A stretch of DNA of 55,732 nt from the NCBI RefSeq assembly GCF_902762735.1, contig NZ_CACWPP010000006.1, positions 1 through 55,732 of the forward strand. The letters run 5' to 3'. Below are positions 1 through 55,732 of this stretch, one piece after another. Source of the DNA: an uncultured Ruminococcus sp. GTDB taxonomy: Bacteria > Bacillota > Clostridia > Oscillospirales > Ruminococcaceae. The notes beneath the pieces were generated by a model. The model worked only from the letters and a program-made list of their open reading frames with translations. It was not told where the DNA came from and searched no databases. A program made the position numbers and the translations under genes. Position 1 is the first letter of the stretch; every line of letters begins with the position of its first letter.

Positions 1-104
1 TGATGTTATCTTTCCCCCGCCGCAGGCGGGGGAAAGATAACCGCCAACTGTATTTGGTTCCCGATATAACATCGTTTATTTTGGTGTATCAGCGGGATAG
101 TCAT
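1..104. repeat. Family A element, copy 1 (left end outside window)
   Basis: The right terminal repeat (GGTGTATCAGCGGGATAGTCAT, positions 83-104, written here as its parts GGTGTATCAGCGG and GATAGTCAT) matches the ends of six other intergenic copies in this window. The GC-rich palindrome at about 5-41 (arms GTTATCTTTCCCCCGCC and its complement) is the internal hairpin seen in other copies. The left end lies before base 1. No coding capacity. Confidence 0.75.
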
Positions 105-143
105 ATTTCGTATTGCTTTCCCTGTTTCGGGCATAGTTTGCAA

Positions 144-183
144 TAAAAAAGAAGCCCGAAAGCTGTGCGTGCTTTCGGACTTC
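144..183 (-). terminator. Intrinsic terminator of the dockerin gene
   Basis: Read on the minus strand, a 13-bp stem (GAAGTCCGAAAGC pairing with GCTTTCGGGCTTC, one G-T pair) has a 7-nt loop and is followed by TTTTTTATTG. It lies about 20 nt after the stop codon of the dockerin protein gene. Confidence 0.85.
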
Positions 184-205
184 GGAAGTTTTTGTTATGC
201 AGTTA

Positions 206-3200
206 TCAGAGCTTTCTGATGCCCTTTACGTGTGCCGCGATCTTTGATATGTCGGTAACGTTGATCTTGCCGTCCTCATTGACATCTGCACGGGTGAAAG
301 CATCGGGGTCAAGGGGTTTTAAGCCTTTGACGTGTGCCGCTGTCTTTACGATGTCGGTCACATTGATCTTGCCGTCGCCGTTTACATCGCCCTTTATGCC
401 TTCCGCCTTCGGGCGGTTGACGATCACTTCAACGTCGCCTGCGGGCATGATGAAGTGTGTGTAACTATGCTCGGGATCGGCAAAAGTGACATTATTGCCT
501 TTTGAGCCCCAGCTGCCAAAATTTTCATAATCGCCGACAAAGAGAACGTCTATTTGTTCGCCTTCTATGGCAGAGGAGGTATAATAGCCCTCGTTGTTAT
601 AGAAAAGCACATCTTTGTTGGCTTTCAGCTCGTAGACGGGCGCGTTTGTCAGCTTGACAAAGAAATACGCGCTGTAAACTGCGCTGTATTCATTTTCGTC
701 AAAGTAGGAAACTATCTGATAGTGGTTCACGCCAACGCCGTCCAGCTCGATGGATGTTGCATTTGCTTTCAGTTCTTTTACGAAAGCGTTGTCAGCCCAG
801 AGTTCCTGCTTGGCGGGCTTAAAGTTGGTTTTCCACTCTATTTTGAGGTTCTCGCCTGTGGGTGCGTAGCCGCCCATCGGCTCGACTGAGAAAGCTGGTC
901 TGACCGACTTGAATTTGTCGCTGAATACATAATCGAGAGGACCTTCACCGTAATATGCTTTCAGGCGGTAATTTTCGCTGTCATAGAAATTCTGATACCA
1001 TAAGTCGTAGCCGATGCTTTTTGCAGTAGGATCGGGAAGTGTGTAGTAAGCGTAGTTCAGATTTGTGGTGATCTCGACTTTTACAGGTGTGAAGTTTGTG
1101 TTCCATGTGAGGTGCTTCAGCTCGCCCGAATTTATATCCATATCGTTAGGCTGCATGGAGAACTTGTGGCTGCTGTCGGGAGGTACTAACTTGAAAACAG
1201 GGCTTTCGAGGTATTCTTCGGGGTTGCCCCTTACCTCGCTGGCAGGTACGGTGACTTTCAGCGAAAGTTCTTTGTTTATACAGTCTTTGTTGATATAGAG
1301 GTAATTGTAGCTGTCGGGATCACCGTGATAACTGCTCAGCAGTTTGCCGTCCGCATACATCTCGTAATCGGTGAAGTCGAAATTACAGCCGAACAGTATA
1401 GGCACTTCTTCGACATCGTTTGGGAAAACTATGCTTTCGGGCACTTCATAGAAATCGGGTTCAAATGCGGGATAGATGTTGGTCTCGCCTGTCTTTAACG
1501 CAGCCTCGCCGCTCTTCGGGTAGATGAACATGCAGATGGTCTTATACTCAAGGGCACTGTTTGCAGTTAATATCACTTTGCCTGTGCTTTCGGTGTTTTC
1601 GATCTTTATATCTGTACCAATGTATGGGGTATTGGTCCAGTAGTCCGCCACCTGAACGGAAGCGATGGGGAAGTTCGTTTCGTACACCAGTTCGCGGGTA
1701 TTGGTATTCCTGAACAGGTACATTTCGCTGCCAGGCTGGGAAGTTATCCTGTAATTAGTCACCGCGAAAGTATCAGAGTCGATATACTCGCCGTTATCGC
1801 CGTAGTATACCCTGAATTTCAGGTCATTACCCAGCATCTTTTCAGTGACGGGGCAGTTTATGACAGCAGAGCCGTCCTCGAATGCCCATGTACACTTATC
1901 GCTTATCTTTGTATCGCCTTTGTAGAGCGCTGCGCCGTGCGGTTCAAAATCTACCGCGCAGGTAGCAAGACCTTCGGTAGTGCCTTCGGGCAGGTCAACA
2001 TTAATGGGCTGTACCAGGAAATTGACGTTAGCCATGCCGCGAACGTGGAACACATCTGACTCGATATAGTCGGAATAGTTCTTCTCGAATTCATCGTTCC
2101 ATGAGGGATAGTAAGTCCTGAATCTGAGTTCTTTGCCCGCAAGTGATGTATCTACATTATAAATGTCAAAGTAATCGCCTTCGCGGTAGTCTATAACTTC
2201 GCCGTCAGCCAGTACTTCTTCGTATTCGGGGCAGATGTTGTAATCGGAACATTCAACAGCATGTTCGACTGAGCCCACCTCGCTTTCCTTTACCAGAACG
2301 TCCTGCGGCTGGAGAGTGTACTCGAAAGTATCGGAATAGCAGCGGAATTCATCTGTCCTGACCCAAGCGGTGTCTTTTGAACCGTATTTCAGCTCCAGCC
2401 AATATTTGTTGGATATGTTCGCATCAGCCTGCGCGAACTTTACCTTGACCGATCTGCCGTCCTCAGAAAGCACGTATCTGCTCGTATCAAGCTCTTTGGT
2501 GTTCCAGTTGGTGACAAGTCTTACGCCCTTGATGGGGAAGTTTGCTGTGGCAGTCGTGCCGTTGGGCGACATGTTGTAGATGACAGCATCTTCGGGCTGT
2601 TCCTCTATCTCAGCCTGCAAAACATGGAAAGGCTCGGTCTCGACATACTTTGTGGGGGTATAGTACGATCTGAAAGTATAAGTCGAGTAGTTGTCGGGCG
2701 TGCCGAAATCTTCATCATTGTAAAAAGGGCCGCTTCTGCTGATGTTGCTAAGTACATTCCAGTCATCGCCGTAGTCATCGTAGGTCTTGAGATTAGTAGA
2801 GCCGCGATAAAGTTCGGACTTTGCAGCAGGGAAGTTTATGCCGTAGGTAGGCTTGTCGCCCGAACCGAGATAGTAGTCCTTCATCTGCGAAGTTAACTTA
2901 GGTGCGGTATCGAGGTAGAAAGTGCTGCTCTTTACAACGTCCGAAGATTTGGTATCTTTCAGCCACACCTGATAGTAGTGCCCCAGCTGTGCGTAGTCAT
3001 CGACATACCATGAAGAGGTCTTGAAACTGGCAGGACCTATCTTCGTGATCTGAACGGGGTTGCTGCCGTTCTTGTCCGACACCTGATAGATGTAGGCATC
3101 TGCCCACATATTTGTGTCGTTGTACTCCCAGCGGACGGTGGGCAGCTTGTCTGTGTAGCAGTTGCTCAGCGGCGATGTGGAGAAGTAGATGCCCACTGAC

Positions 3201-3304
3201 GCATCTGCGGTGAACACCGATGCGGGTATCACCGAAAGTGTCATTGCCGCCGAAAGTGCTGCGCTAAGTGCGCGTTTGCCAAAGGATTTTCGCTTTGTCA
3301 GCAT
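206..3304 (-). CDS. Secreted dockerin protein with tandem Ig-like repeats
   Basis: 1032 residues. Seen: a signal peptide (KRK then a hydrophobic stretch ending ADAS, about residue 36). Then comes a long body made of roughly 85-110-residue repeats, recognisable by a recurring QP followed by a W-x-TNF-x-P-x-K type strand (for example LTWNTNFTPVKVE and IEWKTNFKPAKQE). The C-terminus is a type I dockerin of two calcium-loop repeats, DVNGDGKINVTD and DVNEDGKINVTD, each followed by KxAAHVKG, about residues 968-1032. Known: such dockerins dock onto scaffoldin cohesins at the cell surface. Inferred: an extracellular cellulosome-associated or cell-surface protein. No glycosidase or esterase domain is recognisable, so the repeats may be adhesive or structural. 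The start is supported by AAGGAGGA about 7 nt upstream and by an upstream consensus promoter. Confidence 0.88.
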   Translation of the reverse strand: MLTKRKSFGKRALSAALSAAMTLSVIPASVFTADASVGIYFSTSPLSNCYTDKLPTVRWEYNDTNMWADAYIYQVSDKNGSNPVQITKIGPASFKTSSWYVDDYAQLGHYYQVWLKDTKSSDVVKSSTFYLDTAPKLTSQMKDYYLGSGDKPTYGINFPAAKSELYRGSTNLKTYDDYGDDWNVLSNISRSGPFYNDEDFGTPDNYSTYTFRSYYTPTKYVETEPFHVLQAEIEEQPEDAVIYNMSPNGTTATANFPIKGVRLVTNWNTKELDTSRYVLSEDGRSVKVKFAQADANISNKYWLELKYGSKDTAWVRTDEFRCYSDTFEYTLQPQDVLVKESEVGSVEHAVECSDYNICPEYEEVLADGEVIDYREGDYFDIYNVDTSLAGKELRFRTYYPSWNDEFEKNYSDYIESDVFHVRGMANVNFLVQPINVDLPEGTTEGLATCAVDFEPHGAALYKGDTKISDKCTWAFEDGSAVINCPVTEKMLGNDLKFRVYYGDNGEYIDSDTFAVTNYRITSQPGSEMYLFRNTNTRELVYETNFPIASVQVADYWTNTPYIGTDIKIENTESTGKVILTANSALEYKTICMFIYPKSGEAALKTGETNIYPAFEPDFYEVPESIVFPNDVEEVPILFGCNFDFTDYEMYADGKLLSSYHGDPDSYNYLYINKDCINKELSLKVTVPASEVRGNPEEYLESPVFKLVPPDSSHKFSMQPNDMDINSGELKHLTWNTNFTPVKVEITTNLNYAYYTLPDPTAKSIGYDLWYQNFYDSENYRLKAYYGEGPLDYVFSDKFKSVRPAFSVEPMGGYAPTGENLKIEWKTNFKPAKQELWADNAFVKELKANATSIELDGVGVNHYQIVSYFDENEYSAVYSAYFFVKLTNAPVYELKANKDVLFYNNEGYYTSSAIEGEQIDVLFVGDYENFGSWGSKGNNVTFADPEHSYTHFIMPAGDVEVIVNRPKAEGIKGDVNGDGKINVTDIVKTAAHVKGLKPLDPDAFTRADVNEDGKINVTDISKIAAHVKGIRKL

Positions 3305-3435
3305 AGTTGATTCCTCCTTAGAAATTAATTTGTATCGCGTGATATTAAGCGTGGTCCTGCATTTTGGGGGACAAATTGGTCGATTTTAACATAATTTTTT
3401 ACATGTAAATGCAAAACCCCCCACAGCTTTTCACC

Positions 3436-3464
3436 ATTATATCACACGGTTAATAAAAAGTCAA
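3436..3464 (-). promoter_or_regulatory. Sigma-A promoter of the dockerin gene
   Basis: On the minus strand TTGACT, a 17-nt spacer, then TATAAT. The predicted start site leaves a leader of about 125 nt before the dockerin gene. Confidence 0.8.
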
Positions 3465-3523
3465 TAAAAAATTAGGAAAATTGGAACTTTTTGAAAGCGT
3501 TGATATTCATATGATTTTTTTAT

Positions 3524-3690
3524 ATGACTATCCCTTTGGCACGCCGTCTGAAAATGCGGTAAATGAAAGAATAATAGAGCGCCCCATATCTATCCCCGGA
3601 CTGCGGCAGGGGATACGGGGGATAGATATACGTCAACCACCTTAAGTTATGTAAGAATGCCGTTTTTGTGGTGTACAGCGGGATAACGAT
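3524..3690. repeat. Family A element, copy 2
   Basis: 167 bp bounded by ATGACTATCCCTTTGGCAC and the inverted counterpart GTGTACAGCGGGATAACGAT. The internal palindrome at about 3584-3628 has arms TATCTATCCCC / GGGGGATAGATA. Flanking bases are T-rich, so a target duplication is not clear here. It sits just upstream of the typA promoter. Confidence 0.75.
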
Positions 3691-3707
3691 AATTTTATTT
3701 TTCGCGC

Positions 3708-3736
3708 TTGACATTTCTTACAAAATATGCTATAAT
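3708..3736 (+). promoter_or_regulatory. Consensus sigma-A promoter of typA
   Basis: TTGACA, 17-nt spacer, TATAAT, with a TG one base before the -10 (extended -10). It is the strongest promoter match in the window and fits a constitutive, highly expressed gene. Confidence 0.9.
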
Positions 3737-3910
3737 ATATTGTCTAAAGTGACCTTGCGCTAAGCGCAGGGTTATTTTGCTGTTGGGGGCAGTTCGTTAA
3801 ATTGCACTTTATAAAACGCGATTATACTCCCCGAATTATGTAAGATAAGCGTTGTTTAAACAATTGTAAACGTAAAGTAATAAACTTCAGTAAAATTGGA
3901 GGAAGAGAAA

Positions 3911-5725
3911 ATGATAAGAGAAGACCTCAGAAATGTGGCTATCATCGCCCATGTCGATCACGGCAAGACCACGCTTGTTGACCAGATGCTCAGACAGAGC
4001 GGTACTTTCAGAGAAAATCAGGCTGTTGAAGAGCGCGTTATGGACTCCAACGACATCGAGCGTGAGAGAGGTATAACTATCCTTGCGAAGAATACTTCCA
4101 TCAAGTACAAGGACGTTAAGATAAACGTCATCGACACTCCCGGTCACGCTGACTTCGGCGGCGAGGTAGAGCGTGTGCTTAAAATGGTCAACGGCGTTCT
4201 GCTGCTGGTAGATGCGGCTGAGGGTCCAATGCCCCAGACACGTTTCGTTTTACAGAAGGCGCTGGAACTGGGTCACAAGATAATCATTGTCGTAAACAAG
4301 ATAGACAGACCTGATGCGCGTCTTAAAGAGGTCGTTGAGGAAGTGCTGGAGCTTCTGCTTGACCTTGATGCCACCGATGAACAGCTTGACAGCCCTGTAC
4401 TGTTCTGCTCGGGCAGAGATGGTACAGCTTCGCTGACGATGGACGGCGGCACTGACATGACACCTCTGTTCGATATGATACTCGACTACGTTCCCGCACC
4501 TGAGGTAGAGGAAGAGGGCGGCATGCAGTATCTTGTATCTGCCATCGACTATAACGAGTATGTGGGCAGGATCGCGATAGGACGCATCGAGCGCGGCACA
4601 ATGAAGGTAAATCAGGATGTTACCATCGGTGATTACCACAACACCAAGCAGGAGTATCGCGGCAAGATAGTCACCATGTATCAGATAGAGGGTCTGAACA
4701 GAGTGCCTGTCAACGAGGCTAAGGCTGGCGACATAGTATGCATAAGCGGTATCGAGAACATCACCATCGGTGATACGATATGCGAGTTCGGCAAGTTTGA
4801 GGCTCTGCCTTTCGTGAAGATAAGCGAACCTACCGTCGAGATGACATTCTCGGTAAACAACTCGCCTTTTGCGGGCAGAGAGGGCAAGTTCGTCACCACA
4901 AGACATATCCGTGACAGGCTGTTCAGGGAACTGCTGAAGGACGTTTCGCTGAGAGTTTCCGAAACTGACAATGCTGATACCTACCGCGTAGCGGGCAGAG
5001 GTGAGATGCACCTTTCTATCCTCATCGAAAACATGAGAAGAGAGGGCTATGAACTGGGCGTTTCCACACCCCGCGTGCTTTACCGCGAGATAGACGGTCA
5101 GCTGAATGAGCCTATCGAGAGAGTCGTTATAGATGTTCCCGAAGATGCTGTTGGTTCGGTAATGGAGAAGCTGGGAAGCCGCAAGGGCGAGTTGCAGGCT
5201 ATGAACCCCATCGGCAGCAGAATGAGACTTGAATTCCTGATACCTGCAAGAGGTCTGTTCGGCTACAAGAGCGAATTCCTGACCGACACTAAGGGCGAGG
5301 GCATTATGAGTTCGGTATTTGAGGGCTATGAGCCTTACAAGGGCGACATTCCCAAGAGAGCGCAGGGTTCGCTGGTTGCATTTGAAACAGGCGAAGCTGT
5401 CACCTACGGTCTGTACAACGCTCAGGAGCGCGGCGAACTGTTCATCACTGCGGGCACTCAGGTATATGAGGGCATGGTAGTCGGTGCATCACCCAAGTCG
5501 GAGGATCTGGTAGTAAATGTCTGCAAGAAGAAGCACCTGACCAACACCCGCGCCAGCGGTTCGGACGATGCACTCAGACTGATACCGCCGAGAAACATGT
5601 CGCTGGAAGATGCGCTGGAATTTCTTGCCGATGACGAACTGCTGGAGGTAACACCCAAGAGCATACGCATCAGAAAGAGAACACTGAGCAACACTCAGCG
5701 TGCCAAAGACAAAGCGAAGATGTAA
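3911..5725 (+). CDS. typA: Ribosome-associated GTPase TypA/BipA
   Basis: 604 residues, normal for the family. It is a translational GTPase that binds the 70S ribosome and is known for roles in stress, cold growth and 50S assembly. Seen: P-loop AHVDHGKTT near residue 15, switch [19 protein letters not shown] guanine-specificity motif, EF-G-like domains, and the C-terminal TypA domain ending in a Lys/Arg-rich tail. The start is ATG 3911, chosen because TGGAGGAAG lies 5-7 nt upstream; an in-frame TTG 15 bases earlier would overlap that site. Monocistronic: strong promoter upstream, hairpin terminators downstream. The stop codon is the first triplet of a family D tandem repeat. Confidence 0.97.
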
Positions 5726-5763
5726 TTCATAATTCATAATTCATAATTCATAATTGTTGACAT
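5723..5763 (+). repeat. Family D tandem ATTCATA repeat at typA stop codon
   Basis: Starting with the TAA stop of typA, four and a half copies of the 7-mer ATTCATA are followed by ATTGTTGACATGG. The same layout recurs after three other genes in the window, and an inverted copy lies at 5919-5952. Confidence 0.8.
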
Positions 5764-5810
5764 GGACGCGGGTATCGCGTTTTGACGGTCACATTTTATG
5801 ACAAAGAAGA

Positions 5811-5846
5811 AAGCACCTGTTCTTTGTGTGGAACAGGTGCTTTTAC
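5811..5846 (+). terminator. Intrinsic terminator downstream of typA
   Basis: 12-bp perfect stem AAGCACCTGTTC / GAACAGGTGCTT with an 8-nt loop, then TTTT. It lies 85 bases after typA. Confidence 0.75.
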
Positions 5847-5854
5847 TTCGGCAC

Positions 5855-5893
5855 AAAAAAGCGCTCACGGAAAATCTCCGTGAGCGCTTTTTT
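5855..5893. terminator. Bidirectional terminator between typA and araD
   Basis: A perfect 11-bp stem GCGCTCACGGA / TCCGTGAGCGC is flanked by six A on the left and six T on the right. It can therefore end transcription of both convergent genes, typA and the araD operon. Confidence 0.88.
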
Positions 5894-5918
5894 CGATAAA
5901 ATGGCAATGCGATAATGC

Positions 5919-5952
5919 TTGTCAATAATTATGCATTATGAATTATGAATTA
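5919..5952 (-). repeat. Family D tandem repeat at araD stop codon
   Basis: On the minus strand the araD stop TAA is followed by TTCATAATTCATAATGCAT and then AATTATTGACAAG. It is an inverted counterpart of 5723-5763, so the two bracket a 230-bp segment holding both terminators. Confidence 0.8.
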
Positions 5953-6645
5953 ATTTTGCCCATAGTAGGCGTTTTTGCCGTGTTTGCGCAGGTAGTGCTT
6001 GTCGAGAAGTTCCTGCTGTATGGGGGCAATGCCGGGATTGAGCATAACGGTGTGGAAATTCATAAATGCGGCTTCTTCCAGCACTACCGAGTTATGCACT
6101 GCTTCAAATGCGTCCTTGCCCCATGTGAAAGGTCCGTGACTGTGGACGAGTACTGCGGGGATAGACATGGGGTCGATGCCCTTGAATGCTTCGATGATGA
6201 CTGTGCCTGTTTCCTTTTCATAATCGCCTGCTATCTCTTCGGGGGTCATCTTGCGGGTGCAGGGTATCTCGCCGTAGAAGTAGTCGCCCTGAGTTGTGCC
6301 GTAGGGGATAACGCCCTTGCCTGCCTGCGCAAAGCTGGCAGCCCACTTGCTGTGGGTGTGTACGATGCCGCCCACTTCGGAGAATGCCTTGTAGAGTTCG
6401 AGATGTGTGGGCGTGTCGCTGGAGGGCTTGTAGTGACCCTCGACCACGTTGCCGTCAAGGTCAACGATAACCATATCTTCTGCTTTCATGCCGTCATACT
6501 CAACGCCCGACGGCTTGATGACTACCAGTCCGCTTGCGCGGTCTATCTCGGAAACGTTGCCCCATGTGAATTTCACAAGACCGTATTTCGGGAGAAGCAG
6601 ATTTGCTTTCAGGACTTTCTGTTTGAGTTCTTCTAACATTTTCAT
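5950..6645 (-). CDS. araD: L-ribulose-5-phosphate 4-epimerase
   Basis: 231 residues, the family's normal length. It interconverts L-ribulose 5-phosphate and D-xylulose 5-phosphate, feeding arabinose into the pentose phosphate pathway. Seen: class II aldolase/AraD fold, with substrate and metal motifs TWGNVSE, KPSGVEY, the metal histidines in HTHSKWA and the later [10 protein letters not shown]. It is the last gene of a minus-strand operon (membrane protein, sugar kinase, MmcQ-like protein, araD). ATG 6645 overlaps the upstream stop as ATGA, typical of translational coupling. A second ATG at 6639 has better spacing from AAAGG and may be the true start. No araA isomerase is in the window. Confidence 0.95.
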
Positions 6646-7034
6646 TTTCCTTTCGATGATTTTGTTTTGGGCTTCTTGTCGGTCAGCTTGTAGCTTTGGT
6701 CTATCAGCGAGCAGACTTCGGCAAAGTCGGTCACTTCATCGGGCAGAATGCTTATCCAGAGCCGCTTGTTCATGTGGTATGCCCGCATGAAGCCCTGTTT
6801 CTGCACAAGTATATCCACCAGCAGAGGGTCACACTTGACATTCAGCACATCAGCTGTGCCCTCGCCCTCTATGCCGAGAGTCGAGCGCTTGACATGCATG
6901 ATTATACCGAACCATTTTTTGGTATCTTTATGGCGGAACACTGCGGTGTCGAAATCGCCCTCCCAGAGGTATTCGGGGTCGGTGTCATATTCTTTTTTGA
7001 CAAAGCCGAATACCTTATCTCTTCCGCTTGTCAT
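6642..7034 (-). CDS. MmcQ/YjbR family protein
   Basis: 130 residues of the MmcQ/YjbR (DUF419) family, small proteins with a CyaY-like fold sometimes labelled DNA-binding; the function is not established. Seen: the family's layout of an N-terminal helix ([13 protein letters not shown]), the W-F-x-I-x-M-x-V strand ([12 protein letters not shown]), a central DPLLVDIL helix, a [10 protein letters not shown] strand, then a C-terminal helix and a lysine-rich tail. It overlaps the kinase upstream and araD downstream by 4 bases each (ATGA), so it is tightly coupled to pentose catabolic genes. Whether it has a role there is unknown. Confidence 0.8.
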
Positions 7035-8611
7035 ATCCCGCCCAGTATCTTAGCGGCGGGTATGCCTGCGGAGTAGTTCTTCATGTACTGCTTCCAGCCC
7101 TCAGAACCTGCCTTGTCTGCACTGACGGTGGACTTCTCCATACCTGCGAATGCGCGGCTTTCAAGCCAGTCGGCAAGTGTTTCTGACTGCTTTTCGCAGG
7201 TGTAAGCCGCAAGGAGAGCCATGCCCCATGCGCCGCCCTCGCCTGCGGTGGACATTACGCTGACATCACTGCCCAGTGCATCTGCAAGGAACTGCTGTGC
7301 AACGCCTTTGACTTTGAAAAGCCCGCCGTGACCAGTGATGCTTTTGGGCTGAACAGCTTCTTTCTCAAACAGTATATCGTTGCCAGCTTTGAGCGCCGCC
7401 ATAGCGCCGTAGAGTTCGGCGCGGAAGAAGTCTGCCAGCGGCATAGCGCTGTCCGACTGACGGTAGTATGCGGGTCTGCCCGCGCCAAGACCAACAACAG
7501 GTTCGCCCGAAATGGTGTTGTAGCCCACCACGCCGCCGCAGTCGGGCGCACCGTTGAGGGCGTTTTTGTAGAGTATCTCATAAGCATCGGAAACATCAAC
7601 GGGACTGCCTGCCAGCTTAGAAAATTCGATGAACATGTTTACCCACTTATCCAGTTCGCCGCAGCAGTTGTTGCAGTGTACCATAGCCACATCTGCGCCG
7701 TCGGGGGTAGTGACCACATCTATCTGGGGATAGTGACCTTTCATTGGCTTTTCGAGGACTATCATCGAGAATATGCTTGTACCTGCGGAAACGTTGCCCG
7801 TACCCTTGCGGACGGCGTTGGTGGCGGTCATGCCTGTGCCTGCATCACCTTCGGGCGGTGCAAAGATAACGCCTGCCTTGAGGTCGCCTGCGGGGTCGAG
7901 GAGTTTCGCGCCCGCTTCGGTCAGCGTGCCGCACTTGTCGCCTGCCTGCGCCACAGCGGGCAGTATCTCGCTGAGTGACCTGCTGAGTACGGCAGTTTCG
8001 GGCAGAGCGGCAAACTTCTCCAGCATAGCGGTGTTGTAGTGGTCACCGCCCTCAATGGGGAACATGCCCGAAGCGTCACCCACGCCCAGCGTTCTTTCGC
8101 CTGTCAGCAGGAAATGAACGAAGCCTGCAAGTGTGTTCAGGTGGGCGATACTGCCAACATGACTCTCTTTGCTGAGAATAGCCTGATAGAGGTGTGCGAT
8201 GCTCCATCTTTCGGGGATATTGAAGCCGAACAGTTCAGTCAGCTTTGCGGCGGCTTCGCCTGTCATGGTATTGCGCCATGTCCTGAAAGGCACGAGAAGT
8301 TCATCATTCTCATCAAAGGCGAGATAGCCGTGCATCATGGCAGATATTCCCATGCCGCCGAAAGTCGTGAGGGTAACGCCGAATTTGTCTGTAACATCTT
8401 TTTTCAGTTCGGCATAGCAGTGCCTGAGCCCTGTGATGATGTCATCGCGGGTGTATGTCCATACGCCGTTGTCAAGGCGGTTTTCCCAGCTGTGCGAGCC
8501 GCCTGCTATCGGCGCTAAGCTCTCGTCAACAAGGCAAGCCTTGATGCGGGTCGAACCGAACTCGATGCCGAGATAAGTTTTGCCCTGTTCTATCATTTCC
8601 TTAGTTGTCAT
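7031..8611 (-). CDS. FGGY-family carbohydrate kinase, probable ribulokinase/xylulokinase
   Basis: 526 residues. An ASKHA-fold sugar kinase that would phosphorylate a pentulose such as L-ribulose or D-xylulose. Seen: N-terminal phosphate motif YLGIEFGSTRIKACLVD, sugar-site region ISAMMHGYLAF, ATP-site glycine-rich KGTGNVSAGTS, and a C-terminal adenosine motif GEGGAWGMALLA. It lies immediately upstream of, and coupled to, mmcQ-like and araD genes, so L-ribulose is the likeliest substrate. The sequence is not a textbook AraB, so I give no symbol. Start ATG 8611 has AAAGGAG 8 nt upstream. Confidence 0.85.
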   Translation of the reverse strand: MTTKEMIEQGKTYLGIEFGSTRIKACLVDESLAPIAGGSHSWENRLDNGVWTYTRDDIITGLRHCYAELKKDVTDKFGVTLTTFGGMGISAMMHGYLAFDENDELLVPFRTWRNTMTGEAAAKLTELFGFNIPERWSIAHLYQAILSKESHVGSIAHLNTLAGFVHFLLTGERTLGVGDASGMFPIEGGDHYNTAMLEKFAALPETAVLSRSLSEILPAVAQAGDKCGTLTEAGAKLLDPAGDLKAGVIFAPPEGDAGTGMTATNAVRKGTGNVSAGTSIFSMIVLEKPMKGHYPQIDVVTTPDGADVAMVHCNNCCGELDKWVNMFIEFSKLAGSPVDVSDAYEILYKNALNGAPDCGGVVGYNTISGEPVVGLGAGRPAYYRQSDSAMPLADFFRAELYGAMAALKAGNDILFEKEAVQPKSITGHGGLFKVKGVAQQFLADALGSDVSVMSTAGEGGAWGMALLAAYTCEKQSETLADWLESRAFAGMEKSTVSADKAGSEGWKQYMKNYSAGIPAAKILGGI

Positions 8612-8643
8612 GTCAATTCTCCTTTGCGGTCAGATCTTTACGG

Positions 8644-9294
8644 TCACCATTTGTACTTCATTTTTTTCTGCTGAAAGTAGTCGTCCTTTTTATCGGGCGG
8701 CGAAGCTATCAGTTCGGGGTGGTCGGAGGTGAATATATCCTCAAAATTTGTAGATACAGCCCGCCCCGCCGAAAGTTCCAGCGTTTCTGCGGCTTTTTTG
8801 ATACCCATATTGCGCACATCGCGCTGTGCGCTGTGATAGTCAAACGGAAAGCGCGGCAGACCCCGCAGAAAATCAAGGTCGGGCAGAAGCACGCCCAATT
8901 TGTAGTAAACATAGCCCAGATAGCCCAGCATTATTACAGGTTCTATGGAAAATTCACCGAAAAGCGCTGTCACGAATAATATTGAGATCACTGTGGGCAG
9001 GAATATCAGCCAGCGGTGTTTATAGCTCGCGGTGCGTATCAGCGCACTGCTGACTGCCAGCCCCACATAGTAGAAAGCCCGTCCCACAGCGAAATCCATG
9101 TCGCTCTTGTTGAAGCCGCCGATCTCAAAAATGAAGAAGCCCGTCCAGCCCATAAAGCCGTATACCAGCAGTGCAGGCAGGAGCGGCGCGAAAGCTATCG
9201 TGCCCAGCCGCTTATGTTCTTTCAGTTTTTTGCGGTATATGTCGCGCAGGTCCTCATCAGGCATCGTCTGCCAGTTTTCGCGGAAATCATCCAT
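8644..9294 (-). CDS. Uncharacterised membrane protein
   Basis: 216 residues, family not recognised. The first 30 residues are charged (MDDFRENWQTMPDEDLRDIY). Then come about four hydrophobic segments (around residues 33-55, 70-85, 95-112, 118-135) and a hydrophilic C-terminal third rich in Asp/Lys ending KKMKYKW, probably cytoplasmic. It is the first gene of the operon leading into the sugar kinase, 32 bases away, and has its own promoter at 9327-9355 and a strong AGGAGG site. There is no evidence that it transports the sugar. Confidence 0.7.
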   Translation of the reverse strand: MDDFRENWQTMPDEDLRDIYRKKLKEHKRLGTIAFAPLLPALLVYGFMGWTGFFIFEIGGFNKSDMDFAVGRAFYYVGLAVSSALIRTASYKHRWLIFLPTVISILFVTALFGEFSIEPVIMLGYLGYVYYKLGVLLPDLDFLRGLPRFPFDYHSAQRDVRNMGIKKAAETLELSAGRAVSTNFEDIFTSDHPELIASPPDKKDDYFQQKKMKYKW

Positions 9295-9326
9295 AGTAAG
9301 TCCTCCTGAATTGTACTTACAACTTT

Positions 9327-9355
9327 ATTATATCACATCTAATTGATAATTACAA
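9327..9355 (-). promoter_or_regulatory. Promoter of the pentose-kinase/araD operon
   Basis: Minus strand TTGTAA, 17-nt spacer, TATAAT, about 30 nt before the RBS of the membrane protein gene. The rest of 9356-9564 shows no gene. Confidence 0.7.
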
Positions 9356-9557
9356 GTCTTTTTTTGCCGTTATGTTTTCACGTAATTGTAGAAAAATCTG
9401 ACCCAAATTCGGCAAAGCTGATAAAATTTAACGGCGCGGTCATTCTGCCGATGCGCAAAAAGCCGGGAATAGAGCAGCGCAATAAATGATAATGTGCGGG
9501 GAGGCTCGGGGCGAGTGACTTCCCGTATTTGTTCAGACAGCTTTGTTCGTTTTATCA

Positions 9558-9590
9558 GAAGAAAACAGGAAGATCCGCAGATCTTCCTGT
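9558..9590 (-). terminator. Terminator of the glycogen operon
   Basis: An 11-bp perfect palindromic stem ACAGGAAGATC / GATCTTCCTGT has a 4-nt loop and is followed on the minus strand by TTTTCTTC. It begins directly after the glgA stop. Confidence 0.85.
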
Positions 9591-9596
9591 CCGATC

Positions 9597-11006
9597 TCAT
9601 ATTTCTTCGTAGAGCCTTATGTATTCCTTAGCCGAGCGTTCCCAGCTGAAATCCTGTTTGAAGGCGTTGTTCACCAGTCTGCCCCAGCGCATCTTGTCAT
9701 CGTAGCATGCCCTTGCGCGTATTGTCGCATCGAGCATATCCTGTGCGTTGTAGGTCTTGAAAGTGAAGCCGTTGCCGTTCTCGCCGCCCGCATCTCTGAT
9801 GGTGTCGCGCAGACCGCCTGTCTCACGGACTATCGGGATAGTGCCGTATCGCAGGGCTATCATCTGTGCAAGACCGCACGGTTCGCTCTGTGACGGCATC
9901 AGGAACATGTCTGCACCTGCATATACGCGGCGCGAAAGTTCAGGCACAAAGCCCAGCCGCAGACCTACTCTGTCAGGGTAGCGGTAGTGCATCTCGGTGA
10001 AGAAATCTTCGTATATCTTCTCGCCCGAACCGAGTATCGCGAATTTGTAGCCCAGCCTTATCATATCCTCGAACACATATTTTATAAGGTCAAGACCCTT
10101 GTGTGAAACGAACCTTGTGACTATGCCGATGATGGGTTCTTTGCCTGTGGACATGCCCAGCTCATTTTCAAGGGCATGCTTACAGACTGCTTTGCCTGAT
10201 TTATCGGCGAGGCTGTAATTTTTGGCGATGTTCTTGTCGGTGGCGGGGTCGTAGATGGTCTGGGATATGCCGTTCAGGATACCGCTGAGTTTGTACTGCT
10301 GGCGGACAAGTTCTCTGTCAAGGGAATGCGAGTACCAGGGGTCGAGTATCTCCCATGCGTAGCTGGGTGAGACTGTTGTTACCCTGTCACTGACCTCAAT
10401 GGCGGCTTTGAGGAAGTTCACATCGCCGTCATAGCTCAGCAGATTTGTGTGATACAGCGGTATGCCCATAAGGTCACCGATAATTTCAAGCCCGTACTGA
10501 CCCTGATACTGAATGTTGTGTATCGTGAACACGGTCTTTATATCCTCATAGCCGGGCTGGTAGCGGTAGAATATATCGTAGTAGACAGGCACAAGTGCCG
10601 TCTGCCAGTCGTTGGCATTTATGACATCGGGTTTGAAGTCGATGAATTTCAGCAGTTCAAGCACTGCCCGCGAGAAGAAGATATATCTCTCGGCATCGTC
10701 ATAGAAGCCGTACAGACCGTTTCTTGCGAAGTAATATTCGTTATCCAGCAGGTAGTAGGTAACGCCGTTCTCAACGCCCACGAAAACTCCGCAGTACTGG
10801 TTGCGCCATGCGACGGGTACGGTGAAGTTGGTCACGTAGTTCAGCCTGTCTTTTAGTTCCTGCCTGATGGAACTGTACATCGGCAGAACAACGCGGCAGT
10901 CCTGTCCCAGAGCGTTCAGTGCGGCAGGCAGTGAACCTGCCACATCAGCCAGTCCGCCCGAAGCCACATAAGGCAGACCCTCACTTGCGGTGTAAAGTAT
11001 TTTCAT
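9597..11006 (-). CDS. glgA: Glycogen synthase (ADP-glucose glucosyltransferase)
   Basis: 469 residues, GT5 family. It extends alpha-1,4-glucan from ADP-glucose. Seen: N-terminal KILYTASEGLPYVASGGLADV, NANDWQTALVP, the linker HNIQYQGQYG, and the C-terminal nucleotide-binding ESQSEPCGLAQMIALRYG-type motif with ETGGLRDTI. Start ATG 11006 follows GGAAGGTG; upstream in-frame codons lack a site. Odd: the family's K-x-G-G-L motif near residue 15 reads A-S-G-G-L here, so the ADP-glucose phosphate-binding lysine is absent. It is the last gene of glgB-C-D-A, separated from glgD by a terminator-like hairpin and a family A element. Confidence 0.95.
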   Translation of the reverse strand: MKILYTASEGLPYVASGGLADVAGSLPAALNALGQDCRVVLPMYSSIRQELKDRLNYVTNFTVPVAWRNQYCGVFVGVENGVTYYLLDNEYYFARNGLYGFYDDAERYIFFSRAVLELLKFIDFKPDVINANDWQTALVPVYYDIFYRYQPGYEDIKTVFTIHNIQYQGQYGLEIIGDLMGIPLYHTNLLSYDGDVNFLKAAIEVSDRVTTVSPSYAWEILDPWYSHSLDRELVRQQYKLSGILNGISQTIYDPATDKNIAKNYSLADKSGKAVCKHALENELGMSTGKEPIIGIVTRFVSHKGLDLIKYVFEDMIRLGYKFAILGSGEKIYEDFFTEMHYRYPDRVGLRLGFVPELSRRVYAGADMFLMPSQSEPCGLAQMIALRYGTIPIVRETGGLRDTIRDAGGENGNGFTFKTYNAQDMLDATIRARACYDDKMRWGRLVNNAFKQDFSWERSAKEYIRLYEEI

Positions 11007-11070
11007 AGTATCACCTTCCTTTTTGGTAGATAAAGTCAGCCGCATAAACGGCGGCATGACCGATATTGAT

Positions 11071-11107
11071 AAAAAACCGCACAGCGCCGCCGACGGGCAC
11101 TGTGCGG
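11071..11107 (-). terminator. Terminator between glgD and glgA
   Basis: On the minus strand a stem of CCGCACAG with CTGTGCGG plus inner GC pairs is followed by TTTTTT. It lies between two genes of the same pathway, so it may reduce glgA transcription relative to glgC/glgD, or glgA may have its own start. Confidence 0.8.
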
Positions 11108-11123
11108 CATAAATTCTTTATGC

Positions 11124-11212
11124 GGCTATCCGCGTGATGCTTTGATCTCGGGATAAAATTCGGAGATCTATGTTATCGTTCCCGAAACGGAGCATATCAG
11201 CGGGACAGTCAT
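11124..11212. repeat. Family A element, copy with exact 12-bp target duplication
   Basis: 89 bp bounded by GGCTATCCGCGTGATGC and GCATATCAGCGGGACAGTCAT (the latter at 11192-11212). It is flanked by an exact 12-base direct repeat AATTCTTTATGC at 11112-11123 and 11213-11224. It lies in the glgD-glgA gap. Confidence 0.85.
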
Positions 11213-11235
11213 AATTCTTTATGCAAAGCGGTATA

Positions 11236-12363
11236 TCAGACGGTAGCGCCCTTAGAAACGTACATCTGATATTCAGCGGAACTTGTCAGCACATGCTTTG
11301 GTGCAACGGTAACGTCCTTGTCGGTGATGACATAGTTCATCTGTGCGCCGTCGCCTACCACAGTGCCCTGACCGATTATGCAGTTTTTCAGTTTTGCGCC
11401 CTTGCCTATCTTTACGCCCCTGAACAGCACGCAGTTCTCAACTTCGCCCTCTATTATGCAGCCGTCAGCCACGAGGGAATTTTTAACTATGCAGTCGAGG
11501 TCATACTTAGCAGGCGCGTTGTCGCTGACCTTAGTGTAGATAGACCTCTTTGGAACGAACAGCTTTCTTGCGTTCTCGGGGTCGAGTATATCCATGTTTG
11601 CCTTGAAATATGTATCGGTGGAATTCAGCTTGCTGAAATAGTACTTGTATTCGTAAGCCATTATTTTCAGTTCACTGCATCTCTCCTGAAGTATATCCTT
11701 CTCGAAAGACACCTTGCCTCTTGCGATGGAGTCCTTTATCATATCCACCATAAATTCCATGCTCATAACGAACATGTTCAGACTGCAAGTGCATGTGCCG
11801 CTGAGTTCGGGCTGTATCAGCACGCTTGTGACCTGACCCTCTTCATTGGTGTTCAGCACAGTGGCAGTTTTCAGGTCATCAGATGTATACGGACCTGTGT
11901 GAGACACAACAGTTATATCAGCGCCGCTCTCGATATGCTTTGCAACTATCGGCTTGTAGTCGATGTTGGTGATAACGTCGCAGTCGGTGAGTACCACATA
12001 CTTCGCGGTAGAATGCGAGATGAAGTTCATAGCACCGTAGATAGCTTCTATCCTGCCTCTGTAAAGGGTGCTTTCAACGTTGCCGAAAGGAGGCAGTATA
12101 TACAGACCGCCCTTCTTCCTTGCGAGATCCCACTCTCTTGCACTTCCCAGATGATCGAGAAGTGACTGATAATTGGACTTTGTTATAACACCGACTTCGG
12201 AGATGCCGCTGTTTACCATGTTGGACAGAGGGAAATCTATCAGGCGGTATCTTCCGCCGAACATTACAGAACCCATAGTCCTGTTCTTTGTCATATCGCC
12301 GAGAGTCGTGTCGTGCATGTTAGCGAAAACAAGACCCAGTACATTACCCATATTAACTTCCAT
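11236..12363 (-). CDS. glgD: Glucose-1-phosphate adenylyltransferase, GlgD subunit
   Basis: 375 residues. GlgD is the catalytically weak or inactive partner of GlgC in Firmicutes; GlgC-GlgD heteromers make ADP-glucose. Seen: a nucleotidyltransferase domain in which the GGxGxRL signature is degenerate (LVFANMHDTTLGDMTKNR), followed by GGRYRLIDFPLSNMVNSGI as in GlgC. The C-terminal half is a left-handed beta-helix (hexapeptide-type turns such as LVADGCIIEGEVENCVLF). It sits 18 bases after glgC with AAAGGAG before the start. A second in-frame ATG four codons later is less well spaced. Confidence 0.95.
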   Translation of the reverse strand: MEVNMGNVLGLVFANMHDTTLGDMTKNRTMGSVMFGGRYRLIDFPLSNMVNSGISEVGVITKSNYQSLLDHLGSAREWDLARKKGGLYILPPFGNVESTLYRGRIEAIYGAMNFISHSTAKYVVLTDCDVITNIDYKPIVAKHIESGADITVVSHTGPYTSDDLKTATVLNTNEEGQVTSVLIQPELSGTCTCSLNMFVMSMEFMVDMIKDSIARGKVSFEKDILQERCSELKIMAYEYKYYFSKLNSTDTYFKANMDILDPENARKLFVPKRSIYTKVSDNAPAKYDLDCIVKNSLVADGCIIEGEVENCVLFRGVKIGKGAKLKNCIIGQGTVVGDGAQMNYVITDKDVTVAPKHVLTSSAEYQMYVSKGATV

Positions 12364-12381
12364 TTTACCCGGTCTCCTTTC

Positions 12382-13584
12382 TTACATATCTTCGTAGATT
12401 ATTGCTTTCGGCAGAACGTTGCTTCCGTCGGATATGGTCAGGTTGTGACCCACCACTGCAACGCCCCAGCTGTCCTTGTCCTCGATGGTCTCGGGACGCG
12501 CACCTATCTGGCAGTTCTCGCCGATCACGGAGTTTTCGCCGACTATCGCATATTCTACTTTAGCGCCTTTCTTTACGACAGCGCCCGGCATGAGTATCGA
12601 GTCATATATAACAGCGCCTTCTTCGACTATAACGCCGTCTGAGATCATGGAGAACTCAACAGAACCGTCGATGACGCAGCCCTCAGTTACCATAGAGTTC
12701 TGCACCTGCGCGTTCTTGCCGATACTCTGCGGAGGGTATACAGGGTTTCTGGAATATATCTTCCAGTTGGGGTCATACAGGTCGATCGGGATATTTGGGT
12801 TGATAAGATCCATGTTTGCTTCCCACAGCGAGTCTATCGTGCCCACATCTTTCCAGTAGCCGTCAAATCTGTAAGCCACCAGCTTTTCGCCTGCTTCGCG
12901 CATATCGGGGATTATGTTCTTGCCGAAGTCCTTTGAAGCAGTCTCGTCCTTTTCATTGGCGATGAGGTAAGCACGCAGTTTCTCCCATGTGAAGATATAG
13001 ATACCCATTGAAGCCAGAGTAGATCTCGGGTTCTTGGGCTTTTCCTCGAAGTCGATTATATTATCATCGGCATCGGTTATCATTATACCGAAACGGCTGG
13101 CTTCTTCCTTAGGCACGTCCAGCACCGCGATGGTAGCGGCGGCTTTCTTTGACTTGTGGAATTCCAGCATTTTATTGTAGTCCATCTTGTAGATGTGGTC
13201 GCCCGAAAGCACGACTACGTACTCGGGGTCATATCTGTCGATGAAGCCGATATTCTGATAGATAGCGTTTGCCGTGCCTGAATACCAGTCAGCGCCCGTT
13301 GCTTTCTGATAAGGGGGAAGCACATGTACGCCGCCGTGGATACGGTCCAAGTCCCAGGGCTGACCGTTTCCTATGTACTCATTCAGCACCAGCGGCTGAT
13401 ACTGAGTCAGAACGCCCACCGTGTCTATACCTGAATTTATGCAGTTAGACAGAGGGAAATCAATGATACGATACTTAGCGCCGAAAGGCACTGCGGGCTT
13501 TGCCACGTCCTGCGTCAGGGCATAAAGTCTGCTGCCTTGACCGCCTGCCAGTAGCATAGCCACACATTCTTTTTTGTTGAACAT
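12382..13584 (-). CDS. glgC: Glucose-1-phosphate adenylyltransferase, catalytic subunit GlgC
   Basis: 400 residues. It makes ADP-glucose from glucose 1-phosphate and ATP, the committed step of bacterial glycogen synthesis. Seen: the intact signature [16 protein letters not shown] with [19 protein letters not shown]. Also seen are the glucose-1-phosphate site region ([19 protein letters not shown]), and a C-terminal beta-helix with [16 protein letters not shown]. The start is ATG 13584, preceded by GGGTGA about 6 nt away; an in-frame TTG at 13602 lacks a site. Its partner GlgD follows directly. Confidence 0.97.
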
Positions 13585-13676
13585 AAAAATTTCACCCACC
13601 AAATCATTTTTTCTAGTGTTTATTTCTTCACGTCCCGCAGTGATGGAAGCGGGGCGGTAAGCTGTCTTTATTTATC

Positions 13677-13830
13677 GCAGTTATCCCGCTGACACACCAT
13701 AAAACCGCGTTTTTGGGGAATATAAAGCAGTCAGCATATCTTCCCCGCCGCAGGCGCAGGAAGATATGTAACGTTCGATCAGACTTGTGTTCGACGTATT
13801 TCTGTTCGGTGTGTTAATGGGGACAGTCAT
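13677..13830. repeat. Family A element, copy 3
   Basis: 154 bp between glgB and glgC. Left end GCAGTTATCCCGCTGACAC, right end GTGTTAATGGGGACAGTCAT, with the internal hairpin ATATCTTCCCCGCC...GGAAGATAT at about 13737-13769. Flanks TTTATTTATC and ATTATTTCTC are similar and may be a decayed target duplication. Confidence 0.75.
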
Positions 13831-13845
13831 ATTATTTCTCAGCCG

Positions 13846-15786
13846 TCAGTTAGATGCGGCTTGCTTTGCTTTTTTAGTGCTGTCAGTCTTTTCCTCGTCC
13901 TTTTTCACCTCAAAGTACATGCAGGCGAAAGGCGGTATATCTATGCATACAGACTGGCTGAAATTGTGCATCGGAACGTCCTGTGACTTCACCGTACCGT
14001 TGGTCATCGGTGCGCCGTCGGGCGATGCCGAGTTGAACACTTCGGTATACTTGCCCTTGTAAGGCACGCCGAAGCAGTAGCTTTTCCTTTCGACAGGCAC
14101 AAAGTTGCACAGCACGATGACCTCGTTGGCATCTTTGTCAAATCTGCGGAAGATTATTATGCTCTGGCGGAAGTCGTCGTTTGCTATCCAGCTGAAGCCC
14201 GACCAGTCAAAGTCCTTCTGCCAGAACTGCGGGTGATCGAGATAGAAGTGGTTTAGCCGCTTTGAGAATGCCAGGTAGTTGCGGTGGTTCTCGTACTCAT
14301 CGACTAAGAACCACTCCAGACCGTTCTCATAGTCCCACTCACGGAACTGCGCGAACTCAGTACCCATGAACATCAGCTTTTTGCCGGGATGCGCCATCAT
14401 ATATGCGTTGAACAGCTTGCACTGCTCGAACTTTTTATCCACATCGCCGCCGTACATCTTGTTGACCAGCGAAGCCTTGCCGTGTACCACCTCGTCATGT
14501 GAGATGGGCAGCACGAAATTCTCTGAAAAAGCGTAGAAGAACGAGAATGTCAGCATATCGTGGTGGAACGCCCTGTCGATGGGGTCATAGCTCATATATT
14601 TGAGCATATCGTTCATCCAGCCCATGTTCCACTTGAAATTGAAGCCCAGACCGCCATCGGTGACGGGCTTTGTTACCATCGGCCATGCGGTGGATTCCTC
14701 AGCTATCATCAGCACAGTGGGGCATCTTGAGAACACAGCAGTGTTCAGGTCACGCAAAAACTGCACAGCTTCCAGGTTCTCATGTCCGCCGTAGATGTTC
14801 GGTGTCCACTCGCCGTCGCGCCTGTCATAGTCGAGGTACAGCATCGAAGCCACCGCATCAACGCGCAGACCGTCTATGTGGTACTGTTCTATCCAATACA
14901 GCGCATTTGAGATAAGGAAACTCTTGACCTCGTTCCTGCCGTAGTCGAACACTCTTGTGCCCCACGCCAGGTGATCCCTCTTCTTGGGGTCGGCGTACTC
15001 GTAGGAAGCGCCGCCGTCAAATTCAAACAGCCCCGCCTCATCTCTTGGGAAGTGTGCAGGCACCCAGTCAAGTATAACAGATATTTCAGCCTGATGGAAC
15101 AGGTCGATCATCGCCATGAACTCATGGGGCGTACCGAAGCGCGAGGTAGGCGCATAGTAGCCTATCCCCTGATAGCCCCACGAACCGTCAAACGGGAACT
15201 CTGCCAGCGGCATGAACTCTATGTGAGTATAGCCCATCTCTTTGAGATAGGGTATTATCGCCTTAGCAAACTTTGTGTAGGAATAATACACGCCGTCATC
15301 GCAGCTTTTCCACGAATTCAGGTGTACTTCGTAAATATTCATCGGGCAGTTGTAGACATCTTTGGTCTTGCGTGCCTCCTGCCACTTCTTATCCTGCCAC
15401 TCATAGCCTTCCAGGTCGAATATCTTCGAGCCTGTCTGCGGTTTCAGCTCCATATGAGTGCCGTATGGGTCGGCTTTATAGTGGCGCTTGCCGTCACAGC
15501 CGTCTATGCAGAATTTGTATGTGTCGTATGTTTTTAAGCCTTCGATGAAAGTCTCCCAGACCTCCGACTCAGCTATTTTTTCCATTGGGTTTTTATCGTC
15601 ATTCCAGTCGTTGAAATCGCCCACCAGCGATACGGCTGTGGCTTTAGCCGCCCAGACACGGAAATAATAACCTTTTTTACCGTCCTTTTCGCCTTTATGA
15701 CAGCCCAGAAAACGGTAAGTTTCCATATTTGTGCCGTTGTGGAAAAGGTAAAGGGGTATCTCATATTCCTTAGGGATCTTATCCAT
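13846..15786 (-). CDS. glgB: 1,4-alpha-glucan branching enzyme
   Basis: 646 residues, GH13 family. It introduces alpha-1,6 branches into glycogen. Seen: an N-terminal CBM48-like domain (YYFRVWAAKATAVSLVGDFN), a (beta/alpha)8 domain with nucleophile region GLRVDAVAS near residue 307, acid/base IAEESTAWP near 362, and ISHDEVVHGK near 427. The C-terminal beta domain is followed by a lysine-rich tail that looks dispensable. It is the first gene of the glycogen operon, with a promoter 90-115 bases upstream. Confidence 0.97.
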   Translation of the reverse strand: MDKIPKEYEIPLYLFHNGTNMETYRFLGCHKGEKDGKKGYYFRVWAAKATAVSLVGDFNDWNDDKNPMEKIAESEVWETFIEGLKTYDTYKFCIDGCDGKRHYKADPYGTHMELKPQTGSKIFDLEGYEWQDKKWQEARKTKDVYNCPMNIYEVHLNSWKSCDDGVYYSYTKFAKAIIPYLKEMGYTHIEFMPLAEFPFDGSWGYQGIGYYAPTSRFGTPHEFMAMIDLFHQAEISVILDWVPAHFPRDEAGLFEFDGGASYEYADPKKRDHLAWGTRVFDYGRNEVKSFLISNALYWIEQYHIDGLRVDAVASMLYLDYDRRDGEWTPNIYGGHENLEAVQFLRDLNTAVFSRCPTVLMIAEESTAWPMVTKPVTDGGLGFNFKWNMGWMNDMLKYMSYDPIDRAFHHDMLTFSFFYAFSENFVLPISHDEVVHGKASLVNKMYGGDVDKKFEQCKLFNAYMMAHPGKKLMFMGTEFAQFREWDYENGLEWFLVDEYENHRNYLAFSKRLNHFYLDHPQFWQKDFDWSGFSWIANDDFRQSIIIFRRFDKDANEVIVLCNFVPVERKSYCFGVPYKGKYTEVFNSASPDGAPMTNGTVKSQDVPMHNFSQSVCIDIPPFACMYFEVKKDEEKTDSTKKAKQAASN

Positions 15787-15873
15787 GAAAACACTTGCCT
15801 CCTTACAATGAACAGGGCAGATATGCCGTCAGCTGTTGCAGTTTTGGCATAATTATCCCTTTTTTATATACTT

Positions 15874-15902
15874 ATTTTAACTCTTTTTTAATAATTTTTC
15901 AA
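15874..15902 (-). promoter_or_regulatory. Promoter of the glycogen operon
   Basis: Minus strand TTGAAA, 17-nt spacer, TAAAAT. The segment GAGTTAAAAT occurs twice (once covering the -10, once about 55 bases upstream). The remaining AT-rich sequence to 16019 shows no gene. Confidence 0.7.
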
Positions 15903-16019
15903 GGGGTTTTGTGATTGTTTTCAACTTCTTACATATTTTAACTCTTAACTTTGTGAAAAATGTATAGTGCATTCTAAAAATGTACACCATATATTTAGGA
16001 ATAATTTACAACTAACGGG

Positions 16020-18329
16020 TCATTCACTGCGCAGTGAGACCAGTGCCGCCATAATGGTCAGGTCATCGGCACGTTTGCAGTGCCTCCGTTCGAGTGCGAT
16101 ACTGCCCAGCATCTGCACCAGTTCGTCCGCATCGTCTATATCAAGCTCTGCGGCTGTCTGCGCGAGATATTCCGCCGTATCGTCATCTGCGCCGTCGGAG
16201 GTCATAATTATAATATCTCCGTCGAACAGTTTTATCTCACACTTGTCGGGCGGGCAGGCATCGAGTATGCCTGCGGGGAAGGAAATGCCGCCCAGCGGCA
16301 TCACCGAACCGTCGCGGCAGAGGTAGCTTTTCACCGCGCCCGCTTTCAGCAGAGATGCCCGCCCTCCGCAGAGGTCTATGCGCAGCATGTCCATCGTTGC
16401 GAAGCTCTCCTCCCAGCCCTTGACGCGGAGCATCGCGGATACCAGACGGTGTACTGTGGTCATTGAAAGCCCTGAGACAAGCAGTTTGCGCGTCAGGCTT
16501 ACCGTGAATGCCGAATCGAGCCTTGCGCGTTTGCCCGTACCCATGCCGTCCGACAGCAGGAGATATTTCTCACTGCCGCCCATATCGAATATATCACTGC
16601 TGTCCCCCGAATATTCGCCGCTTGCCGATGCCGAGAACACTGCGGCTTCGGCTTGGTAGGCGGGAAGTTCGGCAAATGAAAGGCGCGTGACACCTGCTTC
16701 CTCCGTAATATCGGGCAGACCCATATCACAGTCGAGCAGTGACGACACTGAAGCGGTGAGCTTTGCTATATCGCCCGTAAATTCGCCGTTTATAAAAGCA
16801 TCTGCACGGCGGCAGAGGTCATCATCGACATATACGCAGACTTTCGCCCCGCGACAGCCCATAGAAGAGAGCTGTTCACACATCCTTGCGGAAAGCCCCG
16901 CATCTATCGAGCGCACCTTTGAAGAACGGAAGCTGAGGTCAGCCAGTATCTCTTCCATAGAAAGAAGCTGATCTGTCAGCATGGAACGCAGTTCGCGCAT
17001 GCGGATATTCTCGGCTTTGTCTTTGAGTACGCGCCTGCCCATATCATTGAAGGCATCTGCTAAGAACGCGGGTCGGTCGCAGCACAGCACCGCTTTGCCC
17101 GCCTGTTCGGCAGTGACAGTATCTCCTCTGTCTAACAGTGACTGGAGATGCGCAAAGCGCTCGGCGGTATCCTGTCCCTCTTCAAAACATCGGCTGTGAG
17201 AGGGGCAATCGGCGCAGACGAAATTCTGCACATCTGACGAAGCGCTCCTTGAAACGGTGTTCCTGTCCATAGTGACAGTCACCATATCGAGCCGCCTGCG
17301 TATCTCGCCCAGAGTCCTGCCTGCCATCGTCAGCCGTGCGGCAGTGGTGCGGCTGACTATCTCGGGCGTGCTGCTGAACCCTGAGATGCGTTTGCTCAGC
17401 CGTCTTATCCTGCTTGTGGGAATGATTATGAAAAGCAGTGAACCTGCGGCGATGTCAGCGAACATGTGGTAGGTATCGCCGTTCACACCGACAGCCACAA
17501 GGCTTATCAGTGATGACACCATAAAGCTCATCACAGCCGCAAGACTGCCAAAACGGACGAATGCGCCGCATATCAGTCCCGCAGTCGCGAGAAGCAGTGT
17601 GTTGCGGGCAAGGCTCGGGTCGCTGATAAGTACGCCGCATGCTGTCAGTGCGCCCACCACAGCTCCACCGAAACTGCGGTATTTTGCCGCCGCATGCAGT
17701 AATATGAACGCGCCCAGCGCCCGTCCGGGATTGACTGCGAATATATTCACCGAAGAGAAGATGCTGACTGCCGCTATGTAGAACATGCCGACAAAAACGC
17801 CGTTCATGCCCGTGAGGTCGAATACGCCGCTTCGCTGTGCGGAAGTAAGCACCATCTTTGCGATGTATACGGTACAGCCTGCCATCAGTGAATTTATCAT
17901 GCGCATCGAAGCCACATAGAAGTCCGTAGGCACGGCGGCTGTCACCACGCAGGAGAACAGCATGAACACGCCTGTTACCACCAGCGAACGGTATATCGGT
18001 TCATCGCGGCGTTCACCGAACGGGTCGATGAAATGTATGGCTGTGATGACCAGCACAGAGCAGATCTGCACTATGCCCGCTTCTATCCCGCGATTGAGCA
18101 GGAAAGCCGTCAGCGTGCCGAGAAACGAAAATATCGGGTAACTGCCTGACAGTGCCGCCGCCGCCCCGCACATGAATGACGGAAATCCCAGCGTCACCGA
18201 AAGCCCCGTTATCAGCCCGCCCGCGTATGCAGCGGCTTTATATCCGAGTTTTCTGCTTTTTCCCGCACGATCCGTGTCAGATCGGCACGGTGCTGTTGTC
18301 TGTGCTGTTTGTTTTACTTTTTGTAGCAT
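16020..18329 (-). CDS. spoIIE: Stage II sporulation protein E (PP2C-type phosphatase)
   Basis: 769 residues. SpoIIE dephosphorylates the anti-anti-sigma factor SpoIIAA to release sigma-F and acts at the polar septum. Seen: about eight to ten membrane segments in residues 30-300, a central region with a DCPSHSRCF cysteine cluster, and a C-terminal PP2C domain with LLSDGMGTGKRA near residue 590 and MTSDGADDD near 710, the metal-binding aspartates. Start ATG 18329 was chosen because GGGGGAC lies 9 nt upstream; a GTG three codons earlier touches that site. It lies next to rsmA, same strand. It suggests a full or residual sporulation programme. Confidence 0.93.
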   Translation of the reverse strand: MLQKVKQTAQTTAPCRSDTDRAGKSRKLGYKAAAYAGGLITGLSVTLGFPSFMCGAAAALSGSYPIFSFLGTLTAFLLNRGIEAGIVQICSVLVITAIHFIDPFGERRDEPIYRSLVVTGVFMLFSCVVTAAVPTDFYVASMRMINSLMAGCTVYIAKMVLTSAQRSGVFDLTGMNGVFVGMFYIAAVSIFSSVNIFAVNPGRALGAFILLHAAAKYRSFGGAVVGALTACGVLISDPSLARNTLLLATAGLICGAFVRFGSLAAVMSFMVSSLISLVAVGVNGDTYHMFADIAAGSLLFIIIPTSRIRRLSKRISGFSSTPEIVSRTTAARLTMAGRTLGEIRRRLDMVTVTMDRNTVSRSASSDVQNFVCADCPSHSRCFEEGQDTAERFAHLQSLLDRGDTVTAEQAGKAVLCCDRPAFLADAFNDMGRRVLKDKAENIRMRELRSMLTDQLLSMEEILADLSFRSSKVRSIDAGLSARMCEQLSSMGCRGAKVCVYVDDDLCRRADAFINGEFTGDIAKLTASVSSLLDCDMGLPDITEEAGVTRLSFAELPAYQAEAAVFSASASGEYSGDSSDIFDMGGSEKYLLLSDGMGTGKRARLDSAFTVSLTRKLLVSGLSMTTVHRLVSAMLRVKGWEESFATMDMLRIDLCGGRASLLKAGAVKSYLCRDGSVMPLGGISFPAGILDACPPDKCEIKLFDGDIIIMTSDGADDDTAEYLAQTAAELDIDDADELVQMLGSIALERRHCKRADDLTIMAALVSLRSE

Positions 18330-18400
18330 ATTTATCACGTCCCCCGAATAGAATACTGTTTCTACATTCTATCACTGAGGGGGCGCGAAAACTGTCACAT

Positions 18401-19261
18401 TTATGTAAGTTTTCTGAGTTTTTCGCTGAAAGAGACAAGCTCGTTCATTTTCAGCTGTTCGGGACGTACAGTGGCGCTCATGCCGCATTCTTCCACGACC
18501 TGAGTGACCGCCGCCTTATCCAGCCCCAGCCCCGATGAAACAGAGTTCACCAGAGTTTTGCGGCGCTGTGAAAATGCCGCTTTGACCATTCTGAAAAAGA
18601 ATGCTTCATCGGTAACGCCTGCGGGAGTCTCCTCTTTTATGTCGAACCGCACCACACAGCTGTCCACGTTGGGCGCGGGCATGAAGCTGCCGCGCGAAAC
18701 ATTGAAAAGTATCTTCGGTACGGAGAAGTAGTTGACCGCCACCGAGACAGCGCCCATATCCCGTGTGCCAACAGGGGCGCAGAGGCGTGTGCCCGCTTCC
18801 TTCTGCACCATTACGGTGACTGAGCGTATCCTCAGCCGCTGTTCGAGAAGCATCATAAGTATGGGCGAGGTTATGTAATAGGGCAGGTTGGCGCAGACCG
18901 CCACCTCCAGCCCGTCAAATTCATCTTCTATCAGCTTGTGCAGGTCTACCTCCATGACATCGGCATTTATGACCTTTACGTTGTCATGTTCGGCGAGGGT
19001 CTCCTCCAGCACGGGGATAAGGCGTTCATCTATCTCGATGGCGACTACCTTATCGGCGCGTTTGGCAAGTTCGTTCGTCAGCACGCCGACACCTGTGCCT
19101 ATCTCGATAACGCCGAAGCCTTTTTTTGCGTTGCCCATCTCGGCTATGCGCGGGCAGACAGACGGATTGACCAGAAAATTCTGCCCCAGCGCCTTTGAAA
19201 AAGTGAAGCCGTGACGCTGCATGACATCTTTTATGACACCAATATTTGAAAGATTATCCAT
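18401..19261 (-). CDS. rsmA: 16S rRNA dimethyladenosine transferase
   Basis: 286 residues (also called KsgA). It dimethylates two adjacent adenosines in helix 45 of 16S rRNA during 30S maturation. Seen: SAM-binding Rossmann motifs LGQNFLVNP, VIEIGTGVGVLTNEL, AIEIDERLIP, the catalytic ANLPYYITSPI, and the C-terminal helical domain with FSQRRKTLVNS. It has its own promoter at 19339-19367 and GGGAG before the ATG. spoIIE follows 71 bases downstream and may be co-transcribed. Confidence 0.97.
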   Translation of the reverse strand: MDNLSNIGVIKDVMQRHGFTFSKALGQNFLVNPSVCPRIAEMGNAKKGFGVIEIGTGVGVLTNELAKRADKVVAIEIDERLIPVLEETLAEHDNVKVINADVMEVDLHKLIEDEFDGLEVAVCANLPYYITSPILMMLLEQRLRIRSVTVMVQKEAGTRLCAPVGTRDMGAVSVAVNYFSVPKILFNVSRGSFMPAPNVDSCVVRFDIKEETPAGVTDEAFFFRMVKAAFSQRRKTLVNSVSSGLGLDKAAVTQVVEECGMSATVRPEQLKMNELVSFSEKLRKLT

Positions 19262-19338
19262 TTTAAACTCCCGTAGTTGTGTGAGATAACAGGGTGCGAA
19301 TTGCCGCTCCGATATACAGAACGGTCATAGATATTACA

Positions 19339-19367
19339 ATTTTAGCATAACACGGAGTTTAAGTCAA
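19339..19367 (-). promoter_or_regulatory. Promoter of rsmA
   Basis: Minus strand TTGACT, 17-nt spacer, TAAAAT, with a TG one base before the -10. The start site would lie about 70 nt before the gene. Confidence 0.75.
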
Positions 19368-19471
19368 TAGTTTTTTGAATATTTTCACATAAATAGGACA
19401 TACTTTTTTTGAAATTAAGCAAGTTACGCACAATTAAAACGCGGCGTATCGGCGTAAAATGGGGTGATAAT

Positions 19472-19669
19472 GTGAATAAAACAGCATATTTTGCAGGGGT
19501 GGAGCTTCCTGCGCGGGTGGTATACACGGCGGGACATCGCGGCTATGCGGGTGTCAGCGCTGAAAACCTGTCAGCGGCGGAAAGGCTGTGCAAGTGCAGG
19601 AAACGCACCGCAGAGGTCAGTGATGCGGCTTATCTGGCAAAGCGGGAGCTTTTCGGCGGCGGCAGGTGA
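19472..19669 (+). CDS. Small hypothetical protein
   Basis: 65 residues from GTG 19472, preceded by GGGGTGAT at close spacing. It is basic and rich in Ala/Arg (for example ELPARVVYTAGHRGYAG, KCRKRTAEVS), with no membrane segment or recognised family. Its TGA stop is also the first three bases of the target duplication of a family B element at 19675, so the element landed directly behind it. Coding status is uncertain. It lies between divergent rsmA and the purE leader. Confidence 0.4.
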   Translation: MNKTAYFAGVELPARVVYTAGHRGYAGVSAENLSAAERLCKCRKRTAEVSDAAYLAKRELFGGGR

Positions 19670-19674
19670 GATGG

Positions 19675-19722
19675 ATCCCGATTTGGCTGTGTATCATCAG
19701 CAATACACATCAAAATTGGGAG
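19675..19722. repeat. Family B element, short copy
   Basis: 48 bp beginning ATCCCGATTTGGCTGTGTAT and ending CATCAAAATTGGGAG. It is flanked by direct repeats TGAGATGG (19667-19674) and TGAGATGA (19723-19730). Compared with the 100-bp copies at 24130 and 25789 it lacks the internal palindrome, with the deletion joining two GTAT sites. Confidence 0.8.
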
Positions 19723-19730
19723 TGAGATGA

Positions 19731-19918
19731 AAAACGTGTGCGGGGAAAGTCGGCAGTGAGTGCTTCGGGCTGACTTTCCCCCCGCATGGACGCGGGAGAA
19801 AAATATCACAGCGCACAGCCGCGCCCGCATCGCGCTGAGGTGTCCTGAAAAGGGGCATTTAGTGGAATTTACACAAGAAAACGATTTATTATATTCACAA
19901 ATTCTATATGGAAAACTG
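19731..19918. other. Intergenic stretch upstream of the purE promoter
   Basis: Together with the family B copy and the purE leader this makes about 510 bases without a supported gene (19670-20180). This part is GC-rich (CCCCGCATGGACGCGGG) and then AT-rich. Nothing else is recognised. Confidence 0.5.
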
Positions 19919-19947
19919 TTGAAATTATCCTGATAATATTGTACAAT
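19919..19947 (+). promoter_or_regulatory. Promoter of the purE operon
   Basis: TTGAAA, 17-nt spacer, TACAAT. Transcription would start near 19954 and give a leader of about 225 nt before the purE start. Confidence 0.75.
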
Positions 19948-19953
19948 ATTAAT

Positions 19954-20157
19954 GTAACATCGACTGCGTATGCAGCGGAACAGGGGGCGGCAGGTAATGA
20001 TGACAGCCTACGGTTTTTCATTCTTATATCCCATGATGGGCGGTGCCGAGTACGGATACCGTCTTATGTCCGCGCACTCTTGTCACACCTGTATGCGCAA
20101 AACACATAGTGAGTTTGACCGAATTTGAAACTGCAACGCTATTGTTGCAGTTTTTTT
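19954..20157 (+). promoter_or_regulatory. Structured purE leader, candidate riboswitch/attenuator
   Basis: Seen: the segment TGCGTATGC at 19965-19973 can pair with GTATGCGCA at 20091-20099 (9 bp with two G-U), enclosing about 117 nt. Overlapping GCGTATGCAG at 19966-19975 can instead pair with CTGCAACGC at 20131-20139, the 5-prime arm of the terminator (9 bp, one bulged A). The two pairings exclude each other, as in a transcription-terminating riboswitch. Inside are small hairpins such as CCCATGATGGG and ACGGATACCGT, and AGGT/ACCT pairing. I find none of the conserved cores I know for guanine, ZTP, PRPP/ykkC, THF or FMN aptamers. Inferred: purine-pathway regulation by an unidentified ligand or protein. 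Confidence 0.6.
20128..20157 (+). terminator. Attenuator terminator before purE
   Basis: A 10-bp perfect stem AAACTGCAAC / GTTGCAGTTT with a 6-nt loop is followed by a run of T ending at 20157. It lies only 24 nt before the purE start codon, so it must be read through for expression. Confidence 0.9.
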
Positions 20158-20180
20158 GGTTTGGAAGGAGTCTGGTAAAT

Positions 20181-20678
20181 ATGAAGAAAGTCGCAGTAAT
20201 AATGGGTTCTGACAGCGATTTCCCTGTGGTATCTAAGGCTTGCGCCGAGCTTAAAGCATACGGTGTGCCTTACGAGTGCCATGTTATGAGCGCACACAGA
20301 ACGCCCGCTCTGGCGGCTGATTTTGCTGACAAGGCTAAGGAGAACGGCTTTGGCGTTATAATTTGTGCGGCAGGCATGGCGGCACATCTGGCAGGCGTTA
20401 TAGCAGGTCACACCACACTGCCTGTTATCGGCATTCCCTGCAAGTCCTCTAATCTGGACGGGCTGGATGCTCTGCTGGCAACGGTGCAGATGCCCAGCGG
20501 CATACCTGTTGCCACCGTTGCCATAGACGGCGCGAAGAATGCGGCTATACTGGCTATACAGATGCTTGCACTGTCCGATGAAGGTCTGGCTGAAAAGCTG
20601 GAAAAGGCTAAGGCTGATATGATAGACGGCGTTAAGGCTAAGGACGCGGCTTTGCAGGAAAAGCTGGCGGCGCTGTGA
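20181..20678 (+). CDS. purE: N5-carboxyaminoimidazole ribonucleotide mutase
   Basis: 165 residues, class I PurE. It converts N5-CAIR to CAIR in de novo purine synthesis. Seen: the MGSDSDFPV start motif, [10 protein letters not shown] with the catalytic histidine, and [14 protein letters not shown]. Start ATG 20181 is preceded by GGAAGGAG; in-frame codons further upstream fall in the leader and terminator. It is the first gene of the locus, controlled by the attenuator just upstream. A class I PurE needs PurK, which is not in this window. The stop overlaps the next gene's GTG. Confidence 0.97.
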
Positions 20679-21328
20679 GCAGATACAAAGTTCTGCTGTT
20701 TGACCTTGACGGTACGCTGATGGACACAGCACCCGGCATATTCAGCACTGTGCGGTACACGCTGGCAAAGCTGGGGGTGGAAGAACCGCCTCAGCTGAAA
20801 AAGTTTCTTGGACCTCCGCTGCTGCGGTCTATGATGGACTACTGCGGGCTGGACGAGGAACGCGCGTGGCAGGCGGTGAGGATCTACCGCGAAAAGTACC
20901 CTAAGGACGACCTTTATAACTCGAAGAAGTTCGATGGTGTCGAAGAACTGCTTGCGGGGCTGAAAGCTGAGGGGTACACTCTCGGCGTGGCTACGAGCAA
21001 GCCCGAGCCTTTTGCGAGGAGTCTGCTGAAAAGGTTCGGACTGGATAAGTATTTTGACTATATCGGCGGTTCGGGCGTTGACGGCACGCGGGACAATAAA
21101 AAGCTGGTCATAGAATATGTGCTGGAAAATCTGGGTCAGCCTGACAGAAGCAAAGTGCTGATGATAGGCGACAGAGAGCATGACATCATCGGGGCAAAGC
21201 AGTGCGGCATCGACGGGCTGTATGCTCTGTGGGGGTACGGCAGTGCGGAAGAAGCGGCTGAATGCGGGGCTTCTTTCACGGCGGTCACACCCGAAGAATG
21301 CGGCAGGCATATCGCGGCGGCTGAATGA
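20675..21328 (+). CDS. HAD-family hydrolase (phosphoglycolate phosphatase-like)
   Basis: 217 residues. HAD subfamily IA phosphatase of the Gph/PpaX type. Seen: motif [13 protein letters not shown], motif II ATSKPE, motif III lysine region [15 protein letters not shown], and motif [15 protein letters not shown]. The GTG start overlaps the purE stop by 4 bases (GTGA), so expression is tied to purE. The substrate is unknown; a nucleotide or phosphoglycolate are possibilities from the family. The cap domain (about residues 17-80) is the short helical type. Confidence 0.9.
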
Positions 21329-21405
21329 CAGCATTATGGAAAGTAAAATTTTCCCGAAGCTCGCTTTTCGGGAAATGATGAATAGAATTCTTGGGAGAGT
21401 ATCAT

Positions 21406-22827
21406 ATGGGCGGATTTTTTGGCGCAGTTTCGGCAAACGACTGTATACAGGACGTTTTCTTCGGAACTGATTATCATTCACATCTGGGCACGAGAAGAGG
21501 CGGCATGACCTCTTATGCGCCCGAGACAGGTTTTCAGAGAAACATTCACAGCATCGAGAACTCACCTTTCAGAACAAAGTTCGAGAAAGATGTTGAGGTC
21601 ATGCGCGGCAGGGTATGCATCGGCTGTATAAGCGACACTGACCCTCAGCCGATAATGGTGCGCTCGAAACTGGGGCTTTACGCTGTCTGTTCGATAGGCG
21701 TTATACACAACGCCGAACAGCTTTCGCGTGAGCTTTTGCAGAGCGGCTGTGCGAATTTTGAGACTATGAGCAGCGGCGCTATCAACTCGGCAGGGCTGAT
21801 AGGCGCACTTATCGCACAGAAGGACAGCTTCGTTGACGGCATAAGATATGCACAGCAGAAGATAGTAGGCACTATGTCGCTGGTGATAATGACCGAGAAC
21901 AGCATAATCTGTGCAAGGGACAAGGCGGGCAAACTGCCCATACTGATAGGGCAGAGGTCGGACGGCTACTGCTTCTCCTTTGAGGATTTTGCTTACCAGA
22001 AGCTGGGCTATAAGACCTGCCACGAACTGAAAGCGGGCGAGATACTCAGGCTGACTAAGGACGGCTATGAGATAATGGCTGAAGGCACAGATGAAATGAG
22101 CATATGCACTTTCCTGTGGACTTATTACGGCTACCCCAACGCCAATTATGAGGGCGTGAATGTCGAGGGCATGAGGATACGCAACGGCATGATAATGGCT
22201 GAGAACGACATCAAGAACGGCAAACTGCCCGAAGTCGATTATGTATGCGGTGTGCCTGATTCGGGTACGCCCCACGCCATCGGTTATGCCAACAGGAGCG
22301 GTATACCTTTTGCAAGACCGTTCATCAAGTATACTCCCACATGGCCGAGAAGTTTCATGCCTACCAATCAGTCTATGAGAAACAGGGTGGCTAAGATGAA
22401 GCTGATACCTGTACACGAATTCATCGAGGGCAAGAAACTGCTGTTCGTCGATGACAGTATAGTAAGAGGCACTCAGATGAGGGAAACTGTCGAGTTCCTG
22501 TATGAGAACGGCGCTAAGGAAGTGCATATGAGGTCGGCTTGCCCGCCCATCATGTACGGGTGCAAGTACCTGAACTTCTCAAGAAGCACTTCCGAACTGG
22601 AACTTATCGCAAGGCAGATAATCGACGAGAACGAGGGCGCTGAGGGCGTTAAGTACATAAGCGAGTACAGCGATACCAATACCGAGCGCGGCAAACTGCT
22701 GAGAGATGAGATATGCCGCAGACTGAAGCTGACTTCGCTGGAATTCCAGTCGATAGAGGGTACTGTAAAGGCTGTGGGCAAGCCCGAATGCGGTCTGTGT
22801 ACCTACTGCTGGGACGGCAGAGAATAA
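21406..22827 (+). CDS. purF: PurF-like amidophosphoribosyltransferase lacking the glutaminase cysteine
   Basis: 473 residues. PurF makes 5-phosphoribosylamine from PRPP and glutamine. Seen: the PRPP loop [26 protein letters not shown], and four cysteines placed like the B. subtilis Fe-S ligands (C281, C379 or C386, C462, C465). Missing: the N-terminal Ntn nucleophile. The protein starts MGGFFGAVS, where active PurF begins C-G-V/I-F-G. The usual HNG reads HNA and the following acidic motif is absent. No upstream in-frame start restores a cysteine. Start ATG 21406 follows GGGAGAG. Known to me only loosely: similar MGGFFG homologues occur in other clostridia. Inferred: an ammonia-dependent or partner-dependent synthase. 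A canonical PurF may exist elsewhere. Confidence 0.88.
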
Positions 22828-23034
22828 GCCGCAGACGGCGACTTATAGTAAAGGATATAAAAATTTTCACACAGACCGCTTGCATATACCGAGATAATTG
22901 TATCTGTGAGCGGGATATGTCTGAAGATCATGTCATTTACTATATCTCAATACGAAGAACAATAAAACTAACAGGATACCCGATGACCGACAGGTGCGGT
23001 CTGAGGGGAAGAATCAGACCGAAAGGATCATATT
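22828..23034. other. purF-purM gap with RBS-proximal hairpin
   Basis: 207 bases. An 8-bp hairpin CGGTCTGA / TCAGACCG at about 22998-23022 ends directly before AAAGGATC, the purM ribosome-binding site. It could modulate initiation or protect the processed mRNA end. No gene seen. Confidence 0.45.
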
Positions 23035-24075
23035 ATGAACAAGAACAGCTATTCTAACAGCTACAAGGAAGCAGGCGTTGACGTTACAGCGGGCTACAAG
23101 GCAGTGGAACTTATGAAGCAGTATGTCGGCAGGACTGTCACTAAGGGCGTTATTGACGGTATCGGCGGCTTCGGCGGACTTTTCGAGCTGGATATGACAG
23201 GCATAAACAAGCCTGTACTGGTATCGGGCACTGACGGTGTCGGCACTAAGATCAAGATCGCTTTCCTGCTGGACAAGCATGACACTGTGGGCATCGACTG
23301 CGTTGCCATGTGTGTGAACGACATAATCTGCTGCGGCGCAAAGCCTCAGTTCTTCCTTGACTACATCGCGTGCGGCAGGAACATACCCGAAAAGATAGCA
23401 AGCATAGTTTCGGGCGTGGCAGAGGGCTGCGTACAGGCAGGCTGCGCACTGGTAGGCGGCGAAACCGCCGAGCATCCGGGTCTTATGCCTGAGGAAGAGT
23501 ATGACCTGGCAGGCTTCTCGGTGGGCATCGTTGACAAGGACAAGATACTTGACCCCACCACCCAGAAGGCTGGCGATGTGATGATCGCTATCAAGTCCAG
23601 CGGCGTACATTCCAACGGTTTCTCGCTGGTGAGAAAGGTATTCGATGTAAACGAGGAGAATCTCGCCAAGCACTATGACGAACTTGGCACCACACTTGGC
23701 GAAGCTCTGCTGACACCTACACGCATCTATGTAAAGGCGATAATGAGCCTGCTGGACGCTGTAAAGGTGAAGAGCATATCGCACATCACAGGCGGCGGCT
23801 TCTACGAGAACATTCCGAGAGCACTGCCTAAGGGCATCTCGGCTCAGATAAAGAGAAGCGATGTTCAGGTGTTGCCTATATTCGACCTTATCGCAAAGAC
23901 AGGCAATATCCCTGAGAGGGACATGTTCAACACCTTCAACATGGGCGTGGGCATGACCGTTGTAGTCGATAAGGCTGACGCTGATGCGGCTATCGCGGCT
24001 ATCAAGGCGGCAGGCGAGGACGCATATGTTCTCGGTGAACTGGTAGACAGCGACATGGGCGTTATAATCTGCTAA
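23035..24075 (+). CDS. purM: Phosphoribosylformylglycinamidine cyclo-ligase
   Basis: 346 residues, normal for AIR synthetase. It closes the imidazole ring of FGAM using ATP. Seen: [18 protein letters not shown]-site [54 protein letters not shown], and [14 protein letters not shown], all in family order. Start ATG 23035 has AAAGGAT upstream. Same strand as purF, 207 bases apart. A weak hairpin terminator follows. Confidence 0.97.
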
Positions 24076-24090
24076 AAAAATTTTCAGCAA

Positions 24091-24124
24091 GCCACTCGGC
24101 GCGGCAGGTGTCGGGTGGCTTTAT
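24091..24124 (+). terminator. Weak terminator after purM
   Basis: 8-bp stem GCCACTCG / CGGGTGGC (one G-T) followed by TTTAT. The family B element inserted immediately behind it, so the T-tract may be shortened. Confidence 0.45.
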
Positions 24125-24129
24125 CTTAA

Positions 24130-24230
24130 ATCCCAATTTGGTTGTGTATTGTTTCCCCCGCCGAAGGCGGGGGAAACAATACGAAAAAAAGCCATTCTGT
24201 ATCATCAGCAATACACTTCAGAATTGGGAG
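24130..24230. repeat. Family B element, full copy 1
   Basis: 101 bp with ends ATCCCAATTTGG and AATTGGGAG. It is flanked by the exact 8-base direct repeat TATCTTAA at 24122-24129 and 24231-24238. The inner perfect palindrome GTATTGTTTCCCCCGCC / GGCGGGGGAAACAATAC occupies about 24146-24183. No coding capacity. Confidence 0.88.
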
Positions 24231-24260
24231 TATCTTAATAAGGGTAGATGGAGGAACATT

Positions 24261-24635
24261 ATGAACAAGGGGATATGGGGAAAGATCGCTGATGTTTTCA
24301 GTGATCCCGCCCATTGGTCTTACAGGGATAGAGAGGAAGAAAGAACAAGCGGTCTGAACACGCCGTTCATAACAACAGGCGCGGCGGCGGTACTGCTGAT
24401 AGGTCCCGAACTTTACAAACTGCACAGGGCGGGTCATTTCGCCATTATGACGGCGGTGGGCTTTGCGGTGTTTCTGGCAGGTGCGGCGTTCCATGTTTGT
24501 GTGATACACAGGGCGTTAAAGAAGAAACTCAGATACGACAAGCGCACAGATTTCCACTCATCGGGCGTGGCGATACTGATAGCTTTTGCCTGCGGAGGTA
24601 TATTGTATCTGAGGCTAAAGTACAGGCTGTGGTGA
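24261..24635 (+). CDS. Hypothetical small membrane protein
   Basis: 124 residues, family not recognised. A charged N-terminus (GIWGKIADVFSDPAHW then REEERTSG) precedes three hydrophobic segments, about residues 35-50, 60-80 and 98-112, and a basic C-terminal end. ATG 24261 follows GGAGG by 6 nt. It lies in the purM-purN gap as the first of three small genes that have no visible link to purines. Whether it shares the purine transcript is unclear because of the weak terminator and repeat upstream. Confidence 0.65.
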   Translation: MNKGIWGKIADVFSDPAHWSYRDREEERTSGLNTPFITTGAAAVLLIGPELYKLHRAGHFAIMTAVGFAVFLAGAAFHVCVIHRALKKKLRYDKRTDFHSSGVAILIAFACGGILYLRLKYRLW

Positions 24636-24655
24636 ATGAAAAACGGAGGTATATT

Positions 24656-25159
24656 ATGGGCGGCATTGTATTGAAAAGACAGGACAGCGATGACCGGGCT
24701 TTTGCATTTGAAACTAAGCTGTGGGGCAGATCGCTTAAAGTGGAGATCCTGACGGAGGACATTGATGTGACTGACAGCACAGCGGCAGAGATACTGCCTG
24801 AGGTGAAAAGGGCTGTCGGATTTGTGAACAGCCACAAAGCCGAGATCATTGCGGCGCTGATAGATGACGATGCACTTGATATGGCTGACGATTGGGCATC
24901 ATCGGCGGAGGAAGACCCCGATGAAGAGGACTGCTACATAATGGAAGACGGCCGTAAGGTGAGAACGCCGATAACTGAGGAAGTTTTCACGGGTATGCTG
25001 GGCATCGCTGAGGCTTCACTGGAGTTTTGCGAAAACACGGATAAGATAAGCAGCATACAGCTTTATCTGACCTGTGACCCCGACATATTTGCGGGTCATG
25101 CCTTGGATGTGCAGATAGACGGCGACGGAAACATCGAAGTATGCGGTCTTTGCGGATAG
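24656..25159 (+). CDS. DUF2262-like protein
   Basis: 167 residues, acidic, no membrane segment. Start ATG 24656 follows CGGAGGT. The order of features suggests DUF2262: an opening strand region (AFAFETKLWGRSLKVEI), a long helix with many charged residues, then the closing YLTCDPDIFAGHALDVQIDG strand pair. Proteins of this family are of unknown function; I recall them turning up near polymorphic-toxin loci. The assignment is by eye and tentative. It lies 20 bases after the small membrane protein gene and 4 bases before the next gene. Confidence 0.55.
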   Translation: MGGIVLKRQDSDDRAFAFETKLWGRSLKVEILTEDIDVTDSTAAEILPEVKRAVGFVNSHKAEIIAALIDDDALDMADDWASSAEEDPDEEDCYIMEDGRKVRTPITEEVFTGMLGIAEASLEFCENTDKISSIQLYLTCDPDIFAGHALDVQIDGDGNIEVCGLCG

Positions 25160-25163
25160 TAGA

Positions 25164-25691
25164 ATGGAATTGAGTTATCAGCGTAAAAAGGGGCTGAAAG
25201 TTTTCTGGCGGCGGCATAAGCATCAGGTATTCGGGTGCTTTCTGCTGGCGGGGATACTGGCGATATGGTATATCGGCTGGCGGCAGGCTCACCCGAAAGA
25301 AGTCGTGGCGGAAGAAGCAGTCACTGAAAAAGCAGACATGGGTGCGTACATGGGCTTTGACAAGCTGGGGCTTGGTTATGATGTCAGCATGGACGGCATT
25401 GACGGCGAGATGTTCGATTACAGCATATATTTTGACCATGAGGTGTCACAGGCTGACCGCGATGCGGTATCGGCTGAGATAGACAAGCTGTATGAAAATT
25501 ACAGCGAAGATGCCTACTACGGCGATATATCGCTGTGGCAGGACGAGTCGTTCGACAAGGAAAAGGTCATGGTGGTGCTTGATCTCGGAAATGCCGATGA
25601 TGAAAGCATGATCACCGACATACTCGAAGCCATCGACCGCGTGGACGGTGTCAGTCGGGTGGTCATAAACGAGGGCGCGGACGAATACTGA
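25164..25691 (+). CDS. Hypothetical membrane-anchored protein
   Basis: 175 residues. A basic N-terminus (QRKKGLKVFWRRHKHQ), one transmembrane helix at about residues 22-38, then an acidic soluble domain rich in Asp/Glu that would face outside. No family is recognised. The start lies 4 bases after the previous stop with no clear ribosome-binding site, so translation is probably coupled to the DUF2262-like gene. Confidence 0.6.
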   Translation: MELSYQRKKGLKVFWRRHKHQVFGCFLLAGILAIWYIGWRQAHPKEVVAEEAVTEKADMGAYMGFDKLGLGYDVSMDGIDGEMFDYSIYFDHEVSQADRDAVSAEIDKLYENYSEDAYYGDISLWQDESFDKEKVMVVLDLGNADDESMITDILEAIDRVDGVSRVVINEGADEY

Positions 25692-26067
25692 ATTTCATAG
25701 GTGTGCGGAAAATGTATGTGGTTTCTGCACTTTGTACACCAAAAACTACATCAAGAAAAACCGCGAATTTACGCCGCTTTATTACTATATCCCAATTTGG
25801 CTGTGTATTGTTCCCCCGCCGAAGGTGGGGGAACAATACGAAAGAACAGCCATTTTGTATCATCGGCAATACACATCAAAATTGGGAGATATAAGAAGTG
25901 AAAAGTTTTTGCATTTTCTGCATAAAACAATGTGAAAATGCGCGTTTTCGGGCTTTTTGAGCATGTGGTTTTAAAACAGCTTCTGCACCGAAACTACATA
26001 AACGCCACAGCGGGTGAATATCAGAGCGCTCGGCTGTGCGGAAAATATATCTGAAAGGAAGAGCGAT
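25692..26067. other. Gap with family B copy and local duplication
   Basis: 376 bases without a gene. It contains the family B copy at 25789-25888. Three short strings occur on both sides of it: TGTGCGGAAAAT(G/A)TAT at 25702 and 26035, TTCTGCAC at 25723 and 25981, and AAACTACAT at 25743 and 25991. This suggests an older local duplication or a decayed gene. No reading frame is preserved. Confidence 0.5.
25789..25888. repeat. Family B element, full copy 2
   Basis: 100 bp with ends ATCCCAATTTGG and AAATTGGGAG. The inner palindrome is GTATTGTTCCCCC / GGGGGAACAATAC. It is about 90% identical by eye to the copy at 24130. Flanks (ACTAT and ATATAAG) show no clear duplication. Confidence 0.85.
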
Positions 26068-26697
26068 ATGAAAAATATAGTTGTACTGGTATCGGGCGGC
26101 GGTACTAATTTGCAGGCTTTGATAGATGCGCAGGAGCGCGGTGAGATAAAGGGCGGAAAGATAAGCTGTGTCATCTCATCGAAAGAGGGCGCATATGCGC
26201 TGGAAAGGGCGGCTAAAGCGGGCATACCCACCGTCACACTGCCAAGAAAGAACTATGCTGACAAGGTAAGTTACAGCATGGCGATAAAAGAAGAACTGGA
26301 CCGTCAGAAAGCCGACATTGTGGTGCTGGCAGGCTTTATGATAATACTGGACGAGTGCCTGACAAAGGCTTATCCATACAAGATAATAAATGTTCACCCC
26401 GCACTGATACCGTCATTCTGCGGTGAGGGCTTCTACGGGCTGAAAGTACACGAGAAAGCCCTTGAATACGGCGTGAAGGTCAGCGGCGCGACCATACATT
26501 TCGTGAATGAACAGGCTGACGCGGGCGCGGTTATCCTTCAGGGCGCTGTTGACATCGCAAATGACGAAACTCCCGAAACTTTACAGCGCAAAATAATGGA
26601 AAATGTGGAGTGGAAACTTCTGCCAAAAGCAGTCTCGCTGTTCTGCGAGGACAGGATAACCATAAAGGACGGCAAGGCTTACGTTGACCTGAAATAG
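26068..26697 (+). CDS. purN: Phosphoribosylglycinamide formyltransferase
   Basis: 209 residues. It transfers formyl from 10-formyl-tetrahydrofolate to GAR. Seen: the N-terminal phosphate-binding VLVSGGGTNLQALID, folate-site GFMIILDE, and catalytic triad region NVHPALIPSFCG with the Asn-His pair and the later Asp in QADAGAVIL. Where the usual motif reads KGLHA, this protein has FCGEGFYGLKVHEKAL, as in clostridial forms. Start ATG 26068 follows AAAGGAAG. It is followed by 159 bases before a separate promoter. Confidence 0.96.
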   Translation: MKNIVVLVSGGGTNLQALIDAQERGEIKGGKISCVISSKEGAYALERAAKAGIPTVTLPRKNYADKVSYSMAIKEELDRQKADIVVLAGFMIILDECLTKAYPYKIINVHPALIPSFCGEGFYGLKVHEKALEYGVKVSGATIHFVNEQADAGAVILQGAVDIANDETPETLQRKIMENVEWKLLPKAVSLFCEDRITIKDGKAYVDLK

Positions 26698-26807
26698 ACC
26701 CGACACAGCCCGCAGTCACCGCTTTGCGGCAGGCGGAGACAACCGTGCCCGTAAGACAGCAGAGGCAGACTTCTGATATTATTTTGCTCGGGTATGCGGG
26801 ATAATGC

Positions 26808-26836
26808 TTGCAATTGGCGGGATTATCTGGTATAAT
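26808..26836 (+). promoter_or_regulatory. Promoter within the purine locus
   Basis: TTGCAA, 17-nt spacer, TATAAT, with a TG one base before the -10. It gives a very short leader (about 15 nt) before the hypothetical gene at 26857, and could also drive purO downstream. Confidence 0.7.
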
Positions 26837-26856
26837 ATAAGGTGAGGTGATATGCG

Positions 26857-27546
26857 GTGGAAAAGACATTTTATATACCCCTTAAATATAACGAGGGCGA
26901 CTATCTCGCCGCCGAACTTCCGAAACAGGGCGAGTGCCTTGTCATTGAGCAGACGAAGTTCGATTACCTGATGTATCTGCTGCCCGTTTACGGAACTGAG
27001 GTCAGGCGCTATTCGGTAAAGACCGAAGATGCCGAAAAGACCATGATGGTCAGGTACGACAAAGAGGGCGATATAGTGCATGTCGATGTGAAGTGCGGCA
27101 GGCGCAGGCGGCTGGTGTACATGAATTTCCCCGATGACGAAGCGGCTAAGGAAACTGTCTATCGGTTTTGCAGTTTTGAGGGTGAAAGGCTGTGCAGGGA
27201 GGCTGCGAAGTACGGCGGCAAGGTATCGCGGGTGTTTATAGAGAAGTTCTATGACGGCGAAGCGGCAGACTTTGCGGTGAAGATGGCAAGCCCCGAAGAA
27301 GTCGCGGCGGTGAGAGCGGCAGGCGGTGACAGCGCGGCTGACAACAGCGGAGAGTACAGCAGTGAAAAGCGCATCGAGTGCGATGTTGACACATGGGGCG
27401 CGATGATACTGTGCGGCTCACCCGAATTCAGAGCGGATATGTTCGGGTTTGGGGCATTTATAATGCAGAGAGCCATCGAAGAGAACGCTCTTCCAAAGCT
27501 GAACAAGGCGGCAGATTTCAGATTTATAGTGAACGAGTATGACTGA
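26857..27546 (+). CDS. Hypothetical protein
   Basis: 229 residues, soluble, family not recognised. The GTG start follows GGTGAGGTGAT. The N-terminal half is beta-rich (TFYIPLKYNEGDYLAAEL, YVYMNFPDD-like strands). A low-complexity acidic/serine linker lies near residues 155-175. The C-terminal part carries DTWGAMILCGSPEFRAD. It has its own promoter. Position between purN and purO is the only contextual link. Confidence 0.6.
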   Translation: MEKTFYIPLKYNEGDYLAAELPKQGECLVIEQTKFDYLMYLLPVYGTEVRRYSVKTEDAEKTMMVRYDKEGDIVHVDVKCGRRRRLVYMNFPDDEAAKETVYRFCSFEGERLCREAAKYGGKVSRVFIEKFYDGEAADFAVKMASPEEVAAVRAAGGDSAADNSGEYSSEKRIECDVDTWGAMILCGSPEFRADMFGFGAFIMQRAIEENALPKLNKAADFRFIVNEYD

Positions 27547-27651
27547 ATGCTGACGATGACCGTCGGCGGGAAGATACGATAAAATATGACGATACCCATT
27601 GATACATCATCAATGGCAAACATACAGACAATAACAAGGAGGTCATTTCAA

Positions 27652-28368
27652 ATGAAAACACTTGACATTTACGAGGAGCTTAAAAGCAATTCCTATCCGG
27701 GAAGAGGCATCATCATCGGCAAGAGCGCTGACGGCAAAAATGCTGTGACTGCTTACTTCATCATGGGCAGGAGCGTCAATTCGCGCAACAGAGTATTCAC
27801 CGAAACTGAGGACGGCATAAAGACTGAGGCGGCTGATCCCTCCAAGCTGTCAGACCCCCACCTGATAATCTATTCGCCTGTAAGGGTGCTGGGCAACAAG
27901 ACCATAGTTACCAACGGCGACCAGACCGATACTATATATGAACTGATGGACAAGCAGCAGACTTTCGAGCAGAGCCTGCGCACAAGGGAGTATGAGGACG
28001 ATGCGCCCAACTACACCCCAAGAATTTCAGGCATAATGCACGTTGGTGACGGTCAGTATAACTATGCCATGAGCATACTGAAATCTGCTGACGGTGATCC
28101 CGACAGTGTTGAGAGATTTACTTTCAGCTATTCGTCCCCTGTTGCAGGCTACGGTCACTTCATACACACCTACATGGGCGACGGGAACCCTCTGCCCAGC
28201 TTTGAGGGCGAGCCTAAGAAGATAACCGTTCCCAACGACATCGACGAGTTCACCGACGGTCTGTGGAATGCGCTGAACGAGGATAACAAGGTGTCACTGT
28301 TCGTCAGATTTATCGACATCGAAACAGGCAAGGCTGTTTCAAAGATAGTTAACAAGTATTCAAAGTAA
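27652..28368 (+). CDS. purO: IMP cyclohydrolase, PurO type
   Basis: 238 residues. It closes FAICAR to IMP, the last step of purine synthesis. Seen: the PurO-family pattern SYPGRGIIIGKSADG near the start, AYFIMGRSVNSRNRVF, DPHLIIYSPVR, and a C-terminal HFIHTYMGDGNPLPSFEGEP (20 residues). This is unrelated to the cyclohydrolase half of ordinary PurH. Start ATG 27652 follows AAGGAGGT at ideal spacing. It complements the stand-alone AICAR transformylase 2.6 kb downstream, so the PurH activities are split over two genes. Confidence 0.88.
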   Translation: MKTLDIYEELKSNSYPGRGIIIGKSADGKNAVTAYFIMGRSVNSRNRVFTETEDGIKTEAADPSKLSDPHLIIYSPVRVLGNKTIVTNGDQTDTIYELMDKQQTFEQSLRTREYEDDAPNYTPRISGIMHVGDGQYNYAMSILKSADGDPDSVERFTFSYSSPVAGYGHFIHTYMGDGNPLPSFEGEPKKITVPNDIDEFTDGLWNALNEDNKVSLFVRFIDIETGKAVSKIVNKYSK

Positions 28369-28469
28369 TGGAACGTCAGGCGCTGTGTGCTTCATGGTGC
28401 AGACGCGGAAGGCAGGCAGACTGCTGAGCGGTCTGCTGTGCCTTTGCTTACAGATAAGGAGCAGAGACA

Positions 28470-28829
28470 ATGAGTGAGTATGTTAAGATAATAGAGAATG
28501 ACGGCAGTTTTGATGTGGTCTTTTATATTGACGATCCCGAGATAATGGCGATAGGCGAAGAGCTTGCGGCGATAAACGAAAATGCCTATATGAACGGCTA
28601 TAACTGGGAAGCTCTGCTTGACTGCTATATAACAAAGTTCGCACCGGGTCTGGCTTTTGCGTTTGAAGCTGACAGCGAGGCAGACATGTATGCGGCGTAC
28701 TTTGAAAAGTCCGAAGAGGGCGCGAGAAACGCGGAGACTCTGGTGAATATCATAAAGTCGCTCATAGAAAACAAACAGAAGCTGTTACGCTTCGTAAGTG
28801 AGTACGGCGATGAAGTGGAATGGGACTGA
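28470..28829 (+). CDS. Imm51-like immunity protein
   Basis: 119 residues, acidic and soluble. It matches the Imm51 pattern as I know it: an N-terminal strand pair (DGSFDVVFYID), then MNGYNWEALLDCYI and a core with FEADSEADMYAAYF, followed by a helix. Known: Imm51 proteins are immunity factors in polymorphic-toxin systems, and orphans are common. No cognate toxin is nearby. Start ATG has AAGGAG 8-10 nt upstream. Confidence 0.65.
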   Translation: MSEYVKIIENDGSFDVVFYIDDPEIMAIGEELAAINENAYMNGYNWEALLDCYITKFAPGLAFAFEADSEADMYAAYFEKSEEGARNAETLVNIIKSLIENKQKLLRFVSEYGDEVEWD

Positions 28830-28857
28830 CACAGATCTTCTTGCAGGGTGATACATA

Positions 28858-29971
<1,114 letters not shown>

Positions 29972-29996
29972 GTGCCGCTTTAGGAGGTAACATAAG

Positions 29997-30833
29997 GTGA
30001 ACAATAATGCATTTGTTCGCGGAAGAAAAAAGGTTTTGGGCTGGTGCATCGGTCTATCACTTTTGCCGATAGTTATAGAGCTGGCGGCGGGCGAAGAACT
30101 GTTCTTTGCGGTGCTTGAGACACTTCCTTTTCTGCTGATAATATGGGGAATGTACTATTATCTTACCAAAGGCGCACGCAAGGAATACAAGCGCTCGAAA
30201 ATGGTGTACAAAGGCGACCTTGATGAGGCGCTGAAAAACTGCCGCAACGTGAGGTACAACGTGGCACTGCTGGATCAGGGCATCTACTATTTCGGGTCGT
30301 GTCACCTGTCGCTGTACAGCGAGATAGACAATCTCCAGCCGAGATACTACGGTCAGCAAAGCTACACGAGCAAAAAATTCGAGCTGTTTATCTACGGCAA
30401 GAATATCTATGACAGACCCATTGATGTTATCAGCTTTTCTTCACGCGAGGAAACCGAGATATTTATCGAATATTTGAAGAGCGTTTCTCCCGTCGAACTG
30501 ACAGTGAACGAACCTGCGGGCGCACCGTCGGGCAAGGAGCTGGACGGCATGGTGAGAGCGGTGATGGGCGACACGGCGGCTGACTATATGCGTCTTAACA
30601 TGCTGTCAGCTGAACAGATAGATGCAGAGATCAACAGAAATAGCGATGTGATGATGGTAAAAGACCCCGATGACCCGATGTTTCGCGGCGTAAGTACATA
30701 TAATTCGGGCGACCCGGGCAGCGGGTTCAAGATAGTCCAAAGGCGCGAAGAAAAACCAAAAGTCGATCCCGATGATTTCTTCGGCAAAGTGCCGATAGTA
30801 ACAAAGCAAAAAGACGCGGATAATACGCGGTAA
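29997..30833 (+). CDS. Hypothetical membrane protein
   Basis: 278 residues. GTG start with TAGGAGGT 8 nt upstream. Two adjacent transmembrane helices lie at about residues 14-30 and 36-57, then a large soluble domain. That domain may have a PH-like or YcxB-like beta topology (YKGDLDEALKNCRNVRYNV, KFELFIYGKN, SFSSREETEIFIEYL). A disordered, proline- and lysine-containing C-terminus follows. Not recognised with confidence. It ends the run of small genes before a family A element. Confidence 0.6.
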   Translation: MNNNAFVRGRKKVLGWCIGLSLLPIVIELAAGEELFFAVLETLPFLLIIWGMYYYLTKGARKEYKRSKMVYKGDLDEALKNCRNVRYNVALLDQGIYYFGSCHLSLYSEIDNLQPRYYGQQSYTSKKFELFIYGKNIYDRPIDVISFSSREETEIFIEYLKSVSPVELTVNEPAGAPSGKELDGMVRAVMGDTAADYMRLNMLSAEQIDAEINRNSDVMMVKDPDDPMFRGVSTYNSGDPGSGFKIVQRREEKPKVDPDDFFGKVPIVTKQKDADNTR

Positions 30834-30842
30834 AAGATAATA

Positions 30843-30951
30843 AAGTAATCTCTTTGGCGCGGCGGCTGAAAATGCGGTGAACAAAAGGACGATATACAAT
30901 GTCTGCCTTAAATAAGACCGCTGTTTTGGTGGTGTGTCAGAGGGATAACCA
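30843..30951. repeat. Family A element, copy 4
   Basis: 109 bp with right end GGTGTGTCAGAGGGATAACCA. It is flanked by 12-base direct repeats TAAAAGATAATA (30831-30842) and TAAAAGATGATA (30952-30963), 11 of 12 matching. It lacks the GC-rich palindrome of other copies. It ends about 20 bases before the purH RBS. Confidence 0.8.
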
Positions 30952-30982
30952 TAAAAGATGATATTTAACGGAGGTAATCACA

Positions 30983-32164
30983 ATGGCAAATGAGATGCTT
31001 TTGAAGTACGGCTGTAATCCTAACCAGAAGCCGTCAAGAGTTTTTATGGAGGACGGCAAGGATCTGCCTATCGAGGTGCTTAACGGCAAGCCGGGTTACA
31101 TCAACCTGCTGGACGCATTCAACGGCTGGCAGCTGGTAAGAGAGCTTAAAGCGGCAACAGGCATGTGCGCCGCAACTTCTTTCAAGCACGTATCACCTGC
31201 GGGTGCGGCTATCGGCAGACCGCTGACCGAAACTGAGGCAAAGATCTATTTCGTTGACGATCTGGGCGAACTTTCACCGCTGGCATGTGCTTACGCAAGG
31301 GCAAGAGGCGCTGACAGAATGTCCAGCTACGGCGATTTCATCGCACTGTCCGATGTTTGCGATGTTCCCACAGCAAAGATGATACAGAGAGAAGTCTCCG
31401 ACGGCATTATCGCACCGGGCTACACCGATGAAGCGCTGGAGATACTCAAGTCAAAGAGAAAAGGCACTTACAATATCATCAAGATAGATGAAAACTATGT
31501 GCCCGCTGAGATAGAGCGCAAGCAGGTATTCGGCGTTACTTTTGAACAGGGCAGGAACGAGCTGAAAATAGACAAGGCACTGCTTTCAAACGTTGTCACC
31601 GAGAATAAGGATATACCCGATGACAAGCTGGAAGACCTCATCATCTCGCTGATAACTCTGAAATATACACAGTCGAACTCTGTATGCTATGTAAAGAACG
31701 GTCAGGCTATCGGCATCGGTGCAGGTCAGCAGTCGAGAGTACACTGCACAAGACTGGCAGGCAGCAAGGCTGATAACTGGTGGCTGAGACAGAACCCTAA
31801 GGTAATGGCTCTGCCTTTCAAGGACGATATACGCAGACCCGACCGCGACAACGCAATTGATGTCTACATCGGCGATGAGTACGAGGACGTGCTGGCTGAG
31901 GGCGAGTGGCAGAGGATATTCAAGACCAAGCCCGAGCCGCTGACTGCTGAGGAGAAGAAGGCATGGCTTGCAAAGAATACCGATGTTTGTCTGGGTTCTG
32001 ACGCATTCTTCCCGTTCGGTGACAATATCGAGAGGGCTAAGAAGTCGGGCGTTGCTTACATTGCAGAACCTGGCGGATCTATCAGAGATGACAACGTTAT
32101 AGAGACCTGCAACAAGTACGGCATGGCTATGGCGTTCACAGGCATCAGACTGTTCCACCACTGA
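30983..32164 (+). CDS. purH: Stand-alone AICAR formyltransferase
   Basis: 393 residues. It formylates AICAR to FAICAR with 10-formyl-tetrahydrofolate. Only the transformylase half of PurH is present: catalytic FKHVSPAGAAIG with K68-H69, then SSYGDFIALSD, YTQSNSVCYVKNGQAIGIG, SDAFFPFGDNIE, and GGSIRDD with a terminal FTGIRLFHH. The N-terminal MGS-like cyclohydrolase domain is absent, and purO supplies that step. Start ATG follows GGAGGT. This clostridial form is shorter than bifunctional PurH (about 520 residues). Confidence 0.95.
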   Translation: MANEMLLKYGCNPNQKPSRVFMEDGKDLPIEVLNGKPGYINLLDAFNGWQLVRELKAATGMCAATSFKHVSPAGAAIGRPLTETEAKIYFVDDLGELSPLACAYARARGADRMSSYGDFIALSDVCDVPTAKMIQREVSDGIIAPGYTDEALEILKSKRKGTYNIIKIDENYVPAEIERKQVFGVTFEQGRNELKIDKALLSNVVTENKDIPDDKLEDLIISLITLKYTQSNSVCYVKNGQAIGIGAGQQSRVHCTRLAGSKADNWWLRQNPKVMALPFKDDIRRPDRDNAIDVYIGDEYEDVLAEGEWQRIFKTKPEPLTAEEKKAWLAKNTDVCLGSDAFFPFGDNIERAKKSGVAYIAEPGGSIRDDNVIETCNKYGMAMAFTGIRLFHH

Positions 32165-32400
32165 TAAACGAAAAATACACTGCATCGCGGGCGCTGTCCG
32201 ACGGGGACGGCGTTCTGCGGAGCGGTTTGCAGTACAATAGCGATCCACCTTAAAATTCAGACAAGATCCGGTCACAAAATCCATAGATCCGAGCTTTTGC
32301 GACTGGATCTTGTGAATTTAAATAGTTGGATCGCTATAAGAAAGTAAGATGAAAGTCTTGCGGTCGGGAACGTTCGGCAAGACAAAGAAGTGTGATATAC
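32165..32400. other. purH-lipoprotein gap
   Basis: 236 bases holding the palindromic family C element and no supported gene. Confidence 0.6.
32237..32337. repeat. Family C palindromic element
   Basis: 101 bp with imperfect inverted repeats of about 38 bases. Left begins ATAGCGATCCACCTT and runs to ACAAGATCCGGTC; right runs GACTGGATCTTGT to GTTGGATCGCTAT. The loop is about 27 nt. Outermost bases are TA on both sides, compatible with a TA target duplication as in IS630/mariner-type elements (inference). Single copy here. Confidence 0.65.
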
Positions 32401-33126
32401 ATGAGAAGATTTGCGATGGCTGCACTGGCGGCGCTGATGGCTGTCAGCCTTGCGGGGTGCGGCGATAAGGAAAAGAATGACGGTTCGGGCAGGGTGAAGA
32501 AAATGCCCCCTGAGACCGTGACTACTGCTGAGGAGGATATTACTGCGGCAGAAGAGGTATCTGTCAGCGTGACGGAGACAACTGCTGCGACTGCGGCAGC
32601 TGCGGTGACTTCCGAAGTGAGCGCGGCGGTCACTGAGGTGACAGCCCCCGCAGAGAGCGGCGCTGAGAGCAAGGCGGAAGCAGTGCAGACGGCAGGTGCG
32701 CCTTTCACTTTCAAGGCTGACGAGAGCAAGTGGACGGTGACTGCTGACGAGGTGAGCGCGGCGATAACCTACAACGCCGATGACATACAGTATGCAAAGG
32801 GCAACTGCACCATAATGATAAATGCACGTACCGTACCCGATATGGAGGACAGACAGCTGAGTGATCTGGCAGATGCCATAATCGACTCAAAGGGGCTGAC
32901 CGATTCGGTCAAAGTCAATACGCGGGGCGAAAGTGTGCTGAACGGACATGATGCATACAGCCTTGACTGTCTGTACACTGTCAAGGACGTTGAATTCGAC
33001 CTTGACATAACCGTAATGGCGGAGGGCACACAGGTGTTAGAGGTGTGGGTCATCTCCTACAAGGACTGCACCGAAGCTATGCAGGCAAACTATGATGCGG
33101 TGCTTGATACCATCGCTTTTGCGTGA
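32401..33126 (+). CDS. Putative lipoprotein
   Basis: 241 residues. Lipobox LAGC with the cysteine near residue 20 after a short hydrophobic signal. A long Thr/Ala/Glu-rich low-complexity linker (about residues 35-95) could span the wall. A globular C-terminal domain follows (FTFKADESKWTVTADEV, SYKDCTEAMQANYDAVLD) that resembles the PsbP/MOG1-like folds common in clostridial lipoproteins, though this is uncertain. It lies between purH and purD. The signal start was chosen at ATG 32401; a GTG three codons earlier is possible. Confidence 0.75.
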   Translation: MRRFAMAALAALMAVSLAGCGDKEKNDGSGRVKKMPPETVTTAEEDITAAEEVSVSVTETTAATAAAAVTSEVSAAVTEVTAPAESGAESKAEAVQTAGAPFTFKADESKWTVTADEVSAAITYNADDIQYAKGNCTIMINARTVPDMEDRQLSDLADAIIDSKGLTDSVKVNTRGESVLNGHDAYSLDCLYTVKDVEFDLDITVMAEGTQVLEVWVISYKDCTEAMQANYDAVLDTIAFA

Positions 33127-33207
33127 TAAGATGCGGCTGTCCCCGCGCAGGGCGAATGCTGAGGGCACAGTCGGAAAAATGATCTCAATATAAAGGACGT
33201 GTTTGAT

Positions 33208-34566
33208 ATGAAGATACTGGTAGTTGGCGGCGGCGGACGCGAGCATGCTATGATCGCAAAGCTGGCACAGTCGCCTAAGGTGGAGAAGATCTACTGCACA
33301 CCGGGCAACGGCGGCATCTCGGCTATGGCTGAGTGCTTTGATGTGAGCGCCACCGATATAGACGGCGTGGTAGCACTTGCTAAGAAACTGGCTGTTGACC
33401 TCGTGGCTGTTGCACCCGATGACCCGCTGGTGCTGGGCATGGTAGACGCTTTGCAGGCTGAGGGCTTCAAAACTTTCGGACCAAAGAAAGCGGCGGCTAT
33501 CATCGAGGGTTCAAAGGTGTTCTCGAAAGAACTGATGAAGAAGTATAACATTCCCACTGCGGGCTATGAAGTTTTCAGCGACAGCGAGTCTGCCATAGCT
33601 TATGTAAAACAGCAGAACAGCTATCCGACAGTCATCAAGGCTGACGGTCTGGCACTGGGCAAGGGCGTTATACTGGCACAGAACGAGGCTGAGGCTGTTG
33701 AAGCCATCAAGGATATGATAGACGGCAAGAAGTTCGGCGAGTCCAGCGCGACTGTCGTTATAGAGGAATTTCTGACAGGCCCCGAAGTATCGGTGCTGAG
33801 TTTTACTGACGGCAAGACCGTTGTGCCCATGCTTTCTTCGATGGATCACAAGCGTGCGCTTGACAACGATGAGGGTCTTAACACAGGCGGAATGGGTACA
33901 GTAGCGCCCAACCCCTACTATACAGAGGACATCGCAAAGCAGTGCATGGAGAAGATATTCCTGCCGACCATAAATGCCATGAATGCAGAGGGCAGGACTT
34001 TCGAGGGCTGTCTGTACTTCGGGCTTATGCTGACACCGAAAGGTCCTAAGGTGATAGAGTACAACTGCCGTTTCGGCGACCCCGAAACACAGGTGGTACT
34101 GCCGATGCTCAAGACCGATCTGGTGGACATCATGGAAGCCATCTATGACCACAGGCTGAGCGAACTGAACGTCGAGTGGGCGGAGGGAAGCTGTGCATGC
34201 GTCATAATGGCGAGCGGCGGCTATCCGCTCTCTTATCCTAAGGGCATCGAGATAAAGGGTCTTGACGATAAGGGTCAGGCTGAGGGCGTGCAGGTGTTCC
34301 ACGCAGGCACCAAGCTGTCTGACGGCAAGTTCCTGACCAGCGGCGGCAGAGTGCTGGGCGTTACCGCAAAGGCTCTGACACTGAAAGCGGCGCTGGAAAA
34401 GGCGTATGCAGGCGTTGACAAGATCAGCTTTGAGGGTGCGCATTTCAGAAAAGATATAGGTCAGCGTGCGCTGAAAGCTATCGACAATACCGACCCGCTC
34501 CATCTCGGATATAAGGACGATATGGAGGACTACATAGAGGAAAACGGCGTTTACCTCAGACAGTGA
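33208..34566 (+). CDS. purD: Phosphoribosylamine-glycine ligase
   Basis: 452 residues. It makes GAR from phosphoribosylamine, glycine and ATP. Seen: KILVVGGGGREHAM, ATP-grasp motifs TVIKADGLALGKGVI and EEFLTGPEVSVLSF, MDHKRALDNDEGLNTGGMG, and metal-binding VIEYNCRFGDPETQ. It is about 25 residues longer than usual at the C-terminus (DDMEDYIEENGVYLRQ). Start ATG 33208 follows AAAGGAC. It is the last purine gene in the window, followed by a strong hairpin. Confidence 0.96.
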   Translation: MKILVVGGGGREHAMIAKLAQSPKVEKIYCTPGNGGISAMAECFDVSATDIDGVVALAKKLAVDLVAVAPDDPLVLGMVDALQAEGFKTFGPKKAAAIIEGSKVFSKELMKKYNIPTAGYEVFSDSESAIAYVKQQNSYPTVIKADGLALGKGVILAQNEAEAVEAIKDMIDGKKFGESSATVVIEEFLTGPEVSVLSFTDGKTVVPMLSSMDHKRALDNDEGLNTGGMGTVAPNPYYTEDIAKQCMEKIFLPTINAMNAEGRTFEGCLYFGLMLTPKGPKVIEYNCRFGDPETQVVLPMLKTDLVDIMEAIYDHRLSELNVEWAEGSCACVIMASGGYPLSYPKGIEIKGLDDKGQAEGVQVFHAGTKLSDGKFLTSGGRVLGVTAKALTLKAALEKAYAGVDKISFEGAHFRKDIGQRALKAIDNTDPLHLGYKDDMEDYIEENGVYLRQ

Positions 34567-34625
34567 CAGATACAGTAAACATCAAAGCTCTGCGCTATTA
34601 AGACAGATGCCTATATAGAAGTTTT

Positions 34626-34667
34626 GCCCCGAAGAGTTTTAAAGCTCTTCGGGGCATCGTATTTTTT
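34626..34667 (+). terminator. Terminator after purD
   Basis: 11-bp perfect stem GCCCCGAAGAG / CTCTTCGGGGC with an 8-nt loop, then a run of T at 34661-34667. It may also serve the convergent minus-strand gene. Confidence 0.85.
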
Positions 34668-34692
34668 TCTGTTCAGTTAAATCAGAATTAGT

Positions 34693-35082
34693 CTACCTGG
34701 CAATCAAACCGTTCTTTTTAAGCATTACAAGGTAAATATATGCAACGACTGTACCTGCAACACCGAATACAGCATCCCCTATATCCGGTGTGTTAAGAAA
34801 CGGAAGAAAACATTCATAAACAACACCAAGCGCTGCAATCAATATGGCCGCAAGAGTGATGATTTCAAACCTTCCTCCGAAGCAAAGAACAACAAAGCCG
34901 AAAATAAGCAATGCCATCATACATAGGGCAAAATTCGTTATATGTGTCAAGAGCAAATCAGGAAGCAGTTTTACATCAGGATTTACAATGTTAATCCAGC
35001 GAGATATCATGGAAAACGCACTAACGGCAACCAGGCATAAATATATAATCATATACTTTTTCTCAACTTCATATTTAGCCAT
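34693..35082 (-). CDS. Small integral membrane protein
   Basis: 129 residues with about four transmembrane helices (residues 11-28, 45-65, 73-90, 97-118). The line NTPDIGDAVFGVAGTVVAY, with acidic residues before a last helix, recalls VanZ-like or DUF2809-type proteins, but I do not assign it. Start ATG 35082 follows GGAGG; the longer upstream frame runs through the promoter and is rejected. Its base composition is visibly richer in A+T than its neighbours and it lies opposite to the surrounding genes, so recent acquisition is plausible. Confidence 0.7.
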   Translation of the reverse strand: MAKYEVEKKYMIIYLCLVAVSAFSMISRWINIVNPDVKLLPDLLLTHITNFALCMMALLIFGFVVLCFGGRFEIITLAAILIAALGVVYECFLPFLNTPDIGDAVFGVAGTVVAYIYLVMLKKNGLIAR

Positions 35083-35133
35083 GGAAACGCCTCCTGTAGC
35101 CGTCATCTTAAATACCGATTTATTTTTGTAACA

Positions 35134-35162
35134 ATTATAGCACATCATCTCTGTACTGTCAA
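35134..35162 (-). promoter_or_regulatory. Consensus promoter of the small membrane protein
   Basis: Minus strand TTGACA, 17-nt spacer, TATAAT, a perfect consensus. It drives the gene starting at 35082. Confidence 0.85.
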
Positions 35163-35308
35163 TAGAAGCGCCATAGTACTTCTGACCTTACATCAGAAAT
35201 ACTATGGCTTAAAACTTCTATATGAGTATCGCTCTTACGGGTGCGGGGCTTTTTTATTGTGGTCATCTGAGAGGTGCTGTGACATATCCGCTGTGAAAAA
35301 TTACATTT

Positions 35309-35364
35309 GTCACATCATAAAGTGACCTGCGGCACTACCGCTTCGGGCGGGGGCGTGTTATAAT
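35309..35364 (+). promoter_or_regulatory. Possible operator and promoter of the ABC exporter
   Basis: The palindrome GTCAC-N8-GTGAC at 35309-35326 lies just upstream of a poor -35 and a good -10 TATAAT at 35359. A further GTGAC at 35279 is in the same region. The layout suits a regulator-dependent promoter (inference). Confidence 0.4.
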
Positions 35365-35428
35365 GTATACAATGAAAAGAACGGCGGCGCAAAGCCGCAC
35401 ACATCGTGGGTCATACGGAGGTAATCAA

Positions 35429-36379
35429 ATGGCTGAGAATGTTGTTGAGATAGAGGGTCTTGTAAAAAGGTACGGCGAACTTACGGCGCTTGACCATCTT
35501 ACGCTGGAGATAAGGGAGGGCGAAGTGTTCGGTCTGCTGGGACCAAACGGTTCGGGAAAGACCACCACTATAAACTGTCTGCTGTCACTGCTGAGTTATG
35601 ACAAGGGCAGTATACGGATATTCGGCAGGGAGATGTCGCCCACAGCATACGACATCAAAAAGGATATCGGCGTTATAATGCAGAACGTGGCAGTCTTTGA
35701 GGAACTGACCGTGCAGGAGAACATCGACTATTTCTGCGGTCTGTATATCACCGATAAGCAGAAGAGGCGGCAGTGTGTCGAAGAAGCGATAAAGTTCGTG
35801 GGGCTGGAGGACTTCCGCAAATTCAGACCGAAAAAGCTGTCAGGCGGTCTGCTGAGGAGGCTGAACATCGCCTGCGGCATAGCACACAAGCCAAAGCTGA
35901 TAATCCTTGACGAGCCGACAGTGGCAGTCGATCCCCAGAGCAGGAACAAGATACTCGAAGGCATAGAGGAACTTAACCGAAACGGCGCAACGGTCATATA
36001 CACCTCCCACTACATGGAAGAGGTAGAACAGATATGCACGCGCATCGCCATAATGGACAAGGGCAGGAAGATAGCCGAAGGCACTAAGGAAGAACTGAAA
36101 GCCATGACCAAGAATACGGAGACTATCAAGGTGGCAGTGAGTGAACTTCCCGAAGCGGTGCTTGATGAAATAAGCGCACTGAACCATGTTTACAGTGCAT
36201 TCCATGCAGACGGTATGCTGACAGCGGCATGTTCGGGCGGAAGGCACAACCTGATAAGGGTGCTGGAAGTTCTGCAAAAGCATGACCTGCATATCGGTCA
36301 GGTCACAACAGTACAGCCGACGCTGAATGACGTTTTCCTGGAAATAACAGGCAAGGCGCTGAGAGATAAGGAGGACTGA
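35429..36379 (+). CDS. ABC transporter ATP-binding protein
   Basis: 316 residues. ATPase of an ABC-2 type exporter. Seen: Walker A GLLGPNGSGKTTT, Q-loop VIMQN, signature LSGGLLRRL (a variant of LSGGQ), Walker B LIILDEPTVAVD, switch histidine TSHYMEE, and a DUF4162-like C-terminal domain that ends near the membrane-protein interface. Start ATG 35429 follows CGGAGGT. It is directly followed by two permease genes. The substrate is unknown; drug, peptide or lipid export are typical. Confidence 0.94.
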   Translation: MAENVVEIEGLVKRYGELTALDHLTLEIREGEVFGLLGPNGSGKTTTINCLLSLLSYDKGSIRIFGREMSPTAYDIKKDIGVIMQNVAVFEELTVQENIDYFCGLYITDKQKRRQCVEEAIKFVGLEDFRKFRPKKLSGGLLRRLNIACGIAHKPKLIILDEPTVAVDPQSRNKILEGIEELNRNGATVIYTSHYMEEVEQICTRIAIMDKGRKIAEGTKEELKAMTKNTETIKVAVSELPEAVLDEISALNHVYSAFHADGMLTAACSGGRHNLIRVLEVLQKHDLHIGQVTTVQPTLNDVFLEITGKALRDKED

Positions 36380-36380
36380 C

Positions 36381-37514
36381 ATGTTCTTTAACGAATTCAA
36401 ATACAGCTTGCTGACGACTCTGCGCGACAGGCGCTTTATAATGTGGATGATACTCTTCCCGATGGCGCTCGGCTCGCTGTTCAAGGCGGCGTTCTCGGAT
36501 ATTTATGAGAATGACATAAAGTTCAGCCCCATACCGACTGCGATAGTGCAGACGCAAAAAGATGATATATTCAAAGAGGTCATAAGATCGGTGTCGAAGG
36601 GCAAAGATGCGCTGCTGAAAGTCACTTATGCCGACAGTGCCGAAGAAGCTGAAAAACTGCTGAAAGACGGCAAGGTGGCAGGCATAATAACAAAGGACGG
36701 AACACTGGGGCTGACTGTGGCATCAAACGGCATGGATACCACTATACTCAAAGCATTCACCGACAGATACCTGACTGAGGAAAAGCTGATAAAGGACACG
36801 CTGGAGAAAGACCCGATGAAACTTCCCGCGCTGACAGCCGCTTTGCAGGACGACCTGAAAACAGTGAAAAAGGTTCGGCTTACCGATGGTGTCAGTGACC
36901 CGTACATCACGTACTTTTTCAATCTGCTGGCGATGGTGGCGGCTTGCAGTTCGGTGACAGGGCTGAACGTTGTCGTGCAAAATCAGGCAGACCAGTCGCC
37001 GCTGGGCGCAAGAAAAGGCTGTTCGCCCACACCAAAGCTGATAAGCACGCTGGCTGTGCTGGCAGGGTGCTGGCTGACAGGCATGATGTGTACAGCGGTA
37101 AGCGTCAGCTTTCTTGCTTTCGTGCTGAAAGTGGATTTCGGCAGCAGACTGGGATTTGTCTACCTGGCGGCGATGATGGGCGGCATAATGGGAAATTCGA
37201 TGGGCTTTATGATAGGTTCGCTGGTAAAGGGAAGCTACGAAAAGAAAAATGCCGCCGCTATGGTCGTATCGCTGGGCGGAAGTTTCCTGAGCGGTCTGAT
37301 GATAGCTGACATAAAACCCGATATAATGGAAAAAGCACCCATCGTGAATGCCCTCAACCCGAATGCGGTGGTCTGTGACAGTTTCTACTATTTAAATCTC
37401 GATGCGGGCTATGACCGCTTTATCGGCAAAATGGTGACGATGCTGGTGATGACGGTGCTGTTCACGGCAGTGGGCTTCATCTTCACAAGGAGGAAAAAAT
37501 ATGCAAGTCTATAA
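36381..37514 (+). CDS. ABC-2 type transporter permease
   Basis: 377 residues. It has one N-terminal transmembrane helix (about 20-38), an extracytoplasmic domain of about 150 residues, then five C-terminal helices ending before FTRRKKYASL, the usual YhgE/ABC-2 layout. It starts 1 base after the ATPase gene's stop and overlaps the next permease by 14 bases, so the two permeases probably form a heterodimer with the ATPase. Confidence 0.9.
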   Translation: MFFNEFKYSLLTTLRDRRFIMWMILFPMALGSLFKAAFSDIYENDIKFSPIPTAIVQTQKDDIFKEVIRSVSKGKDALLKVTYADSAEEAEKLLKDGKVAGIITKDGTLGLTVASNGMDTTILKAFTDRYLTEEKLIKDTLEKDPMKLPALTAALQDDLKTVKKVRLTDGVSDPYITYFFNLLAMVAACSSVTGLNVVVQNQADQSPLGARKGCSPTPKLISTLAVLAGCWLTGMMCTAVSVSFLAFVLKVDFGSRLGFVYLAAMMGGIMGNSMGFMIGSLVKGSYEKKNAAAMVVSLGGSFLSGLMIADIKPDIMEKAPIVNALNPNAVVCDSFYYLNLDAGYDRFIGKMVTMLVMTVLFTAVGFIFTRRKKYASL

Positions 37515-38637
37515 GCTGTTCATGCAGATACTGAAGAAGAAAATGCCTGTGGCGATGATATATGTGGTGCTGTTCATGGTGCTTTGTCTGGCGTTCGCAG
37601 CGAAAGGCAGCGAAGAAACGACCTTTGAGGAAAGCAAGGTCAGCATCGTGATAACAGATAACGACAACACTGCCGAAAGCAAAGCACTGACGGAGTACAT
37701 CGGCAAAAGGTGCAGGGTGGTCGAACCGAAAATGCCCAAAAATGATGCGCTGTACTTCAACCATATCAGTTTTTCGCTGACTATCAACGAGGGCTATGCA
37801 AAAAAGCTGGCGGCAGGCGATACCGATGACCTGTTTACCGAAGAATACGTCCACGAGAACTACGGTGCGGCTTATATGGAGAACTTTCTGGGCGAATATG
37901 TGGGCTGTGTCAGGGCGGCTGTCGCGGCAGGCGATGATATGTCTGCGGCAGTCAAAAGCGCGGAAGAAGCTATGGACATCGACACCGAAGTGAAAATGGT
38001 CTCGTCAGATTCTGGCAAGATGAACGGTTTTGAAAGCGGCAGCGGATTTTTCAGGTATCTGCCGTTCATACTCATCTCGGTGATGATGTATACCCTTTCG
38101 GCAGTGATGGTGGCGATAAACAAAAAGGAAGTCCGCTTCCGCACAAACTGTTCCTCCATCAGCCCCACTTCATACGGCGGACAGCTGCTGGCAGGCAGTG
38201 TGACGTTCGTGATGGCGGCGTGGGTGCTGTTCATGGTGCTGGGCGCTTTCGTCTGTGGCGGATTTGACGGAAAAGGCTGGGTGCAGGTGCTGAACAGCGG
38301 GATATTCGCGGTAATATCGGCGCTGGTGGCAGTGATAGTATCAATGCTGATAAATGCGGAACAGACTATCAATATAGTCAGCAACGTGGTGGGGCTTGCG
38401 ATGAGTTTCATGTGCGGCGTGTTCGTGCCGCAGTCTATGCTGAGTGACGGCGTGCTGGCAGTGGGCAGGTTCATGCCCATGTACTGGTATACAAAAGCCA
38501 ACGATATGCTGACAGGCGCGGCGATGTACAGCGCAGGCAAGGTGACTGAGTGCATCGCTGTGGAAGCAGGTTTCTGCGCGGCGCTGGCGGCAGTGGCACT
38601 GCTGATATTCAAGCTGAGAGTAAGGGCAGATAACTGA
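37501..38637 (+). CDS. ABC-2 type transporter permease
   Basis: 378 residues with the same topology as the preceding gene: helix at about 17-35, a large external domain, and a cluster of helices from about residue 187. It contains FMCGVFVPQSML and FMPMYWYTKAND, typical of ABC-2 membrane domains. Overlap with the previous gene indicates translational coupling. A family A element follows the operon. Confidence 0.9.
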   Translation: MQVYKLFMQILKKKMPVAMIYVVLFMVLCLAFAAKGSEETTFEESKVSIVITDNDNTAESKALTEYIGKRCRVVEPKMPKNDALYFNHISFSLTINEGYAKKLAAGDTDDLFTEEYVHENYGAAYMENFLGEYVGCVRAAVAAGDDMSAAVKSAEEAMDIDTEVKMVSSDSGKMNGFESGSGFFRYLPFILISVMMYTLSAVMVAINKKEVRFRTNCSSISPTSYGGQLLAGSVTFVMAAWVLFMVLGAFVCGGFDGKGWVQVLNSGIFAVISALVAVIVSMLINAEQTINIVSNVVGLAMSFMCGVFVPQSMLSDGVLAVGRFMPMYWYTKANDMLTGAAMYSAGKVTECIAVEAGFCAALAAVALLIFKLRVRADN

Positions 38638-38703
38638 GCGGGAAAATAAATACAGAAAAAACTAACGCGCAGGCGGCAAAAGATAAAGACAACATAAATT
38701 TTT

Positions 38704-38850
38704 ATGACTATCCCTTTAGCACATCAACTAAAAATGCGGTAAACAAAAGGATAATTGAGCACCCCATATTTTTCCCCCGCCTGCGGCGGGGAAAAATATA
38801 CGCCAAGAACCTTATAGCCGCTGTTTTTGTGGTGTGTCAGCGGGATAACC
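38704..38850. repeat. Family A element, copy 5
   Basis: 147 bp with left end ATGACTATCCCTTTAGCACA and right end GTGGTGTGTCAGCGGGATAA (then CC). It is flanked by exact 12-base repeats ACATAAATTTTT at 38692-38703 and 38851-38862. The internal palindrome is ATATTTTTCCCCCGCC / GGCGGGGAAAAATAT at about 38767-38799. Confidence 0.85.
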
Positions 38851-38882
38851 ACATAAATTTTTGAAAAAATGCAGAAAACCCC

Positions 38883-38911
38883 TTGACAAAGGGGAAGAAA
38901 AGTGATATACT
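38883..38911 (+). promoter_or_regulatory. Promoter of infC-rpmI-rplT
   Basis: TTGACA, 17-nt spacer, TATACT, with TG before the -10. It starts about 20 bases after the family A element. The transcript would begin near 38918. Confidence 0.88.
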
Positions 38912-38917
38912 GGATTG

Positions 38918-39067
38918 GTAAACAAAGCAGAACTCTTCCGTTCTCACCTTGAGCGCCGTTTGGCAGCGTAGGGGTCAACAGTGAACATAACATGCGGCAC
39001 AGCAGTGCCGTGTTATTGTGATGTCATCACGGGTACGGAGTTTTCTGTGCCCGTTTAATTTTTATTT
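38918..39067 (+). ncRNA. L20-type autoregulatory leader
   Basis: The 5-prime leader of infC-rpmI-rplT. Seen: GTTCTCACCTTGAGC at 38940-38954 pairing around GTAGGGGTCAACAGTGAAC at 38968-38986, the pattern I know from the Firmicute L20 leader. A second hairpin AACATGCGGCAC / GTGCCGTGTT lies at about 38989-39014, then an intrinsic terminator. Known: ribosomal protein L20 binds such leaders and lowers expression of its own operon. Assignment to that RNA family is by eye. Confidence 0.75.
39030..39067 (+). terminator. Attenuator terminator before infC
   Basis: Stem CGGGTAC / GTGCCCG extended by GGAG/TTCT-type pairs, followed by TTTAATTTTTATTTT. It ends just before the infC ribosome-binding site, so readthrough is needed for expression. 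Confidence 0.88.
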
Positions 39068-39082
39068 TGGAGGTGCTTGACT

Positions 39083-39601
39083 ATTAGCAGCAAGGAACAT
39101 CAGCTCAACGAGGAGATCAGAGATAAGGAACTCAGGGTCATCGACGTTGACGGAACACAGCTCGGTATACTCAGCGCAGAAGAAGCGCTGAAGATCGCAT
39201 TTGAGAAGGATCTGGATCTGGTTAAGATCGCACCGCAGGCGACACCGCCCGTGTGCAGGATCATGGATTACGGCAAGTTCCTCTTCGAGCAGCAGAAGCG
39301 CGAGAAAGAGGCAAGAAAAAATCAGAAGGTCATCGAGATCAAGGAGATCAGAATGTCCTCGACCATCGACACTCACGATTTTGAAACCAAAGTCAATCAG
39401 GCAATAAAGTTCCTCAAGGGCGGAGATAAGCTGAAAGTTTCAGTGAGATTTCGCAAGCGTACCGTTGCACACCCACAGTTCGGCGAAGAGCTGCTGGTAA
39501 AGTTCAAGGAAGCTGTTTCTGAGGTGGGAGTTGTTGATAAGCCCTCTAAAATGGAGGGGCGCAGCCTGGTAATGTTCGTTGCGCCTAAGGCAGGCAAGTA
39601 A
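39083..39601 (+). CDS. infC: Translation initiation factor IF-3
   Basis: 172 residues. IF-3 binds the 30S subunit, prevents premature 50S joining and checks the start codon. Seen: N-domain with [20 protein letters not shown] and [20 protein letters not shown], linker, C-domain [20 protein letters not shown] and [17 protein letters not shown]. The best start is ATT at 39083: GGAGGT (39069-39074) is 8 nt away, whereas the in-frame TTG at 39077 is only 2 nt from it. Known: E. coli infC uses ATT and is autoregulated by IF-3 through it. Followed by rpmI and rplT. Confidence 0.95.
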
Positions 39602-39624
39602 TAATACTAAGGAGGATAAATCAA

Positions 39625-39825
39625 ATGCCTAAGATCAAGACACATTCGGGCGCTAAGAAGCGTTTCAGAGTAACAGGTACAGGTAAGGTAAAGTTCCAGC
39701 ACGTAAACAAGAGGCACAGACTGAACCAGAAGGATCACAAGAGAAAGAGAATTCTGAGAAACGCTGCTTACGCTGACGATACCAACATAGCAAACGTAAA
39801 GGCACTGATCCCTTACAAGAAGTAA
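39625..39825 (+). CDS. rpmI: 50S ribosomal protein L35
   Basis: 66 residues, standard length for bL35. Seen: [20 protein letters not shown] and the basic core [17 protein letters not shown]. It lies 23 bases after infC, with AAGGAGG about 9 nt before the ATG, and 51 bases before rplT, the usual operon. Confidence 0.98.
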
Positions 39826-39876
39826 TACGAGTTGTAGGGAAGTAAAATTTTGGTTTAATACTAGGAGGTAATAACT

Positions 39877-40230
39877 ATGGCTCGTGTTAAGGGAGCAATG
39901 ATGACTCGTAAGAGAAGAAATAAGACACTGAAGCTCGCTAAGGGCTACTTCGGTGCGAAGAGCAAGCATTTTAAGATGGCTAAGCAGGCTGTTATGAAGA
40001 GCGGTCAGTATGCTTACATCGGCAGAAAGCAGAAGAAGAGAGATTTCAGAAGACTCTGGATCACAAGAATTTCCGCTGCATGCAAGATGAACGGCATCAA
40101 CTACTCCAGCTTCATGAACGGCGTTAACAAGGCTGGCATCAACCTGAACAGAAAGATGCTTTCCGAAATAGCTATCAGCGATCCCGCAGGTTTCACTGCT
40201 ATCGTTGAAAAGGCTAAGGCAGCTCTTTAA
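39877..40230 (+). CDS. rplT: 50S ribosomal protein L20
   Basis: 117 residues, standard for bL20, an early 50S assembly protein that also represses its own operon through the leader at 38918. Seen: [20 protein letters not shown], the RNA-binding helix region with [12 protein letters not shown], and [25 protein letters not shown] lies 8 nt before the ATG. A terminator follows. Confidence 0.98.
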
Positions 40231-40239
40231 TATGAGATG

Positions 40240-40275
40240 AACACGCAGGTCGTTCGCGGCCGTGCGTGTTTTGTT
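40240..40275 (+). terminator. Terminator of the infC operon
   Basis: Stem AACACGCA / TGCGTGTT extended inward by GGTCG/CGGCC-type pairs around TTCG, then TTTTGTT. Ten bases after rplT. Confidence 0.8.
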
Positions 40276-40382
40276 CTATAATGAGGGCGGAAATAACATG
40301 TAAACGTTTTGTAATATTTGTATAAAATGTTACAGAATTGCGTTGGGAATTTGTGCAACATCACAGAGAGAGGTGGATTTGG

Positions 40383-41195
40383 TTGGTCATAACATCAAAG
40401 GATAACCCGAAGATAAAACAGCTGGCAAAGCTGTATGCGAGCCGCAAATACCGCCGTGAAACGGGGCTTTTCGTCATAGAAGGTCTGCGCGGCTGTGTCG
40501 ATGCGGTGCGCGATGATGTGGTGCATGGCGGTCTGCTGAAAGTTGATGGGGTGTACTATACCGAAAACGCCTTCGACAGTGCGGAAGGCTTCGGTGAGGT
40601 GCTGGAGAAGATACCCGACAGCAGACGCTTCGTGATAACGCGGGAGATAGCTGACAGGATAAGCGATACAGATAGCTGTCAGGGCGTTTTCGTTACGGCG
40701 AAAAGGCTTGATAAGGCGCTTTCGGCTGAGGCACTGAAAGCGGGCGGCAAGTATCTGGTGCTGGACGAATTGCAGGATCCGGGCAATCTGGGGACGATGA
40801 TACGCACTGCTGATGCGGTGGGGCTTGACGGTGTGGTGCTGTCAGGCAACTGCGTTGATCTGTACAATCCCAAAACGGTGCGCTCGGCGGTGGGCAGCAT
40901 GCCGAGAGTGGATATATTCGTGGAAAAAGACTTTGCGGCGGTGACGGAAATGCTCAGCAAAAAGGGCATACGCACGGCGGCGGCTGTCATTGAGGGCGGA
41001 ACTGAGATAAAACAGTTCGACTTCGGCGGCGGCTGTGCTGTGGTCATCGGCAACGAGGGCAGAGGACTGTCACGGGAACATGCTGAAATGTGCAGTGACA
41101 GGGTGACGATAGAGATGCACGGACATATCGACTCGCTGAATGCGGCAACGGCGGCGACGATATTTTTATGGGAAATGACAAGGCGGGGTGACTGA
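40383..41195 (+). CDS. TrmH/SpoU-family RNA 2'-O-methyltransferase
   Basis: 270 residues. A SPOUT-fold methyltransferase acting on rRNA or tRNA ribose 2'-OH. Seen: the N-terminal substrate-binding domain (SKDNPKIKQLAKLYASRKYR, FVIEGLRG). Then come the SPOUT motifs VLDELQDPGNLGTMIRTADA, VVIGNEGRGLS and MHGHIDSLNAATAATIFLWE (20 residues). TTG start at 40383 with GAGAGAGGTGG upstream; no better ATG exists. It overlaps dprA by 8 bases. Confidence 0.92.
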   Translation: MVITSKDNPKIKQLAKLYASRKYRRETGLFVIEGLRGCVDAVRDDVVHGGLLKVDGVYYTENAFDSAEGFGEVLEKIPDSRRFVITREIADRISDTDSCQGVFVTAKRLDKALSAEALKAGGKYLVLDELQDPGNLGTMIRTADAVGLDGVVLSGNCVDLYNPKTVRSAVGSMPRVDIFVEKDFAAVTEMLSKKGIRTAAAVIEGGTEIKQFDFGGGCAVVIGNEGRGLSREHAEMCSDRVTIEMHGHIDSLNAATAATIFLWEMTRRGD

Positions 41196-42309
41196 CTTGG
41201 AGAAAGCAGTTGGCTGGCTTTGGTTACAGCAGACTTTCGGCGGGGAGATATGGGAGCATATCGGCAAGGACGGCGACCCTGCGGAGGTCTGTGAAAGGGA
41301 ATGCGATAACGGAAAAGGGCTGAGTCCCGATGAGGTGCGGGCGATGATATGCCGCGCCGAAAAGATGGGTCAGCAGGTGGTCTGCATAGATGATGAGGAC
41401 TATCCCGAAAGTCTGAGAACGCTGGACGATGCGCCTGCGGTGCTGTTCTGCATGGGCGATGTCAGCATTATGAACAGCATGACGGCGGTGCATATGGTGG
41501 GTACAAGACAGCCCACAAGGTACACCGCATCGCTTATCAGCGTGCTGTGCCGCGAACTGGTGCTTAGGGGTTTCGCCATATCCTGCGGACTGGCTGAGGG
41601 CGCTGATGCGCTGACGGCGGAGGCAGTGCTTGATAACGGCGGAAAGCTGATGACAGTCGTGCCTGCCGCACTGAACGGCAGTTACCCCAAAGACCGTGAG
41701 CTGGCAGAGCGGGTGGCGAAAAACGGTCTGCTTGTGAGCGTCAGACCGCCCGAAAGCAAGGCGAGACCCGATTTCAGGCGGCGCAACAGACTGGCTGTGG
41801 CGCTCAGCGGCGCGGTGATATTCACGCAGGCTGCCGCTGACAGCAAAGGGCTGGATAACGCGAAACAGGCTGAAAAACTGGGCAGACCCGTGCTGGCAGT
41901 CCCGCCGCACCTGCTGTATGCGAAAGAGTATTTCGGTCAGCGTGATTTGCTGAGAAACGGCTGTATACCGCTGTTTGACGGCGGAGATGCAGTTCGGGTG
42001 ATGGCTGATAACGGCGTGATAGCTGATGGCAGTCATGCACTGGGTAATGTGAAAGGGCGCAGTGCGGCTGACGGTGCGGGCGATAAGGGTGCGGCGAAAA
42101 GATCTCCTGCCAAGAAAACTCCCGCCATTGATGCTGACAGCAGTGAGGGCAGGATATTCGCTGAACTGAACAACAGCGGTGAACTGCATGTTGACGAACT
42201 GGCGGCAAAATGCGGCATGGGCATGGCAGAAGTCATGGCGGCGCTGACATCGCTGGAGATAGACGGCATGGTGAAGTCACTGCCGGGCAGAAGATATGTC
42301 GTATCGTGA
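41188..42309 (+). CDS. dprA: DNA processing protein DprA
   Basis: 373 residues. DprA loads RecA onto incoming single-stranded DNA in transformation and is widely conserved. Seen: an N-terminal helical region, the Rossmann-like DprA core with VHMVGTRQPTRYTASLI, FAISCGLAEGADALTAEAVL, VVPAALNGSYP, FRRRNRLAVALSGAVIFTQA, and a C-terminal winged-helix domain (ELHVDELAAKCGMGMAEVM) after a basic low-complexity linker near residues 290-310. The core motifs are less canonical than in B. subtilis (GLAEGAD for the usual GxAxGID). The GTG start follows AAGGCGG within the methyltransferase end. Confidence 0.93.
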   Translation: MTDLEKAVGWLWLQQTFGGEIWEHIGKDGDPAEVCERECDNGKGLSPDEVRAMICRAEKMGQQVVCIDDEDYPESLRTLDDAPAVLFCMGDVSIMNSMTAVHMVGTRQPTRYTASLISVLCRELVLRGFAISCGLAEGADALTAEAVLDNGGKLMTVVPAALNGSYPKDRELAERVAKNGLLVSVRPPESKARPDFRRRNRLAVALSGAVIFTQAAADSKGLDNAKQAEKLGRPVLAVPPHLLYAKEYFGQRDLLRNGCIPLFDGGDAVRVMADNGVIADGSHALGNVKGRSAADGAGDKGAAKRSPAKKTPAIDADSSEGRIFAELNNSGELHVDELAAKCGMGMAEVMAALTSLEIDGMVKSLPGRRYVVS

Positions 42310-42397
42310 CATCGCGTAAGAACATGATATATTACCCGATAGTGCGGGTATAAAATACAGAAATCAATACCATTGGGTAAGAAACGGAGAGAATGAT

Positions 42398-44512
42398 TTG
42401 TCTGATCTGGTAATTGTAGAGTCGCCCCACAAGGCGAAAACGGTGAAGAGATACCTCAGCGGTGATTATGAGGTGGTAGCGTCGATGGGACACCTGAGAG
42501 ATCTGCCGAAATCCAAGCTGGGCGTTGATATAGAGAATGATTTTGAGCCGCAGTATATAAACATCAAGGATAAGGAGAGCCTTATCAAAGAGATAAAGAA
42601 AAAGGCTAAAGCCAGCGATCATGTCTATCTCGCGGGAGACCCCGACCGTGAGGGAGAAGCCATAAGCTGGCATCTGGCACAGCTGCTGGGACTTGATATG
42701 AATGACAAGAACCGCGTGACTTTCAATGAGATAACCAAGAGCGGTATAGATGCGGGCATGAGCAGTCCCCGCACGATAGATATGGACCTTGTGAATGCAC
42801 AGCAGGCAAGGCGCATACTGGACAGGATAGTGGGCTATAAGCTGTCACCTTTCCTGTGGAGAAAGATAAGGCGCGGACTGAGCGCGGGGCGCGTGCAGTC
42901 GGTGGCTGTTAAGATGATATGCGACAGAGAGAACGAGATAAGAGCTTTCGTGTCGCAGGAATACTGGTCGATAGATGCGCAGTTCACCGCAAAGTCCAGC
43001 AAAAAGCCGTTTGCGGCTAAGGTGGATACCGTTGACGGCGTAAAGCCCGAATTCAAGTGCAAGGCTGATGCAGATGCGGTGCTTAAAAGGCTGGAGGGCG
43101 CTGAGTTCGTTGTAAGCAACGTGAAGAAGAGCGTGCGCAAGAAAAATCCTGCCGCACCTTTCACTACATCGACTTTACAGCAGGAAGCATCAAGGAGACT
43201 GGGCTTTCAGGGCAGAAGGACGATGAAAGCCGCTCAGGAGCTTTATGAAGGTCTTGAGGTAAACGGCATGGGCGCAACGGGTCTTATCACTTACATGAGA
43301 ACCGACAGCCTGCGTATATCCGATGAAGCAAGGGCGGCAGCTTACGACTTCATCAAGGAGAAGTACGGCGAGAATTATGTGCCCGACAAGCCGAGAGTAT
43401 ATAAGACAAAAGGCAGTGCGCAGGACGCTCACGAAGCCATAAGACCCACAAATCCCGCCATAACCCCCGACCTTGTAAAGGCGAGCGGCGTGACCAATGA
43501 CCAGTATAAGCTGTATAAGCTGATATGGGAAAGGTTCATAGCATCGCAGATGGCAGGCTGTACGCTGGACACGATGTCGGTGGATATAGAAGCTAAGGGC
43601 GTTATGTTCAAGGCAACAGGCTATTCGGTAAAGTTTGACGGCTTCACAGTGCTGTATGAAGAGTCAAAGGACGAGGAAGAGGAGAAGAAGAACGTCCTCC
43701 CGCCGCTGGTAAAGGGCGATAAGCTCGACCCTAAGGAGATACTGGGCAACCAGCATTTCACCCAGCCGCCCCCGAGATATACCGAAGCTACGCTGGTAAA
43801 GGCGTTTGAAGAAACAGGCATCGGCAGACCTTCGACTTATGTTACCACCGTCACCACTATAATCAACCGAAACTATGTTGAACGTGACGGCAAACAGCTC
43901 AAACCTACCAGTCTCGGTGAGGTCACAAATGAACTGATGAGTGAGCATTTCGATAAGATAGTCGATGTGAAGTTCACCGCGAACATGGAAAAAAGCCTCG
44001 ATGACGTTGAAAGCGGCAAGACAGGCTGGGTCAAGACCTTGCAGAAGTTCTACAAGGAGTTCGATAAGGAACTGACCGAAGCTGAAAAGGAGATGGAGGG
44101 CAAGCGCGTCAAAGTCCCCGATGAAGCCACAGACGAGATATGCGAACTTTGCGGCAAGCCGATGGTAATAAAGATAGGGCGTTTCGGCAAGTTCATGGCA
44201 TGTTCGGGCTTCCCCGACTGCAAGAACACCAAGCGCATTGTGATGGAAACAGGCGGCGACTGCCCGTTCTGCGGCAAAAGGGTACTGCTTAAAAAGTCCA
44301 AAAAGGGCAAGAAGTACTACGGCTGTGAGAACAATCCCGAATGCAGTTTTATGACATGGGACATACCCACAGAGGAAAAATGCCCCAGATGCGGCAGTAC
44401 GCTCTTCCAGAAAGGCGGCAAGAACGGCATTCTCATCTGCCATAAGCCCGACTGCGGCTATCAGCGTAACCTTTCGGGCGATAACACCGAAGGCACTGAT
44501 AATGCAGAGTGA
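42398..44512 (+). CDS. topA: DNA topoisomerase I
   Basis: 704 residues. Type IA enzyme that relaxes negative supercoils. Seen: TOPRIM domain VIVESPHKAKTVKRYL with AGDPDREGEAISWHL, a catalytic tyrosine at residue 299 in GLITYMRTDSLRIS, and three C-terminal Cys4 zinc ribbons from about residue 580 (CELCGKPM, CPFCGKRV, CPRCGSTL). The TTG start at 42398 follows ACGGAGAG; the ATG at 42393 is out of frame and runs into a stop. It follows dprA, the usual Firmicute dprA-topA-trmFO order. Confidence 0.97.
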   Translation: MSDLVIVESPHKAKTVKRYLSGDYEVVASMGHLRDLPKSKLGVDIENDFEPQYINIKDKESLIKEIKKKAKASDHVYLAGDPDREGEAISWHLAQLLGLDMNDKNRVTFNEITKSGIDAGMSSPRTIDMDLVNAQQARRILDRIVGYKLSPFLWRKIRRGLSAGRVQSVAVKMICDRENEIRAFVSQEYWSIDAQFTAKSSKKPFAAKVDTVDGVKPEFKCKADADAVLKRLEGAEFVVSNVKKSVRKKNPAAPFTTSTLQQEASRRLGFQGRRTMKAAQELYEGLEVNGMGATGLITYMRTDSLRISDEARAAAYDFIKEKYGENYVPDKPRVYKTKGSAQDAHEAIRPTNPAITPDLVKASGVTNDQYKLYKLIWERFIASQMAGCTLDTMSVDIEAKGVMFKATGYSVKFDGFTVLYEESKDEEEEKKNVLPPLVKGDKLDPKEILGNQHFTQPPPRYTEATLVKAFEETGIGRPSTYVTTVTTIINRNYVERDGKQLKPTSLGEVTNELMSEHFDKIVDVKFTANMEKSLDDVESGKTGWVKTLQKFYKEFDKELTEAEKEMEGKRVKVPDEATDEICELCGKPMVIKIGRFGKFMACSGFPDCKNTKRIVMETGGDCPFCGKRVLLKKSKKGKKYYGCENNPECSFMTWDIPTEEKCPRCGSTLFQKGGKNGILICHKPDCGYQRNLSGDNTEGTDNAE

Positions 44513-44583
44513 CGGCGTGACCGCGATCTTGTAAGATATACGGATACTCAGAGCGGGGCATGATGCCCTGAGGAAATATAAAT

Positions 44584-45912
44584 ATGGAAAAAGCAAAAGT
44601 TATAGGTGCGGGGCTGGCGGGCTGTGAAGCCGCTGTGCAGCTGGCGAATGCGGGCATAGAGGTCGAACTTTATGAGATGAAGCCTAAGAAGTTCACCCCC
44701 GCACACAAATATAAGGGATTTGCAGAACTGGTCTGCTCAAACTCGCTGAAAGCCGACAGGATAGAGTCGGCGGCAGGTATGCTGAAAGAGGAGATGCGCA
44801 GACTGGGTTCGGTTACGATGGAGTGCGCAGAATTGGCGAGAGTTTCGGCAGGCGGTGCGCTGGCTGTGGACAGGGAAAAATTTTCCGATGCAGTGACCGA
44901 GCGTATACGTCAGAACAAGCTGATAACCGTCATCGAGGACGAGGTGACAGAAGTGCCCGACGGCTATGCTGTCATCGCGACAGGTCCGCTGACTTCTGAC
45001 AGCCTTGCGGAGAGCATCGGCGGGATATGCGGCGAATACCTGTATTTCCACGATGCCGCCGCGCCGATAGTCACCTTTGAGAGCCTTGATATGGAAAAGG
45101 CGTTTTTCGCATCGCGCTACGGCAGGGGCGATGCCGATTACATCAACTGTCCCATGAACAAGGAGGAGTACGAAGCGTTCTACAACGCGCTGGTATCAGC
45201 CGAGAGCGCACCTCTTAAAGAGCATGACAAAGAGCATTTCGCTAAGGACGGTTTTAAAGTCTACGAGGGCTGTATGCCCGTTGAAGTGCTGGCAAAGCGC
45301 GGCGAGGATACGCTGAGGTTCGGCCCGCTGAAACCTGTGGGTCTGACCGACCCCCGAACAGGTAAGCGCCCATGGGCTGTGGTACAGCTGAGGGCTGAGA
45401 ATACGGCGGGCAGTATGTACAATCTGGTGGGATTTCAGACTAATCTGAAATTCGGTGAGCAGAAGCGCGTATTTTCGATGATACCGGGACTTGAAAATGC
45501 AGAGTTCATGCGTTACGGCGTGATGCACCGCAACACTTTCATAAATTCGCCCAAACTGCTTAACGAGCAGTTCAACATGCGTCAGCGCCCCGAACTTTAC
45601 TTCGCAGGGCAGATGACAGGCGTTGAGGGCTACATCGAAAGCGCGGCGAGCGGCATCTTCGCGGGACTCAGCCTTGCAAGGCAGATGCGAGGTCTTGCGC
45701 CCGTAAGCCTTCCCGCGACTACCATGCTGGGTGCGCTCAGCAAGTATATCAGTTCGCCCGATACAGAGAATTTCCAGCCGATGGGCTGTAATATGGGCAT
45801 ACTGCCCGAATGGGGCGAGCGGGTCAAGGATAAGAAGCTGAAATACAAACTGCTGGCAGAACGCGGTCTTGCAGATCTTGATAAGCTGATAGCCGAAATT
45901 GAGGAGGTCTGA
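44584..45912 (+). CDS. trmFO: Methylenetetrahydrofolate-tRNA (uracil-54) methyltransferase
   Basis: 442 residues. FAD- and folate-dependent enzyme that makes m5U54 in the tRNA T-loop. Seen: FAD-binding VIGAGLAGCEAAVQLA, the LVCSNSLKADRIESAAGML motif with the folate-site cysteine, YEGCMPVEVLAKRGEDTLRF, QLRAENTAGSMYNLVGFQTN, and C-terminal FAGQMTGVEGYIESAASG. Start ATG with GAGGAAAT upstream. It completes the dprA-topA-trmFO set. Confidence 0.97.
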   Translation: MEKAKVIGAGLAGCEAAVQLANAGIEVELYEMKPKKFTPAHKYKGFAELVCSNSLKADRIESAAGMLKEEMRRLGSVTMECAELARVSAGGALAVDREKFSDAVTERIRQNKLITVIEDEVTEVPDGYAVIATGPLTSDSLAESIGGICGEYLYFHDAAAPIVTFESLDMEKAFFASRYGRGDADYINCPMNKEEYEAFYNALVSAESAPLKEHDKEHFAKDGFKVYEGCMPVEVLAKRGEDTLRFGPLKPVGLTDPRTGKRPWAVVQLRAENTAGSMYNLVGFQTNLKFGEQKRVFSMIPGLENAEFMRYGVMHRNTFINSPKLLNEQFNMRQRPELYFAGQMTGVEGYIESAASGIFAGLSLARQMRGLAPVSLPATTMLGALSKYISSPDTENFQPMGCNMGILPEWGERVKDKKLKYKLLAERGLADLDKLIAEIEEV

Positions 45913-45915
45913 GCT

Positions 45916-46458
45916 ATGCCGATGCCCAAAGGTGAAAAGATAACAGCAAAGGAATTTTTTGAGAAAGTTCCCGAAACGAATGAGATGCTTGAATTGATAG
46001 GCGGTGAGATAGTTTCGCAGGCTGCACCAGGAAGGACTCATCAGAGAATAGTTGGCAGAGTGTTCAACAAGATATTGAATTATATAGAGTCTAAGGGCGG
46101 AAAATGTGAGCCGTACATAGCACCTTTTGATGTGGTGCTTGATGACAGCAACGTGGTACAGCCCGATGTTTTCGTGGTGTGTGAGCCTGATAAAGTCGAT
46201 GAAAAACGAATGTACGGCGCTCCTGACATGGTGGTCGAAGTTATATCGACGAACCGCCGTGACGATACGGTGAGAAAACTTGAACTGTACAAGAACCATA
46301 ATGTTCGTGAATACTGGATAATAGACCCTGAGAGCGAACGTGTGCTGGTGTATATTTTTGGCGATAATACATCTATCAATATCTACACATTTGAGCAGGC
46401 TATACCTGTCGGCATATACGGCGGCGAACTGACAATAACAGTAGAGGATATGTTATGA
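45916..46458 (+). CDS. Uma2-family (DUF820) putative endonuclease
   Basis: 180 residues. The Uma2 family has a PD-(D/E)XK nuclease fold; the biological role is unknown. Seen: MLELIGGEIV, HQRIVGRVF, VVQPDVFVVCEPD with the catalytic aspartate, MVVEVIST, LELYKNHNVREYWIIDPE. All expected nuclease residues (D, E, K) are present. It lies 3 bases after trmFO and is more A+T-rich than its neighbours, which suggests acquisition. Such genes are often expanded in clostridia and cyanobacteria. Confidence 0.9.
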   Translation: MPMPKGEKITAKEFFEKVPETNEMLELIGGEIVSQAAPGRTHQRIVGRVFNKILNYIESKGGKCEPYIAPFDVVLDDSNVVQPDVFVVCEPDKVDEKRMYGAPDMVVEVISTNRRDDTVRKLELYKNHNVREYWIIDPESERVLVYIFGDNTSINIYTFEQAIPVGIYGGELTITVEDML

Positions 46459-46862
46459 GCAGAGAGGACTTTAAAATAGAATTCGTGCGCTCGTTCTTCA
46501 GGCTGGCAGTGCTGATACTGCTGACTGCCAATATCGTCATGGACGACAGGACGATGTGGATATGGCTGGGCATAAGGGCGGCAGTACTGATAGAATACAT
46601 CAGTTTCAGCATAAAGGACGAACCCCTTGCCATTTTCAAGAACTTCATGGCGCACTGCATAACAGGTGCGGTGCTTGCGTTTGCATGGTACGGCGCGTAT
46701 GTGCTGTTTGAACTGAAAAAGAAGTTCTTCTGGGAGAACGGCACGGTGCTGCATGCAGTAGTGCCGCTGTGCATAAAGTGGTGTGTACTGCTTTCGCTGA
46801 TAGGCTTGACAGTCAGCGCGGTCATGTACATCATCAGACAAAAACGCGGAGGTTTCCGCTAA
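46455..46862 (+). CDS. Hypothetical membrane protein
   Basis: 135 residues with about four hydrophobic segments (around 11-25, 28-45, 58-80, 98-125) and a basic C-terminus (RQKRGGFR). No family recognised. The ATG overlaps the Uma2 gene's stop by 4 bases (ATGA), so the two are translationally coupled. Confidence 0.7.
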   Translation: MSREDFKIEFVRSFFRLAVLILLTANIVMDDRTMWIWLGIRAAVLIEYISFSIKDEPLAIFKNFMAHCITGAVLAFAWYGAYVLFELKKKFFWENGTVLHAVVPLCIKWCVLLSLIGLTVSAVMYIIRQKRGGFR

Positions 46863-46875
46863 ACAGGAGATAGAT

Positions 46876-47541
46876 ATGAGATTTAAGATAACAGCAGTGC
46901 TGGCATTCTGTATCCTGCTGACAGGCTGTTCGCTGAACGTTGAGGTGACAGACAGCAGTGAGGCGGCGGCTGAAAGTCAGACGGCTGAGGTGCAGACACA
47001 AGTTCAGCCTGACGATGACGGCGGCTATGCGGGCAGTCAGACTGCGGCATTCCTTGCAAGGATAGACAAGCACGATTTTTCGATGAAACTGCGCTCACAG
47101 CAGTCGGGCGGCAGTGAGGTCATCGAGGAGATAGAGGTCTGCGGCGATGTGATGCGCGATGCCTATAAGACCCCTGAGGGCAAGCTGACCGCCGAGATGT
47201 ACATTGTCGGCGGAAATATATGGTCTGTTATCAGCGAGGGCAGTGATAAGCCCATTTGTATCGGCAAGGATGAACAGTTTAACGAACATGTGAGAGAGAG
47301 CGTTTTCCACTGCCTTTTTGTGGACGATGCTGACAAATTCGGCGGCGCTGACGGTGATACCGAAAGGATAAACGGTCCTTCCGAAAATATGGAGTTCCTG
47401 TTTACCTACGGCGCGGGCGGTCAGCTGAAAAGCTACGATGCGGGCGGTACGCACTACGAGGTCATTGAATACGTTGAGGGCATCGGCGAGGTCACACTGC
47501 CTGATGCGCTCAAAGCAGAAATAGAGAAAGGACAGCAATAA
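46876..47541 (+). CDS. Putative lipoprotein
   Basis: 221 residues. Lipobox LTGC with the cysteine at residue 18, then a Glu/Ala/Ser/Gln linker to about residue 58. The globular domain begins FLARIDKHDFSMKLR. It shares its layout with the next gene: both have an acidic linker, then an HDF motif, a strand-rich core, and a late FTYGAGGQLKSYDAG-type strand. Likely paralogues from tandem duplication, exposed on the outer face of the membrane. Function unknown. Confidence 0.8.
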   Translation: MRFKITAVLAFCILLTGCSLNVEVTDSSEAAAESQTAEVQTQVQPDDDGGYAGSQTAAFLARIDKHDFSMKLRSQQSGGSEVIEEIEVCGDVMRDAYKTPEGKLTAEMYIVGGNIWSVISEGSDKPICIGKDEQFNEHVRESVFHCLFVDDADKFGGADGDTERINGPSENMEFLFTYGAGGQLKSYDAGGTHYEVIEYVEGIGEVTLPDALKAEIEKGQQ

Positions 47542-47542
47542 T

Positions 47543-48307
47543 ATGGAAAAGAAAATAATAACAGTCATGCTGGCGGCTATGTGCGTCTGTCTGGCGGCAT
47601 GCGGAGAAGAAAAAAACAACGTCAGCGAAGAACCTGCTGCGGGCGGGGCAGTCACAAAGGCGGCTTCTGCGGCGGCAGATGAAAGTCCTGCGGAAGAAGC
47701 GGCTGAAAGCAAGGCTGAGAAAAAGAAAGCTGACGAGGCAGAAACTTCCGAAGAGAAAGATCCCGAACTTGCGTCAGCATACGAGGGCAGTCTGACAGAA
47801 GCGTTTGTGGGCAAGCTGAGCGACCACGATTTCGGGATAGATTACGACAAGTTCAAGACAGACGGCGATGAGGGCATGGAAAAGACAGGAAGCACCTCTG
47901 TGACGGGTAACGGTGAGATAGTACACAGCACACAGTATACATCTGCCGACGGCAGTGATCACCATGTGGGAGATGAACTGATGCTGTACGAGGGCAAGCT
48001 GTATTCGCGAAACGGTGAAGCTGAAAAGTACAGTTTCCTGACCGATTATGATGAATCGGCTGATGATCCGTTCATCATGCTGCTGATGGGCGACCCCTGG
48101 AACATGGAGTTTGTATCATCGGACAGCTTTTCCGATGGGACTATCGAGGAAGTTTTCAGCTCGGACGGAAAAACGTATACTTATGTTTACAGTGCAGACA
48201 GCGTGCTTGTCAGTGTTGAGCATGAACAGTCGCTGATGCTGGTAAATCACTATGATGAAAGTGCCGACATCGAGATAACCGAAGGCTTTAAAGATATGTT
48301 TGAATAA
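47543..48307 (+). CDS. Putative lipoprotein, paralogue of the previous gene
   Basis: 254 residues. Lipobox LAAC, cysteine near residue 19, then a 50-residue Ala/Glu/Lys low-complexity linker. The domain begins FVGKLSDHDFGIDYDK and carries TYTYVYSADSVLVSVEHE. It starts 1 base after the preceding gene's stop. Its TAA stop is the first triplet of a family D repeat. Function unknown. Confidence 0.8.
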   Translation: MEKKIITVMLAAMCVCLAACGEEKNNVSEEPAAGGAVTKAASAAADESPAEEAAESKAEKKKADEAETSEEKDPELASAYEGSLTEAFVGKLSDHDFGIDYDKFKTDGDEGMEKTGSTSVTGNGEIVHSTQYTSADGSDHHVGDELMLYEGKLYSRNGEAEKYSFLTDYDESADDPFIMLLMGDPWNMEFVSSDSFSDGTIEEVFSSDGKTYTYVYSADSVLVSVEHEQSLMLVNHYDESADIEITEGFKDMFE

Positions 48308-48333
48308 TTCATAATTCATAATTATTGACATGG
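48305..48333 (+). repeat. Family D repeat at lipoprotein stop codon
   Basis: TAATTCATAATTCATAAT then TATTGACATGG, beginning with the stop codon of the lipoprotein gene, as at 5723. The following 180 bases up to plsX contain a small hairpin (CCGCTGAGGCGG) and no gene. Confidence 0.75.
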
Positions 48334-48514
48334 GCGAAAGTTCGCCGCGTTATCGCGGGAGAGAGCAAAACGAACCGCAGGGGCGTTTTGGGAACAAAGC
48401 GATGACCCTTCCGCTGAGGCGGAGCGCAGCATCAGCACAGCTGAAGTTTGGGGTATGGGGATAACGTTGACTGCGTCGAACGTGGTCAGCTCCCATTTAA
48501 GATAGGAGTTTGAA

Positions 48515-49519
48515 ATGAATATTGTAATGGATGCATTCGGCGGGGATAATGCTCCGCTGGAAGTGATAAAAGGCGCAGTCGATGCGCAGAGAGATTTCGG
48601 CGTTGATATAACGCTGGTCGGTGATGAGAAGAAGATAAAGGATTGTGCGAAGAAGAACAGCCTTGATATTTCCGCACTGAAAATAAAGCACGCCGATACT
48701 GTCATAGAGATATGTGAAGAGCCAACCGAAGTCATCAAGGGCAAAAAGGACTGCTCGATGGCTGTGGGTATGCAGATGCTTGCCGACGGCGAGGGAGATG
48801 CTTTTGTGTCGGCAGGTTCTACCGGTGCGCTGGTGGTGGGCGCTACATTCATCGTCAAGAGGATAAAGGGCATAAAAAGACCCGCGCTGGCAACAGTCCT
48901 GCCTACTGCGGGCAAGCCTACAATGCTGCTTGACAGCGGCGCTAATGCCGACTGCCGACCCGAAATGCTGGTGCAGTTCGGTATAATGGGCAGTGCTTAC
49001 ATGAACAAGATACTGAACGTTGACAAGCCGAGAGTCGCGCTGGCAAACATCGGCGCTGAGGAGTCGAAGGGCAGAGAGCTTGAACTGGAGACCTACAAGC
49101 AGTTAAAGACCGCACCCGTCAACTTCGTGGGCAATATCGAAGCAAGACAGCTCCCGCTGGGCGACTGCGATGTGTGTGTGGCAGACGGCTTCTGCGGAAA
49201 TCTTATGCTGAAACTGTACGAGGGCATGGGCAAGTTCTTCTCGGGCGAGCTGAAAAACATTTTCAAGAGCAGTACAAAGTCAAAGCTGGCGGCTGTGATG
49301 GTGATGAAGGACATCAACAATTTCAAGAAAAAGGTGGATTATTCCGAGTACGGCGGCGCACCTCTGCTGGGTACTGCAAAGCCTGTCATCAAGGCGCACG
49401 GCAGTTCTGACGCTAAGGCTTTCTACAATGCGGTAAGACAGGCAAAGCAGTTCACCGAGACAGGCGTTATCGACACCATAACTGCCGCACTTGAACAGAT
49501 GAAAAAGGAGAACGGCTGA
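48515..49519 (+). CDS. plsX: Phosphate acyltransferase PlsX
   Basis: 334 residues. It makes acyl-phosphate from acyl-ACP for phospholipid synthesis. Seen: NIVMDAFGGDNAPLEVIKGA, DCSMAVGMQMLADGEGDAFV with SAGSTGALV, LLDSGANADCRPEML, and GAPLLGTAKPVIKAHGSS. Start ATG follows GATAGGAG. The stop overlaps the rnc start (TGATG). The acpP gene often found between plsX and rnc is absent. Confidence 0.97.
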   Translation: MNIVMDAFGGDNAPLEVIKGAVDAQRDFGVDITLVGDEKKIKDCAKKNSLDISALKIKHADTVIEICEEPTEVIKGKKDCSMAVGMQMLADGEGDAFVSAGSTGALVVGATFIVKRIKGIKRPALATVLPTAGKPTMLLDSGANADCRPEMLVQFGIMGSAYMNKILNVDKPRVALANIGAEESKGRELELETYKQLKTAPVNFVGNIEARQLPLGDCDVCVADGFCGNLMLKLYEGMGKFFSGELKNIFKSSTKSKLAAVMVMKDINNFKKKVDYSEYGGAPLLGTAKPVIKAHGSSDAKAFYNAVRQAKQFTETGVIDTITAALEQMKKENG

Positions 49520-50217
49520 TGGACGAGGAGAAAAATCTGGAAGAATTCCAGAAGCGGATAGGCTATCATTTCAAAAATGACAGACTGCTTTACGAAGCGC
49601 TCTCGCATTCAAGTTTTGCCAACGAGAACAAGAAACAGCGCCACAGCAACGAAAGGCTTGAATTTCTGGGCGACTCGGTGCTTTCGATAGTGGTATCCGA
49701 CTATATTTTCGAGCATTTCAAGCATCTGCCTGAGGGCGAACTGACAAAGCTGAGGGCATCGCTGGTGTGTGAAAAAGCTCTGTTTGAATTTTCGCACAAG
49801 TTCGAGCTGGGCAAGTACATATTTCTCGGCAAGGGCGAAGAACTGACAGGCGGCCGTGAGAGAGCTTCGATAGTATCCGATGCGATGGAAGCCGTCATAG
49901 CGGCGATATACCTTGACGGCGGTCTGGAAGCGGCAAGAAAGCATATAATGGGCTTCCTGCCGAAGGACATAAATCCTGCGCACACCGAAACTTTCCACGA
50001 CTACAAGACGGTATTGCAGGAAGTCATACAGCGCAACCCCGAAGAGAAGATAGAGTATTTCCTCAAGGGCGAGGAAGGTCCCGACCATGACAAGCGGTTT
50101 ACCGTACAGGTCAAACTCAACAGCAACGTCATCGGTGAGGGCGTAGGCAGGTCTAAAAAGAGCGCCGAGCAGAACGCCGCTAAAGAGGCTCTCGACCTTA
50201 TGGGCATAAAAGTCTGA
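49519..50217 (+). CDS. rnc: Ribonuclease III
   Basis: 232 residues. Cleaves double-stranded RNA in rRNA and mRNA processing. Seen: signature NERLEFLGDSVLSIVVSDYI, metal-binding SDAMEAVIAAIYLDGG, and a C-terminal double-stranded-RNA-binding domain (DYKTVLQEVIQ to KKSAEQNAAKEALDL). Overlaps plsX by one base (TGATG). Confidence 0.97.
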   Translation: MDEEKNLEEFQKRIGYHFKNDRLLYEALSHSSFANENKKQRHSNERLEFLGDSVLSIVVSDYIFEHFKHLPEGELTKLRASLVCEKALFEFSHKFELGKYIFLGKGEELTGGRERASIVSDAMEAVIAAIYLDGGLEAARKHIMGFLPKDINPAHTETFHDYKTVLQEVIQRNPEEKIEYFLKGEEGPDHDKRFTVQVKLNSNVIGEGVGRSKKSAEQNAAKEALDLMGIKV

Positions 50218-50380
50218 GATATACAGTTCAAGGTGCAAAGTCCTGCGGGTGGGCGGGAGGGGAGGCAGTCCCTCTAAGAGAACAGCTTGCTCACTTTGTC
50301 AGAACGGCTCACTTTAACGGGCAGACAAAGCCTGTCAGTCATTATTGGCGCAGAAGAAGTTTTATAAGGGGAAAAATTAA

Positions 50381-51628
50381 ATGCACAGTAACATCTCCAT
50401 TTTCGTGCCCCATGTGGGGTGTCCGCACAAATGCGCTTTCTGTGACCAGAACGCCATAACAGGCAAGCAGAAGCTCCCCCATAAAGACGATGTGGAGAAA
50501 GCCTGCATGCAGGCACTCAGTCAGGTGGACGATATTTCAGATACCGAGATAGCTTTCTTTGGCGGCAGTTTTACCGCCATACCCCGCGACTATATGCTGG
50601 AACTGCTGACAGCCGCAAAAAAATTCGTGGGCGGCGGGCGTTTCAAGGGCATACGCATCTCCACCAGACCCGACTACATAAACGCCGAGATACTTGATAT
50701 TCTGAAAAGCTATGGCGTTACAGCCATCGAACTTGGTGCGCAGTCCATGTCCGATGAAGTGCTGGAAGCCAACGAGCGCGGGCATTCTGCCGAAGATGTA
50801 AGGCAGGCGAGCCGACTGATACGCGAGTATGGCTTTGAGCTTGGTCTGCAAATGATGGTGGGACTTTACAAAAGCGGTCATCAGCAGGAGGACGAAACTT
50901 TTAACGAGATAATGGCGATACGTCCCGATACGGTGCGCATCTACCCCGTTGTCATACTGAAAAACACAAGGCTCGCAAAACTGCTTGCAGGCGGCGAGTA
51001 TAAGCCCATGTCATTCGATGAGGTGCTTTCGCTCTCAACGCGGGCGCTGGGTGCTTTCACGGCGGCGGGCATAAGGGTGATAAAATGCGGCTTGCACGCC
51101 AGCGAGATAGTCGAACAGGATATGGTCGGCGGCTTTTACCACCCTGCTTTCAGGGAACTCTGCGAGGGCGAACTGTACAGACTTCGCATGGAGAGCGAAC
51201 TTGACAAGGCTGTAAAAGAGGGCAGATCCCCCGAAAATAAAAAACTTGTCTTTGCCGTGAAAAAAGGCTGTATCAGCAAAGCTGTCGGGCAGAAACGTGC
51301 CAATCTGCGCGGGTTTGAAGAACTCGGCTTTAAGGTGAAGATCATCGAAAAAGAGAATATCGGTCTGTATGAAGCAAAACTGCTGAGCGATGAAGAAGCG
51401 GCACACGACTATGCTGTTCGTAACATAAAGCAGTTAAAGCGAAGCAAGTCCTGCGGGTGCTTTTACTGCGGAAAAATTTTCGCTCCCGCCGAGATAAACG
51501 ACCTGATAAACGAGGGCTGCGGCACAGCAGTCTGTCCCTACTGCGGCGTTGACAGCGTTATAGGCGATGCGAGCGGCTATCCCGTTACGAAAGATTTCAT
51601 GCACAAGATGCACAAACGGTGGTTCTGA
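50381..51628 (+). CDS. Elp3-like radical SAM protein fused to a zinc-ribbon domain
   Basis: 415 residues. Residues 1 to about 330 are the Elp3-like radical SAM protein often found between rnc and smc in Firmicutes. They show a cluster motif CPHKCAFC (C14, C18, C21), FFGGSFTAIPRDY, IRISTRPDYI, IELGAQSMSDEVL and a terminal KKGCISKAVGQKRANL. From about residue 340 a separate domain follows: CGCFYCGKIFAPAEI (C358, C360, C363), then AVCPYCGVDSVIGDASGYPV and a terminal MHKRWF. I know that domain as a stand-alone small cytoplasmic protein. No frameshift joins them; the frame is continuous. Substrate unknown; tRNA modification is possible by analogy. Confidence 0.88.
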   Translation: MHSNISIFVPHVGCPHKCAFCDQNAITGKQKLPHKDDVEKACMQALSQVDDISDTEIAFFGGSFTAIPRDYMLELLTAAKKFVGGGRFKGIRISTRPDYINAEILDILKSYGVTAIELGAQSMSDEVLEANERGHSAEDVRQASRLIREYGFELGLQMMVGLYKSGHQQEDETFNEIMAIRPDTVRIYPVVILKNTRLAKLLAGGEYKPMSFDEVLSLSTRALGAFTAAGIRVIKCGLHASEIVEQDMVGGFYHPAFRELCEGELYRLRMESELDKAVKEGRSPENKKLVFAVKKGCISKAVGQKRANLRGFEELGFKVKIIEKENIGLYEAKLLSDEEAAHDYAVRNIKQLKRSKSCGCFYCGKIFAPAEINDLINEGCGTAVCPYCGVDSVIGDASGYPVTKDFMHKMHKRWF

Positions 51629-52053
51629 TGTATGACAGTCTTATAAAGACCATTCTGCTTGAAACATTTTTTTCGGCGGTGCTGGCGAGAAATATCGTCA
51701 TGCTGAGAAAGTCACTTCGGCTCAGGCGCGATGTAAAGGCAGGCAATACAGAAAAGGTCAAAGCAAGGATAGCTTTACTTAGACCCACAGGCAGCCGCAG
51801 TTATATGGCGCGGGCGGTGTATACAGTCGGCGGAAGTAAGATAACGGGCAGTACGGTCTGCGCCGTTGGGTTTGGCGAACTCAGGCGCGGCGATGAAAAA
51901 TATGTCATCGTCGGAAAGACCGACAACAGTGTTTTCGCACTGGACGAGCAGCAGACAAAAGATGCTGTGCTTACATGGACGGTGCTGACTGCGCTGATGG
52001 CGATAGTGGTGATCTTTTTTGCGGCGGGCATAGTATTTGAGATAATAAAGTAA
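51628..52053 (+). CDS. Hypothetical membrane protein
   Basis: 141 residues. It has a hydrophobic N-terminal segment (about 6-20), a soluble middle with a possible beta-barrel of the OB or NfeD type (TGSTVCAVGFGEL, KYVIVGKTDNSVF), and a C-terminal transmembrane helix at about 115-137. Family not recognised. The ATG overlaps the radical-SAM gene's stop (TGATG), and smc begins 22 bases later. Confidence 0.65.
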   Translation: MYDSLIKTILLETFFSAVLARNIVMLRKSLRLRRDVKAGNTEKVKARIALLRPTGSRSYMARAVYTVGGSKITGSTVCAVGFGELRRGDEKYVIVGKTDNSVFALDEQQTKDAVLTWTVLTALMAIVVIFFAAGIVFEIIK

Positions 52054-52075
52054 TTACGAAAGGCGGTGAAGAATA

Positions 52076-55000
52076 ATGTATCTGCGCGGACTTGAACTGC
52101 AAGGGTTCAAATCATTTCCCGATAAGACGGTGCTTAGTTTCGGCAAGGGCATAACCGCCGTCGTGGGACCTAACGGTTCGGGAAAAAGCAATATATCCGA
52201 TGCCATGCGCTGGGTAATGGGCGAACAGTCGTCAAAGGCACTGCGCGGCGAGAAGATGTCGGGCGTTATTTTTCACGGGTGCGAGACCAGGAAAGAATCG
52301 CCTTTTGCGCAGGTAACGCTCATCATCGACAACGAGGACGGCGCACTCGCCGTAGATGACGAGGTGGTGTCGGTATCGAGAAAACTCTACAAAAACGGCG
52401 ACAGCGAGTATCTGATAAACGGCAGTCCCGTCAGGCTGAAAGATGTCAACGAACTGTTCATGGATACGGGTCTTGGCAAGGACGGTTATTCGATAGTCGG
52501 ACAGGGGCGCATAGCCGATATAGTAAACGGCAAGGGCAGTGACAGGCGAGATATTTTCGAGGAAGCCGCAGGCGTGGCAAAGTTTCGCTATAAAAAGCAG
52601 GAGGCTGAGCGCAAACTGGTGGAGGCTGAGGACAACATCGCAAGGCTGACAGACATTCTTGCCGAACTGGAGGGACGTATAGGTCCTCTGGAAAAGCAGT
52701 GCGAAAAGGCGAAAAAGTTTAAGGTGCTGGACGATGAAAAAACAGCGCTGGAAGTTTCGGTGTGGGTGACGAAGCTGGAGCAGAACCGCGCAAAACTGGC
52801 TGAAACGGAAGAGCGCATAAAACTGCTGAATGAGCAGTACTCGGCACTTAGCGATGAACTTTCCGATGCCGAAAAACAGATAGAGGAGGACCTGCGGCAG
52901 AGCGCACAGTGCGCGGCAAACGCCGATGACATCAGCGAAAAGATACATGCCGCCGAGATCGCAAGCCGCGGAGGTGAATCCGAGATAGCCGTCTGTGAGA
53001 ACGACATAGCGCACATTGAGGAAAATATTCACAAGCTGGAAGAGCAGATCGAAAACTCAAAGGCTGATAAATGTTTTCTTGAATCTGAGCTGAAAAGTCG
53101 TAAGGACGAGCTGGAGGAACTGGGCAAAAAGCAGGTCGAGTCGGCAAAAGCTGTGGCTGACAAGGAGAAAGAGTTCAATGAACTGCTGGACGAAGCCGAT
53201 AAGTCGGATAAGGCGGTGGGCGCTGTAAATGCCGAGATAAGCGCCGCTTATCTTGAAAGATCAAGGCTGAGTTTCAAGGCGGAAAGCCTGAAAAATACCT
53301 TGCAGGAAACTTCCGAACAGCTTGAAAACTTAGCCGCTGACAGGAAAGATACCGAAAAGAACAAGGAGAATGCCGATAAAGAACTTGAAAAGCTGACCAA
53401 AGAGCAGACCCGCAAAAAGGACTCGCTGGGCGAAAAGGAAAACGTGCTGGGCGGCATGACAAAGCTGCTGGAAAAGCGCCGCGAAAAGCTGGAAAGTGCG
53501 GTGGACAGGTTCGCAAAGGCTGAAAGTGCGCTGACTGAAACGGTCAGCAGGCTGAATATCCTAAAAGACCTGGAGCGCTCGATGGAGGGCTTCGGCTACT
53601 CGGTAAAGCACATAATGAATGCCACGCGGCAGGGGCGCATAAGCGGCGTTTGCGGTACGGTGGCACAGCTTGTGGGTGTCGAAAAGGAATACTCGGTGGC
53701 GGTGGAAACTGCGCTGGGCGGCGCTTTGCAGAACATCGTGGTGGAGAATGAGGACTCCGCCAAGAGGGGCATCCGCCTGCTGAAAGAGGGCAAGGCGGGC
53801 AGAGCGACATTCCTGCCCATAACTTCGGTAAAGGGCACAAGGCTGGAAAATGACCGTCTTGAAAACGAGGACGGCTTTGTGGCGCTGGGCTGTGATATAG
53901 TCACTTATGATAAGAAGTATGAGGGCATAGTGCGAAATCTGCTGGGCAGGATATGTATAGCGGAGGACATAGATGCCGCATCGCGGATAGCGCGTAATTA
54001 CGGCTATAAGTTCAGGATAGTCACGCTGGACGGTCAGGTGGTCAACGCGGGCGGTTCGTATACGGGCGGCAGTGTGTCGAAAAGCACAGGCATACTCACC
54101 CGAAAAAACGAGATAAACGATCTCGAAGAAAAGCGTCAAAAGCTGGAAACTGACCGCGCAGAAGCGGCAGGCGAGAAAGAAAGGCTCTCAAATGAAGCCA
54201 ACAAGCTGTCTGCTGATATTGAGGGCGTGAAAGAGAGTATAAACTCCCTTAACGCTGACTGCCTGCGCATCGAGATGGAGATAAAGCGCGTCAGCGGGCT
54301 GAAAGAAGCCTGCGAAAAAACGCTGGCAGACAGCACCTCACGCGAAAATGAACTGCGTGAAAAAGCGGCGCAGGCTGATGCAGACCTCGACAAGGCGCTC
54401 AAAGACGAAGCTGAGGTCGATAAGAAGATACTCGAAAAGGAAGCCGAACTGACGACTTCGCAAGGCGAGCAGGAAAGGCTGAAAACACGGCGCGGCGAGA
54501 TAAGCGCGGAACTTTCCGAACTGAGGATAAAGGGCGCTGAGACCGCAAAGGATATTGAGAGCTGCAAGGACTCCATCACACAGCTTGAAAAGACCATCAC
54601 CGACCGTGACAGCGACAGCGGCAAGCTGACCCTCGACATTGAAAACGAAAAGGAAAAGATCAAGGGCAAGCGGGCTGACATCGAGTTCATCAGGCAGAAG
54701 ATAGCAGAGTTTGCTGATGAGGCTGAGAGCCTTGAAAACAGGCTGGAAGAAGAACGCCGCAAACAGCGTGATCTCAGTGACCGCGCCGAAAAACTCAGGG
54801 CATCGCAGAAGAACAAGCTGGACGAAAAGGAAAACCTCGCCACACAGCTGAGCCGCGGGGAAGAGCGCAAAAACGCCATCTCAGCGGATTTTGACAAGCT
54901 GGTAAACAAGCTGTGGGACGAGTACGAGCTGACCCGCTCCACCGCCGCAGAAAAGGCACAGCCTGTCGAAGATATGGGAGAAGCCGAGCGCAGGCTGACC

Positions 55001-55630
55001 GAACTGAAAAATAAGATAAAGTCGCTGGGCAGTGTAAATCTGGGCGCGATAGAAGAGTACGCCGAAGTCAGGGAGAGATACGATTTTCTTTCGGCACAGC
55101 TGAACGATGTCAACGTTTCAAAGGAAGAACTTTGCAAGCTGATAGAAGATCTGACCGAGAAGATGAAATCGGTGTTCATGCAGAGCTTTGACGAGATAAA
55201 CCGCAATTTCAAAAGCATTTTCAAGGAACTTTTCGGCGGAGGAAGCGGCGAGCTGATACTGACCGACCCCGAAAATGTGCTTGAATGCGGCATCGAGATA
55301 AGCGTACAGCCTCCGGGCAAGGTCATTACCAGCCTGATGTCGCTTTCGGGCGGCGAACAGGCTATGGCGGCGATAGCGATATACTTCGCGATATTCAGAT
55401 TTTCGCCCGCACCGTTCTGCCTGCTGGACGAAATAGAAGCGGCGCTGGACGATGTGAACGTAACACGGTATGCGCAGTACCTTCACAGGCTGACTGACAA
55501 GACGCAGTTCATAACCATAACCCACCGCCGCGGCACTATGGAGGAAGCCGATGTGCTGTACGGCGTGACCATGCAGGAAAAAGGCATCTCCAAACTGCTT
55601 AAAATGGATCCGGGACAGGCGGTTTTATAA
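52076..55630 (+). CDS. smc: Chromosome partition protein Smc
   Basis: 1184 residues, standard length. The SMC dimer with ScpAB organises and segregates the chromosome. Seen: Walker A VGPNGSGKSNISDAMRW near residue 32, two long Glu/Lys/Ala-rich coiled coils (about 170-490 and 680-1010), and a hinge at about 510-660 (GVCGTVAQLVGVEKEYSVAV). The C-terminal head carries signature LSGGEQAMAAIAI near residue 1090, Walker B FCLLDEIEAALDDVN, and H-loop ITHRRGTM. Start ATG follows AAAGGCGG. The stop TAA begins a short family D repeat and a family A element. ftsY would be expected just beyond the window. Confidence 0.97.
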   Translation: MYLRGLELQGFKSFPDKTVLSFGKGITAVVGPNGSGKSNISDAMRWVMGEQSSKALRGEKMSGVIFHGCETRKESPFAQVTLIIDNEDGALAVDDEVVSVSRKLYKNGDSEYLINGSPVRLKDVNELFMDTGLGKDGYSIVGQGRIADIVNGKGSDRRDIFEEAAGVAKFRYKKQEAERKLVEAEDNIARLTDILAELEGRIGPLEKQCEKAKKFKVLDDEKTALEVSVWVTKLEQNRAKLAETEERIKLLNEQYSALSDELSDAEKQIEEDLRQSAQCAANADDISEKIHAAEIASRGGESEIAVCENDIAHIEENIHKLEEQIENSKADKCFLESELKSRKDELEELGKKQVESAKAVADKEKEFNELLDEADKSDKAVGAVNAEISAAYLERSRLSFKAESLKNTLQETSEQLENLAADRKDTEKNKENADKELEKLTKEQTRKKDSLGEKENVLGGMTKLLEKRREKLESAVDRFAKAESALTETVSRLNILKDLERSMEGFGYSVKHIMNATRQGRISGVCGTVAQLVGVEKEYSVAVETALGGALQNIVVENEDSAKRGIRLLKEGKAGRATFLPITSVKGTRLENDRLENEDGFVALGCDIVTYDKKYEGIVRNLLGRICIAEDIDAASRIARNYGYKFRIVTLDGQVVNAGGSYTGGSVSKSTGILTRKNEINDLEEKRQKLETDRAEAAGEKERLSNEANKLSADIEGVKESINSLNADCLRIEMEIKRVSGLKEACEKTLADSTSRENELREKAAQADADLDKALKDEAEVDKKILEKEAELTTSQGEQERLKTRRGEISAELSELRIKGAETAKDIESCKDSITQLEKTITDRDSDSGKLTLDIENEKEKIKGKRADIEFIRQKIAEFADEAESLENRLEEERRKQRDLSDRAEKLRASQKNKLDEKENLATQLSRGEERKNAISADFDKLVNKLWDEYELTRSTAAEKAQPVEDMGEAERRLTELKNKIKSLGSVNLGAIEEYAEVRERYDFLSAQLNDVNVSKEELCKLIEDLTEKMKSVFMQSFDEINRNFKSIFKELFGGGSGELILTDPENVLECGIEISVQPPGKVITSLMSLSGGEQAMAAIAIYFAIFRFSPAPFCLLDEIEAALDDVNVTRYAQYLHRLTDKTQFITITHRRGTMEEADVLYGVTMQEKGISKLLKMDPGQAVL

Positions 55631-55638
55631 TTCATAAT
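55628..55638 (+). repeat. Short family D repeat at smc stop codon
   Basis: TAATTCATAAT, beginning with the smc stop, abuts a family A element. This is the fourth instance of the motif at a stop codon. Confidence 0.55.
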
Positions 55639-55732
55639 ATGGTTATCCCCTTAACACACCACAAGCTAAATCACTGCACCAAAGCAGCCAAAAGCCTTAA
55701 ATACGCGCTGTTTCCCAGCTTGCGGCGGTTGA
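55639..55732. repeat. Family A element, copy 7 (right end outside window)
   Basis: Begins ATGGTTATCCCCTTAACAC, then ACCAC, matching the terminal repeat of the other copies. The other end lies beyond the window; the last bases (CAGCTTGCGGCGG) may be the start of its internal hairpin. Confidence 0.7.

Follow-up and report, generated by a model that had tools for sequence, protein, structure and literature searches.

The DNA upstream of purE in the window, that is, the whole stretch of 55,732 nucleotides from an uncultured Ruminococcus sp. that was analysed, probably encodes a ribosome-mediated transcription attenuator (19955-20157), which on the evidence of its sequence would represent the purine counterpart of pyrBI. 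In particular, a leader open reading frame (ORF) has its stop codon on an intrinsic terminator, and inside the ORF a covarying hairpin is followed, at a fixed spacing, by a pyrimidine-purine (Y-R) step; all of these elements can be read directly in the aligned leaders. We infer from them that the leader is translated, that RNA polymerase pauses within it and that the ribosome masks the terminator, the signal being perhaps the purine nucleotides, by way of a link to GTP. The coordinates of the features are collected in Table 1.

Table 1. Features of the purE leader region in the window
Feature	Position	Strand	Remarks
Proposed attenuator region	19955-20157	+	leader and terminator before purE
Promoter TTGAAA-17-TACAAT	19919..19947	+	10/12 consensus matches (scan); conserved in the nine-leader alignment
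Shine-Dalgarno-like AGGGGG of the leader ORF	19982..19987	+	AGGAGT or similar in relatives
Leader ORF, 43 aa, MMTAYGFSFLYPMMGGAEYGYRLMSAHSCHTCMRKTHSEFDRI	19997..20128	+	stop TGA 20126-20128; equivalent ORFs in relatives
Conserved hairpin in the ORF	20039..20063	+	outer stem GGCGG (20039-20043) with CCGTC (20059-20063); 23-sequence alignment A4, folds of 28 cores
10-nt spacer and proposed pause site	20064..20074	+	C 20073 (-1), G 20074 (+1); fixed spacing, Y-R step
Intrinsic terminator	20127..20157	+	stem 20127-20154, then T tract (scan); the stem begins with the GA of the leader's TGA
purE (AIR carboxylase)	20181..20678	+	Pfam AIRC, E 3.4e-62; ATG at 20181; first gene of the purine cluster

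The first-pass annotation of this locus had suggested an attenuator controlling the purine locus, with a promoter, a structured leader and a terminator 24 nt upstream of purE. All three elements are present in the sequence, the leader measuring about 180 nt, and the suggestion is supported, since each of them is conserved ahead of purE in the genus. Specifically, the promoter, of the sigma-70 type, is nearly invariant in an alignment of nine leaders, the window's among them, and the terminator, detected by a scan, is kept across the genus. The terminator arms AACTGCAAC and GTTGCAGTT (20127-20157) are near-invariant in the leaders of the genus while the flanking leader drifts; in other words, the letters are kept and not just the pairing. 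An AT-rich stretch upstream of the promoter (19870-19915, with ACACAAGAAA and AAATTCTATAT) is also conserved in relatives and may be a regulator site or an UP element. Compared with its own shuffles, the leader folds with a z of -3.31 when the terminator is included; without the terminator z is -1.1 in the window and -1.15 on average over 28 leaders. Downstream, purE is followed by genes for a HAD phosphatase and for purF-like, purM and purN products (Pfam), the HAD phosphatase gene (20675-21328) overlapping the end of purE by four bases and standing between purE and the purF-like gene. The same purine cluster also holds, at 27586-28365 and 30983-32161, a PurO-like IMP cyclohydrolase (PF07826) and a PurH-related protein, the latter matching positions 76-311 of the AICARFT/IMPCHase model, which suggests that the two PurH activities are carried by separate genes.

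The leader ORF, absent from the first-pass annotation together with the hairpin that it contains, ends with a stop codon that overlaps the first bases of the terminator stem. Leaders for comparison came from a DNA search of 150 genomes, a purE search of 29 genomes of the genus and 80 loci of a second collection, and the 28 leaders retained comprise 27 of the genus and one (L019) of a different genus in the same family. In 26 of these 28 there is an ORF of 35 or more amino acids with an ATG, a Shine-Dalgarno (SD) sequence and a stop at -6 to +2 nt of the terminator arm, while dinucleotide shuffles give a mean of 0.58%. The stop of the best-supported ORF lies -6 to +1 nt from the CTGCAAC arm in 26 leaders and at +13 or +15, inside the terminator hairpin, in two. 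Moreover, although between 6 and 21 codons separate the HS codons of the peptide core from the stop, depending on the leader, the stop remains on the terminator. As in attenuators of the pyrBI type, a leader ORF overlaps or abuts an intrinsic terminator before a gene of nucleotide synthesis. Left out of these counts was genome G001 (leader L021), in which some 0.5 kb, including a further gene, separates the leader from purE; by eye, this leader has the core, and its stop falls in the terminator loop. In that genome (L168, 1300-2100) the leader and its terminator precede a different first gene.

Leader peptides matched no Pfam or NCBIfam family above the cut-off. At purE, a profile built from 27 of them scores E 7.6e-8 or lower in 27 of the 29 genomes, most of its rows coming from the searched genomes and the main matches arising by construction; G001, which is not in the profile, reached E 0.005, and G020 gave nothing clear (0.109) and no match of PurE length. 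It is hardly credible that the ORF is an independent small protein gene and that the terminator only sets the level of purE. Such a gene would keep its open frame and its SD, as is observed, but both ends of the peptide drift (pN/pS of 1.16 before and 1.37 after the core in cluster A) and yet the stop stays on the terminator, and there is no clear second copy among the 29 genomes, where the other profile matches have E 0.0066 or worse. Mimicry of the PurE active site by the leader peptide was also considered and rejected, the local score being no better than that of shuffled leaders (mean z 0.20, with 2 of 28 above 2).

Inside the ORF, folds of the 28 core segments place a hairpin at the same position in most. 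Its outer stem was evaluated in alignment A4, which holds 23 of the 28 cores; those left out are L008, identical to L006 in this part, L005 and L011, which fold to the hairpin, and L020 and L022, which fold otherwise. Among 500 shuffles, of a kind that does not keep the relatedness of the sequences, none equalled the outer stem in the share of paired cells (96.5% vs 91.8%), in two-sided cells (6 vs 1.4) or in covariation (0.363 vs 0.282, and at most 0.230 when the stem is slid), and five did so in two-sided pairs (3 vs 1.2). Two measures fail to single out the outer stem, among them the number of further pair types, which is not above chance (157/500 shuffles). When outer and inner stem are taken together, 19 two-sided cells compare with 9.0 in shuffles (0/500), 8 two-sided pairs with 5.6 (24/500) and 22 further pair types with 17.3 (7/500). 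The outer stem reads GGCGG/CCGTC in the window, GGCAG/CTGTC in cluster C and GGGGT/ACCC in L019. Compared with random synonymous recodings, the core does not have a reduced folding energy (mean z 0.13, none of 28 below -1.64). A covariance model of the hairpin recognises the leader of G001 (E 5.5e-12), a close relative that is not in the model, as well as L036 (E 0.006) and L041 (E 0.0095), both before purE and with E-values that are rough; in searches of 79 and 38 sources no other good match was obtained besides these three and the window.

The hairpin stem is separated by 10 nt from a conserved two-base step in the 24 leaders that could be placed. In the codon alignment, the -1 position of this step is a pyrimidine and the +1 position a purine in 28 of 28 leaders, the purine being G in 23 and A in 5. 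The codons concerned specify Ala (14), Leu (5), Ser (4), Met (3) and Val (2); that is, the amino acid varies and the bases are kept. Other leader codons end in G in 12% of cases, and when one to two leaders are taken per cluster, G stands at +1 in 10 of 11 (binomial P 5e-9 against the 12%). The candidate pause site was picked after seeing the alignment, and its spacing matches that of the his pause. As read from the sequence, a hairpin, 10 nt and a Y-R step are the layout of a his-type RNA polymerase pause. According to PMC9291695, the hisL hairpin occupies -30 to -11, the pause consensus is G-10 Y-1 G+1 and the pause is weaker at saturating GTP. The hisL and trpL pause hairpins are described there as lying in the leader ORF, with a Y-1 G+1 step following after about 10 nt, and the same combination of hairpin, spacer of about 10 nt, Y-1 and G+1 (G in 23/28, purine in 28/28) recurs in the purE leaders. 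The G-10 of the consensus is absent in the window, where the base at -10 is T, and across the 24 placed leaders the stem is followed directly by T, C or G.

The purE leaders differ from hisL and trpL also in having neither a run of amino-acid codons nor a competing antiterminator, which bears on the classical amino-acid attenuator, in which scarcity of charged tRNA for Gly, Ser, His or Cys would stall the leader ribosome. In the leader peptides His, Cys and Ser are indeed overrepresented, at 3.5, 3.4 and 2.4 times their mean frequency in 15 window genes, but this explanation is highly improbable, given that the peptides hold no regulatory codon run, that no conserved competing pairing with the terminator occurs in the 28 leaders, and that terminators of such attenuators stand more than 20 bp from the leader stop (PMC4824070), whereas here the terminator is on the stop.

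In the pyrBI-like attenuator that we favour, the leader ORF would be translated behind RNA polymerase, and the hairpin, the 10-nt spacer and the pyrimidine-G step would hold the polymerase in the style of the his leader. The step following the pause would need a purine nucleotide (GTP in the window) and, because of the purine at +1, a shortage of GTP or ATP would prolong the pause. With purine nucleotides scarce, the long pause would allow the ribosome to catch up; standing at the stop codon on the 5' arm of the terminator, it would block the hairpin, and transcription would continue into purE (ON). With purine nucleotides plentiful, RNA polymerase would leave early and the terminator would form (OFF). 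PMC4824070 reports that termination drops from about 90% to less than 10% when a stop codon 28 bp ahead of a terminator is shifted to 5 bp, that terminator function returns beyond approximately 27-30 bp from the stop, and that within roughly the first 100 bp of a coding region terminators largely escape masking unless, as happens in pyrBI, RNA polymerase pauses. In the purE leaders, such a pause would come from the hairpin and the Y-G step. Against the pause model stand the missing G-10 in the window and the A in place of G at +1 in 5 of the 28 leaders. Moreover, wider leaders may pause otherwise or not at all, because outside the genus only L036 and L041 gave good matches to the hairpin model, which is a model of the genus and the only one with which the wider leaders were searched.

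Taken one step further, RNA polymerase itself would be the purine sensor, a proposal that we advance tentatively and with some doubt. The hairpin-stabilised pause, with its obligate purine at +1, would read GTP (or ATP), the ribosome stopping on the terminator would turn a long pause into expression, and the device would take the place of the ZTP riboswitch found before purE in sister families. The resemblance to pyrBI (pyrL) of Escherichia coli lies in a leader ORF before a nucleotide synthesis gene, in a terminator suppressed by a closely following ribosome and in a coupling set by RNA polymerase pausing, as PMC4824070 and PMC5021804 describe it, pausing being the component that is inferred in the purE leaders. 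The two systems differ in the position of the terminator, which lies within the 135-bp leader gene in pyrBI (PMC4824070) and at the stop codon here. They would also differ in the signal, UTP in pyrBI and, in our proposal, a purine. The pyrBI pause occurs at a U-rich tract, whereas the candidate pause of the purE leaders is a conserved hairpin with a purine step.

The first-pass annotation had also interpreted the leader as a candidate new riboswitch with two mutually exclusive helices, namely an outer helix of TGCGTATGC (19965-19973) with GTATGCGCA (20091-20099) and an antiterminator helix engaging the first terminator arm, CTGCAACGC (20131-20139). The three strings lie at these positions and both helices can form in the sequence of the window, but neither is supported in relatives. 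In the sister leader L002, 91% identical, the outer arm is GTATGGGTA and is thereby broken. Across nine leaders, 69.0% of the cells of the outer helix are paired, against 64.9% in shuffles (58/500 as high) and 69.9% in a slid control, which pairs as well as the helix; the covariation score, the measure most in favour of the outer helix, is equalled by 24/500 shuffles, and the covariation of 19965-19973 with 20091-20099 in homologues, the refuting test that the annotation itself had named, speaks against the riboswitch. For the antiterminator helix the same nine leaders give 67.1% against 64.8% (64/500). Over the 28 leaders, pairing with the terminator arm is no better than in shuffled sequence, whether the leader (mean z -0.07) or its part before the ORF (mean z -0.09) is considered, and z falls below -2 only in L001, L002 and L017. 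On the shuffles, the slid control, the break in L002 and the pairing over 28 leaders, both helices were rejected.

That annotation had recognised no known purine, ZTP, PRPP, THF or guanidine aptamer core, and Rfam likewise matched no existing family: its covariance models gave no match at gathering score in the window, the best result on 19800-20200 was a chance microRNA match (E 3.4), and the loci of five relatives yielded nothing up to E 1. A new riboswitch or protein-binding RNA, with the helices just described or built on the hairpin 20039-20063, is very unlikely. Its case consists of a leader that folds better than shuffles, of the covariation of the hairpin itself and of a consensus fold of nine leaders with a covariation of 0.300 against 0.243 in shuffles (3/500), which contains the outer helix in a shifted form of 5 bp, two of whose pairs carry two-sided changes. 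However, this fold was derived from the same nine sequences, and outside cluster A only its hairpin is seen. An aptamer built on the ORF hairpin is unlikely because the loops, internal loops among them, and the inner stems differ in sequence and length between clusters. The consensus fold of cluster A (columns 32-166 of alignment A3; window 19968-20094) further displays helices between the SD and the HS codons and around the start codon. A pairing of the SD with the conserved CACTCT, taken from the consensus fold, was tried and abandoned, since it does no better than pairing with random synonymous codons (mean z -0.22 over 28 leaders, three below -1.64).

The conservation of the peptide raises a different possibility, namely that the core Y..GG......R....HS is an arrest peptide that stalls the ribosome on a purine-pathway metabolite, the position of the stall deciding termination. 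For their central 20 codons, the leaders of cluster A have a pN/pS of 0.39, as opposed to the end values given above, with a pS of 0.36 in the core, 0.35 before it and 0.35 after it. A column-permutation test over six clusters, which like the pN/pS clusters takes in 26 of the 28 leaders (L010 and L019 belong to no cluster), assigns the core a P of 0.003, the N part 0.44 and the tail 0.16; without the stem codons the core retains P 0.010 (A 0.024), both core values being confounded by the hairpin. Taken singly, clusters A (0.007) and E (0.003) carry the core signal, while F (0.057), B (0.107), D (0.33) and C (0.62) speak against an arrest peptide. A 6-residue motif is common to 44 leader peptides, a set that includes eight manually added peptides and a manually picked frame for L040, with an information of 7.95 against a mean of 7.13 and a maximum of 7.34 in 30 shuffles; at width 8 the information is 8.94 and the shuffle maximum 8.46. 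In favour of arrest, too, PMC5021804 reports more termination at the pyrL terminator when ribosomes stall upstream of it in cells without EF-P. In spite of these signals an arrest-peptide sensor is unlikely. The arms of the covarying hairpin are where the GG and R-L residues are encoded, and these residues change in concert from GG/RL to GR/CL, as base-pair compensation would have it, and the residue at the pause site varies while the bases are kept. Furthermore, the width-6 motif aligns elsewhere than at the HS end in 5 of 7 genus representatives, the window's included, and the spacing from core to stop varies. The metabolite-sensing arrest peptides TnaC and SpeFL resemble the purE leaders in having a short leader peptide with a more conserved inner part and a ribosome whose position decides transcription (in our case a proposal), and differ from them in that the purE leaders have a variable core-to-stop distance and that arrest and ligand are hypothetical here. 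Both TnaC and SpeFL act through Rho. As far as the sequences indicate, the peptide may matter too, with the hairpin and the pause site explaining part of the core; the coding signal of the core is something that the pause model does not need.

Known controls of purine synthesis are regulators of the PurR type and the purine, ZTP and PRPP riboswitches. Among the 29 genomes of the genus, 20 of them at least 90% complete, neither PurR (PF09182, with a positive B. subtilis control) nor a purine riboswitch nor the ZMP/ZTP riboswitch (RF01750), both with positive controls, was detected, and RF01750 has no match in the window. In the order, RF01750 occurs in 140 of 247 genomes, a count made per genome. 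Its position is immediately upstream of purE, the same gene that follows the leader ORF, in 7 of 8 selected relatives, while the same search detected it at none of 12 leader-ORF loci.

After removal of duplicates and of upstreams shorter than 200 nt, 194 distinct purE upstreams were kept, 135 of them with a terminator. A stricter, order-wide filter finds the ORF in 61 of these, where 3.0 are expected; it undercounts, keeping 17 of the 28 genus loci and missing the window and 10 others. Without the genus loci, the ORF is present in 44 of 107 terminator-bearing leaders (2.5 expected), and 30 of the 44 stops lie at -6 to +4 of the terminator; these 107 may hold a few genus members, as the 80 loci of the second collection carry no GTDB genus label. 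Of the 31 terminator-bearing upstreams in a class-wide set of 48, three have an ORF, and one of the three belongs to the same order. With a sequence pattern after the published consensus as a proxy for the ZTP core, 22 of the 194 upstreams have the core, 71 have the leader ORF (the 28 compared leaders included), none has both (Fisher P 2.6e-5, uncorrected for relatedness) and 101 have neither, a count that weighs against the attenuator. By the stricter filter, none of 20 purE leaders with a ZTP core has the ORF. A literature search, in which purE is read as the word 'pure' and subscription journals are mostly uncovered, returned no report of a purE leader-ORF attenuator, and the text of the uORF4u paper contains no word beginning with 'pur'.

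If true, the attenuator would explain how purine synthesis is controlled in gut bacteria in which no PurR, purine riboswitch or ZTP riboswitch is detected. It would also mean that RNA sensing and ribosome-polymerase coupling alternate at one and the same gene, and it would provide a GTP sensor that consists of RNA polymerase and a hairpin and can be tested directly.
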